NCBI RefSeq assembly: GCF_032854445.1
Contig: NC_088300.1
Location: 29,431,608 to 29,495,607 of the forward strand
DNA: 64,000 nt
Direction of reading: 5' to 3'
From: Liolophura sinensis
Lineage: Eukaryota > Mollusca > Polyplacophora > Chitonida > Chitonidae
In this document: positions 1 to 64,000 of the stretch, in pieces
Layout of the letters: the number at the start of each line of letters is the position of its first letter
Numbering within the stretch: position 1 is the stretch's first letter
Program-made: the position numbers and the translations under genes
Notes under the pieces: generated by a model
The model's database searches: none
The model's input: only the letters and a program-made list of their open reading frames with translations
Told to the model about the DNA's origin: nothing

Positions 1-864
1 TGCACTGGCCTTGAATATTAAACAGTTTACATGTTCATCTAAGCTGTGCAGTTTAAATCTGCCCTGTCCGATCTTTCGTTATCTGTTGAAAGCAGCTGGA
101 ATCAAGAGATGTGGTTAGAATACTAAATAGCCTTTCACAAACCTCTAACCTTTAATATGAAAAACAGTACCTAATGACACAGATTTGATTTGAAAACGGT
201 TGGAGGGATTGGGTTAGTGAAGAATAGCTGCCCAATCATGATATATGACGAGGAAAAAAGTGTAGTGCTTAGAGATATTCAAGTGAGCAAACCAGTAGAT
301 CATGTCTGGTCTAAGATGGCCTGATGGGGAATGCATTTTAATATTGCCATATTAATATACATGTACATGGCCTTTTAATGTCAAGAACACTAGGAACCTG
401 GAACAATTTTAAGCTCAGTCTAAGCTATTATTCTTTGTGTAGTTTCAAATCAAGATTGATCCTGCAAGATTACTAGGAACCTGTACCTTGAAAAGCAAGC
501 TCATTCTGAGCTATTACAATCTCTTACTTTTTTGTGTAGTTTTCAAATGAAGATTGACTGTTCAGCTTTTGTTTTTTTGTTTTTTTTTTTCCTCTACCTA
601 TAAATTTTATGCATAAATTTGGATTCTCAAGTAAAGAAAATATTCTTCATACTACCGACCAGTACTTAGTTACATCTGATTTGGTTAACAGCTCTTGGCC
701 TTTAATGATGAATCATTATCTCCCAAATAAATCATACCTGTTCTGTTTTCTCTAAATTAAACAAATGTCTTTCTAACATTTTATCATTAGTTTATCTGTT
801 AGATTGCCTTGATCAAAGGAAGGGTAAAAATTAATCATTGCATATGCTTGTATCAGAAATTATT

Positions 865-925
865 TGATGTATTTATTTATTTATTTCATTGGAGTTTTAG
901 GTCGTAAAAAATATTTCACTAACAT
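865..925 (-). repeat. SINE A tail fragment
   Basis: A (TTTA)n run, then a degenerate match to the family A tail (cattggagtttt, then aatatttcac), orientated tail-first on the + strand. It lies upstream of the first visible PDZ exon. The rest of 1-1755 shows no exon I can recognise. Confidence 0.5.
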
Positions 926-1755
926 ATTATTTCCTAGGTGTATGTGTGTTGACTCAAAGAGTACACTCGCAGCTGGTAAAGAAACACTGGTTTAGTTTGA
1001 ATTAGCTTGCACGTGGTTTTTGTCATGCATGAAAGCTGCATAGTTAAAGGGATATTAATTGAGGAGGAATCCTGCTTGAAATTAGCATTGCAGCTAATGG
1101 GTGGTTAAAAAACAATGTGACAAATGCATGCATTAAAATCAGCCATGTCGAACTGACACAAGCATTTTCTGCAAAGTTTTTACCGCTGCACAATACAGAC
1201 AAATGAACAGGGCATCCCCCTGAGCCTTTCAGCTAAAAGGGGAATTTGTATGAAAGAGGCCCAATAAGTCAACAACTTGACCTATGTGGCTTTGTAACAA
1301 GGGACACTACTTGTGGAGATTTGTGATAGTGTGAGCATTATCTCCCCTTGTTTTGTCCAACCCATCTTCCATTCAGAATCTAGTGATGACAAGCCGTCTT
1401 GATAGGCACTATGCAATCATAAAAACTGATAAACAACATTCAAATTATTCTACACAGATTTCTATCATTATAGTTATTTTTGATTAAATGTTTAATAGTG
1501 TAGTATGTTTAATTTAAATACTGATTGTTTCATAAAGTGTTGTTGAGCGAACATGCGTAGTCAGGACAGAAACGCAATAAATTGTGATCCTAACAAGAGG
1601 TCATTTTGTAGTATGTCGCAGTAAGGTGTGGAGTATACAATATCTCTCATGTAATCTCTCACCAAGGACAGACAATGTGCACAGAAGAGATAACTGTCCA
1701 CTTTATGCAGAGAAATAATCTCTAAACTGTAAGTCATGTATGTTTTTGTTTCCAG

Positions 1756-4700
1756 AAGCCGGAAGTGGTGAGTGTTTGTCTACAAAGTCAGGATTTCATT
1801 GGTCTAGGCTTCAATATCCAGGGCAGCATCCGTGATGGGATCCGCGTCAGCCAGGTTCATAACCGAGGGCCCGCTATAGAGTCTGGAAAAATCCATGCAG
1901 GTAAGGCCAATTTCCATTGGTGATTTTACCATCCAATCATTTACAGGATGGAATCCAACTCTGTGCTTTCAAACGTTTTGAAATTTGTTATTTAGCATTT
2001 TGAAATTTGTTATTCAGCAGTTTGAAATTTGTTGACCATGGTCAGAAAACATGATTTATAAGCATTATAAAACGTTTTTAAAATGACTGGAAAATTGTTA
2101 AGTACAAAGTTAAACCCCAAGCACTCACTCACTAACTCAAGCTCCCTGGTGAAGTGTATTGCCCATGTTGAAAGATAGGCCGCCTGTGTTAAAGGGTTGG
2201 ACATGAAAAATTTCGCCGACTGGCTGATGCATCAATGAACTTACAGAATAACTTAGTCGCAACTTAAAGTGTGCCCTAAATGACCATAAATTTCGTCTGC
2301 CACTATCTGGCCCATTTTTCCTGATTCTGAGAGTTCTATTGACTTTGGAAAGGTGTTTTGAGGAACATGCTTGGAACATGAGATGATTTTCTTCTGGACA
2401 ATTGTAAGTTTAAGAAACGAAAGTAATATTTATGACATTTATTTGCACCTCAAAATGCACATTTGTGAAATGAGGGATCATTAAGGGTACATGTACACAC
2501 ATGGGAGGGGATATCATGGCAAGTATACATTGTTTGTAGATAAGCTATAAAGTTTCAGTTCTTAAGCATTTGTTATTTTCTGGCTGTTTCTCAGGTGATC
2601 GCATACAAAGTGTGACAATATCCTTTGAGTCGATGGTGTATGAAGATGCTCTGACCATCCTCAGCTACGCATCTCCTTATCCAGTGAAGGTTACACTGCA
2701 AAAGAATGGCCGCATGGTGCCCGACAGGCGCAGTGCCAATGACCTTGACACTCAGCTCAATCACCCAATCTACCGCAGCCAGTCACTGGACACTTTGAAC
2801 ACAGTTGGAAAAGATTCAGCATTCAAAAAGAAGAGAAACTTCAGTGAAATGAAGCCCGATTCTTATAGAAATGGCCATTCTAAGATTCACAGTGTACAGC
2901 TCTCATCCTGCAAGGAAGGGCAGCCAAAGCAAAAGTGGGAAGACATCAACTTACCTGTTTTTCAAGATGGAAAATACTCCGAAGAAGCTGATAAACTGTT
3001 CTCTGATGCAGACAAGTTGTTTAACGAAGCTAAGCGGAATGCAGAGAAAAGGGATGATGTGAACATTAAGGTGAAAACTGAGAATGTCGAGGTTTCTCCA
3101 GCTGAGGTGAGCTTGAATGCCAATACTGATAAAACTGACAGTTCTTTCTTTGACGTGACAGCAGGCAGTTTGTCCACACTGAATGATTCCAGTCTGCCTT
3201 CAGATACATTAGATGACATTACTGTATCCCTTAACAACACACCTGTCAAGGATGTCAGTCAGAGCATTAACAATGGCAAAAGTGAAACAGCACAGGCAGC
3301 ATTGGACTTCGATGCCATGTTTAGTAGAATAGAGAGTACAGAAAAGCCTCCGGCGTATAGCACATTGCAGGACAAAATTGACGAGACTTTGAACACTGAA
3401 GATCCCTCTAGACAAAATAATTCCAAGGATGGAAGGACTGTTAATTTGTTTGATGTACAATTGGAGATGGATGCGGCTGAGACCAGAGTTGCCAATGTGT
3501 CTGATGATATTGTGGATGCTAAACAGTCCCTAGCGACAGAGGCAGAAGTAAGTCTGGGGTCTCTTCAGCAGAATCGGTTAGAGGTGGAGGAAGGCATTGT
3601 GCCCATAGTGCAGAGCTCCAGGTTGAACGCCGCTCTGGACTTTGACAAACGTAGCAGTGTTGAGGAGGAAGACATTGTGCCTCAGAATCACAAGAAAGCC
3701 TTTGATATTGACACTCAGATCGAGTTTGAGGACGTGGAGATTGATGTAAACAACGACAATGAGGTCAGAGATCTTACTGAAATAACAAAAATGTTAAGTG
3801 AGGACATGTTGCGGGACAGTTCCTCTGTGGAAGCGTCCATGAGTGGAAATATTCCCTCGGACACGGAAGCTGTGGTGGAGGAGAATCTAGAGGCTGTGAG
3901 TGTGAGGCGAGACAGTAGCACTGATAAGATTTATGGCGCCAGCCTGCGTGACTCGCGTTCACTCTTCGAGAACGAACCCACCGTGGTGTCAGAGGTGGTG
4001 ACACAGGAGTTTGCTGCGCCAAAGTTCTCCGTGATGTCCCCAGGAAAGGTAACATCCAGCAGCGGCGACGAGGACAGCTCGGCAGAGGAGGGCGAGTACA
4101 AAATCGAGTCCACGGTGAGTGATGAGAACATTGAGGTGAGTCATGATTTGAGTGCTGAGGATTTGAACTCTTTCAAAGCGCAAATGATGGCTGACAGAGA
4201 CAGGGCGTATCGTGTTGAGGCGTCCAGTGGGGACGTGGTCCAGGAGTTATGGAGAGCCAACACGGAAGAGGACACCACAGATTTGTCTACCCGTCCAATG
4301 ACAAGGGCCATGTCCTACGATGTTGCCATGGGAGGACACGAAAAAACTGTCCAAAGAGAGGACAGGCCAGGCTCGTTTAAGTCAGAAAAGAAAGGTCATT
4401 CTGACTCAGGTTTCTTGGACTGGTCTGGTAAGCGACTTGTGCGGTCTGGGTCGTTCAGTGAAATCCCCAGTGTTGATGGTAAAGACGGGGAGAATCGCAA
4501 TTGGACATTTAACAACAACATCGATGACGAGTCTGTGAAACACGAGCTGAAAAAATACAAAAACTACGAGGACTTGAGGGATTCTGATTCAGAATCTGAA
4601 GAGCAGTCGTCAGGCTTGATCAGAACTAAAATATATCCCGGGTTTGAGAATTTAAAAAATTTGTCAGATAATAATTCTGGTGCATCGAGTCACTCTTCCT

Positions 4701-4882
4701 CACCTGTGACTGCTAACGGGGGTGACAGCAACACCCATACCTCACGTTTTGTCACGAAATCATACCACATCTCCACCGTGGAGACTTCCAAGTCAGAGGG
4801 AGACGGAAACCTTTCCCATGGTAAATATTCCTTCATGGTGAGATCAGGAAGTGATGGTGAGGAGAGTGATTCCATGGCATAA
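1756..4882 (+). CDS. PDZ-domain protein, AHNAK/periaxin-like (3' part)
   Basis: Two coding exons, 1756-1900 and 2595-4882, join in frame (phase 1) across a GT-AG intron. The acceptor at 1755 (tttccag) and the donor at 1901 (gtaagg) are strong. Together they encode 810 residues ending at TAA 4880-4882. The N-terminal ~85 residues form one PDZ domain with the carboxylate-binding loop GLGF in the first exon. The second half contains GDRIQSV and YEDALTILSYASPY, which resembles the PDZ of vertebrate periaxin/AHNAK more than ordinary scaffold PDZs; that resemblance is judged by eye. The remaining ~725 residues are acidic, Ser-rich, apparently disordered and without a recognised domain. They contain a repeated AALDFD motif, each copy near an E-rich/IVP segment, and basic serine motifs such as RSGSF. 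By analogy with the family the protein is probably a cortical or cytoskeletal scaffold. The start codon lies upstream of the window or in an exon I could not recognise. Confidence 0.85.
2083..2136 (+). repeat. SINE B tail fragment
   Basis: Matches the 3' end of the full SINE B copies at 28627 and 41826: gaaaattgttaagtac, then gttaaaccccaagcactcac. It lies in the intron between the two visible PDZ-gene exons. Confidence 0.7.
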
Positions 4883-7800
4883 TAATGGCAACTTGGAGCT
4901 TTGTGGTCTGAAGTGCGTTTGTGTGTGTGAGTGCTGGCCCCTGACGTAAGGGGAAGTAACTCAGAAAGGATGGTCTGTTACTGGTCCCTCATAACCCATT
5001 AATGTCATTTTTTAAGGTGATCTTCAAAGGCAGAAATTTTCTGTAATATGCATAATTTGGATAAGCCATTAACATAAGATTCAGGGATCTTCCAAATAGT
5101 GCCTGGCCAAATGATTTCACATGTTCAAGCAGTCATGAGGAAACTTGAATGTGAAGGTTATGAAGTGTGTGATGAGGTTATCAGCCGCAGTGTTGAGATA
5201 TGAGACTTCATTGTCCTCCTGGATTGTTTTGTAAACTGTCACAGTGTTTTTGTGGGAGAGCGATGGCAAAGAGAATGATAGATCTGTTTCACTGTGCATA
5301 CATGGAAGAGGAACAGATACGTCAGAATTTCAGAAAGTAACAAAGTCTGAGATCATTAGATGTATGTACAGGGATGAGAAATTGTATTACATAAATAAAA
5401 GAAAGAAAATACCTGATGAAAAATAAGTGATATATCATGAAAAGACACACACATTAATAATTAATTGCAATAATACCTGTAAAACGCAATGTATAATAAA
5501 TCTAGGATTTAAATTTTTTTTTAAATATCTTTGAAAAATGAAAAATTTAGTCGCTTTTGAATGTCACTGACACACTATGGTGACTTGTATATTAGGTCAC
5601 ACATGTTTTGGATGGTTTTAGTCAAACTTCTTGACACAGAGTTCCCATTTTGGGATATTTTAAATCATCTGTATATACATGTACATAAACATTTAGTGCT
5701 TCAGCAGTACTTTAACTTCTTTGTAGTTACAGTACTGCTGAGGCGTTATCCAGTTCATATTCAGGTGTGTGAACCCTCCTGGCACTCTGCATATTTCCTT
5801 CACCCATTAACATGACTGCCATCAGGGCCAAGTACAAAGCCATTCTGATAGCCTTTACAGGTGCCCCAGATTACAGTATATCCTACAAAAACCAAAATTA
5901 TAGGGAACATTGTATGATAAATTTAACTTAAATGTGTAAAAAAAAAAAAAAAAAATTCGTATAGTCATGTGTAGTGATTATACAATACTTTTCTTAGTGA
6001 CTTTGAAACTATAATTTGGATATTTCAGGTATTAATTACACATTGAACATTTTCAGTGTACTTACCCACATCATTCTGTGGGTCCTGTTTAGGCCTGCTT
6101 TGTACTAGGCCATTCCAGTAATATTATAACATGTATATGCATAACTGGCAGGACTTAGGCTAAGGGGAAAACCCATTTTGGTCTCTTATAGTGTAACATA
6201 TCATGCAGTCGTACATGATCGTGTTGTTGTTAGCATTAATAGTTCTGGTATTTGTAAATACTTTTTCTTAAAAATGGGGACACCTGATAAAAATTAAAAT
6301 TACCATCAAGAAGAACAGTGCAATTGCACTATAATTATCTCTGATCATTGGTGTAGAGAATACTTTTGTACATTTTTTGTTTTATGTGTTTAGAACAGAT
6401 ACACATGAGCTTTCTTCTAAAGCTGATACCTGATAATTGTGTGTACATGAAAATGCCTATTTTATGTGGCTAATCAGTTACATATTTTGTACAGCATTGT
6501 TAAGATATGGCCGAGTACATGTGCCTGTGGCTACTTTACAGGATATTGATCACATATTGAAAAGTAATGATAGGCCACATGTACATTAATGTCTATTTTA
6601 TGGCCAAGAAACTTTGATTCATTTTACAATGAGTTAGCTATACACATATACATTGTTATACTGTCTTAGTTGTTAATTGTAAATTGTTGAATTTGCCACA
6701 CTGTTGTTGTTTTTTGTACATTCTTTTTTGTTTATCGCATAAACAAAATTAACATTTATAACCTGTTGCCAATAAATCACATTTGGTTGGGGAATGATAA
6801 TTATAGTCATAGACATGTACTCCATCATATTAGATGTGGTAATCATTGCATGTGCCTGTACACTATAATACTGTATTTATATACTGTTTATGTTTCGGTG
6901 ATATTTTATGCTTATTTCCATGTGATATCCTGAATTATTCCCTGTATATGAATATTTCCATGCCTTGCGTACCATTATTTATCCATGGTCACTACAAACA
7001 AACATGCTGTCAATCAGATTGGGATGGCAATAATAATAGTTAGAATATGTATAAGATTTGTTTGGGGAAAATACATTTTTCAGATACTGCGGCAAAGCTG
7101 TTGTGGTGACTGAAATATTAAATTCTCAGAATTGCATAATAATGATTTGTTTTTCACAATTATAACACACAAAAAAGCATTACTTGTTCAGCAAAACTGT
7201 CACCTGTATTTGGAGATTTGGGGAAGTTATTGCAGCAAAAAACTTTTTCTCAACAACAACAACTTTTCTAAAATGTAATGCAGCAGTCTACTGTTGTGTT
7301 CAGGAGGAAAAATCAGCTGGGTGCTGTATAAGCCTGACCAGACTTTATTTGTCAGCTTTCAGAATGAACAAAATGAACCATGATAAACAGCTAGGCTGTA
7401 CTTCCATGGATTAACATTATAATACAAATCTATCCAATTTCCACCCCAAAGAAGCTCGATTCATTGGAGGTGACTTTTAAGCCTTTGCTATACTTTTAAA
7501 TTGTACCTATAGGGAATATGTCTACCTCGAAGCAAACCTCTCACTCAGCACTTGAAACATCCATATCCCAAGTTCATACAGAAACGATACTGTTTGAATA
7601 AGTTGTCTTGTGCTAACAGCAACCCTGTAACGTGAATATCTATATGGAAAACAAGCCACTGTGACCTTGTTCTTTATAGTTATATTAATGACTGTGGCCA
7701 TTTTAGTGACAGAGAATGGTTGTGTGTACGTGTACATTTATAAACACAATGGCTGACAACGAAATAACATCGTACAAATTTGAAGACATATGCATTCTGA

Positions 7801-8955
7801 ATCCTTCTTAAAATATATTTTCTCTGAACAAAGGTTGGTTTCAGGAACCCTCTCCAGTCGAATAGCTGTTCATAACTTAGCAATTTTGTTTAGTTTTTGG
7901 GGCATTGGCTATAAGGGCATGAGTAATAAGTAATAATTGTGTTGAAACAGTTAACTTTGGTGTTACAATAGACTAGGAAATACACTTGATGTAAATTGAA
8001 AATTTAAGAAATTGAGCATGGATAGATTGCCTTTTTCACACTGTACATCATGAAATGACTCTGTAGCTTGTATCCAAGGTCAATGAAGATTAAAATTATC
8101 ATATAGAAAAACAATTTCTAGGGCAGATAATACAAAATGGAAAATTCATTACAGTACATGTCTTTCTATTTAGTTTCGGTGACGTTTGCAGGTGTGTATA
8201 GAAAGTTGTATCCATATTGGTGAATCATACATAGTGTGCAGTCTATCAGCTTGAGCCATGGTCTAATTATATTATACAAGGGTCATAAATACATACATAT
8301 CCTTCCATTTTTATACGAAAAAATTATTTTACCAAAATATTGTAATTTTATACCATATAGATGGTGGCGCAAATAAAGAATTTCTACACACCATGTGTTT
8401 TGTTTGGTTGTCTGTAATAGTGTTCACAACCAGTGTTGCTTTTGTTGCAGACTGCTGAATAGCAGTCGCTGATCTGTAGTTTTATGTCTAGTTTCTTTAA
8501 TGATAATATCCCAATCATTAGCAGAAATGAAAAGGTCCTGAAGAATTCGTCAGTTTAAATGCCAATAGAATAAATTACAGGTAGTAGATAAGTGATTGAT
8601 TAATGTGATTATACTTATTATTGAATGAGACATTCACTTCCTTTGAGTATAGCTGTAGTCAGAGTATAGTTTTGAGTATAGTTTCTCTGCTACGCATATA
8701 TATTGCCCTCTCACTAGAGGACATTCTCCATGTTTGCGCTGAATGGCCGCTGCTTCACTTATCATCATGAGACTTTAGAGACTTTTAGTTAAAAGTTTAA
8801 AGTTTGTACTTCAAGTTTCAACTTGTAACTTGAAATTAGAACAAGTAAACTAATTCAGATTTGAAGTTGGAACTTGTAAATTGAAGGTCTTTAAAATGTG
8901 TTTGTAGATTCGCATTTGCCATGGAATACAGTGATGGTATGGTGGTTCAAGGGCT
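4883..8955. other. No gene seen; probable 3' UTR and intergenic DNA
   Basis: AT-rich sequence with many stops in all frames and no recognisable exon, SINE or tandem repeat. Much of it may be 3' UTR of the PDZ gene, given the poly(A)-like site at 8372. Confidence 0.5.
8372..8377 (+). promoter_or_regulatory. Candidate poly(A) signal for the PDZ gene
   Basis: AATAAA followed within about 20 bases by a GT-rich stretch (tgtgttttgtttggttgtctg) is the best-formed poly(A) site downstream of the PDZ gene stop. Weaker AATAAA motifs lie at 5394 and 6771. If this one is used, the 3' UTR is about 3.5 kb. Confidence 0.35.
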
Positions 8956-8980
8956 CCAATTGACAATTGATTCGGTCCAG

Positions 8981-9410
8981 TTATAAGGAATGCCATTTTG
9001 CACTATGTGCTGCAACGGCCACGGCTCCAGTTATCAGCAATGTTGTTTGTACCATGCGCTAAAACTTCCACGGCTCCAGTTATCAGGGATGTCGTTTGTA
9101 CCATGCGCTGCAATGGCCACCACTCCACTTATCAGGGATGCCATTTTGTACCATGCGCTGCAACGGCCACGGCTCCAGTTATCAGCAATGTTGTTTGTAC
9201 CATGCGCTCCAACGGCCACGGCTCCAGTTATCAGGGATGTCCGTTGTACCATGCGCTGCAATGGCCAACGCTACAGTTATCAGGGATGTCATTTGTACCA
9301 TGCACTGCAATGACCAACACTCCAGTTATCAGCGATGTCGTTTGTACCATGCACTGCAATGGCCACAGCTCCAGTTATCAGGGGTGTTCTTTTGTACCAT
9401 GCACACTAAA
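8981..9410. repeat. 49-bp minisatellite, about 9 units
   Basis: The word ttatcag (first unit ttataag) recurs at 8981, 9031, 9080, 9129, 9179, 9228, 9277, 9326 and 9375, so the period is 49 bp with two 50-bp units. The unit contains ccagttatcagggatgt and gtaccatgcgctgcaa. Because 49 is not a multiple of 3, successive units rotate frame, which leaves all three + frames open across the array. Those open frames are not evidence of a gene. Confidence 0.95.
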
Positions 9411-10173
9411 ACTAATTTGCAGCCAGAAAGATTTGTGAAACCAAGACACCTTGTTCACATTGATTCTGCATGGGGAGCAAGGATCAGTTAGGGTCCGGTG
9501 TCTCACTGTTGTTTACCCGGTCTTACAGATCATCATAAGGGTCACAATGATTGCAAGAAAGTCTAGTGGCAAATGATTAAGGTTAAATGAACCAAATTAT
9601 TTGTGCAGACCACGAAAATTCGTTATTTTACATACTGGTACTTATATTTCCTGGGCTCGTACTTATTAAGCAATTTGAAGTCACAAATTACAAGTGCTTA
9701 AAAAAAAAAAACAGAACTAGAAACAACACAAAAATGTGATTGGTACATTGTTCAGTATTCAAATTTTGAACTTCCTAGAGCGAAAGCGTATTTTATACAT
9801 CTTGCATTTTTCAGTTCAGTGAGTAACAATTTTGTTGCTTTGTACTTTCAAAAGACGGTTTAACAATTGCCAAATGCAGAATTTTTTTTGGACTTTTAAA
9901 TTCCATGTTTCGCCAAATATTCCGAAGTAGGAAAATATGTGATTTGTTGCGCGGGATGGGTTTAGCTTTATGATAACCATGCATGCGTCTTGAACAAACC
10001 ATGGATCTTCCTGCATGAGGCTCAACGCTTTATGGCACCATTGCAAATGAACTTATACAAGATCATGCTGCACCATATCGGCCTACGTGTATGTTTTCGA
10101 ACCTCGCATATATGACAGTCTCTGGACGAAGAGTTTTGCAGAGATTTCTTGCTTTCACTTCTATAAGGCCTTC

Positions 10174-10283
10174 GTCACTGTGAGTTCAAGTGCAGCTCAT
10201 ACTGGCTTCCTTTCCGGCCGTACGTGGGAAGGTCACGTCAAGAAACCTGCGGATTGTCGTGGGTTTCCCCCGGGCTGTGCATT
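10174..10283 (+). repeat. SINE A fragment (B box to mid-body)
   Basis: Contains the family A segments gtgagttcaag (B-box region), cagctcatactggcttcc, ccggccgtacgtgggaagg and gggtttcccccgggct. It lacks both the A-box head and the tail. Confidence 0.8.
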
Positions 10284-11670
10284 TTTTATACATTTAAATT
10301 TTATTTTAGATTCTGCTATATTCTACATGTATACGGTGCTGAAACAATTTAATATGCATGTACAGGCTAATGCTCACGGAAGGCGACTCTTGGGTTTTAT
10401 GTCATCGTCTTAAAGATACTGGGACGTTTGCTATCCTAAGGCATGATACGCCTATACGCATCTTTTTCGGTTGTCATATGTAGTATACGGTGCGAAATAA
10501 CTTGTGCAAGGAGAGAAAATATTAAACACGAAGGTTTGAAAAGTTTAGGTTATGCTTTTCCTCGTTGAAGTTAATTCTGACCAAAGCTGGGCGGTGTCTT
10601 TTCTATTCCTACCTTGAAATTACGATTTGTTGTCAAAGTGGAATGTAGATAATATTCGTGTATTACAAGACTACCATGCACTATCAGTTTGGCTTGGACC
10701 CGATTTTTAAATACTGTATTTATGATAACGTGTCCGAAAAACAGTGAACGATGCTTTCAATGTTCTGAAGGCCATTGGCCTTATATATAAAACTTAAGAT
10801 TATTTCACCAATACACGGTTGCGGAGTGAATAGTTTGAATATAGAGGACGAGTTTAAAGTCAAAAGCCCGGGCTAGACAAATGTGGTGTGCTCTAAAATG
10901 ACATATGCCATTCCTAACCGATTGGCGGGAATCTTTTTGTAAGTGAGAAAGAAATGTTCCGGTTACAAGGTGCTGAGCGCTTGAGCACAAGTGTACCGTA
11001 TACCAGTATAGGTCGTTTGGAACTGAGGAGAAAACAAGCCGGCTAAGAAAGAATCTTCCCAATGAAACTGTATGTGTTGTAAACTGTGCAGATCAACAGA
11101 TGTGTTTATACCAAGTTATTAACTTTTTAAGGGTATGTCTAGTCACTGTCCTTGTGCACACCCAAGGGAGATCACTCTAATGTGCAAAAAAGGATAGATT
11201 CTCTTTTTTTTCTGCCGATGTCTTTGAGTGTGAAATTTGACAAAACACTTTCATTTACTAAATCTGACAGTGTACATGTATTCTGACACTATAACTTGGT
11301 ACCCTTTTTCCTCCCCAATATAACTTTGACTGAGTTTACCGTAAAAAATACATATTGGTATCCATAATAATAATATATACAGTCCTTTTAATCCCACAGA
11401 ACGTACAAGCTACACGAGGAAAAAGTTGGGGGGTTGTTTGTGAGGTGGGGGGGGAGGTCATGTTGAACAGTGTGGTTGTGGTTTTGCATTTTCCACACAT
11501 CCGTGATCATCCGGTGCTTTTGAATTATACATGGTAATATATAAGCTTTGTTTTTTTTAACCACAATACGTTTTATCTGTAGCTGTATCGTATTGACCCA
11601 TCCTAAAAGGTCACGAACGCAATAGGATGTATGACATTAGATGAGAAGCAGAGTTAGTTTAACCCGTGGG

Positions 11671-11694
11671 TAATATAACAGATCTGTTATATTA
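11671..11694. other. Perfect 24-bp palindrome
   Basis: The half-site TAATATAACAGA is followed directly by its exact reverse complement, with no spacer. The flanks (aacccgtggg and gtcccaggtt) continue the dyad imperfectly. There is no gene context. It could be a protein-binding dyad, the centre of a decayed inverted-repeat element, or chance. Confidence 0.9.
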
Positions 11695-11905
11695 GTCCCA
11701 GGTTTAACGTGGGTGATGTTTAGTGGTTGACATTTAGTTGACACGGGATGGGATACACATGTTAGACTCAGTTTTGACAACTCTCTTCACTGTGTAGGCT
11801 GTACATCGCGTGTAGGCCCTATATGTATGACAGACAGAACGTTGAACACGGAATACTTCTTTGTTACTGGCTACATAGGTGTTTTTGTACTATTCCCAAA
11901 AATTT

Positions 11906-12000
11906 GCCAGCAAACCTGTGGATGGACCATAGTGCTAACCACCGTCATATAAGTGAAATATTCTTGAGTACAGCGCAAAACATCAATCAAATAAATATTT
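11906..12000 (+). repeat. SINE A 3' fragment with internal deletion
   Basis: Reads gccagcaaacctgtggatgg, then jumps to the tail ataagtgaaatattcttgag, then caatcaaataaat. About 40 bases of the body are missing relative to the full copies. Confidence 0.8.
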
Positions 12001-12723
12001 TAAGAAAGTAGGGGATATACATATAAATATTCAATATCTTTTAAAACCAGTACTTAAAATTGAACACTTTATTCAACAGCGATGATAAAGAGAAATCTGA
12101 AGAAAAAAATTTCGAAATGAACCCCAGTCAGATTCACGCAATACAACTGCTCAGTTTGGGTTTGTACTGACGACTATCAAAACACGCTGTGAACATCCTA
12201 TCCGCATTCTTTAATCATTCATATTTATGAAAAATTAAAGTACGGACTGAATGGAATTTCCCCTACTTTTCTTTTTAATAATAATAAATATATTTATTAT
12301 CTATAATTATACCGCATGTAATAAATTTCCCTACTATATCGTATCGAAAATAATCCAGTAACAAGCATCCTACTAACACTGAACTCAAATTATGTTCCAA
12401 CAACTTCCTTTTATGGACATGAGAACACACTGAGCATTTTACTGATAATGATGTTATCAATTAGATTGGTGGAGGAAACCGTGTTTTGAGAAGACTATAG
12501 TGTTTTGGGTAAACAAAGCACTGACCTTTGGTAAGTTACTGACAACCTTTCTCATATGTAATGTACAGGTAAAACAACATATCATTGATGAAATGGCGAT
12601 ATGTGTGGTCAGTTTTAAAACTAGAATTATCTAGTGGAAATTACTAGTGTGCGTTGCAGTTGCTGCCGTGTCTCGTGAAAATTTCAGTGCATTTCACTTT
12701 CATCTACTAGAGGGCTCTTTGTG

Positions 12724-13100
12724 GATTTATTTATTTATTTTTGTAAACATATTGGTGTTCAACCCCGTCATCAAGAATTGCGTCTCTTATACAGTCAGGT
12801 CTATGGGGTGGAGGAAACCGCCTTGCCTATAGTAAGCCACCGCCCTTTTCCCAGGTGCTTGTAAAACCTTCTGATTTAAAGTCGCAGCCGAAGTATAGCA
12901 AGAGCTCCATTCCAGCCTTCCACATCATTATAGTCAGAGGCCAATCGGCTGCAGCAGCGTGGCCAGCATAACGCTTTAGAGGCATGTGGGCCGTCTTAAG
13001 AAGCTGTCGTAACTCTACGCCAAGCGCATTTACCATACATGGTGGCTTATCTCTCCTCTGGATGCTACCATGGATGTAACAGGGGCATGCCAGGGGCATG
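12724..13100 (-). repeat. Repeat-like block with a SINE A-type tail and a different body
   Basis: Starts with (TTTA)n, then a degenerate family A-like tail (ttggtgttcaaccccg, then tcaagaatt) and a ggaggaaaccgcc box. The following ~270 bases do not match SINE A or B. A 90-residue open frame on the - strand (12827-13099) resembles no known protein. It is either a third SINE family or an old SINE A tail next to unrelated sequence. Confidence 0.3.
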
Positions 13101-14779
13101 TTACAACTTCCTCATAAGACAGGTTTCAGTGTTAAACAAAGCGTGTGTAAATTTGTGCGAGCGTAATTAACTACCGTGGTAACACCACTGAAGAGATGCT
13201 TAGGGTATTGCAGGTAAACATTTCTTTTAGTTATATGATAAAGCCAGAAAGCACAGAGTGTATTAAGCATGACGCAATTATTGTGCCAACCAATTGAACA
13301 AAATATTGTGATTATAGGTCTGTAACAGTTTGAAAACACAATATTGTGTTTATTATCCTGGATAATAGCTCACGCCGTTTAACTACATCTCATTTTAAAC
13401 AAAATAAAATTAAACTATAGTTGTCAGGTCCAGTGTAAATCGTCTGTATTATAACTTTAAAGGGGCAGTCTATGAATTCTTTCACACCCTTAAAATACAT
13501 ATACATGTATTGTATAAAAAAATAGTTAACGACTTGTTCAACAAATTAATGCATTTCCAGTTTGGGAGTTTTTGAGAACTTTATATGCGTAGGTCCTATT
13601 TGATAGGTGTATATACAAAAAGATGTAAAGGACTACAGACAAAGCCCACGGGGTTATATATTTATGTATGTCTAATATCAAACAATCTGACGCGCATAAC
13701 ATTTAGCTAGCTCATTGGAGGTCTGACTGGTTGTTTATCGCTTACCGTCACAAGTACATTTGTTTACCTGTGCATTGTTGTTTTTTTTTTGTTTGTTTGT
13801 TTATTTGTTTTGTTTTGTTTTTTCGCTGTCTATTATCTACTTGCGTAACGGCGTTGCATCTTTGGCCGAATTATTATGTAGGGCCACTTCTGTTTGGCTA
13901 CGTACAAGTACTTGCATTATACCTTTTATGATAACGCATACAACCCGGGATACATATGCTATGTTGTATTCCAGATACAACCGTTCACAAAAAAAAAACA
14001 GGTCGGCAACTAGCTGAGCTAAGCCTGTGAATGCATGATACGGCATGAGCGTCTGAAACAGTCTATAGTGGCCCTACAGCATACCTTAGCGACTGCACAC
14101 TTATCTCAGTTGTAGGCCAGTGGGCGGCATATTTCTGTCTGCTCTACATCACTTGTATACAATTGCCGGGTTTTAACATCGACTTACAATCAGGTATATA
14201 CGGTAATTCACATCGCTGTGGTTCACCGGACGTATATAGACTGACACTAAGAAGATTTGCATAAACCTCTTCACATTTCAGGAAGATTGGAAGATCACAT
14301 ATACACACAGGCCTGTGTACACAGCGATTTACGCGTGAACTGTATTCCTGGAGCCTTGACGTTCACCCAAGGAAGACCGGTTCGTCGGGTTGAGTCATCT
14401 GTCAATCAAAGGCGGTAGACACCTGAGACGTACGTGCGATACCCGTGTCCGTGCTAACGAGCTACTTTCTCAGGTAACAGTAATTAGTGTGTAGGTAGGT
14501 GAGATTGTTCGAGTGGTGAGGCGAGGAAGCCGTGTATAACTATGCTTCCCTATATACGCATTGTGAGCTTGTAAATCATAAGGCTGTGTGTAAGTTTCTA
14601 TTCGAATACCGGGACAAGAAGTAAGACATTCCGTCACACATCTGTTCAGAGCTGTATCATACCTGCCTGCCATTCACCTTGTGGAAGTGTACGCTACAGT
14701 CAACTCTCCCTTTTCCTCTCCAGCAGGGCCAGTATTTACCGTCACAGAGGTGCCCGTGGGTTTATACTGGGATATCATC

Positions 14780-15163
14780 ATGACTATGGCAGATTACGAA
14801 GACTGTGTTGAGGTAGAAGAGGAAGAAATCGAGGCGACCGCCAAAGAACGGGTGTTCGACGTTGGGAACAGCGAGGTGGAGTTAGAAGACGTGGACGGGG
14901 AGGAAGACGATTTCACTGGGGACCGGGAGGCGCTGGTCAACTTACTGATTGAGATCAACGAAAACCAGCCCGTAGATCTGGACTTAGGGCAGGGACCCGA
15001 GGACGGGGAGGAGGTAGAAGAGGAGGAGATAGAGCCCGTGTGTAAGGCCCGTGACCCTAGCAACGACCTCATCTTCTCAGACAGTATGAGGGACAGGACA
15101 GGGCTTATAGGCGATGACGAGTGGGAGGCGGTAGAGCCCGGGGGTGAGGACGATGGGGAATAA
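14780..15163 (+). CDS. Small highly acidic protein, unknown function
   Basis: An open frame of 127 residues starts at ATG 14780. A second in-frame ATG at 14786 has the better initiation context (ACTATGG) and would give 125 residues. The protein is dominated by Glu/Asp, including two runs of the form VEEEEIE, with DGEEDD and a short C-terminal segment DDEWEAVEPG. It has no Cys-rich fold, signal peptide or membrane segment, and I do not recognise a family. Codons are GC-richer than the surroundings, and the frame stays open upstream to about 14681 but without an ATG. A strong donor (GTGAGG) at 15144 would remove the last few codons, so this could be the first exon of a longer gene. Otherwise it is a single-exon gene that may end at the AATAAA at 16746. 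It is more likely coding than not. Confidence 0.5.
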   Translation: MTMADYEDCVEVEEEEIEATAKERVFDVGNSEVELEDVDGEEDDFTGDREALVNLLIEINENQPVDLDLGQGPEDGEEVEEEEIEPVCKARDPSNDLIFSDSMRDRTGLIGDDEWEAVEPGGEDDGE

Positions 15164-16038
15164 GTGAAGGCACCCCTTCAGGTAACCACAGGTATTTAAC
15201 ATTACTCCACAACCTGGGAGACAATACCACGACCCCATGACAGAAACCCCATGTGTAATCATGCGGACATCCACCCCCCACCCTCATCACGACCTCTCCT
15301 ACTTTTCCAGCTGCAGCTGTTGATAGCATGTATTGTTGCTTTTCTGCATTATTGTGTACAGTGTTAGCTTTTCATTTCAGACTCTTCGACATCTCCAGCT
15401 AGTCCGTCGGAAGCCTTTGTACAGCATAATTTTGCATCATATATATTTTATAGGTATTCTTAGCGAAGCATATAAATTGGACATCCATTCAGGACGACGT
15501 GATGTACTCGAATGAAGTGCTAATCAGGACAGAACAGTTTGTATGTTTATTCATTTATTGCAGGTGCTTGCTCTTGTTGCAGCCCTGTTACTATATACCA
15601 GTGCACGTGACCCTGCATGTATATACGATTACTTAGATGGTGATACATGCACATCGTTATGTTTTACTTAGTGACGCATGCGCTTCTTGTATGCACGTAT
15701 ATAAATTGACATGTTTACCACCTGCAGTTGACAGAGTCTGTGATATATATAGTTTATATACATGTACCTTGAGGGAGAGAGAGACAGGGAGAAAATAGGT
15801 ATTGAAAATAGGCTTAACTTGTCTGACAGTGTGTTGATTGTTGGCCTATTCACTGACACGGTTGGGTGAGCATAACGAAGGATGTATCCGAGGATGGAAA
15901 TGTAAGACGTTAACTAATTATTACGTGTATAAAGCAGTATAAATATCGGGCTCCATGCAGTTAGTCTCCACGGTCTTATAATATACATGTAAACCTTGTG
16001 ACAAAAGGCAAAAATATTACGATTCTCATGAAGAAGCC

Positions 16039-16090
16039 GAGTGACCTATATTGTATCGAGTGACCTGTATTGTATCGAGTGACCTATATA
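16039..16090. repeat. 19-bp tandem repeat, about 2.7 copies
   Basis: The unit gagtgacctatattgtatc starts at 16039, 16058 and 16077, the last copy being partial. Confidence 0.9.
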
Positions 16091-16224
16091 ACCTGGAATA
16101 ATTGCAATGGTTAGGTTGGGCCAAATATTCAAAGAAAGAAACAACGTGTGGGATATTCTTTTCTAAAGACGACCTATAGATGACTCTGAACTTCTAACCT
16201 TCTTAGTAGGTCATCTAAAGCTTT

Positions 16225-16592
16225 ATGTCCAGTTTTGTATGTGGTTGTCCGAACATCGATATTCCGTCTTCGTGTACAGTTCTGTATGGTTGTCCGAACA
16301 TCGATATTCCGACCTCATGTCCAGTTCTGTATGTGGTTGTCCGAACATCGATATTCCGTCTTCATGTACAGTTCTGTATGGTTGTCCGAACATCGATATT
16401 CCATCTTCATGTACAGTTCTGTATGGCTGTCCGAACATAGATATTCCATCTTCATGTACAGTTCTGTATGTGGTTGTCCGAACATTGATATTCCGTCTTC
16501 ATGTACAGTTCTGTATGTGGTTGTCCGAACATCGATATTCCGTCTTTATGTACAGTTCTGTATGTGGTTGTCCGAACATCGATATTCCGTCT
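16225..16592. repeat. 45/47-bp minisatellite, 8 units
   Basis: The word gtccgaacat recurs at 16247, 16292, 16339, 16384, 16429, 16476, 16523 and 16570, giving spacings 45, 47, 45, 45, 47, 47, 47. The two unit lengths differ by one GT (tatggttgtcc versus tatgtggttgtcc). Open frames on both strands here are produced by the repeat and are not counted as genes. Confidence 0.95.
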
Positions 16593-16745
16593 TTTTTTTA
16601 CATGTATATACTTTTATTTATCACTTTATAAATTATTGTGATTATCCACTATTCTACACGTACATTTTTCTTTTTATATCGCGAGAGTGCATAAATTATG
16701 TATTCATAGGCTGCGCATAAATACTTTACAAGTGTTACGAACCGA

Positions 16746-16751
16746 AATAAA
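16746..16751 (+). promoter_or_regulatory. Candidate poly(A) signal
   Basis: AATAAA followed by a T/GT-rich stretch (ttttttgtagaatttgttt). It could end the acidic-protein transcript of 14780, whose 3' UTR would then contain the 16225 minisatellite. There is no direct support. Confidence 0.3.
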
Positions 16752-17902
16752 GAATTTTTTTGTAGAATTTGTTTATAGTAGTATTACTTCATCCTATGTT
16801 GGCCTGTATTCTGTGACCTTCATCTTTTCCGTATTATTATGCCCATGACGCTGGAGATCGTGAAGATGGCTTGTACGCACGCTGTTCTGTGCAATGTTTA
16901 ATGAAATAGGTTACATATATATTATATAACACACCAAAGCATATGGGCTGTCATATACGGGTCAGTGGAATATAATAGAATCCTGCTGCTCCTAAGGCTG
17001 CGGCCTTACATCAATAGGTGTCGCAAATAGATGTCGAAGTGCGGTGGTCTCGGGCACAACGTACCTGATTCTCCTCATAAAAATGGATCCAGGTGTCGCC
17101 GCCATAAAATGGTTTATAGCTAGATGGACTTCCAATTATTGACGTCGTATCTCGTCGTGCACCTCCATATGCATATGATTGTTTGACACGCAGCGGGGTA
17201 AAACCACGGTAACGAATGAAATTGTACAACTGATTTCCATGGACTGTTAACAAGAATCAGTCGTGCCATTGGGCAATTTTTCGATAGGCCTACATGTCGT
17301 TTTATAACGGTGATGGCTGTAGTCGAGCGCACTGAAACATTATTTCGAAGATTCTATTGTCTCTGTGTATAGTGAGTTCTCTGGTATGCATTTAATACAG
17401 GGGCCTACGTGCAGTTCTTGTAGTGTGCAGTATATATTGCTTCTATATATGACACCAATGACTGTATTCAGCAGCCGTATAACAACCTGCGTGAGGCATC
17501 CAATGTATTGTAGAACCGATTACATACCGAGTACGTTTAGGTTACACCCTTATCCTTCAGACTTTTGTTTTACAGAGAAAGGTATAAAGGCTATGTGCTA
17601 CACACGTGGCGTGGTTCCAGAGCTTAACGTACATGGAGCCATTTTGTGTACTGAGGAGATTTCTGTGTTAAAATGACACAGCTGTTTGTCATTGGGTAAA
17701 CACACATCTGAGTTAGGTGTGCCGGGAAAGTGTTAAGTGTGCAGGCAGCTCAGACTCTCAGCAGTTTACATACGTACTAGTATATGTCAGACAGACCCAG
17801 GTCTGGTCTGTTCACCACCAGCATTGAGTAGGCCATACTTCTGTACTTAAGAATTAAAAGTATAACAAACAGTGACGAGAATACACGCAGACACGGTCTA
17901 CA

Positions 17903-18078
17903 ATTATTTATTTTTTCGATTGCAGTTTTTACGTATTCAAGAATATTTGACTTATGCCTATGATGGGAGGAAACCTGAAAGAGCCGGGTTAAAACCCACG
18001 ACCACCCGCAGGTTGCAGGCACACGTTTCCACGTACGACCAGACAGGAAACCAGCATGAGCTGGGCTTGAACTCACAA
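17903..18078 (-). repeat. SINE A copy, degenerate
   Basis: Tail-first on the + strand: attcaagaatatttgactta, gatgggaggaaacc, aaacccacgaccacccgcag, ccagcatgagctgggcttga. It lacks the A-box end. Confidence 0.85.
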
Positions 18079-18714
18079 TATACATGATTATATGTTGCTT
18101 CATGAAATAGCTTTATGTATGGTTAAAAGTTGATCTTTTTTTCTGATGTGAAGAGGTATAAAGAAAAAATGAAAAACCCAGTTTCGATTTTTTCACCTTT
18201 TCTCCAAGTTTGCTTGTACATGTACAACAATGCAGAGTTTTGAATACAATATCTTTTTCCAACGTCCTGTTTAGCGTGGAAAGACAACATTATATTTCGA
18301 TGTACTGGTGCTCTAAAAATCAGTATTTATAGAACTAACTCCAGTGCTATAACAAACGCAGATATGTTTACAGAGGATAAAAATTCAGAACCATTCATCC
18401 TCGATAAGCACTGATCTGCGTTTGAAAAGGTTGAATGCGGTCCATACAAAAAGGTCCACAAAACTGTCAGAATGTACATGACACAACAAAACGGGCATGT
18501 TTTCCTTGAAAATGAACCAGCGGCACTTGTCATAATGAACTCTAATAGTTTCCATCCAGTACGAGAAACCGTTTTGCAACAAGTCCAGAATAGCACAAAA
18601 ACGGTCAATATTATGTTCGAAGTGAACGAAATGTCCTGAAACATGAACTTCATATGTAATTTCTCATGCTGAAGCTATATACCATGCAAATTTCAGTTGA
18701 ATGTGTTCCGCATG

Positions 18715-18811
18715 GTTTCCTCTCACCAAAAGTCTGACCGCCGTCGTACAAAATATCAAGTGAAATGCTATTGAGTACGACGTAAAACCCCAATGAAATA
18801 AATTAATCAAA
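18715..18811 (+). repeat. SINE A 3' tail fragment
   Basis: Reads gaccgccgtcgtac, then tcaagtgaaat, then attgagtacgacgtaaaac, then an A/T-rich tail, matching the end of family A. Confidence 0.65.
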
Positions 18812-19050
18812 TTCAGTGTGATGTACCGGTTTCAGAAAAAGTCCCGAAAACCAATTGGTAAACAGACTGAAAAGATGACGGACTGACAGACGTGTAAAAC
18901 GATACCAGTGTGTAGCCAATACATCTAGAATGTTCACTTTCTTTGTTCTCGTAACCCATGACCTTAACACAAAGCCATGAAATGGCTAATTTTCCAACAC
19001 CCATTTCCTATTGGTTAAACATATAATTATTTGTTCAGGAAAATAATGAT

Positions 19051-19160
19051 AAATATTTATTTATTTATTTGACTGGTGTTTTAAACATACTCAAAAATAT
19101 TTCACTTACACGATGGCGGCCAGCGTAATGGTGGGTGGAAACCGGGCAGAACCGGGGGAA
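19051..19160 (-). repeat. SINE A copy, 5' truncated
   Basis: (TTTA)n, then gactggtgtttt, caaaaatatttcacttac, gatggcggccagc and ggtgggtggaaaccgggcag. The sequence stops matching after cgggggaa. Confidence 0.85.
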
Positions 19161-20600
19161 TCTTGATAAATAGATAAATCATGTAAGTCAACTTTGATAT
19201 ATGTGTGTGTTTGACGTCAGTACTTGTCCCATCAAAGTTTATTTTTTTAATCTAACTATATACCTGTTTTATCCATACGACTTTGTTCCTGCCACTGGAG
19301 CCTGGATTCTTTGCTTTTACTGCAGAAGCTTTTGATGTGAACCGTTGCCATGCAAACAAATAAATAAAACAAAAGATATGTGTTCCTGTACATGCCGCAG
19401 AATATATAGCTAACGGCTGATGTAGATAACTACCTTTAGATGGATGCATAGTGTAAGTCTTTACAATCAATAATGACCAAGGGCTTCATCCACATATGCA
19501 CGTACACGTACTATTGTTAACTTTGTTCTTGTCTGGAATGATACAATTCGTTTACATATATACGGACACACATATTGGTCCTTTTGTCCATTTTGGCGCA
19601 AAAAATCAAATGCCTGTGACTTGAGGGAATGAAACCTTGTTTCTCAGAGTTCAAATTAACATCAAATTCATTGAAAGACGTACAGCATACACAGAAAAGC
19701 CAGATCAGCGGCGACAGTGTGATATCTGGCAAATAGTTACACGTAACCGGTGAAATACGGCCTCTTGTCATTTGATCTCAATTAGGGTTTTATCCTAACT
19801 GCTCATGTAAATGCTTAAATATTAGCAAATTACAGGCCCCCATAGCCAAGATATTCATTGATTATTAATGATGTGTTGAATTTTGTTACGACACACTAAA
19901 TAATTTTCTGCTTACACGGCGGTGGTCGCGCTTTATCGATTATAAAGTTACTGACGGGCGCTTTGATGGAAAATAAGTGATGTTCAACGAATGTGTAAGG
20001 CTGCGCAAAACGTCCCTATGCTTAGGGTCACAGTTGGAACAGTGAAAGTATAGGAAAAATTACAAATTCTTGCGCTAAGTGCTGGTGTTGAACCCGCGCC
20101 TCGTGTGTATTCCTGGTGGTGAGGCGTATATAACTGCATGTGTTACCTCCTGGTCCTTCTTCTTGAAGACTCAAGCTAAAATACAGTACTGATGATGTTT
20201 ATAGCAAATGTGCCCATCTTTATTTAAGTTGGGGCAGGTGTAAGCACGTGTCATGGTAACCATGGCAATTAATTACTTCGCTTTCGCAGGAAAGTATAGC
20301 TCCAATACAACACACTTAAATTAAGAATAAAACACAAGAACGTGTATTTCAAATGTTAAAAAATGGCTTCAATATCAGTATATGTGAAAAGCATAGAAAA
20401 AATTGGTTTTCCCGTATAACTGAACAATGGTAGTTTCTCGGCAAACTGACAGGTGCACATGGTAAAACATATGGGTGGGAAAAGAAGAAGAAGCTTTTTA
20501 AAGTGTTGCCACCTGGTGCATACATGGACCTGTTATTAAACCACTGCAGTTCGCTATAGCTGCCGACAATCTGAAATAGGACATCGGCTCATACATATAA

Positions 20601-20812
20601 CACAGGAGCCTCTCGTCTATGCGGTCGCTGTAAGTTGAAGTCCAGCTCATGCTCGCCTCTTCTTCGGCCTTACATAGAAAGGTCTGCCAGAAACATGGCA
20701 GATAGACGTAGGTTTCCCTCCGGCATTCCGCCGACCCTCATGCTGGAGACATTTTCATATATGTGAAATATTCTTGAGTACGACGTAAAACAGCAAACAG
20801 ATGAATAAATAA
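20601..20812 (+). repeat. SINE A copy
   Basis: Reads cacaggagcctctc, atgcggtcgctg, aagtccagctcatgct, ggtttccctccggc and the tail gtgaaatattcttgagtacg. The first part of the tRNA-like head is missing. Confidence 0.85.
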
Positions 20813-21046
20813 GTCGTACAAAAAGACGCCGTGCCAAGATCAAAAATGAAAATTTGTGTTTAATTCTGCCACGATATTGGAAGACGCTCCTAAGTGGGGT
20901 CAAATAACTTTCCAAACAACTTTCCACGCCAGGTCATTTCTAGGTGGCCACATATACTTCACTAACTCGTCCTCGCTGGAATCGGTGTCCGCCCTTATGT
21001 GCAACCGTTAAACGTCACGGTGTAAGGTGTACAAATCACAAGTTCA

Positions 21047-21228
21047 TTTTGATTGGTGTTTTACGCCGTACTCAGGAATATTCCACATATACGACGGCGG
21101 TCAGCATTATAGTGGGAGGAAACCAGGTACAGCCCGGGGGGAAACCCACGACCATCCGCAGACCTTCCCACATACGGCCGGAGAGGAAGTCAACATGAGC
21201 TGGACTTGAACTCACCGCAATGGTGAGG
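21047..21228 (-). repeat. SINE A copy, internally deleted
   Basis: Tail-first on +: gattggtgttttacgccgta, cgacggcggtcagcatta, gggaggaaaccagg, acccacgaccatccgcag, then acggccggagaggaag and gagctggacttgaactcacc. The gttgctgg segment between the two halves is missing. Confidence 0.9.
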
Positions 21229-21771
21229 TTGAGAATGTAGACCTACGCCTTCCTTTACGTCTTCTATTATAAAATATACCCAATATTTCATGATGTCTCT
21301 GCTTTGAGCTTTTATGTTGTTTTTTTCTTTTTGTTCCATGGCAGACAAACTTAGGTTTCAATGAAATATCAGCAATTAATGAACAGTAAAATTCTCGTCC
21401 AATATAAGCCACTGCGTGTTTCTTCTCTTTACAGGTATACATTATGCAGAGGAGAATCTGAACTGGTCGGGTAAAGCTTTGTCGTTTTGATGTTCAAATA
21501 CATGGCACGTTGAGATCTTTGATGTTATTCTAGACGTTAAAAAAGAAGCAAACCTGGGCATTGCAGCAGAATTCCTCCTCATTGCCTCTAAAGGCGTTTA
21601 ATTTTGGGTAACACGTATGAAAATAACCATTCACTGATCGAAATCCTGGCGACTGTTTCTGAATGTACCACTGTTGCTACAATTGCACAGATGCGCACAT
21701 TGTCTTCCAATCGGTTTGTCATCAAGGTTCAAAGAATAAACTCCACGGCAATCACTTTCCAGTAATCGGAG

Positions 21772-22344
21772 CTAAGGTGCTTTAGAGGTGTCCACTGGGA
21801 CTGCCATTGTACAATGACCACATCTCTGTGTCTGCAGTGCCATGGTGTGTACTTCTTTGTAAAGCTCGTACATGCACGAGGCCTGACCATTACTTTCGGA
21901 GAAGTGTATACACGTGAAAACTTTGTATATAGGTCTCACATGCATGGGCGGCATATTATCGTGTTGAATTAGATAACCATGTTGGATATCTGAACAGTTG
22001 CTATCAGAGCGCAACTTGGATTCATATTTTACTATCGACAACTTACATACTAGCATGGTACACCATTTGAATACTGATTTCATTCCTTCGCCTACACAGA
22101 GCATAACTTGCGCCGTTTCAAAATCTTTGAAAACTATCGACTGCTTCTCTTTGCATGCTTCCTCCCTAATTTCGTACTTTATATCCTTTCTTAGGTCTGC
22201 GCTAAACGCTGTTTTGGCTGGTATACGAATATCTGTTTTGACGCATAGATTCATGCACAGGCCTGACCTGGAGCAATTTACGTCGTGAACAAGAATTGAG
22301 AATGAAATGCTCGATCCAATCTGCAGCCAACAGATGCATATCAC
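21772..22344 (-). CDS. Open frame of 190 codons, possible exon, unknown
   Basis: This is the longest - strand open frame in the 16-24 kb region. It ends in TAG just after a PVDTSKAP-like end. It opens with GTG and its first ATG lies 30 codons in, so it is not a standalone gene as it stands. A plausible acceptor (ttggctgcag) sits near its 5' edge, so it could be a last exon. The composition is protein-like: mixed, with several Cys and one basic/acidic helix-like stretch around DLRKDIKYEIREEACKEK. No family is recognised and no partner exon was found on the - strand. It could equally be a chance frame or a piece of an old mobile element. Confidence 0.22.
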   Translation of the reverse strand: MICICWLQIGSSISFSILVHDVNCSRSGLCMNLCVKTDIRIPAKTAFSADLRKDIKYEIREEACKEKQSIVFKDFETAQVMLCVGEGMKSVFKWCTMLVCKLSIVKYESKLRSDSNCSDIQHGYLIQHDNMPPMHVRPIYKVFTCIHFSESNGQASCMYELYKEVHTMALQTQRCGHCTMAVPVDTSKAP

Positions 22345-23226
22345 TAATCATATTCACACTATACCTCGATCGTCCACTTTGAAGATCTCTTTAGTATTAA
22401 TTGGTGCATGTCAGGTGTAAAATGTGTCCAAAATGTTCAGGAATTAGACCTACATTTAATGAAAAAAAGTATCCAGGTAAAAAAAAAAACAAAAAAACAC
22501 CAATGTGATAAAGAACAGAATAGGCAACACCTCAATATCATAACTGTAACAAAGTTCATTATTTTCACACAATACATTTTTATATGCATTAAGGTTTAAG
22601 CATTTGAGTCACTGAGCATAGACATAAAGCACACAGCTGAGCAGGTATTTTCCCTTTTAAACAATTATTAAATAAGGGGTCTGAACAACTACACGATTTC
22701 CATACTGTGAATTCATCCATAACAAAACAAGTATTACAGTAGTGCAGCACCGTTATCCTCATTTAGCACTGGCCACATACATAACGGTAAATTAACCAAA
22801 ATTAGTGTGATCATATGTCGTAAAGTCCAGTTCACATGAAGAACCATCAGGACATTCCATACACCATTACTTAGCATTTAATAGTAAATATTTACATTAA
22901 TTAAACTTTTACACTTTAGTGTAAATAAAAGATAAACTTAATTCACTTCCTAGACCTTCCACAAACTAGCATTACTATCTTCATGTAGTACTGTAAAACC
23001 ATTCTTAAACATCAAGTTGAAATAATTCTCGCAAAACTTGCTAAAACAACTTCCCTTCACTTTTTTTCATAAGCATATTAAATGATGTTAGATTGGTTAG
23101 AATGATACATGAGAACTTGGTTACTGCAAAACCTTACCAAAAAAAGTTGATTATCAACCAATCCACCAGGATTGAGTCTATAATTAAATACCATTGATAA
23201 GGTCATGATATTTAAATCTTGTTCTT

Positions 23227-23462
23227 TTTTTTTTTTTTTTTTTTGATTGGTGTTTTACGCCGTACTCAAGAATATTTCACTTTTACGACGGCGGCCAGCA
23301 TTATAGTGGGCGGAAACCGGGCAGAGCCCGGGGGAAACTCACGACCATCCGCAGGTTGCTGGCAGACCTTCTCAACATGAGCTGGACTTGAACTCACCGC
23401 ATTGGTGAGAGACTCCTGGGTCATTACGCTGCGCGCTAACCAACTGAGCCACGGAGGCCCCC
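23227..23462 (-). mobile_element. SINE A, near full length, with target-site duplication
   Basis: Flanked by the perfect 13-bp duplication aaatcttgttctt at 23214-23226 and 23463-23475. On the - strand it reads as a tRNA-like head (ggcctccgtggctcagttgg = A-box region; gagttcaagtcc = B-box region), a body with gggctctgcccgg, and the tail TTGAGTACGGCGTAAAAC followed by poly(A). The intact duplication implies a fairly recent insertion. Confidence 0.95.
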
Positions 23463-23717
23463 AAATCTTGTTCTTGAAGTTGAAGGAAACTTTAAAGCAA
23501 ATGTATGCACGAAGACCATGAATCCCATTTCACAATGGCACAGGTTAAAATACACATCCAACTACCAAGACAATGGAATGTTCACAATGATGATGGCAAT
23601 GGTAGTCAAACGTACAATCTGTGAAGTGGGAAAATGTGGGACAAGTCTTATTTGACTGCCATTCAAGAATATGTCACTTCTGTGATGTGGGTCAGGTTTC
23701 TGAGTGTAAGAATCTGG

Positions 23718-24016
23718 TCGCAAACCAACTGCACCTGGCCTGACGTCCAAGCCTCCTGGTCACATACCAACTGCGCCTGGCCTGACGTCCAAACCTCCTG
23801 GTCACAAACCAACTGCGCCTGGCCTGACGTCCAAGCCTCCTGGTCACAAACCAACTGCGCCTGGCCTGACGTCCAGGCCTCCTGGTCACAAACCAACTGC
23901 GCCTGGCCTGACGTCCAAGCCTCCTGGTCACAAACCAACTGCGCCTGGCCTGACGTCCAAGCCTCCTGGTCACAAACCAACTGCACCTGACGTCCAAGCC
24001 TCCTGGTTTGCAGGCC
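23718..24016. repeat. 42-bp minisatellite, about 7 units
   Basis: Unit: gcctggcctgacgtccaag + cctcctggtcacaaaccaact with small variants. The first spacing is 42 (ccaact at 23725 and 23767) and the last unit is shortened by loss of ggcct. Since 42 is a multiple of 3, long frames are open on both strands (14-residue periods), but each depends on the repeat and none has exon signals. Confidence 0.95.
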
Positions 24017-24377
24017 TGTGCGAGCTGGATCAAATCTGCCAGCCTTGTTGGTCAAGGTCATAAGGCAAAAGCCTTTAGCATACGTGGCCAGTGAAAGCCT
24101 AGAGTGAGCCGCTTAATAAATGAGGCCCTAATTTGATCGCTTAAATGTACTACTGGCAATCTCAGCCAAAACTCACAGTGAAATGTTCGGAATCATCTTC
24201 ACCTTGACAAAGCCGATCTAGGAGTTCATTCTTGCTGTGTCTTCTGCCAGATTTGTTTGTCTACTCGCACCTATGTGCCCAACATTCAGAAAAAATGGAT
24301 CAAAAAAGTGGCCTTTCATGAACAATACATAAATAAAATTTCTCAGAACACTATGACAAACTACAGAGGACCTTTCT

Positions 24378-24510
24378 GGGGCTGCTTGCAACGGTAACAC
24401 GCTTGTAGCCTAACTTGACTAACCACCATGGCAACAGATGTTTTTAACACCGTTGCCATGGTAGTCACAATAAAGTTAATAGCCTACGAATGCTTTGTAC
24501 CAGCAACCCC
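24378..24510. mobile_element. Fold-back MITE-like element with GGGG ends
   Basis: The left half (ggggctgcttg, gtagcctaacttgacta, ccatggcaac) is matched by the reverse complement of the right half (ggggttgctgg, gtaggctat, gtgactaccatggcaac), so nearly the whole 133 bp can fold back. The centre holds two inverted ccatggcaac words. No coding capacity. Confidence 0.7.
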
Positions 24511-24989
24511 TGATCCTTACAAATCCTCCTTAGAAATATCATGAAACATTATTTCAACATGACCTCAATACAGCCATCTTGTTACACCATTTCTGGCTTT
24601 GTTTTTTGGCTGTCATATTATGCACAGGTAGGAGCTTGTGTTCTCACATAATACATGTAGTATCTTAGTAAAAGAAAAGATAACAAAAATTAATATAACT
24701 GGAGTTATTCAGGAAGAAGGGTGGTGTAATATTCTCAGCCTTATTTTTAGTCCTCCAATTACAGACCTAAGCTCTGTCCTTCCACTGCAGTTCTCTCTTG
24801 ACCAAACCCTTGTTACACTGTCTGGTTCCAGTTCTTCCTCTATAAACCCATCTTCCGAGTTACGCTGACTGTCCAGATGCAGCTTTTCCATCAACCCATC
24901 CTTACAATTTCCAGCTACAGGTGTCTCTCTCTCCTGCTTTCCTAGTGCACGATGTAGCTACAGTTCCCTTTCCAATCCATGATATCCTC

Positions 24990-25570
24990 ATATTTTCCAG
25001 GTGAGGATCTCCATAACAAGTCATCTTCATACTGGCCAATGGCTGTAGATCTCTCTCACCAGTCCCATCCACCAGGCACAGAACATATTCATAAATCACC
25101 TTCACACTGGCCAATAGATGCAAAATCTAGGTACAGATCCAGGGATTTCGAATAAACCAGCTATGGATATGTATCAGAAGTCACCTCCACAATGGCCAAT
25201 GGCTGTAGATTTCTCCTAAACAAGTCCTTTCCTCAAGCTGCGAAACAAATTCACAAGTCACTTTCACATTGGCCAACATTTGCTTAATGTAACTACAGTT
25301 GCCTTTCTAATCAACCACATCGCCATGATCTCCAGTCACGTACATTTTTCACAAGTCACTTTCACATTGGCCAACATTTGCTTAATGTAACTACAGTTGC
25401 CTTTCTAATCAACCACATTGTCACGATCTCCAGTCACGTACATTTTTCACAAGACACTTTCACATTGGCCAACATTTGCTTAATGTAACTACAGTTGCCT
25501 TTCTAATCAACCACATCGTCATGATCTCCAGTCACGTACATTTTTCACAAGACACTTTCACACCGGCCAC
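24990..25570. repeat. 98-bp tandem repeat with degenerate flanking units
   Basis: The word cacattggccaac recurs at 25265, 25363 and 25461, with a diverged unit at 25559 (period 98). The three central units are nearly identical and contain ttgcttaatgtaactacag and gatctccagtcacgtac. More diverged units sharing tggccaat occur at about 25031, 25106 and 25191. The array starts about 45 nt downstream of the LSM1 stop codon in the sense of that gene, so it is probably within or next to the LSM1 3' UTR. Confidence 0.9.
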
Positions 25571-25613
25571 CTAATGCTCTGTCCTCCATCAGACCTATTA
25601 CCATGGCATCCAT

Positions 25614-28600
25614 CTAGAAGAAGTCGTCTGTTATCCCGTCTGTATGAGGCTGTAAACCTCTCTCTAACAAGGCCTTTTTCTTCCTTTCTTCATCCTGTTG
25701 TTTGACAAGCTGCTCCTCTCTTTGTATCTCCAGTATTTCTTCTATGGACACCTGCTCCAGACTAGGGTTCTCCTCTGTGGCCAGGTTCTATAACCAGCAT
25801 AATACATATGTAATATCAGTGGTGTAACTTAATTTTTTTTTTGGTGCCTGCCATCAGGGCAGCCTGCACCTCGAGTCAGCCTGCCTTCACTGGAAAGGGC
25901 CCGCCATCAGGGCAGGAAAAAGTCTTAATCCACCTACCCACAGCCAATGTTCGACAGAACCAAATATTACCAACCAAAAAGCCCTTGATGAAATGAATTT
26001 ATTTATTTATTTATTTGATTGGTGTTTTACGCCGTACTCAAGAATATTTCACTTATATGATGGCGGCCAGCATTATGGTAGGTGAAAAATGGGCAGAGCC
26101 CGGGGGAAACCCACGACCTTGACGAAATGGATGACACAATGAAGCACAATATAAATTGATCAATCTCCTGACTTGGTCATACTAGTTCAATAAAATTAAA
26201 TGCTGAGGTCTATAGTTTTCAACAATTTCTAATATTTACCTGCCTCAACGTTTAATTGTTGAATTAAAAAGCCTGGTAGGTTCATTCCGCAGGGCACTTT
26301 GCGGAAGGAAGTGGGCATTTAAATCCACTTCGAAATGGTTGCACACTCCAAATTCTGGTGCGCATTAAAGAGAATAGGACCTTTATTACCACTCCTGCGA
26401 AAATAAATCCATTCCTGAGTCAAAATATTGTTGAAATCCACAGAAATATTTCCTTCTCCCTTGTCAAAATAACTTTGCTGTCATGGCAAGTCGGGTGTAC
26501 TTAAATCTCAGAACCACATGCCAAAAAATACGGAAATCAACCTGACAAGACAAGACCACAAAAACAATCTTAAATAACAACTAGCCAAGATTTCATCAGT
26601 CATCATGGATGCAGAATAGAAAGAACAATTTGCTGAGTCAGTCAATTCTAAAGGTTCCAGTCAAGGCTTGAGGATAGCATGAGCACATCTGCTTCTTTAT
26701 CCATGTTTTCTGCCTGTGGCCGCAGATACAATCTGGATTTTGGATGCACCCAATGCGTCGCGCATGCACGCTGCGATATTGAAAAGAAAAAAGTCAACAC
26801 TTTATCAGGTTTTCTGCATATAACTAGTCTGAAATTCATTAAAACTTACAAGAGTGATCGAAAAGACCCATCTCTTCTCAGTCCATGCCAGAAATCGGCG
26901 TGTGCCGCTGTTTCGGAGTGGATTTAACAGCCAACTGCGTGTTGCAAATTACATTGCATTACAAACTGAGTATCCGAAATTGTTGAAAACAGACCTCAAT
27001 GTTTAATTTAATTGAGAACCAGTAGCTTTACCTTTGTTGGACTTTTTGGAACAATGTTCATTAGAAAACGATGCATGCCCCAAAATTGCAGTTTCTCGTT
27101 AGCAACTGATTTGACATTAAAAATACAATCTCTCCTGTGCCCGGCTTACTGTTCTGGATGTATGCATTGCAGTTACTGTACCGCAAGGAACCGAGTCACA
27201 GAGAACACAGAAAACTTCCTCACCAATTTGCGAAACTATTGTGTGGCTGAGGCACAATGTGTGGAGTTAACAACAACAACAGAAGAGTAAAACGGTAACG
27301 CATGACATCCATCGGACATTATTTTTTTTTTTTTTTTTTTTGATTGGTGTTTTACGCCGTACTCAAGAATATTTCACTTATACGACGACGTCCAGCATTA
27401 TGGTGGGTGGAAACCGCGCACAGCCCGGGGGAAACCCACGACCATCCACAGGTTGCTGACAGACCTTCCCACTTACTGCCGGAGAGAAAGCCAGCATGAG
27501 CTGGACTTGAACTCACAGCGACCGCATTGGTGAGAGGCTCCTGGGTCATTACGCTGCGCTAGCGCGCTAACCGACTGAGCCATGGAGGCCCCCATCGGAC
27601 ATTACAAGTTGAATGTATTTGTAAAGGAGAAAATGGTATTGAGAAATAGTGGCTGCCCCTTTGGGCAGGCTACGCGAGCGAGTAACATGCCTGCGATTTT
27701 TAACTGCATTTGGCATGCGGGCAGGCATTAAGTTACACCATTGAACAGGTTGCAACCATTAAATATATGTTCCTTTAGAGTACTGTATTTTACTTGAAGT
27801 TTGGAGTGTAAAAACAAGTTTTTATTGGTATTTATTGAATGAGGCATGTGTTCACCCCTAGAGTTTGTACAAGAGCCATAAAAGTAGATATCAAGCTCTG
27901 CCCACATGTATGCAAAATGACACATTACTACTGCATCTAAACATGTCGCTAAATTTATCTGTTAGGAAATGACGAGATCTTGGATAACACACCAAGCTCA
28001 CAAATGTCTGAAATATGAACACATCAATTATTTTTATCAGTTTACTCCTTCTTATGACAAATCGACAGTTGAATTTATTTACTTATTTATTCATTTGATT
28101 GGTGTTTTTACTAGTATGCTGTTGTACTCATGCGAAGATATGGGCTAGCAATACCTTGCCATTTTCACATCATAAGGACATTACATACTCACAATTTCTC
28201 CCAGTAGGACAACATTCTCTCCTCGCACAAGAAAGACACCTCTAGGAATATCGCCATACTTCTTCCCAACATGAATCCGCTCTATGGTTCGATGGAGGAC
28301 CAGGTTTGCTGAAAAGAGGCCATCATTCAATTTGATTTTGATTGGATTTATTTATTTATTTGATTGGTGTATTATGCCGTACTCAAAATATTTCACTCAT
28401 GTGATGGCAGCCAGGACCCACGACCATCTGCAGATTGCTGGCAGACCTTGATTTTGATTGTAGTTTTTCACAATACTGAAGAATATTTCATTTTTACGAC
28501 AGCTGCCAGCATTATGGAGGGATTAAACTAGGCAGAGCCCGGGGAAAGCCGATGATCATCTGCAGGTTGCTGGAAAACCTTCACACATATAACCTGCTAT

Positions 28601-30896
28601 CATTTCACTTCTTCTAACTAAGAACAACCGGCCCGGATAGCACAGTTGGTAGAGCGTCCGCTTCGGGACCGGTAGATCCAGGATCAATCCTTGGTCGAGT
28701 CACACCTAAGACTTTAAAAGAGGAAGTTGTAACTTCCTCGCTTCACGTTCAGCATGAAGGGGATAGTGCAACGACTGGTTGACCCGTATCAGTATAATGG
28801 CTCGGGCGGGGCGGCTTACTTGCCTTCGGTAAGTCGTCTCAGTGATGCAGCACTAAATAAAAGAGTGGTGGAAATCCGTCCTGCAACAAGAAGGCACATT
28901 ACACGTGCATGCACCCTAATGATTCCTTCGTCATCATATGACTGAAAAATTGTTGAGTACGACGTTAAACCCCAAGCACTCACTCACTCTAACTAAGAAC
29001 ATTAAAGATACAAAGAATCGATGCTGACTGCAGTTACACTCAGTATATAGTGCCGACAACACAAATCTTCCCAGTAGTCATAGACAACATTTTCCAAAAC
29101 AGTTTGTGGTTACTTATCTTCATTCATGCCACTTTACATAATAAATGTAGGCCGGTTTTTTTTTTTTCTTTTTTTTTTTTTCAGACACAAAGAGCTGGAT
29201 TAGGTCCTGGCATAATCTGACATCTCTCTCTCACACTAGTCAATCACAGATAAGTCCATACCCTAATATTAAACATTGATTTAATATTAAACATTCATAA
29301 AATTCTTACTTTCAAAGGTTTATTCACCTACAAATGCCACCTAGTCCTACTGGTCCTATTGTAAATAAGGTGAACACATGACCACACCAACAGAGTTTGC
29401 CATTTATATCAAAATCAAATACAATGTATTGTAGCTTTCTTACCGAACTGGTCTATACTTCGCAAGTATCCAATAAGTGTTCTTCCATCACGCAGGACAA
29501 CCAGCTGCTTTTCTGAAATGGACATAAAATGTCATTACTATGAGGAAAACAACATAACCTTCACGAATTTCAGTTCTATATATTGACTGGTCTTGATGTA
29601 CAGGTAGTACTGATTACAATAAAAGCAGCATGACTTACATGTACCTGAGACAATAAGCGACATTCTTATTTCGGAACATGTGCCACTACACTCGCCACAA
29701 CAAAACAGCCGTGATTAAATTAGCACCCATTCGCGGAAGTGGCCTTTGAAATTTCTCCTTTTCACAGCCAATATAACAGCAAGCTTTCAAAGTAACACTT
29801 TTTACTTGGTGTTTTCAGTTTCTCCATTGTTTTTACCAGTTTTACTAGGGGACACAATTTCCAATGCAGAATTTCAATGAAACAAACATTTAATGTAGCA
29901 AGTATGCTGCCGCCAGGTTAAAACATGGGCTGTTCAGTGAAAATTAGCAGCCAGCTTCCCTGTAATGTGAGATCCCACGCATTTTCCGTTAAAAAAATGA
30001 CGCCCTTCTGAAATGCGAAAGTGACTTATTAAGCAGAGCAGCTAAAGCTTACGGACAGTTTACAATAACATGGCAGATGTATACTGAAATTAACATATCA
30101 TAAGTACTGAAGTTGTCTTATCAATCTAAATGTATGTTCATTTTTGACATCACAAAATGTGTGTGGTTATGGAAAAGGCCTGAGAGAATATGATGTGCAT
30201 TTGGTCAGATAAACATATGTGAAAGTGTTTATTAGCGCTGGAATCTGTTCCACATAACTTTGGCGAGTGGCAGATTTTTTGATTAAAGGTTGAGCAGCCT
30301 TGGACATTGGTTATGGTGTATTCGAATATTTCTCAGTGGACGGTCTAACTAATCAGTGCACACATACTAATTACAGACATACAACTAATGGAGATAAAAC
30401 ATGTTATTTTATGGTAGTTTGCTAGACTAAATACACATCTGTCTGTCAACTCAACGATGCCGTTGGCACCTAATGCAAAATCACGTCTTTTAGCTGCGGT
30501 AGTTCACGACAGCCCACATCTTGTCTTGCCTAAATCTGCGTGAGCACCCCAGACCCCTGAAATGTCGACTGGGCTTACACATGAAAATAAACAAAATTTC
30601 AAAATTTTTAACTTCTCTTAATATGGGCTTTTTTTTTTTTTTTTTTTTGCCTCTTGGGTTCCCATTATGGGTATGAAAAATTGCTTACAATGACCATGCC
30701 ATTATCAGAATGAAAAGGCGCTCTGCCCTTCAAAGGTACACGTGTGTTTATGATGCTTGTCATACTGTTGTGTTGTTGCTGTAACTTTATCACTATCAGT
30801 ATCACCATTATGCACCGCACGTAAGAAAACCAAATGGTGGGAGAACATACTATCAATTTCCTTCACCAGACTCGCTGTTCCTGGAAGATAGTCCAT
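25614..30896 (-). CDS. LSM1: LSM1, mRNA decapping-associated Sm-like protein
   Basis: Four - strand exons: 30851-30896, 29444-29512, 28193-28308 and 25614-25787. All introns are GT-AG (donors gtatgt, gtaaga, gtgagt) and phases agree, giving 134 residues; animal LSM1 is about 133. The N-terminus reads [17 protein letters not shown]. The Sm1 motif follows ([20 protein letters not shown]) and Sm2 contains [12 protein letters not shown]. The C-terminal tail has the family signature [11 protein letters not shown] and is charged. LSM1 is the defining subunit of the cytoplasmic Lsm1-7 ring, which with Pat1 binds the 3' ends of deadenylated mRNAs and promotes decapping, usually in P-bodies. ATG 30896 has G at -3 and G at +4. 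Intron 3 (25788-28192) is filled with SINEs and nested inverted-repeat elements. No poly(A) signal was identified. It is divergent from the BTB-kelch gene. Confidence 0.97.
25996..26116 (-). mobile_element. SINE A, 5' truncated, with duplication
   Basis: (TTTA)n, gattggtgttttacgccgta, atggcggccagcattatgg, gggcagagcccgggggaaac. Flanked by ccttgatgaaatg (25983-25995) and ccttgacgaaatg (26117-26129), a 13-bp target duplication with one mismatch. It therefore inserted in its truncated form. Confidence 0.9.
26182..27017. mobile_element. Inner inverted-repeat element (MITE-like)
   Basis: The left end (ctagttcaat, gaggtctatagttttc, aacaatttc) matches the reverse complement of the right end (26974-27017: gaaattgttgaaaac, agacctcaatg, tttaatttaattga) over about 45 bp. 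A related segment sits in an EEF1G intron at 49075-49232, showing that this is a dispersed family. No convincing coding frame lies inside. Confidence 0.65.
27322..27591 (-). mobile_element. SINE A, full length, with target-site duplication
   Basis: The most complete copy. It is flanked by the perfect 13-bp duplication ccatcggacatta at 27309-27321 and 27592-27604. On the - strand it has the tRNA-like head with A box (ggctcagtcggttagcg) and B box (gagttcaagtcc), the body and the TTGAGTACGGCGTAAAAC tail with an 18-bp poly(A). Confidence 0.96.
28072..28125 (-). repeat. SINE A tail fragment
   Basis: (TTTA)n-like run, gattggtgtttt, then a disrupted tail with gttgtactca. Lies just downstream of LSM1 exon 3 in gene sense. 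Confidence 0.6.
28345..28449 (-). repeat. SINE A copy with internal deletion
   Basis: Tail (gattggtgtattatgccgta, ctcaaaatatttcac), gatggcagccag, then directly acccacgaccatctgcag and ttgctggcagacc. The central ~40 bases are missing. Confidence 0.85.
28452..28601 (-). repeat. SINE A copy, diverged
   Basis: Adjacent to the previous copy in the same orientation: gaagaatatttcattttta, gacagctgccagcattatgg, gcagagcccggggaaa, ctgcaggttgctgg. The head is missing. Confidence 0.85.
28627..28987 (+). mobile_element. SINE B copy 1, full length, with target-site duplication
   Basis: Flanked by the perfect 14-bp duplication tctaactaagaaca at 28613-28626 and 28988-29001. The head is tRNA-like, with A box tagcacagttggtagagcg and B box ggatcaatcc. 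The body contains tcgggcggggcggcttac and the tail gaaaaattgttgagtacg, then cgttaaaccccaagcactcac. It is ~361 bp and antisense to LSM1. A 63-codon frame (28754-28945) lies inside it and is probably not coding. Confidence 0.95.
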
Positions 30897-32748
30897 GTCG
30901 AGACTCTCGTTCCAAGTAATCAAAAGACAATTTTCTTTTCTGCATACAGTGTGCTTTCCAAATGTCTGGACCAAATGTTCCTGCAAGTAATTCTTTCCTA
31001 GGAATTTTTCCGAGGTAGATGAAAGTGTGTCAAATCTGAAACGTCACGAGAACTGCGCTCGCTCCAAAGCAAAACAAATCTAGTTTAAGAGTAAGATACG
31101 GACAATTAGATTTCATTTCATTACATCCAGCAACAAATTTGGTCTTTTTGTATTGCTGAAATGGATGACTGAAATAATCTAAACATATTTTTCATACAAA
31201 TGCGTAGATAATTCAATTGTTTTGTAATTTATTACAAGTGGTTTGCCGTAAACCAGGTAGGTCGGCATTTTGATAGCATTATTTTGTGTGCTTAACGTCA
31301 TTGAATTTTGATGTTTGTTCAATTGCCGAACTGTCATCTTTTGGCGCCAAATTTGGTGCACGCGGAGAACTTGGCATGCAGTTACAAGTCAATGACAGGA
31401 AGATTGCATTTTGGTCGTGAGAACATGTTTAGGTATTATTCATAAATTGTTGTTGGTGCAAAAGGGATGCCAGTTATCTTATATATACATAAAATCGCAT
31501 TTCAGTGATATGAAAAAAGTTTTTATTCCTTCTACTTCCTCTTCCTGAAATGTATCCATGACTAGCTCAGATTTTTCAACAACAACTATGGTCATTTAAC
31601 AGCCTCAACAGTTGCCAAAGCTCTTACATAGATTTCGTTGGTGTACATGGCTTAACCTTGTAGAGACAGAAGCCAGCTTTAAGTTTCAAGCATGCCATTT
31701 TGAGTATAGAGACGCAGCCCAATGAGTAGCCTCGATGTATTCCCAACTCCGAATCCTAATTTTTTATACTGGCATGGTGTCGTTGGAGCCTTGGTAATAA
31801 CAGTGTTAATTTCGTACTCAACGAAGGTCCAGGCCGATTTTTTTTTTGTTATCGAATAAGTCGTGCAAATAAAGGACACCAATCATAAGACCTGCTTTCC
31901 ACACCCACCACTCGCCACAATATGTCCATATTTGCTATATAATAGATTTATTACAGCCATGAAGGCTTTCACTCTTTGGCCACTGCGACCATCTAGAGCA
32001 GCAAATCACATGGCCCGCTTCATAGTGGAGCAGTGGGAAGATGACAGGATTGGCCGAGGAGTTGACATAAGTCCAATGCATATATGTGTCTGATACAGGC
32101 AATATGATTGTTTACAATGTACGTAGGGATATAAAAGTGTAAACAAAACATGGTGCAAATTAAAAAATGTCAAATAGGGCACATAGTTCATAGCCCATTT
32201 CACTCTAAATGTTCATTATTTTACCATAAATTCAAGTTAAACTTTGCTGCATCTGCTCTTTTTATATCAGCAGTGTGCCTCATTTTTTAGAAAGTCGATG
32301 AAATTAAAGGGAGATGCCCCAGTGCTATTCTCCACAATACACATGTTTAAAAAATGCGAGGTGGTGGAGAGTTTGTCTGGGTTGTGGACTGGACGAATAT
32401 CCACGCAAAATATTTGGAGATTAGCTCCCGTTGGATAAAAAGACTCAGAATCTTTTTTTAGGTATGAAACTTTCTCATAACTGCCATCATAAACATATGT
32501 AGCCAAAACTTACTGCAGGGTTTTGACTTTATCACTGGGCTAAATGAATTAAGAGGTGGACAGGGGTCAAGGGTTTTCACCTGATCAAAAAGCTGTGACG
32601 TAGTCAGTCAATTACATAGGCAAAAACTACGTGGGAGGGATTTTTACCTGCCAGGTAACTTGCCATCGAACTTGCTTCAGATGCAAGAGAGCGTGCACCA
32701 GGTGAGTTCGAATCCCTAATGTATGCATGTATGATGTTATATTTGTAG
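30897..32748. other. Divergent LSM1 / BTB-kelch spacer
   Basis: Should contain the LSM1 promoter and the 5' non-coding part of the BTB-kelch gene. No splice-linked upstream coding exon was recognised. Small frames at 31863-32093 (+) and 32267-32506 (-) have no family resemblance. Confidence 0.4.
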
Positions 32749-32752
32749 GTAT

Positions 32753-35700
32753 ATGTGTGGAGAGAAAAGGTCAACTGTGAGTTTCAAGCAGCGAGCCCTG
32801 TTAGGAGAGGTCCTGTATGAGCAATACCTGGAGAATTCAGAATTATGTGACGTCACACTTATCATTCATGGACGGGTGAGTAGAGCCAACATATTATGTG
32901 ACTATTCTGATGCTATTAGTTGGAATGTTGTGATTGGTCATGTAGAATATAGGATAGTGGAAGGAGCTGAATTGTTTGTTAGAATGTAGCTACCTGTAAT
33001 TTGCTACTTTCCTGAAAATTAAGCAAGTGCTTGCCAACTTTGACTTTGACTTGTTGTTGCGGTTAATAGTTGGTCGAGTAATTGGCTATGTTTCCATGGT
33101 AACCTTCTGCTAACAAAGAGAAACTGAAAGCCTTCATCATTTTGTAATATAGTGTAAATATTTATGTATGCCGTTTTCCTACATACCCTGGATTAGACTT
33201 TTTACAGAAATCCATTTGTGTGAGGATTTGCCTAAAAAGGTTTTGCAGCAAATGCAAATGAAAAGTAAAACAGTAAAGTCTTTATTGACTATAAATGGCT
33301 GATTTTACTGTTTTCATGATGTTAAGACAATCACAAACCAGGTTTATCAAGACTGTTAGAAGATTAAAGACCAACGGCTATGATTTTAACTACTTAATTC
33401 ATTACATGGACTCCTTAGTGATCAGTATAGGGACAGAAAATAGTCTCTGTCACAAAGACATCAGATCAATTCTGAACAAATGAGAATTAGAATTTTTAAA
33501 TTAAAATCAGTTGATCTAGAGTATTGACGAGATATTGCAGAGATTAATTTTGACCATTTCTCTGTGAACAGTGTGGTTTGTGACAGGATTTTAAAGATGG
33601 CGGTGCATGGTAAAGCGATCTTGAAAAAGACCCTTGTGGGAGGAAGAAATTTCAATGTAACTACATATAATTTTGTCCATGATTCAAAAAAGATCTGAAA
33701 TTTAATTGAAATGCTAAACTTTATTTTTACTGTTCCAAGTGTGTTTAATTTTATTGAACTTTCTTGATTGCTGATAGTTTGGATTCTGTGGATTCTTGCG
33801 ACAGACACAGCTGGGAATCCAACTGGATTCGTTCGCAATTCTTACCCTGTCATATCCTTGGTCTGTCATAGTTAGGGTTGGTCTGTCATAGTTAAGGTGA
33901 ACCTTAAGCCTCCCTGTGTAAATTCCTGGAAAAAAAAATCATAAGGCTTGAAAACTTAACAATTTTTTTTTTTTTTGAAAGTGGGCAATGTTTGAAAACT
34001 GTTATACATGGTATCAGCTGTTGTGAATGAATCCTGCAATTGCTAATCTGCAAGTAACTATTTGAGTGTCACCTGACAATGTGTCTGGTAATAATGACTT
34101 TGTACCTGACAGACATTTTAAATGTTATACAAGACAATTTTTTCTGCTCAGGGAGATGTTAAAATGCAGATGGCATTCAGGCAAAAATGTAGAACTGTGT
34201 AATGAGATCTTTGCTTCCATAGATTTCTTGCTTTGCTTTTTATCCCCAAACAAATAAATTTCTAAATTCTGCTCATAAAACACCACAGGCCACTAGAAGA
34301 ATGAATGGAAGTGAAGACACCATCTCTGTTTGATACCTGTTTGATAATTTTATGTCATGAAAATTTATTGAATGCGCTTGCGCTATTTTGAGGGTCGTAA
34401 CGGTTAATGTCACATACGGGTTGGTACCTTGATTGTCTGTGGTAGAAAAATATTTATACCTTGTAAAGGAATACATGTGCATGTATTTAACAGTTCCTAA
34501 TTGTATTTAGGCCTACCTTACGGATGTCAAGCGCTTGGGTAGTCCCGAAAACGACAGAAATAGCCATAGAATACCAGTAATGTAGAAGTTATCAGATTGT
34601 GGATCACATACTGTGTTCCACCGAAAGTTGTAGTATCTAAAAATGTACTTTCAACAGCACAAAAAAAAGCCTTAAAATGATACTTTTTATCTCAACACAT
34701 AAGTTTTTCTGCTGAGAAATTCATCAGACTTCATGAAAACTCTTAAATGGCCCTGAAAGATGGAAGAATGAATGCGAAAGATGCTAAATTGTAGGAGAAA
34801 TATGGTAAATCAAAAGTTGTTTTGTATTTGACTTTTTCAGGAACAATGAAAGAGTTTTATTACATCAGTTGCCCATGATTCGAGAAAAGAGTGCACATGC
34901 ATGAGCAGTTAGTGTTAACTGTCCATACAGATAGTCTCATAACTGGCTCACAGAAGCTCTTGTATTTTCTTTGTCCACAGGAACAGAAGGCCCATTGGTC
35001 AGTTCTCATGGTTTCACCTTACTTTAAAGCCTTGTATGACAGTGGGCTATCTGAACGACAAACTGGTAAGACTTTTTCCTTCGTCTAAGTGTCAAGTTAC
35101 AAATCTTCTCCGACCTGAAGAGATAAGTTTGGATAAGCTAAAGAACAATCTCGGGACATATTTGGTACTGTGTATTGAATGTGATCTTCTAAAAAGGTAG
35201 ACTGAAAATGATGGAGCATTCTAATGGAACACGGATAGCAGATCTTAGTCAAGTTAAAGAGGCCCACTCGCATGTTGGTGGAGCCTCAACAACAATAAGA
35301 GGTCAGCACCTCGGACACTTTTATATGACTTTTAGTGAAGACAAGTTGTCTTCCACCAATATAGTGTCCATATCTATGGCCATACACAGGCGCAAAGGTC
35401 ACTGGTTGGAAGGGGCAAGTTCACCACTAAGTTTCTGCAAGCTGGTTGTTTATGTTTGGAACTCCAGTTTCATAAAGCTAACTGCCATAGTATAAGAATT
35501 ATATTTATTTTAGTTCTTGCACCCACACAACATTCATATAAATGAATGCATGTAAAAAAAAATTAACAACGGAACATGTAGTTAATGAGGGAGAATGGTT
35601 GTTTTTCACAGGTAGAATCAATCTTAATCTAGAAGATGAAGCCTCTATCAACGCTATCCTGAAATATCTGTACACAGGCGAGATATGGATCACAATGGAA

Positions 35701-37257
35701 AACATGGAAGCTTTACTCCGTACCGCAGACTACCTCCTTGTCGCAAACATCAAACACTCCTGCGAGTCATTCTTCGCGTCCAGAATGGGCCCCGACTTGA
35801 CGGAAAGGAACAGCGTAAAACTGTGCTTACTAGCAGCCAAGTTCGACCTCCCGAATCTGTACGGTAAAGCCTACAATTACATCCTGAGCAACTTCAGTAA
35901 GATAGCAGCGGGCCATCACCACCATTCTCTTAGTCTTGACACCATGGAAATGTTTGTACAAAACCCAGCTCTGGATCATGTCAAACCAGAAAAAATGTTT
36001 CAGTATATAGTGTCCTGGGTGGAACACGATCTGCTAAACAGGAAGGAGTACTTTCAAGACCTGTTCTGCTGTCTAAGTCTGGAGCGCTTCACCCAAGACG
36101 TCTTTGAACGCGACATTGAAAAGTGTCCGCTCGTTTTAGGAAGCCCAGTGTGTCAGAATCACATATCTAAGTTCAACAGACAGTCCCAAGCGGGTATTCT
36201 GCGCTTCAAACGTAACATATCTGACACAAAGGAAGTCTTTCACTTTTTTTGTGCCCATAACGAATGCCTATGCTCTGTTCACAGTCTAGATGTGGGGTTT
36301 GTTTTGGATGATAATATGTGGGAACCAGTGAACAGTTTTGGTTTTCTGGAGACAATATCTGAACCGTCCATGACTTGTCTGGAAGATGACACCATCATCA
36401 TCACAGAGAAGACTATGCTGCAGCAGTTTGATAAGAAGCAAACTCAGGCATTCCATGTGTACTCAAAGGACAATGAAGTAGCAACTTTGGCCTGGAAAAC
36501 CACGGAGGTCCCCAGGCCTTCCAAAGACTTCAAGGTCGAGCAGCTGGTAAGTTGTGGCGGGCATGTTTATGCCGTGTGCTGTCCAAACACGAAACGAGAA
36601 AACAAAGATTGGAAAGTATACCAGGTTGTCCTTAAGAACCCACGGCGCCGTGGGCCTCGTCGTAAATTCGTTTGTCGCTGTAAGATCTTCACCACAGCCA
36701 AGGACTGCCATTTGTCTTCGTTACATATGCAGGCCTGTGTTCTGCACAACAGGTACATTTTTATATCGGCTGGCCAAGAAGACAAGGATATAAAACCTAA
36801 GACCTACTTTGCTCTCGTGGACACTGAGAAGTTTCCTCACGGTCTCCTGTACCAGGCAGTCAAGGACATATTCTGCCCTGTGATATTCCCAGTGGGTGAT
36901 CAGGTAGTTATAACCCAGCTGACCTCCAGAATCGCCTTGGCCTTCCACTGCCAAACCAAGGAGTTCGCAGAGTGTCCTCAGTTTGTGATCCAACGAGACC
37001 TGCCTCTATCTGTGAACAGGCGAAACTTTGCATACAGGTTCCACTACAATCATCTGTATGTGTTTGGAGGTTTTCTAGGCGTTCGAAAGCTCACCTCCTG
37101 TTTCCGTTATTCGTACGCTGTTAGTCAGTGGGTGCGTCTCCAAGAGCTGCCCAAAACCATTATTGGTCAGGGCCTGATGTGCTTGAGGAATATCCACCGT
37201 TCTGAGCTCAGCAGGCATGCCCTGCAAGCATACAGAGAAACCAACCCCAACCCCTGA
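32753..37257 (+). CDS. BTB-BACK-kelch (KLHL-type) protein
   Basis: Three coding exons, 32753-32875, 34981-35065 and 35612-37257, join in frame through GT-AG introns to give 617 residues, ending at TGA. The BTB domain spans roughly residues 20-130 and is split over all three exons: LCDVTLIIHGR, then SPYFKALYDSGLSE, then LKYLYTGEI. A BACK domain follows (about 135-245; NSVKLCLLAAKFDLPNLYGKAY region, VSWVEHD). The C-terminal half has degenerate kelch repeats: YIFISAG, YVFGGFLG, WVRLQELP. Family members are substrate adaptors for Cullin-3 ubiquitin ligases, with the BTB binding Cul3 and kelch repeats binding substrate; that role is inferred. ATG 32753 has a poor context (T at -3) and follows a splice acceptor at 32748, so an upstream exon is likely and may carry the true start. 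A short His run sits in the BACK region. I cannot assign a vertebrate orthologue. Confidence 0.92.
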
Positions 37258-37692
37258 CATGTCTGAGGGTCGTTTACCTGTATTCTCTATGTCTAAAATT
37301 CATTTGAAGGTCATTCAACTGCATGGGTTACAGGCATACACCAACCCCGACATGTCTGAAGGCAGTTCACATATAGAACATGCTGCCTGGCTACATCTAC
37401 ATGTATGGTGTGCCTCTGCACCAGACCTTTCTAAACTTGTGCTCATCTTGCTTGGCTGAAGGTCATTTGAAGGTCATTCATGTTGCCAATCTATGCACTG
37501 CAATGGCAGAGGTTTATGTGAATGCACACATACTCAGTCCATCTTGAAAAAATTCTTTGTCAGGACTGACAATGTAGGGTAGGGTGGTAGGGTATTTTTT
37601 TCTTTATTCCGACCAGTGGAAAAGATATTGTTGAAAGGTATTTTAACATTGAGAGAAAAATAACAAATACAAAGATATTCCATCATAATCTC

Positions 37693-37698
37693 AATAAA
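37693..37698 (+). promoter_or_regulatory. Candidate poly(A) signal of the BTB-kelch gene
   Basis: AATAAA about 435 bases after the stop codon, the first good match on the + strand. Downstream gtctggtt gives modest GT-rich support. Confidence 0.4.
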
Positions 37699-38008
37699 AA
37701 CTTTAGAGCACAGGATGAGTCTGGTTAGCCCCAAGGAGAATATTTGTAATGACGGCCTTATGTCTATATATACTGTTGACACATTTGTAACAATCTTTTG
37801 CCTGCTCAAGGAATGCCCTCTGTCATGAAATTTATAATGAGGCAGAGTACCTAGAAATGAAAACTTGTTTAGAGTCTCATCAGATCCAAAATTGGTTGTT
37901 TGTTATTTTGAAATCAATTGTTCAATTGATTGGTCAGCTTCATCTCTAACATTACATAGCAATATAGCAATACAGGTGGTCAATGTCAACACTTTCTGTT
38001 GTGGAAGT

Positions 38009-38119
38009 GCACGCAACTCTATTCCACTTTGCACGTAACTGTATTCCACTTTGAACTCAACTCTATTCCATTGTGCACGTAATATTCCACTTTGCACGTA
38101 TTATTCCACTGTGCACGTT
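38009..38119. repeat. Short degenerate tandem repeat (attccactttgcacgta)
   Basis: attccac recurs about five times, each followed or preceded by gcacgt, with irregular 16-25 bp spacing. Confidence 0.8.
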
Positions 38120-38323
38120 GAGAATCCTAACACTGTAATGGGCAAACATTATTTTAGTGATGTGCAGATGATGCTAATTTGTGTTGTGGATTTGCTATAA
38201 TTACCCTCTGTAAAATGTTCACTTAGACCTGTAATTTATGATACAGTTAAGTGTTCACTGCACATTGCTGTAAAAGTGTGTGCAGTGTTAGGGTATGTGT
38301 GTGCCTGTACTTGTATATACACA

Positions 38324-38326
<3 letters not shown>

Positions 38327-38361
<35 letters not shown>
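38327..38361. repeat. (TA)n microsatellite
   Basis: About 17 uninterrupted TA units. Confidence 0.95.
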
Positions 38362-38365
<4 letters not shown>

Positions 38366-40928
38366 ATACCCACTACTGTAACTGTAGATTCAGTCCTGTT
38401 CCCAATTTTGATCAGCAAATGCAGCATTATGATTTCCACATACGTGTACAATTCAGTGTTCTAAGTTTAGAAGTTATCACTTCTGGCACTAATGAAATAA
38501 TTCCTTGGTCATGTAAAAATGTAATCTGTACGTGCACTATCAATAACATCAGTTATGTACAGGGGTGTGAGATGCCTGTGGGTTTAACATCAAGCCATAA
38601 TCTAGATGTATAAGACAATGCCAGTTTTATCTCGATATGGTGCTGTGTTCTTAAAGGGACAACTTTTGCAACATTTTACTTCAAAGGGCACTTGTCAGCC
38701 TAAAATTTTGAGGTGCAGCGTCAGAAAAAAATATGCTGAACCTGAATTACACCCTGTATATTTCTGTTCAGACTTGAGATAATTTTTGCATAATTGAATA
38801 TAAAGTCTGATAATATCTCTGGAGTGCAAAACCTAGAAGAAAATCTTTAGATTTCACAAATTTGTCATTTGATAATGACCTTTACCTGAAATAAAGTCAG
38901 TGTACTTTGCCATTTACCAGACCGGTGAAACTACAACCAGAGAAATTTCCAATTCCAGATGTGACTTTTTAAGTCCCACCCCCATCTACTCTTGTACAAG
39001 GTATTCACACGTATCCATTCTCATTGGCATTTATAGGTAGTAAGATTTTTGAAGAACTGAACGGCCCACTCATAAACCATGAGACTCTCAGATTCTCAAT
39101 ATCTTCGAAACAGACTTTAATTTACCATTCAATAATGGAAGGCTGTGTCATTACTTAAATAGCTAGCTAACTTCACGTATTGAACTTTACAGTAACCTGT
39201 AACAATCAATGGCAAACTTTAAAGGCATTGTACACCTATATTTCACTAAAGTTGTACAAAATATACTTAACTACCTTACTGGCTTTTTAAAATTCAGTGT
39301 AGAAAGTTTTTGAGAATTCAGCCATTGAGGTATAATATAGGTTCATTTTATTGTGCAATTCCCTGCCCCCTTAAAAATGCCCCAAAAAATTAATGTTTCG
39401 AGATTCTTTTGAGGTTTCGTACAAAGACATGTACAGGTCATTTACTCTGATGTTCTGGGTAATTTTCTTGTTATCCTTTGTCATATTGTACAGATTTAAT
39501 GTGGAAGTTTCGATTGTTTAAGTGTACATATTACAGTTCTTTCTTGTCCTTAGGTCATCCATTGTCATATTGTAGGCACAGGTATTGCTTCAGCAAATAC
39601 TCAAACACTACATGTGTTTAATATGTCAGGATGCAGTAAAGACCGAGAGGCAGATCGATCAGGATTTTCTCCTATAGAAGAAAAAATTTAAAGAGTGAGC
39701 AGATTGCAGCAGATTGAAAAACTTTGTGGTGAAATATTGATACGGTACATTTGCTTCTTTCTTTCCATCGAGGTTTACTGTCCCTATAAAGGGAAAGGGT
39801 TGTGTATACAAAGAAAACAATTATTCTTTGATGATATTGATCATTTGTGAAAAGTTTAAAACTGTACATTTACGTTTTGTCTTTCCATTTATTTTCAACA
39901 TATGTTACACGGGTAAAAATCACATAATACAAACATTTGATTGACTGCCTTAAATGATCTTTATGTACTTTTGTCACCAAGTTTTGATTGTGTTAATTTG
40001 AGCAATGCAACCGCTCTAGGCTATTGCATGTACTAGGTGATCTGGTTGTCTCCCCTGATAAATGTTATATACTTACCTCATATCAAAAAAAATAAAAAAA
40101 GCAATAACAATCACATACCTGTATTTCACTTTATAGGTGAATACTGCTCATTGTTGTGATCAAAAACAGGATATGCAGTGTAATTACTTCATTTGCTCAA
40201 TAATCAAGATTTTTCCTTCCATTGTGATAATTGTTGAAAGTGGTAGATAAGCAACACCCGTCCCCCCCCCCCCCCCCTTTCCATTACTCTAAGATTGAAT
40301 AATATGTTGTATTGACGGACACCAGTGATGGCAAATATGCACGAGACTAACACATACAACTCTCCACATTCAATAAGTTACTGTGAGGGTTTGCGCAAGA
40401 TATGTTAATTTCTAAGAAACACTTTAATAAAACAAGTTTCCAAATGGCAATAAACAGATTTGTCCCTCTTGCTTTCTTTGTTCTCATCAATCTACAGATT
40501 TATTTCATGAACATTTTAGGCTGTAAAATTTCACTTAAAAAAAAAAAAAGTTTTTGGGTAACCACTCAAAAACATAGCCCACCCCAAATTTTTCAAAAAA
40601 TAAAATTAGCCTTTTATTCCCCATTATCTAAATGAAATTCATTTAATGCTGTATTCTAGAATATTTCACTTGTAGGTTTGTGGGTAAAGGAAAGTGGGCA
40701 TAGCATGGAGAAAACAATTTTCACAAACCCTCCCGACTTAAAAGTTCTATCTTGTCTAAGATGGAGATCTAAGATGTCTGTGGTTTAGACCGACACTTCT
40801 CCAGGTGTGATGCGCACCATGCTGGTGGAGGAAAGTTATCAACAAACGCTAGACTGCATGAACAGTCATACCAGAATCGTCTGCTTACCAATACCACGAC
40901 ACCACCAACAGTCAGAGTGAGGATGCAG

Positions 40929-41042
40929 TTTATTTGATTGGTGGTATACTCCAGAATATTTCACGTCAGCCAGCATCATGAAGGGAGGAAACCATTCCCA
41001 GGCTGCTTGGAGACCTTCGCACATACGGGTGGAGAGGAAGAA
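40929..41042 (-). repeat. SINE A copy, diverged
   Basis: Reads tttatttgattggtgg, tccagaatatttcac, cagccagcatcatgaaggga, gagaccttcgcacatacggg. It lies just past the EEF1G poly(A) signal, in the same orientation as EEF1G. Confidence 0.8.
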
Positions 41043-41076
41043 ATAACTGCACAAACACCAGTACAAGTTACACCAC

Positions 41077-41082
41077 TTTATT
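41077..41082 (-). promoter_or_regulatory. EEF1G: EEF1G poly(A) signal
   Basis: On the - strand AATAAA is followed by a GT-rich element (gtggtgtaacttgtactgg, then tgtttgtg). It lies about 120 nt after the EEF1G stop, giving a short 3' UTR. Confidence 0.75.
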
Positions 41083-41200
41083 TTGACCTGCAGAGAATTC
41101 ATCTAAACCTTCAAAACCTCTTCAAAGTTACGATCACCTTGGATAGCTTTTTTATCACATCGAGGGCATTCACCACTAGGTGGAGCAGGCCAGACGTCCC

Positions 41201-44200
41201 TCACTTAAAGGTTTTCCCCTGGTTTACTTCCAGAGGGTTTCCGTCAAACTTTCCCTCCCACAGAAGATAGTCATTGATGAGCTGTCTGTCATCTGGGTTG
41301 CTGGGGTCCAACTTTCTCCAATCATAATAGGCGTAGTCTACCTGCCAGTCTTCACTCAGCTACAAATGTAACAAGTAAATGAATGAACAAGATGGGGAGT
41401 TGAGTTCTTACATTTTGTGACATGATATTTTACTTTCACCCTGCTAACTTCAAAGTTTTGTCAACACCTTTGTTAAATTCTTGCAGCCTGCACAGAATCT
41501 AGCATCACCATTTGGTGACATTTTTTTATCTATTGATGGGTTTTTCACATACACATATTCTTGTGTGCTCTATCAACTTAATAGAATTATAACCTTTCGA
41601 AAGAAATTAAAATTTGGAAGCTCAATTTGCTATATTTTGTCTATTTTGGTTGAAATTGTGAATATACCACAATTTATTTTTTCATTTGTCACATCTTCTG
41701 TCACCGTTGACATGACAGAAGTTAAATTCAAGCACACCACTATGGCGATCAGGCTAGTTGACCCTATCACCACCACTACCAATAATTGAAAAATAATAGC
41801 TGTTAATCAACCTTCAACACATTGCGCACAGTTGGTAGAGCGTCCGCTTCGGGACTGGTAGATCCAGGATCAATCCTTGGTCGAGTCACACCTAAGACTT
41901 TAAAAGAGGAAGTTGTAACTTCCTCGCTTGGCGTTCAGCATGAAGGGGATAGTGCAACGACTGGTTGACCCATATCAGTATAATGGCTCGGGCGGGGCGG
42001 CTTACTTGCCTTCGGTAAGTCGTCTCAGTGATGCAGCACTAAATAAAAGAGCGGTGGAAATCCGTCCTGCAACAAGGAGGCACATTACACGTGCATGCAC
42101 CCTAATGATTCCTTCGTCGTCATGACTGAAAAATTTTTGAGTACGACGTTAAACCCCAAGCACGCACTCACTCACTCACTCAACACATTGCTGTGAGGTT
42201 AAATCAGATCAAAATTTACACACAGCTTAGACCCTCCTTTTAGAAAAACATTTACCACTTGGAATCAAAGCAGGAGGTGAATTCCGGAAATTTTTTTTTT
42301 TTTTTTGGCCAACATTTCAGACCTCAATGTAACAAATTTGGATTGTCCTATTACATAACACATTGAATGACAATCAGAAATACACGCTTCAGGACATAAT
42401 TGTGTGACGACCTTGGACGAAGTCCTTCCAAAAGTAGGTGTTTATCCCACTTATCAAATTCATCACATACGACAAACCATGAGGCCTGTGACATGTCGTT
42501 ATAACATTTAAACTCTTCTATGTTTACCGATCTAAAATCAAAAACACCAGATAAAATAAAAACATTATTTCTTAAGTTTAAGACTTAAGAAAAACAAAAA
42601 TTTCAGTATATCTGTCATAAAATCTAACTAGTCAGTTGTTGAGCATTCCCAAATCTATCCATTTAAGGTGCACAAATGAGCATTCAAATAAGATTTCGAG
42701 TCGTAACATGTTGTGTGGATCAACCCCTGAAGTGACCGATCAGGATGACTGGGCCACAGTTGGGGATTTCTCCAAATGATGTCCCTCCCGGAACTTTTCC
42801 CTACAGCTAGTGTAAACTGGAGTAGAAGACTTGGGAGGTTTCATTTATTTGATTGGTGTTATGCACCATACTTGAGAACATTTCACTTTCATGAAGATGT
42901 CCAGCATTATGCTGGAAGGAAATCTGTGAGCCCAGAGGAAACCCATACAACTGGAGAAGAAGACAGCAGACAGGAATTCACAGGAAGTCACTGTGCTACA
43001 TCAGCATGCTGGCCAATCAGCCACAGATGCCCCAAACATGTAGAAAGTTTGGTGATTAGCTCTACCATGTCATATCTGCACTTGGACATAATTAGGTTGT
43101 TGTTACAACTCAAAATGTGAGTATCGCTCTGCATTGAACAAACCTTACCTCAAAGCCTAATTTTTGACCTTTAAACATCCAGACACCAGATATGGTAGTG
43201 TTGTTGTCCTCCCCAAAAATCAACATTGTTGCAAAAGCATTTTTTCGTAATTTCTCTATTCTCTGGAACATTCCTGGTAAATGGAAAATTTGAAATCAGT
43301 AAACCTGACAACTACTTTTAAACATGTTAACCAATTCAAATAAAACCAAATCGAAACATTCACACAATCTATATCACACTCAATATACCTGGATTTTCAA
43401 ACTTGATCTAAGGGGCTCTACAAAGCGACAATTTGAAAATTATTGTACAAAAACCTAAATGTGATAGAATGGAAAACAAAATTAAAATCCATCAATAATA
43501 TCATAATTGGGTCAAAACTATTAATGAAGTATTAAGTTCTTGGCATACACGAGTTACTGGTGTCTAAAGCTTCACAGGTATATCTATGTTCATGGATGGA
43601 GGAAACCACCCCCAGTTCGTAATCTACCGGAAAGGTCTGAGTTATCCATTTGATTGTTGTTTTGCTCCAAACTCAAGAATATTTTAGTTATACTATTGTG
43701 GCCAGCATTATGATGGGAGGAAATCGGGTAGACTTTTCCACAAACAACCGGAGAGGAACAGGCCTGAATTAAAGCTACGGCTGAAACAAATGGAGCTGAA
43801 TCCAGGACACGTTGATCAATCACCTGCAGTCAATGCTACACTTCAGTAATCAATGGACAGCAATGCCTGTACATGCATTTACAAAAACAGTACAGTTTTA
43901 ACAGTAAAACACAAACCTCCAACAAGGTTGCAACTCATAAATATCATCTTCAGCTCATCGTTATATTTGTAGTCACATTTCCACCAGGAATAATGTTCAG
44001 CATCAAAATTTTTCCACAGGTATGGAATAGCTTCTTTTGCAATGTCCTTGTTTGAATATTCTCTCTTGAATTCGTCCATATTAAATGTGCTGTGAAATAA
44101 AAAGCCATGAAACAATGGTTGGATTTAGCAAGAACTCTTAACATAGCTACACCAGTGTCAAAACATCAGTGTTGAAAAAATAGCAGTGTATTAAAACCAC

Positions 44201-47200
44201 TATTGTACATTTCTTACTTCATGTCATATCTGCCTGATTCACTGTCATGTAAAGAATACTTATTTATATATGTTTATATTTGATTGGTGTTTCACCCTGT
44301 ACTCAAGAATATTTCACTTATAAGACAGCAGCCAATTAATGGTGGGAGGAAACCCATGAAATGAATATTCTCACATCATGCCATTTCAAGGACTTTCTGG
44401 TCATATGATATTCACTTGTATCTGCCAAGTATCATGCTGACATACTTTTAGTGCTACCTGATGGGAACACCATCTTGAAGTTGGTGATATGCTTTAAACC
44501 ATCTTGTACGTCAGGTGTATGGCAAAGCTAGCATGATTTACACAAGTAACTCATGAAGGCAGCTCTACCCATTTCTGTAGCCTCATTACTTACACAGCTG
44601 TCACACAAACAGACATGCCTTTGACCGAGGCAGACGTCAGTCAATTCATCATTTACAGACATCCACTGTATTGTTCATCTTTTTAAAGCCTGACATACTT
44701 TGGGTGTGGAATGGCTATGGCAAAAGATCCAATCTAACCTTTTCACAATCATGGTAAATTTTTCAAACATGAATGAAGAGATTGGTATGCAACACTGTCC
44801 TCAAGACTTTATAACATTTATATGAAGGCAATCCTGCTTTGCAGTGTAGGAAACCAAAGTGCACATAGGTAACCACCACCCTTGCTGGGAACTTGACGAA
44901 CGCAAGTTAAAGCAACAACAAAAATATTGAGATTTAAGTGTATTCGAATAGTCGGCTGCATTGGTCATGAGCCTATCAGTCAAGGATTTGAGGATGTGCG
45001 CCAGGAAGAGCCCACCACTCCCACAAAACTGCAGACACGGCTCTACAGGAAGAAAATAATGGATGTAATTAAATATTCAACCCCACATTGAGATCAGTAG
45101 AGCTACTGAGGTTCTAACAGCACACGGTTCTTACCCTTTTGGCAAATCTGCAAATGGATCTTTGGGCTCTTTGGCCAGAGGGATGTCATCTTCTTCATCT
45201 TCTGGCTCTGGTTTCTTTTCCTGTGGATAGGGAATATCAGAAGTAGTGACCAACTTCGTGCAGCTTTCACACAATTTATATCATTGGCACTTTGTGTTGC
45301 GCTGTGGTAGGGAACTGAGCAGAGCCCAAGAGAAAACCCAAGACAATCGGCAGGTTTCAATTTCATCACTGACACTCTTAAAATGAGCAATGCTACACAG
45401 GAGTTGAAATTAACAACAAAATGTAACTGGCCAATAGGGTTGGAGACTGAAATCTACTGGTCCTTCAATTATAGAAAATATGATCAAACTTTTCTGCAAT
45501 TTATATTCTAAATGTATATCTAAACGCATAGCATCTAGGAAAAAAGACACATGTGGGCCACACCTTTTTCTTCGGCGTTGATTTAGCTTTATCCTTTTTC
45601 CCTCCATCTTTCTTGCCCTCCTTTTTCTGTTGTCCATGCAGTTCAGCATACTTATTTGCTGCAATCAAGAAAACCCAATACACATCCATTTGCAAGTTAT
45701 AACTGAAAATTATTTCTCCTTTGTTCTGACATTCTACACAAAGCAGTCACATTCAGGGGCCTATTTCATACAGCGCACATAGTACTACGCGCGCAGTTAC
45801 CCAGGCAACCAGCGCTATACGTACTGCTTCGCCATGGCAATTTCGTGGATGTAGCCCTACGTGGGCTTCGTGAAATGGGCCTGTGTATCTTTTGCAAACG
45901 CTTACAAAAGATGAACATGCATGAACTTTCCTTGAGACATACCATTTTACTCGTAGTTTACAAGCATATAATGTTTTATTCTGCAAATGCACTTCACACA
46001 CTTTCATCAGTTATGAAATAATACAGGAAACTTTCAGATGCTATAAACAACCATGCAGTGATAAAATCATTAAGTTTCAATTTACCATCAAACTGTGCGG
46101 CCTTTGTACACAGCTGGAAGTTTCCTATGACAGCTTTGAAGTTGGGCTGGTTAATGAGTGTGACAAACCATCTGTTCACATTGACATAAGGCTTCCTAAA
46201 CTGTGGGTCAAACACCTGAAACACAAACATCTATTTTACTTTTTTACTCTATGATTGGAGTTTTACACCATACTCAAGAATATTTCACTTGGAGTACAGC
46301 GGCCAGCCAGCATTATTCAACAAACAAGTACTCCTGTACTACACTAATTCATTTCATCTCTAAAGATTTTGATTGGACTAAATGGACTTTGATTTATTGT
46401 ACAGGCTTTAACTCTGAGCCTAAGAATTTAAACGGGAATGTTATCAAGATTTCTAAAACAAATACTGATACATTAGTATTAATTGTATTACAACTTGTTC
46501 TGGTTTTATTTCATTGGTGTTTCACCCCAGAGTTTGTTTTGATCTCCCTCCCAAAAATAGATTGAAGTTAGACCATGCATGGAATTTCCACTTTGTGCAA
46601 ATTCTCCTGCAGTTAACCTATTTTATACTACTGATATTACAGTTATTCTTTCAACGTCATGTTTTCGACTATAATGATGCTCTTTAAATTGGAGGCCACT
46701 AACTGGGTTGCAAAATTCTGGCAGAAGATGGTAATAACCGCCTCATGCCAGATAACCTTTGTACACATGCTAAGCCAAAACCATTGCAAATCTTGTAACT
46801 GATACGTTTTAATGGGATGAGAAATATGGTGTGTATGTTACATATAACCTGGGACAATCGTCTTCCAAATCAAGGTTTAATAATGATGTCATATCATTAT
46901 TCAATCTTCAGAAAAACAATTTCATTATCGTGTAGATGGCGGACTGGAATGGTGATCACTGAGCACCACAGTTCAATCCAGCACCAAGTTTTCTCTTCCT
47001 CTCTCTCTTACACATCAGTCAACAAATGACAAAATATGCCTTATAAAAGAGGTTGTATATACATAATCAGAGTTTCAGCCATCAGGTCTTCATCACAGCT
47101 GATACATCATTAAGGCTTTTCTTGAAATTGTAAATGGTTATTATTTCATTTTGCTATTTACATTTCTCTGTAATAATTTCTTCATTATCCCTATCTTTTT

Positions 47201-50179
47201 CATCAGCCATAATCATAAAACAGAAATTCCTATTAAACCACCTGTTCATAATCTCTCCGGATGACCGGAGTATAAACTCCATGAAATAACTTACATGCTG
47301 GTATGCCAGCAGCAGATTACAAACACAGGCTATATCTGCTAGCGTGATTCGTTCTCCCACAAGAAAGGTACGAGTGCCCAGGTACTCGTTCAACACAGAC
47401 AAGGCGAGCTGGAGTTGCTTCTTTGCCTTCTCTGTGTCCTGTGAGGAAGAAAATATACAATAATTTAACACAATCAGAAAATAGTAAATTCAACATAAAA
47501 AACAATGCTTTCCTGATGCCATGATGAAAGTTTTTTCAAGGGCCTGGATTACTGTATTTGTGAATTTGTCAACTACACACCTGCACATTTGTCTCTCCCA
47601 CCTGCATATTTGAATAGAGATTTGAGAGTGAAAAAAACACTACTGAATGTAAAGAAAAATGGGCAGGCCATTTAAAAAAAAAACAGTTTCGTGATATAAA
47701 AAAAAAGTATTTCTTAATATTCTAAAGTTTTGGTGATTTGAAAATTGCAGAAAAGTTAAAATAGGACCTCTTTTTTTTTTTTTAACATCATAGGTCAGGT
47801 TGAACCTAAAAATATCGAACCTTGAATCTTGTTTCGTACAGCTAATAAAATTCCATAAAATAAAGGATTGTTTATCAGTTATGATATATGTTAAATTGAC
47901 ACATTAGAACAAAGCTCACATTCTTGTTGAACTGAATGACTCCAAGGCAAGGAAAAACCCAAGTGCAAACGGCGGGTAAGATTTCATTATCAGCAAAGTT
48001 AAGCCACTGGAGGACAGTTGTTTTCTCCCACTGTGATGACCCAATCAGTTGCTGGTTAGACACTGCACAAAGAAATAATACCACGGTCAAGATTTACAAT
48101 TTACCTTCCAATACATCTATATATACGCAGATTAAAGATTTAAATAAAAAATATACACAAGTCAAGAGAAGAAGTGAACAAAGTATTTTCCTTTGCAAGT
48201 ATGTACACTACATGGATATTTTCTGCCAATTTCAATTTACTCCACATCTAAACCTGCTCAAAATGTAATAGTGACTAATAATTCACAAAGATGTACGTTG
48301 AATCGTGGACACAAATTACTGGCTTACATTTAAAAAAAAAATAAGACACCTTCCTGCAGAGAAAGAGAAAAGCCTCTTGAGAACTTTTACTGTTTAAATA
48401 GAAGAACATGTGTAACACATTTCAACCCTATAACGCAATAGATATCTGACTCACCATAGTAAGCAATAGCATTGCTCTCAAAAATAGCTTCCCCAGAACT
48501 GGACAGAAAAGCCGGAACCTGTTGATATTGAGGGGTATTTCATTGAAATTTTACAAAAGAAAACCTGAACAAAAATTACACTAGCAGGGGCCAAAGTGGT
48601 TTTAGCTATAATGGTTGCCTACATAATGTTAAGCCAGCTACCTGTCCACTCGTCCAACTGGACGGGTGAAACAGAAAACTGGTGCTATTTGGACACCCTG
48701 TTTTCAGCACTTTTAACATGGGAGATAGGAGAAAATGAAATCTGGACACTCTGCTGTAACAAAATGGACTCACAAGTGGTTAAAAAGAGAAGTTTTGTCT
48801 CCATTTTACTGGCTTATGTGCTCTCTACTTTTTGACATATATAACCTTGTGTCTTGTCGCCAGTCAGCGCTTCCCGTACCATTAAAACTAATCCCACTTT
48901 TCAATAAATGCAGGATTCGAACTTGATGCGTTGCAGGCAGTACTAAAAAAATCTATCTTCAAATGAGCAGCAAATTTCAAGACTAATTTATTTTCATATT
49001 AATGGCCTATTTCTGAAATTATCCGAAGTTGTTTTACTGTAGCAGTTTAAGACACGGTTATTTAATAGTGTGCAGCCATTTTAAAATGGATTTAAAAGCC
49101 CAATTTGTTCAGCAAAGTGCCTTGTGGAATGGACCTACCAGGTTTTTTAATTCAAACATAAAGCATTAATGCAGGTAAATATCAGAAATTGTTGAAAATA
49201 GACCTCAACCTTTAATTTAATTGAACTAGGTTGTGGACTATAAATGCTGGCAGTTGCAAAGACTAGGGTGACCTTATTGTCAGTCAATAAGCCCATTCTC
49301 AGATTTTCATTGTAAAAAGCTGCTTCTTGAATTAACTGACGTCACTTTATCACATGACGACACCCTCGAGTTAACAACTCGGGAGTTGTAATGCTCCATA
49401 TGATAGTGATAGCATAGAAGGCCTAATTAATTAGGATACCACGAATATGGCTTATTAATGTATTTCCCAACCAATAGTATACTGAGGGTTTAAAATCTGA
49501 ACCACAATTGTAGAGACAAGGGGATGAATTCCGGTTACGATGAAAGTCAAGACTTTAAAAATAGCACACTGAGTGCATCTAGATTAGTTCACCAATGGGC
49601 TTCACTGCCTGCACACTAAAGCCCGTGGAGGTGTATTTGATTGGAAATTTGGTCTCAAACGGCGTGACAAAACGGCTATGACAACTGCATCAGGTTTTTA
49701 AATGATGCGCATTGGTTTGCGGTTATCCTTGGTCGAACAAAATTTTTGTCAAACGTCAGGATAAGCTCGGGTTACGTCAAACTCAGTTACAGCAACCGAT
49801 AAATCACACACTTAGGGCAGTCAACCATTTCTGTCAGTATGTCAACGTGATTTTATCTTGCAGTACCGTTGATTTACCTTTCCAAGAGGAAATTTAGCTA
49901 AAAAGTCCTTGGTCTTGTTGGTTTCTCCAAACTTGAAATCTGTTGCAACTTTCACATTCGCCCCACTGTACTTTGAGGCAATGAGTGCCTTGTATGCACG
50001 AAAGTTGTTCGGGTATGTGTATAGTGTCTGGAGAACAGAGAGCAAAACAATTTCATCAGAAGTTACCGTGAGAAACAAATTTCCGTTTTTCTGAAAAACA
50101 AACCTTTCTAAACAACGATGTTAACGATTGAGCATGGATTGTAACAAGTCTTGCCACGATAGCATACCCCGTCCGCCAT
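41201..50179 (-). CDS. EEF1G: Elongation factor 1-gamma (eEF1B gamma)
   Basis: Eleven - strand exons: 50168-50179, 49878-50027, 48455-48518, 47920-48062, 47295-47438, 46086-46215, 45564-45658, 45135-45220, 43917-44089, 43149-43273, 41201-41359. All introns are GT-AG with matching phases, giving 426 residues; vertebrate eEF1G is about 437. The start is MADG then [13 protein letters not shown]-like N domain (about 5-75) and GST C domain (about 85-212; [14 protein letters not shown]) are followed by a Lys-rich then acidic linker (about 215-272; [13 protein letters not shown]). The conserved eEF1-gamma C-terminal domain (about 273-426) contains [24 protein letters not shown] and YDWRKLDP, and ends NQGKTFK. 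The protein anchors the eEF1B GDP/GTP exchange complex that recharges eEF1A. Exon 1 encodes only four residues. The linker is shorter than in vertebrates. Introns carry several SINEs and two inverted-repeat elements. Confidence 0.98.
41826..42179 (+). mobile_element. SINE B copy 2, slightly 5' truncated, with duplication
   Basis: Nearly identical to copy 1 at 28627, with only about ten differences noticed. It starts within the A box (gcacagttggtagagcg). It is flanked by the perfect 12-bp duplication tcaacacattgc at 41814-41825 and 42180-42191. It sits in the last EEF1G intron, antisense to the gene. The 63-codon frame of copy 1 is also open here. Confidence 0.95.
42843..42985 (-). repeat. SINE A copy, diverged
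   Basis: tcatttatttgattggtgtt, gagaacatttcactttcatg, ccagcattatgctggaagga, then gaggaaacccata. In the last EEF1G intron, sense with the gene. Confidence 0.8.
43646..43775 (-). repeat. SINE A copy, diverged
   Basis: ttgattgttgttttgctcca, ctcaagaatatttt, ggccagcattatgatgggag, then caaccggagaggaac. In an EEF1G intron, sense with the gene. Confidence 0.8.
44262..44357 (-). repeat. SINE A copy, truncated
   Basis: (TTTA)-like run, tgattggtgtttcaccctgt, ctcaagaatatttcacttat, then ggtgggaggaaaccca. In an EEF1G intron, sense with the gene. Confidence 0.8.
45305..45358 (-). repeat. SINE A body fragment
   Basis: ggtagggaactgagcagagc, then gagaaaacccaagacaatcg and gcaggttt align to the central body of family A. 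Short and diverged. Confidence 0.5.
45755..45883. mobile_element. Short inverted-repeat element with X-box-like core
   Basis: The left end (aggggcctatttcata, cagcgcacatagtac) matches the reverse complement of the right end (caggcccatttcac, gaagcccacgtaggg). The ~129-bp element lies in EEF1G intron 6. Its centre holds GTTACCCAGGCAAC (45796-45809), which fits the RFX X-box pattern, plus ccatggcaa. It has no coding capacity. Confidence 0.65.
46246..46320 (-). repeat. SINE A tail fragment
   Basis: tgattggagttttacaccat, ctcaagaatatttcacttgg, then cggccagccagcatta. In an EEF1G intron, sense with the gene. Confidence 0.75.
49075..49232 (+). repeat. Dispersed repeat related to the 26182-27017 element
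   Basis: aaagtgccttgtggaatgga, cctaccaggttttttaattc, gcaggtaaatatcag, aaattgttgaaaatagacct and tttaatttaattgaactag match, in reverse complement, the left ~165 bp of the inner element in LSM1 intron 3. Only one end is recognisable, so this is a partial copy. It lies in EEF1G intron 2. Confidence 0.8.
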
Positions 50180-50323
50180 TGCACCGGTTAGAAGAGGAAG
50201 TTGCGCAGTGAAAACGAACTTTCGTGGGCACTGCGCAGTTGTCCATATTAAGGACCAAAGCACCCGGATGTCATTAGAGTTGCGGTAGACGTTTGGTTCT
50301 CGTGCGTGCATTTTATAGAAAAA
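50180..50323. promoter_or_regulatory. Shared EEF1G/PPP3R1 bidirectional promoter
   Basis: Only 144 bp separate the two divergent start codons, so both 5' UTRs and core promoters must lie here or overlap the genes. It contains an inverted repeat tgcgcagtg (50202-50210) / cactgcgca (50229-50237). The second arm is part of a perfect palindrome actgcgcagt, and the tgcgca words resemble NRF-1 half-sites. There is no TATA box near EEF1G. A YY1-like word (aatggcgg) overlaps the EEF1G ATG. Confidence 0.8.
50190..50200 (-). promoter_or_regulatory. EEF1G: TOP-like pyrimidine tract in the EEF1G leader
   Basis: On the - strand cttcctcttct is an uninterrupted 11-base pyrimidine run starting with C, 10 bases upstream of the ATG. 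Vertebrate eEF1 subunit mRNAs are terminal-oligopyrimidine (TOP) mRNAs controlled by mTOR. If transcription starts at this C, the leader would be only about 21 nt. Confidence 0.55.
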
Positions 50324-53300
50324 ATGGTAGGTTTATGAGAGAAAAATATGTGTTTTCTCTTATTGGTCCGTTAGGCAAATGTATAAACTGTGGGAGAGCT
50401 GAATTTTGTCGCTGCCTGTAGATTATGGGTTATATGAATTACGAAAATCAGTAGTGTGATCACTTGAAATTATGCAGCGCAAAGCCTGCAGATACGTCCA
50501 TGCATCCTGATGATGGATGTTTCACATAATTTGCAACCAGAAATTGAACCGAGTGGTCCCGTTGCAGATACAATGTGAATACTTATCTATTCCGTCTCTG
50601 TGTTTTCCATTTCGACAAGTCAGTGTTGAGAGTGGAAATTATGTTAAATTAATTTACTTGGCATATTTTTGACATTTATTAGTTGATGCATATTGTGAAA
50701 GGTGACAGTGATGTTTTGCTTACTAGCATTGAAATGTTGGCAGCATTAGAGGTGCTCTCATCTGAAATGATGCTTCTATCTTTGCGCTTGTTGTTATGGC
50801 ATTACTCAGTGATGTCAGATTAAAGCTTGTGGGCTGCCTATCTAGAAAGCTACTTGCACACTGCAATAATTAATATTCTCTATTACCAGTAATTACCAGT
50901 ACGTGTAATTAATTCTTACATGTTATATGTTGAACATGACTTGACATGTTTAGGCTGCTGGTACAGATGACTTGGTTAGGCGGGATGTTTGTCGGCATTG
51001 CAGCAAGGACTACTAGCACTTACAATATTATCACCGTTATTTTTTTTCTGTGTTGTATAGGCATTAGAATGCAGTTAATTCCTGAGCTAGCTCAAGTTCT
51101 ACTTGTATGTAAGGTATTCTGTAATAAGCCAGATCTGAGTCTCTGTCACAGATGCACTAAGTCAACAACAAAGAATTACAGTCAACACGCCTGCTAGTCA
51201 GAGGGACTGCTATAAAAAAGCCCACTTGATCTGTGAAATTGTCGAACAGGACAGTTCCAAAGCAGAACTTGAGCATATGAAATTACATAAGGAAAAAACA
51301 AATGTTGCAGGGTCTTCTAACTTTCTTTTATTGTTAAAAGGATTATTATATTATTAAATACCAGTATTAACAGTGTTGTATTTTGCATTTCAGGGGAATG
51401 AAAACTCACTTCCTATGGAGCTTTGCTCTAATTGTAAGTATAGAAGGATCATGCTCTATCTTAGTAGTGTTATAATCTAGAGGGCATGTAGCTGTGCCGA
51501 TAGAAGTAGATACTGTACTGTTTTTGGACATAGATTAGGCATACATAGATCTATACCATGTAGCGATTATAGCATTTGTTAGCGGTGTGCATTTGCAGTG
51601 ATGTAGGTGGCTGCATGAATGGCATGGCCTAGCTTGACATCACATCTATCTAAATAGAATCTCATATTAAAATTGCCCTCCTTGAGAGAGCTGTAAGAGG
51701 GAGCAAATGTTGGTGGCATCTTTATATTTTTATATTATTGGATATTACATATTAACTTTGCACGATTGAAGGATAATGATCTCTATTTGTTCCACATTTT
51801 ATTTAGTAGATGTCTGATAAAATAAATTGGTATAAACTAATAAATGTACACTAAATAATTTAACATGGTTTGCTTTTAAGATTCAGAAATTTAAAAGGGG
51901 TTACAAATTATGAGTTTCATTTTAAAAGTTATTTGTTTCAAATAAGTGAATGGCATGTGACATGATTTGTACTACACAGTGCACACACCCATGTTGGTTT
52001 AACGAGATGTATGGTAAACATTAAAGGATTTGTAAGCTTATGTTTTGACAAACATGGAGGCATCTATAGATTGGGAAAGTCTATGTTAACAAGGCTTACC
52101 ATTACCAAGTCATTTCATCAGGTAATATTTAAGTCTACTCGAAATTCCTGTTGCTGAAATTAAATTTAGTAAATTTTGTAAAAATGGACTGAGAAAAGTT
52201 GTCTTTCGACATATTGTTTTCTTTAAAGTGAACATAAAGTCAGGCACTAAAGCTGAATTAATTAATAAAGTAGTATTCCAGAAATGTTATAAAAATATTT
52301 AAAAAATTTTACACCCCTTATCAAGAAAGTAAATAGCAAACAATCGTCAGTACCTAGCAACTCATTTTGTGAGACCATTTTGTCACGTTATAGCTATCTA
52401 GAGTGACGTCACAAAACCGAAGAGCTCTCCAGTACCATCGGTATTAAACAATGTGAAAATGAGAAAATACAAACAAAAAAGCCAGATACCCAGCCAAAGA
52501 GTATCAGCTCTGTTCTGTGTTCAAAGAGCCATGTTTAGTTTGGTGCTCGGTCAAGGCGATGTTCGTGGACACAAGCATCATGTTTTAGCGACCCTGCTCG
52601 TCCTTGTTTTGCATGGGTGTAAGCATTTGACCTAGCTAACTGTACCGACTTCAGGGAATTCGACGAACATAGCAGGACCTTCTGATTGATAACAGACGTT
52701 TTCATTCAGATTTAGGGAACATGTACACATTGTGACACAGGTAGCTGTTCTCATTTCCCTGCTCATAAATGTGTTGTTCAAAATGCATCAGATTAACACT
52801 TAAACTAACCACAAAATCCATTTTATTGCATCAGTATCTGTCTGTCAACTATAAGAACCACTCTGACAATGGAGAGCTAATAGGCTTTTTGACATGACAG
52901 CCAGTTATCACGTGACACTTTCATCGCTAGTGACTGGCCAAGCTCATAATGGTACAAAGTCACATTCAGAATTTCACATTATTATATACAGTATGTAAAA
53001 CAACAGAATTAGTACGTATCGGGGTATAGAGAATGTGCTGTGTCATGAACGTCAGTGTTTGCACACCTGGTATGACTTCACTCCCCAATATCAGTATTGT
53101 TCTGTAAGACCCCATGTTTATGTCCCGTACATGTAAATGATGGTATTTCCATGAGTGCTTCCAGGACCTCAGTATTACTAAAAATGGTGAATATTGTTAT
53201 TATCTGTTAATCTGCTTGGTGTTTTATCTATTTTACCCTCTTTACCCCTCCATTCAAATCATATCCACTGTAGACTTGCTTTCAGCTGTTAGCTGTAGGA

Positions 53301-54144
53301 GTAACTTCCCTTGGTTGGGTGTCATCCGGACTGAGTAAATTAATAGCAGTGAAACAAACAATACTACTGGAAACAAAAAGTCAGGCATAAAAATTCTCAT
53401 GTCTGTTTATTCATGTTACTGTATGCAGCATTAATGAGATCATATACATGTGTAGTTTGCATACAGTTGCTTTAAGTAGCACTTGAAGTAAAAATGCTGC
53501 ATTCCGTTCTTCCTCCCCTCAGTATTACTTTTGATATTGCTTCATTCTGTAGTATGGCCTAAAAAGCACCAGTCAGACAGCTCATACTATGAAAAAATGT
53601 ATATTCCGTCCAGAGGATACTTTTCTCTTTTTATTTTTAAGGACATCTACTTCAGCATCAAAGAGAACGTTCACATTCAGTTGTTTGTTAAGACACCCAG
53701 GTACAACATTTTTCCTTTGAATAAAAATTCATGCCCAGTTGGTAAAGGTTTAAATTTGTATTTTTAAAACCCTTTGGTATCCTAACATCTGTCAAATTTT
53801 TGACTTGATTAAGCATCAAATTATAAATATGATCAGTGAATAAATGCGCACACTGTCTGGTTTAACATCTGTAGTGCCAATTAATATCTTCTTTAGTAAA
53901 TTAAGACTCTTATATTTCACCTTCAAGTAATTTAAATTAATATGATTTATACAGAAAACAAAATAAAAACTAATTTATTGTATTAAAAGTCATATTGAAA
54001 GTCATATTGACTTATTTTGATATTTTGTTAAATTTCTATATTTTGTTCAGCATTTCTGTGCTTCTAAAAACCTGACTGATATATAGTTATTTAGTCAGAA
54101 GTGTTAGTATGTGCATTTTTGTCACATACAATCATGTACATGTG

Positions 54145-54179
<35 letters not shown>

Positions 54180-57100
54180 CATATGTGTTTCCAAAGCAGG
54201 CTATATTGGTTGAATCTGTTACATGTACAAGTCTCAGTTGATACAACTAGCCACCAGATTACTTGATTTAAAGTGTTTAAAGCATTTTGCATATTAAAAT
54301 TCTTCTTGTAGTACTGTGATACATTAGGTTTCTTGCAGCATACGAGAGTTCTGAGAAAATTGACCATCTATAAACTTCAACGGGAAAGATTTGAATGAAA
54401 GTCTACATTCCCCTTTTAGGTCTCTTATTTAACAGTTCTTCTTATTCTTCTTCGATGTGATTCCATGGATGTCTAGCAAAAGGTTATTTTAAAACTAAAT
54501 AAAAGCAGTACAACCCTCTGTACATTTGGTCTTTGCCATAAGGTAATATAGTGTCTAACAAATGACTCCTATACTCTGTCAACCACAGCCGTTCAGGACT
54601 ACGCATGTAAGTACAAGTAATTCACATTTCATAGGGTTTTATCTAGATTTTCCCATTTTCATCAGCAAAATCCTGTACATGTTTTTGTTTGAGTTGTTTT
54701 GTACATGTATTTCATAATTTTTCCCCCATTTATCCACCAGCTTTATGTTATCATGTGGGGAGACTTGGAGACGTCAAAGCCTACTCGTGAAACTACAGTT
54801 TCTGTTCATTTTGTCAGATGTTCATGTATTGTGCATGGTGTTTACTTTCAGTTCTCATGTAGCTTATTTGCTTGTGGTTTTGGATGTGCACTAGCCATAG
54901 CATCATGTTAGAAAGTATATATGTTTAAGCATTTTCGCATAGCTCTTTTTGCTACGTCATTTTGTTATGTCCTTGTTGCAGTTTGGTTCAGGGTTGGCTT
55001 ACATTTACTATGCTTAGTAGCAGATGTTAGTTTTAGTCTAGATCAAGATAAATTTGTTTAATATTGATAGTGTTTACCTGTACCTACATGTAAGTAATGA
55101 CACTTGATACACATATCTTTCTGTCTTCTCTGAACTAACCTTTTTACTCATTGTATAGTGCTTGAAGACTTTGGTTATTTATTTCTTTCTCACTGGAAAA
55201 TCTGCTCATACATGTTTAATGTACATGCACGTTAAGGTGTTTCATCTTTCCTTTATCAAGTTTCTACATCCATATCTCACAGTAGAGATTTGTAGTATTC
55301 CTTGGTGAAGTTTACGTATCCAGGTTTCTGCTCGTAAAAGAATTCTGATAAATATTTCACTTGATTTTCAGGACTGCTTCATGCATCAGTAATATTTACC
55401 ACAAATGATATGTTATTGGCTGTTAACTGGTTAGAGGCAATATTGTTCTGTTGTTGTTGAAATGCACTCAGATGTTAGAAATTTATAATGTATGCTTTAG
55501 AGCAGAATTCCTTGCCTTGATCTTCAGGACTTAATGTTTTATATTCATTGATTGAGTCCAGAACCCACATGCTACCCTTTTAAGTACTGACAAAAAACTG
55601 CCCTTTTTAAGCAAAATATACCAGTCTTGTAAACCTTCTAAAGTGCTTTGATGAAATAAAAGGTCTTCCCTGCAACACATAGATTAGGTCCGCATGGTTG
55701 ACTGCCATGACTCTGCGACAGAGTGGCTAAAAAAATGACAGTGCAGCTAATAGTTTTATACAAAAGCTGAGTTACATTTACACATTAATGAACAGTTCAG
55801 CACAGACTAGGAGAAGCTTCTTCCAACATTTTCCAGAAAAGCCGCTGTTATATGTACAGCATATGGAGCAGTGTAAGAGATAATGCAGGTGCAGTGACTA
55901 GCCAATATGAAGTAACTAATCCATTTTAAATCATGCTTGTGGGTTAAAGCCATATATAAATCACCCTTTGGTCGGGCTCTGGATCACTGTATGCAGTGTT
56001 CTGCTTTTAAACAGCTTTTATGGACTTCACCTTGTTAACAAACATTGATTGAACACCCAAAGTGACACCTGCTGACATGTTTATTATAATTTAAGAATTT
56101 ATAGTCTCTTATTTTGCAATGAAACTGTGTTCAATAGATTATTATAGTCTAGAGGAAAGAATGTGGGGATTTTTTTTCCATTTGAAAAAATGAAGCCATT
56201 GAAATTAGTGGTAGAGGAGATACATTCCACATCTTAATTATAATAAGTTATAAGTTATAATTGTTGGTAATAAAATTTTAAAGATCCAGTCCTTCAGCTG
56301 AAGAGAAAACAAAGAATTAGTATATGGAAAGATCAGTCTGAAATGTGACTTTGACCTCCAACAAAGCAAGACAGCCGCAATACAGTCATGTACTATTGAT
56401 GTTTTTATTTATTTATATATGTATATATAATGTTATAACCTTGTTTTTAACTTTTTGGGAACAGTATTTTGAGTTTGGAGCCAGAAACTCGTCATGTATG
56501 TTGATTTAAAATTGAAATTTAAATTATGTTTACCAAGGAAAGAGCAATGAACAACATGGTAAAAATAAATCATACCTGTATTTGACATCTGACCATTTTT
56601 AATTTAGTATCCTGAAAGGTTATCACTTATTCTATAGTTAATCATGTATGAAATGTGTACCTCAACACTTAACCTGTACACAGAGAGTTAAGTCTCTTTG
56701 GATATATTTTTGCATTTAACTTACATCATTCAGCAATCATTTTATTGATGCTGTTGTGGGGCATGTTATAATACTATGCTGTATTTTGACAGTTGATGCT
56801 GATGAGATAAAGAGGCTTGGGAAGCGATTCCGAAAGTTGGACTTGGACAATTCAGGCTCATTAAGTGTGGATGAGTTTATGTCATTACCAGAGTTACAAC
56901 AGAACCCACTTGTCCAGCGTGTTATAGACATATTTGATACAGATGGTAATGGAGAAGTAGATTTCAAAGGTATGCACACGTACTGCGCAAATCTGATACC
57001 TGTACCTTGATAATAGTTTGTCAAGTTAAGTGTTTACAGTTAAATCACTGACATAATTTAGATGTATTAATGTGAAAAAGATTACAGCTACATGGTTGTA

Positions 57101-60100
57101 CAATATAGTTGTTTCCATTAACGTTGTTGCTTTATTTGTCATCTGAAATTAAAACAATCTTAATAAGTTTCTTAATTTTATAGATGTGTATATGTATTTT
57201 CTTTTTTTCCAGAATTTATTGAAGGTGTATCACAATTCAGTGTACGAGGAGACAAAGAATCAAAACTCAGATGTGAGTAGAAATGAATTATGAAAGACAA
57301 AGTTACTAAAATATAGACTATGTTATATATACAGGTTATTCAATGCATACAGACTGGTCTTGTGTATTTTTGAGTGCCACCAAACAAAACAAAGTCCACA
57401 TCAGCCCATGACGACCCCATCATGTTGCTAAAGGGAAGTTCAATATGAATGTTGCTGATGGAAACATGCAATATGAAATGGATGCGGCATGATAACAACA
57501 TTGTTAAAAGAAAGGCAAATGTTGAAGGTGTGTTATGAATAGCTGTATTGTACTAATCAGGCATAGGGAGGTTCTTGTGATTTGTTGTTAATATTGACCA
57601 TTTGTAGGTATTCAAGACTCTCAATCCAAGCTTTTTAGCCTGTTTGCTTAGAATATGATCAGATTAAGTGTTTTAACTGCTTGTTAATTTTATTAATTTA
57701 TTCATTACAGAGAAGTATATTGTATTGAGGTTATTAGATTAACAGCTGTTCATCAACTCTGGTCTAGCCTCTAGTGCAAATATACTCTGACAATTTAGTA
57801 CATATAACCACTTATCCCTTCTGGAGTGTATTGAAGTTTTTAAGGAAAACTGAATATGGTGTACACGTACATTCTTTCAGTATTTTGTAAATCAGGAAAA
57901 ATATTCTCTGTACCAAGAACAAAAAAAAAAAATGATATTGCACTCTTGTATGTGCTGTTGATTGAATGTGATCCTGTCATTTTCTCCCACAAGTAGGCAC
58001 CTATCGTGGTATGGTGGGGTACCTTACATCTGTGGAAACATTAGGTCAACTCTATGAAAAATCTCTTTTATGCAGATGTATAAGTTAAATACATACATGT
58101 TGGGTTTACTTGCAGGCATTGCCAAAAAAAAGTATAAAACATATATATATGCTGTAATTCTTCAAGCTTTTTGCATGTTTGCAAGGTGTTAAATATTCTG
58201 AAGGCACCATTCTGTGTAGACTGATAATATTATACATTTTGTGAAGCCCTGAAATTGGCCAATGCAGCCAATGTAGTTTTGTCTCCAAAATCCAATTATG
58301 AATGTGGTTAAATTGCACTGAAAATGCTGTCATATTTGAAAAGGTTGAGGAACTAGGGTATCACCAGTGTTTCATTTCAAATGATAGAAAACTCTGTCCA
58401 TATACTGCACTCCTGCCTTACACATACCCTGAAGTGTATGACTACATTTTATATACAATAATGTCTTACCTATTTTTTAATGTAACTAAAGTAACACGCA
58501 TTTGGTCTTGACTAGCCCATGGGTCCAATTTCTCGCGGTTCAGAGTGTAATGTAGTAGCCCTGTCTTGTTCATGTAAGGCTGTAGCCCACGAGCTTGTGG
58601 TATCTAGCCTGTTTTCCTCCACCCTTTAACCAGATTTTTTCTATTTTCATTTGTCCTACAAGCAAATCAAATATTCTTGAGTATCAAATAAGTATAGTGA
58701 TTAGTCATACACTTTCTGTGAAGAATTAACTAGCGATATTACTGAAATCTGTGTTGTTGTTACATGTAGATTTAATATTGACTTTCAGAGCATGCATAAA
58801 ACATTATCTTGACATACTGGTCATGTAGCTGTAACAGTCGTACAGTCAACCATAGCATCAGGGTCTGTAATGTAACGTTATTAGAGTACCAGTTGAAATA
58901 CTCTGTATCACCTATAGTTTGGTATGTGAAAATGCACTTCACAGAAGCATGTAAATGCTTTAAAATTATACTTTTGATACCTGTACTTTAGCTTTTTCTG
59001 ATAAGAAATTAAACAAATTTCACAAAAAAAAAAGAAGTTGCCCAGTATTAAAGGTGGACAAATCAAACAAAATGTGTCACCTGAAAAGTGCTTACGATGA
59101 AGTACAGTACTTCTGTTTATGATATGTAAGTTTGGATTCCCAATGAGTGACCCCACAAACCCAGCAGGGACCTCAACCCCAAGTCCTTCCCATTTGCTGT
59201 GGATGATACTCCTATTTCCATTCAAAATTAACCTTGTTCAGTAGATGTGAGATTCATGGATCCATGTTGTCCAGTTCAGATATGTGTGGGGGTCTGGCTG
59301 GTATATAAACATGGTAAAGCTCTGCCTAAGCCTTGTATAAATACAGACATGTTTGTTCAGGGCGTTGCTCAGTGCAGGAGGCAATCAGGGACTGGTTTGC
59401 CTTGCACCAGTTGACTTCTGTATGTCAGAACATGTAATGTCAGGATCTACTGCAGTTACAGGCTCTTTGACACCTACACCCCCCTCCCCCCTCCTCCCTC
59501 CTCCTCCTCCAGTACTTAGAGATTTATACTTGTACAGTACAGTATGATAATAAATGTATATATATCGAGTGGGTGTAAAAAAATGGGCCGTACTTTAACA
59601 CTCAAAATACACAAACCAAATTTCAGTTTCATCCTTTAACATTTCTGTTCATGGGCCCAAAATCAAAATAAGTGAAAAACACGTGTTCCGGACATTTCAA
59701 AATGATGTTCTACGTTGTATTACTTGAAAAGGTGATCAATTCCTTGTCCGCCGCAGAGAAAACCATCTTGATTCAGCAAAACTTGAGCCTATCTGGCAGA
59801 AGGGTTTCTCTGACACTAGAGCCAGACAATTTTTCCAGACGACACTTGATTGACGCTTGTCACACAGGTGCAGCGCGCGCTCTACTCATGACACCTTACA
59901 GGTGATGCAATGTGGGTCCCCGGAACATGCGTTTTTGTTTTCGTTTTAACCCTGTGTACAGACTACTCAAGCTATGACCTTGAAAATTGGTCAGTATATT
60001 AACAAAATCATGCCATTTGAATGTCTAAAGTTTGAAAGGGTTTGAACAAAGGATAATGGAGCGATGCGGCATCAAAGCACAGCCCATTTTTTTGTGCCCA

Positions 60101-61691
60101 CTCAATATATATATATATACATACTCATGTTATACTCATATATATACATACTCACAGTAAATAACAATACCTGGCTCAGTTGGTTAGCGCGCTAGTGCAG
60201 CGTAATAACCCCGGAGCCTCTCACCAATGCGGTCGCTGTGTTTTCAAGTCCAGCTCATGCTGGCTTCCTATCCGGCCGTACGTGGGAAGGTCTGTCAGCA
60301 ACCTGCGGATGGTCATGGGTTTCCCGGGCTCTGCCCGGTTTCCACCCATCATAATGCTGGCCACCGGCGTATAAGTGAAATATTCTTGAGTATGGCGTAA
60401 AACACCAATCAAATAAATAAATAAATAATAATACCATCATAATAATTAATGAATATATTCTGTGCCCTTTGTTGTTTTTGTGGTTAAACTTTGGTGGGTG
60501 TATTTACTTTACATACATTTGCTACATGTTACACTAGGTTAAAGTTTGGTTACAGACTTAACACATTAGGAAGCAGCACTTATAGTCTGTTTTTCTTTGA
60601 TAAATAATGTAGTTTTAAGATATATATTATATTTACAAGATTTCTATGCATGAACATGAGGTATATGTACACAAGATACGTATTAATGTGTGTACATGTA
60701 TTTGATGCATGGTTGTTTCTAGTGTACAATACATAAATACATCTATGTTAATCTCCCTTACCCAAGTAGCGCCTGTTTCACAGGTTGGAAACTATATTTT
60801 GTTACCGTTGTTCATTTGGATCTGCAGTCATAGAATAGTTGTTGGCATATGTTGTATACATTTTGTGTCAGTACGTGTTATTGAATTGTTTGCTTTTACA
60901 GTTGCCTTCAAAATTTATGACATGGATAAGGATGGCTACATATCAAATGGGGAGTTGTTCCAAGTTCTGAAAATGATGGTTGGCAACAATCTGAAAGACA
61001 CTCAGTTACAACAGATTGTAGACAAAACAATTATTCACGCTGATACAGATGGAGATGGCAAAATTTCATTTGAAGAGTTTTGTGCGGTGAGTATGTGTGC
61101 ATCGTATGCCAATGTTTTGTATCCATGTCTTTTGTAATCAGCAAAACATCAGCTTGTCTCGATTACTTTTCTCTAGTATTTTGCAAGGAAGTTTAGAATA
61201 TTGTTGGTTCTATACACTGGCATGATCTGGTTTTGAACATGGATGTTTGTTGTTGGAATTTCATCACCTGTTAATTTAATGTTTCAGTATTTTGTTTCAA
61301 ATGTAATTTACATGTTTTTCAACAGAAAGACGATGTTGTTTATCAAATCACAAAAATTTTGACTGCTGATTCTGTATTGTAGTAGTATAATTTCAGATGT
61401 TTTCTTTTGTGAAGAATATTAAAGATGGCTTTGTGAAACAGGCTCTTAGCAAATCCTCTTGTTGCAGTGGAAGATGTGTCTGTAAACAATTAAAAATCAT
61501 TTAATGGTCAAAAAGAAATGTTCAAGAAATCAAACTAGCTGAAATTTGTTTAGTATGACATTTAAATTTGTAGTATGCAGCAACTAGTATCCGTACAAGT
61601 GAATATGAACAATGTTAAGATGGCGACCCTTTTTCTCTTTCAGGTGGTTGGAAATATGGACGTGCACAAAAAGATGGTGGTGGATGTATAG
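50324..61691 (+). CDS. PPP3R1: Calcineurin subunit B
   Basis: Six exons: 50324-50326, 51394-51433, 56793-56969, 57213-57272, 60902-61086, 61644-61691. All introns are GT-AG and phases agree, giving 170 residues, the same length as vertebrate PPP3R1. Exon 1 contributes only the ATG. Gly2 follows, the usual N-myristoylation site ([12 protein letters not shown]). Four EF-hand loops are intact: residues 31-42 ([12 protein letters not shown]), 63-74 ([12 protein letters not shown]), 100-111 ([12 protein letters not shown]) and 141-152 ([12 protein letters not shown]). The C-terminus ends HKKMVVDV. Calcineurin B is the Ca2+-binding regulatory subunit of the Ca2+/calmodulin-dependent phosphatase; it binds the helical arm of calcineurin A. 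Intron 2 is 5.4 kb. Intron 4 carries a DNA-transposon-like element (59567) and a SINE A (60171). Confidence 0.98.
54146..54184. repeat. (TA)n microsatellite
   Basis: Two TA runs separated by ca, in PPP3R1 intron 2. The rest of that intron (51434-56792) shows no repeat family member or exon that I recognise. Confidence 0.9.
59567..60103. mobile_element. Inverted-repeat DNA element in PPP3R1 intron 4
   Basis: The left end gagtgggtgtaaaaaaatgg (59567 onward) matches the reverse complement of the right end, gagtgggcacaaaaaaatgg (ending 60103), over about 33 bp. The element is ~537 bp and flanked by TA-rich sequence, as expected for TA-targeting (Tc1/mariner-type) non-autonomous elements; that class is inferred. 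Internal frames show no transposase motif. Confidence 0.8.
60171..60428 (+). mobile_element. SINE A, near full length, sense to PPP3R1
   Basis: ctggctcagttggttagcgc (A box), cctctcaccaatgcggtcgc, tttcaagtccagctc (B box), body ggtttcccgggctctgcccg, tail gtgaaatattcttgagtatg, then (AAAT)n. Probable target duplication taaataacaatacc / taaataataatacc, with one mismatch. It lacks the first few bases of the head. Confidence 0.93.
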
Positions 61692-64000
61692 TGCTGGACT
61701 GGACATAACTGTCTACCAGTGTTGCTGTTTTTCCCTTTTTCTACCTTACAAGATGACAGATTTTATGCTTGAGATATCCTATTCAGACCTAAACTCCACT
61801 CTTTGCTATAAAAACTCTCATGTCAACGAGCGCAGACACACCCACGCACACAACACAGCATTAACATTGTCTCTCACATAGTTGCACATCAGCTTTTCCT
61901 GTGTCAATTTATAACAAACTTCTAAGTATTGAGTGGTTTATATTCTTGCACAAAACATGTGCTGTGAAACCCCAAGCACCTACATTTTACCAGAGATTCA
62001 ATCTCTACTGTCTTATATGGATAATGAAGATGATAAACTGGAAAATCCTGCTGATATTGTATAAGCACAGAGTGACATGTTGTTTATTCTGTGGACTGTG
62101 AGTATGTTCCATATGTGTGTTTGTGTTGTTCAATGTCAGTCTGGGTGCTCAGCGTGGTCAATCTGATATAAAGGCTCAGTATGGTTTCCCAATCCTTGGG
62201 GTCTTGACTCTGGCTTTGGCCTGGACAAAGGAACACTCTCTGTCAACTCCCCTGTAGCTGGGGGTGGACAAAGCAACAAGACCCAGATGCCCACGGTGTC
62301 CACATTGGCTAAGATAAACCTGGGCTATGATAGAGCTGCACACATGCAGATATCTCCACAAATATAGTAAGTAGCTGGCTGAGAAGGTACTCACTCATTG
62401 ATATTGAGCCAAGAGGGCCTGTCTATGCGAACTTTAACAAGAGACTACAAGATTTCACAAAGTATTGCTCAGCATAGATCTGTATTCTCCGTTTTGAAGC
62501 TTACTCGAGTTAAATGTAATTATTAACTTTGTGTATTTCATGCACAGGAAGGACAAATTAGCTACATGCTCAAGGCAGTACAGTTTGTCCTGTTACGTGT
62601 CAATATTATTTTTTGGTAGCATGTTGTATGGCTTTATGACTGATCTATCTCTTTATCAGTAATTATTGGAACAGGTGTATCACTTAAAATTTTTTTTTTA
62701 ATTATTGTGTTTTCTCAGACCTCGCATATTGTTGACTATTTTGTTGTTCTTCTCAAACCTCATATCTCGGCTAGGGGTAAGTTGCTATTCATAGTGTAGT
62801 TACAACCGAGAGCGATGTGGCCAATGGTTGGTACCACTAAGAAACTTTCTTCACATGTTTTTTGGAACGTGGAAAAATGCACTGAAACAATTTGAACTTC
62901 AAAGATTCAAAGTTTTTGACTTCTTTCTCTTGACAGTACTGAACTTTAATGATGTGCAGTACATGTACAGGTCCTGGGGCCAATTCCACAAAGCCTTTTC
63001 TGACTTAAGTCAAAATTTAAAAATTCTTTACAATGCTTACTTTTTGGTATTGGAAGTTGAAATTTGGATGCCTTTGCCTAAGGATACCACTGCTGAGCTG
63101 GATAAAATTTTAATTTCTAAAGCCCAAAAATAAGCTTAAAGATCATACTTCAAATTTTGACTTAAGTCAGTAAAGGTTTGGTGGAATCAGCCCCTGTTGG
63201 TTGTATGCATTGTTTGATACACAGGGGTTCCTGTATTTAAAGTGCTCTTGTGCATTAAATACTTTATTGTGCTTTTGTTGAAATAAGAGTTTCATTGATC
63301 AAACATATATTAGTTATTGTAACCATGATAACTGTAAAATACTTTATGCTGTTACTGCATTTTGCACTGTGTATTTTTCCATTTTTCTTTCTGTGTTACT
63401 TAAACACTTTTGCTGAACACAGGAAGTGTGAGAATGCTTCCTGCAACAAGGCGATATCACTTTCTTATTTATGTTGACAATAGGCAGATGCTTTTGATGA
63501 TTTCTTTTATGTACCAAAGAAAATATTTTGAACTTAATCTTTTCTCAAGGTCACATAAAGAGATTCTTTAACTCGCATAGACTAATATTTCTGTTCATGT
63601 GATTAAGGTTGGTATAGTTCTATCAGTTAGTAAAAGCTTACGGAACCCCTTGCTGAGATCTGATAATGTCGTAGTGTGTCTGGCTTGTAGTGATTGTGTT
63701 GGATTGATATATATATATAGTCGATTTTTTTCTTGAAACTGTCACTGAACACTGTGATGTATGGAGCTGTAAATGACAGGTTGTTAGGTGAGACATTTTC
63801 TCTTCTTTTGTTTTTTTCTTGTACTGCTTGTGTAACATTTACAGGTTATGCTTGTTAAGTGTGCTTGAGTTTAATTATTTATTTTGCAAGACAACAAATA
63901 TCCCAATCCATGTATGTGTATGTAATACGATGGTTTGTGTATTACTTCTGTATATTTGAAAGTTTTTAATTCCAGAGGCCATTATTATTTACTTAGCGAT
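61692..64000. other. PPP3R1 3' UTR and downstream DNA; no further gene
   Basis: No AATAAA was found soon after the PPP3R1 stop, so the 3' UTR end is unknown. Apart from the element at 62976 and a short (TA)n at about 63706-63718, nothing is recognised. Confidence 0.5.
62976..63194. mobile_element. Short inverted-repeat element with GGGGC ends
   Basis: The left end ggggccaattccacaaagcc, then cttttctgacttaagtca and aaattt, matches the reverse complement of the right end (ggggctgattccaccaaacc, then tttactgacttaagtca) over about 43 bp. Total 219 bp. A 101-codon open frame (62828-63133) crosses its left boundary and is therefore not taken as a gene. Confidence 0.85.

Follow-up and report, generated by a model that had tools for sequence, protein, structure and literature searches.

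Results

SINE copies in the window

The window (C6:29431608-29495607), a stretch of 64,000 nucleotides within the 609-Mb assembly, holds copies of two SINE families, A and B. A full-length SINE B copy with 97.8% identity to the family consensus (BLAST) lies on the + strand at 28627..28987, exactly where the first-pass annotation had placed it. It is flanked by a 14-bp target-site duplication (TSD), TCTAACTAAGAACA, at 28613..28626 on the left and 28988..29001 on the right. The tRNA-like head of this copy (28631-28702, +) was identified with Rfam. By consensus alignment, a 67-bp 3' block in common with SINE A occupies 28912..28978 (+). Within the block, a 36-nt hairpin (28929..28964, +) has the inner stem GAC/GTT and the loop TGAAAAATT; its stem 1, CGTCGT/ACGACG in the consensus, carries CGTCAT in this copy. 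The second SINE B copy (41826..42179, +; BLAST to the consensus) lacks the first 12 bp and lies between the two repeats of its TSD, TCAACACATTGC (41814-41825 and 42180-42191, +).

SINE A is represented by a full-length copy with a poly(A) end on the - strand (27322..27591; BLAST to the consensus), flanked by the TSD TAATGTCCGATGG at 27309-27321 and 27592-27604. Alignment to B places the common portion of its tail at 27342..27405 (-). Elsewhere in the window, more A-type copies and fragments were found, plus one tail-only B-type insert at 2081..2133 (+; BLAST to the consensus), the 5' end of which was mapped within the hairpin.

The block at 12724-13100 had been proposed as a third user of the tail. 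Aligned to SINE A, it reached a total score of 42, and the body alone scored 22, with a maximum of 18 in 1000 shuffles. As both body and decayed tail are A-like, an independent third body was rejected, and the region (12721..13110, -) is best read, from its alignment, as an old relative of SINE A.

Both families had been described as having tRNA-like heads. For B this was upheld: its head scored 29.2 bits against the Rfam tRNA model (E 0.0014), barely above the gathering score of 29, and gives this family the Pol III tRNA-like head of a SINE. In the A head, box A- and box B-like motifs were seen by eye, while Rfam returned no tRNA match for it at E values up to 5.

SINEs A and B have different bodies and a common 3' tail

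Consensus sequences were built from 22 B copies (362 bp) and 27 A copies (264 bp) located elsewhere in the genome; the copies all came from the start of one contig, and the sample is therefore non-random. When the two were compared, A 185-249 aligned to B 285-351 over 67 columns with 76% identity (E 2.7e-9). The common block is thus about 67 bp long instead of the ~32 bp first estimated. The 3' blocks gave a local score of 53, where 1000 dinucleotide shuffles reached 26 at most, and the bodies without the tail scored 14 (shuffle mean 16.9). The earlier description of different bodies joined to the same tail was hence confirmed. A check set beforehand had been whether the similarity vanishes in consensus sequences; it persisted in the 22-copy B and the 27-copy A consensus and so did not vanish.

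The exact core 18-mer of the B tail (TTGAGTACGACGTTAAAC) has at least 3,477 matches in the assembly and that of the A tail (TTGAGTACGGCGTAAAAC) at least 18,518, while the reversed-sequence controls for both gave none. By these exact-tail counts both families show the dispersal and high copy number of SINEs. A degenerate version of the 18-mer core matched 26 times in 257 Gb of prokaryote DNA, where ~30 matches are expected by length (our own arithmetic). More than 21,000 core matches in 0.61 Gb thus stand against a chance-level count. In viral contigs, four core matches were found. A text search of papers for the tail letters gave no match. The bivalve-type tail TGAAATATTGTTGAAA..CGTTAAAC had a single occurrence.

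Pair-preserving differences in the tail hairpin

The SINE A tail is predicted to fold into the hairpin CGCCGU-CG-UAU-AAG-UGAAAUAUU-CUU-GAGU-ACGGCG, and the SINE B tail into CGUCGU-CA-UAU-GAC-UGAAAAAUU-GUU-GAGU-ACGACG. Aligned to each other, the 36-mers need no gaps. Seven positions differ, and both families retain all 12 pairs. Pairing is preserved at each of the six differences that lie in the stems; the seventh changes a base of the loop. Double compensatory changes are seen at pairs 3-34 (C-G to U-A) and 14-24 (G-C to C-G); at 8-30 and 12-26 pairing is kept via wobble. In simulations, seven random substitutions preserved every pair in 1.4% of trials (probability 0.014) and, given at least six substitutions in stems, in 0.2% (probability 0.002); these values refer to two families, i.e. 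two sequences with few events, and to a structure taken from B's own fold. Compared to shuffles, folding of single sequences was ordinary both for the whole tails (z -0.55 and 0.10) and for the 36-mers (z -1.96 and -1.19). The case for the hairpin therefore stands on the covariation between A and B. A conserved 3' hairpin together with tandem repeats, as in SINEs of the stringent type, is present in both families.

For the zebrafish L2 LINEs, PMC4176376 describes the stem-loop as essential, with specificity set by the loop and not the stem; exchange of the stem leaves about half of the activity in one LINE. The conserved loop and changed stems of A and B fit this pattern.

Target sites and terminal repeats

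With an exact match of at least 9 bp as the rule, TSDs were called for 35 of the 49 copies of B and for 20 of the 69 of A, so both families carry the flanking duplications expected of SINEs. Copies of A are on average older, and their A-rich tails hamper calling. In both families the TSDs are mostly 12-16 bp long. Their first two bases are TC in 26 of the 33 B copies (background 5.5%, p 6e-27). For A, the same start was found in 8 of 19 copies (background 7.9%, p 5e-5) after trimming of the leading A, which is inseparable from the A-rich tail. In TSD interiors the rate of TC is 5-8%. The TC at B TSD starts can pair with the CACTC tail end, which is impossible in A; part of B's TC starts could come from such pairing. 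The simplest reading is an endonuclease preference for T/TC on the top strand that is common to A and B, and one endonuclease may therefore serve both families.

As noted in the first-pass annotation, the terminal repeats differ, with (AAAT)n or poly(A) in A and (CACT)n in B. Poly(A)-ended A copies have 97.7% identity (n = 14) and (AAAT)n-ended copies 88.0% (n = 30; p 5e-7). Thus poly(A) marks the young A copies and (AAAT)n the old ones. The TSDs of the poly(A) copies L034, L044, L051, L038 and L040 start with (A)TC. Two old B-like tails (L035:445-491 and L035:648-695) carry terminal (CATA)n in place of (CACT)n, which suggests that the terminal repeat was altered over time. Separately, the palindrome TAGGCCTA was found 19 times in the window and loci L001-L090, where about 2.8 occurrences are expected. 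It forms a small tail insertion in two A copies (L022 near 447 and L005 near 1560).

Tail-only inserts of SINE B

Among 30 B copies chosen by the tail alone, four have their 5' end at the hairpin base, which is consensus position 301. Tail-only copies were counted genome-wide as hairpins preceded by seven letters that each differ from B. This pattern gave 44 filtered matches at the hairpin base, and control break points with the same kind of filter gave one match in the body and three inside the hairpin. After correction for the filter pass rate, about 330-355 tail-only copies are estimated, corresponding to 10.6-11.4% of 3,110 exact hairpins. Nine of ten inspected inserts have TSDs (L004, L013, L015, L023, L102, L103, L104, L105 and L106), and for the tenth, L101, none was called by the exact-match rule; the ten are a non-random sample in which L102-L106 were picked for recurring upstream letters. 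Family A has at least one tail-only copy (L096, with an imperfect TSD). Four of six A matches that were read are deletion variants of A. As a source of a third body, the upstream-exclusion patterns recovered only tail-only copies and these deletion variants. A second cluster of B 5' ends (four copies: L018, L029, L011 and L019) was observed at consensus 29-36, an anticodon-like stem-loop (GUCC-GCUUCG-GGAC).

The tail-only copies contain the entire hairpin and have their 5' end just beyond it. A block by a stable hairpin would halt the enzyme 3' of the hairpin, and since the copies keep it whole, we prefer release of the reverse transcriptase after copying through the bound hairpin. Alternatively, such inserts could stem from RNA cut at the base of the hairpin or from a short RNA that exists separately. 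Tentatively, the hot spot at the base might preserve in the genome a footprint of the moment at which target-primed reverse transcription passes from initiation to elongation. Such a footprint would show as hundreds of tail-only inserts that share the same 5' end to ~1 nucleotide.

Search for a partner LINE

The best 30 matches to PF00078 in the genome were inspected as reverse transcriptase loci. Seventeen belong to one LINE group, which by our own reading is I/Nimb/Ingi-like; seven are L1-Tx1-like, five LTR-type and one L2-like. The tail was absent within about 1.5 kb of all 30. With queries of the L2, CR1 and RTE types, nine more 3' regions were read: five CR1-like ones with a hairpin of their own, one L2-like with (AAATC)n, and three uninformative ones. 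The A/B tail was thus found in none of 39 loci bearing a reverse transcriptase or a LINE 3' end in this non-exhaustive search, which counts the five LTR-type and three uninformative loci. Among those without the tail are the 3' ends of five CR1-like and two L2-like elements, together with 29 further reverse transcriptase loci. The expected LINE ending in the tail block was therefore not seen in the search that was run.

The CR1-like 3' ends (L091, L094, L138, L139 and L140) resemble A and B in that a hairpin is followed by TAAAC/TAAAT and A-rich repeats, but their hairpin, TTGAGG..TCCTCAATAAACAAATAAAG, is a different one. The L2-like ends (L087 and L092) carry (GAAATCT)n or (AAATC)n. Two arrangements were observed in passing. 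A CR1-like LINE with a frame of 999-1008 aa recurs in apparent tandem on two small contigs, at a spacing of about 7.8 kb (C343) and 10-12 kb (C117). L2-like matches to the reverse transcriptase at C7:23704156-23768006 recur at about 9.8 kb and probably represent a tandem or segmental duplication.

The bodies attached to the tail were also listed. Of 116 tails examined, 87 are attached to a body of A or B; the 29 body-less ones look truncated or decayed and show no common third body. LINE copies therefore make up a few percent of the tails at most. The partner LINE may be rare, extinct here, or from an unsampled clade. Because the CR1-like ends have a similar architecture, a partner of the CR1 clade is a reasonable guess, but no more.

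Discussion

We consider it likely that A and B are independent SINE families whose 3' ends are homologous copies of a single LINE-type recognition tail. This tail consists of a two-stem hairpin with the loop UGAAAWAUU; (N)UAAAC or UAAAAC comes next, and then short repeats that are either A-rich or CACT. The hairpin, as a putative binding site, would present the element RNA to a reverse transcriptase from one lineage of non-LTR retrotransposons. Once the LINE endonuclease had nicked the target DNA at T/TC, target-primed reverse transcription would use the 3' repeats of the RNA. In B, the enzyme may often lose its grip and release once the hairpin has been copied, which would leave tail-only inserts of about 60 bp. 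Good support for a recognition signal that both families share and that one LINE-type machinery reads comes from the covarying conserved hairpin, the TSDs, the TC sites in both families and the tail-only copies. The earlier proposal that one LINE reverse transcriptase mobilizes both SINEs thus holds in part: it does so for the recognition signal, whereas the step to an actual LINE found no support, the tail being absent from all 39 loci of the non-exhaustive search.

The differing 3' repeats and stems also fit two related LINEs. Two subfamilies, in each of which an ancestral hairpin has taken a form of its own, could serve A and B separately, and the tails would be homologous because the LINEs are; we regard this as unlikely. 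Stems and terminal repeats do differ consistently between the families, and two zebrafish L2 LINEs each need their own hairpin (PMC4176376). However, the loop is nearly identical in A and B, TC-starting target sites occur in both, and in the zebrafish work (PMC4176376) loops, not stems, told the LINEs apart.

Somewhat less probable still is a transfer of the tail between SINEs by template switching or recombination, with at least one tail never derived directly from a LINE. The lack of a tail-bearing LINE among the inspected loci speaks for it. Against it, TSDs and 5' truncations show that the tail still works as a 3' end and hence that some reverse transcriptase recognizes it, and the two tails have diverged by pair-preserving changes and hence are no recent copy. 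A transfer would also be compatible with one LINE driving both families.

That young poly(A)-ended A copies are now mobilized via poly(A) by an L1-like enzyme appears improbable. The greater youth of these copies and the L1-Tx1-like LINEs of the genome would suit this explanation, but their hairpin is intact and several of their TSDs start with (A)TC, not with the A run of L1-type TT/AAAA sites. A conserved hairpin and TC-starting TSDs likewise set the families apart from the relaxed, L1-driven class, which is defined by recognition of poly(A) only and by TT/AAAA sites. A chance or convergent likeness among A-rich 3' ends, which has the shortness of the block and nothing more in its favor, has practically no standing and is refuted at present sampling by the shuffle scores and the prokaryote background of the core.

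With the LINE inferred, we class the pair A and B with the stringent SINEs, which are known to depend on LINEs. The stringent pairs of eel (UnaL2 and its SINE) and zebrafish (ZfL2-1, ZfL2-2) are described in PMC4176376 and PMC3747384 with the same features: hairpin, tandem repeats, TSDs and 5' truncation. Compensatory hairpin changes as in A/B are known from SINE/LINE ends of the plant L1 clade (PMC3747384). Unlike the UnaL2/ZfL2 pairs, A and B have another hairpin sequence, and their partner LINE was not found in 39 loci. The truncation signature at the hairpin base is unusually clean, and such a hot spot is not noted for the UnaL2/ZfL2 pairs in the accessible parts of PMC4176376 and PMC3747384. 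In Lepidoptera, PxSE5 and SfSE1 have different bodies and a common 3' end of 56 bp at 89.6% identity (PMC8010984). As with A and B, one LINE-like 3' end is found on SINEs that otherwise differ; their partner PxLINE1 is known (PMC8010984), whereas A and B reside in one genome and their LINE was not found among the 39 loci. A common LINE-like 3' end on different SINEs is thus an established pattern (PMC8010984 and PMC3747384), to which the present pair adds a covarying hairpin, a common target bias and a precise truncation hot spot.

Within one family, A combines tandem-repeat and poly(A) ends, as Aedes SINEs are said to do. The tails of the latter reportedly change by slippage, an account attributed to Tu et al. 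2004; as far as that account goes, the change seen here differs, since it affects A only and puts poly(A) in the young copies. Molluscan SINE superfamilies comprise V (including RUDI), Meta, Deu, Nin and CORE. A and B are like them in a length of 250-400 bp and LINE-like tails, and B is so in its tRNA-type head as well. Repeats of a similar kind would suggest a molluscan host.

SINEs rely on the enzymes of LINEs, and a LINE partner is known for few molluscan SINEs; in bivalves, LINE donors are known for only three of eight SINE families (PMC10294476). The tail used by two SINEs, the covarying hairpin and the common target bias narrow the features expected of the missing LINE, and the precise tail-only inserts provide a natural data set on where target-primed reverse transcription aborts.
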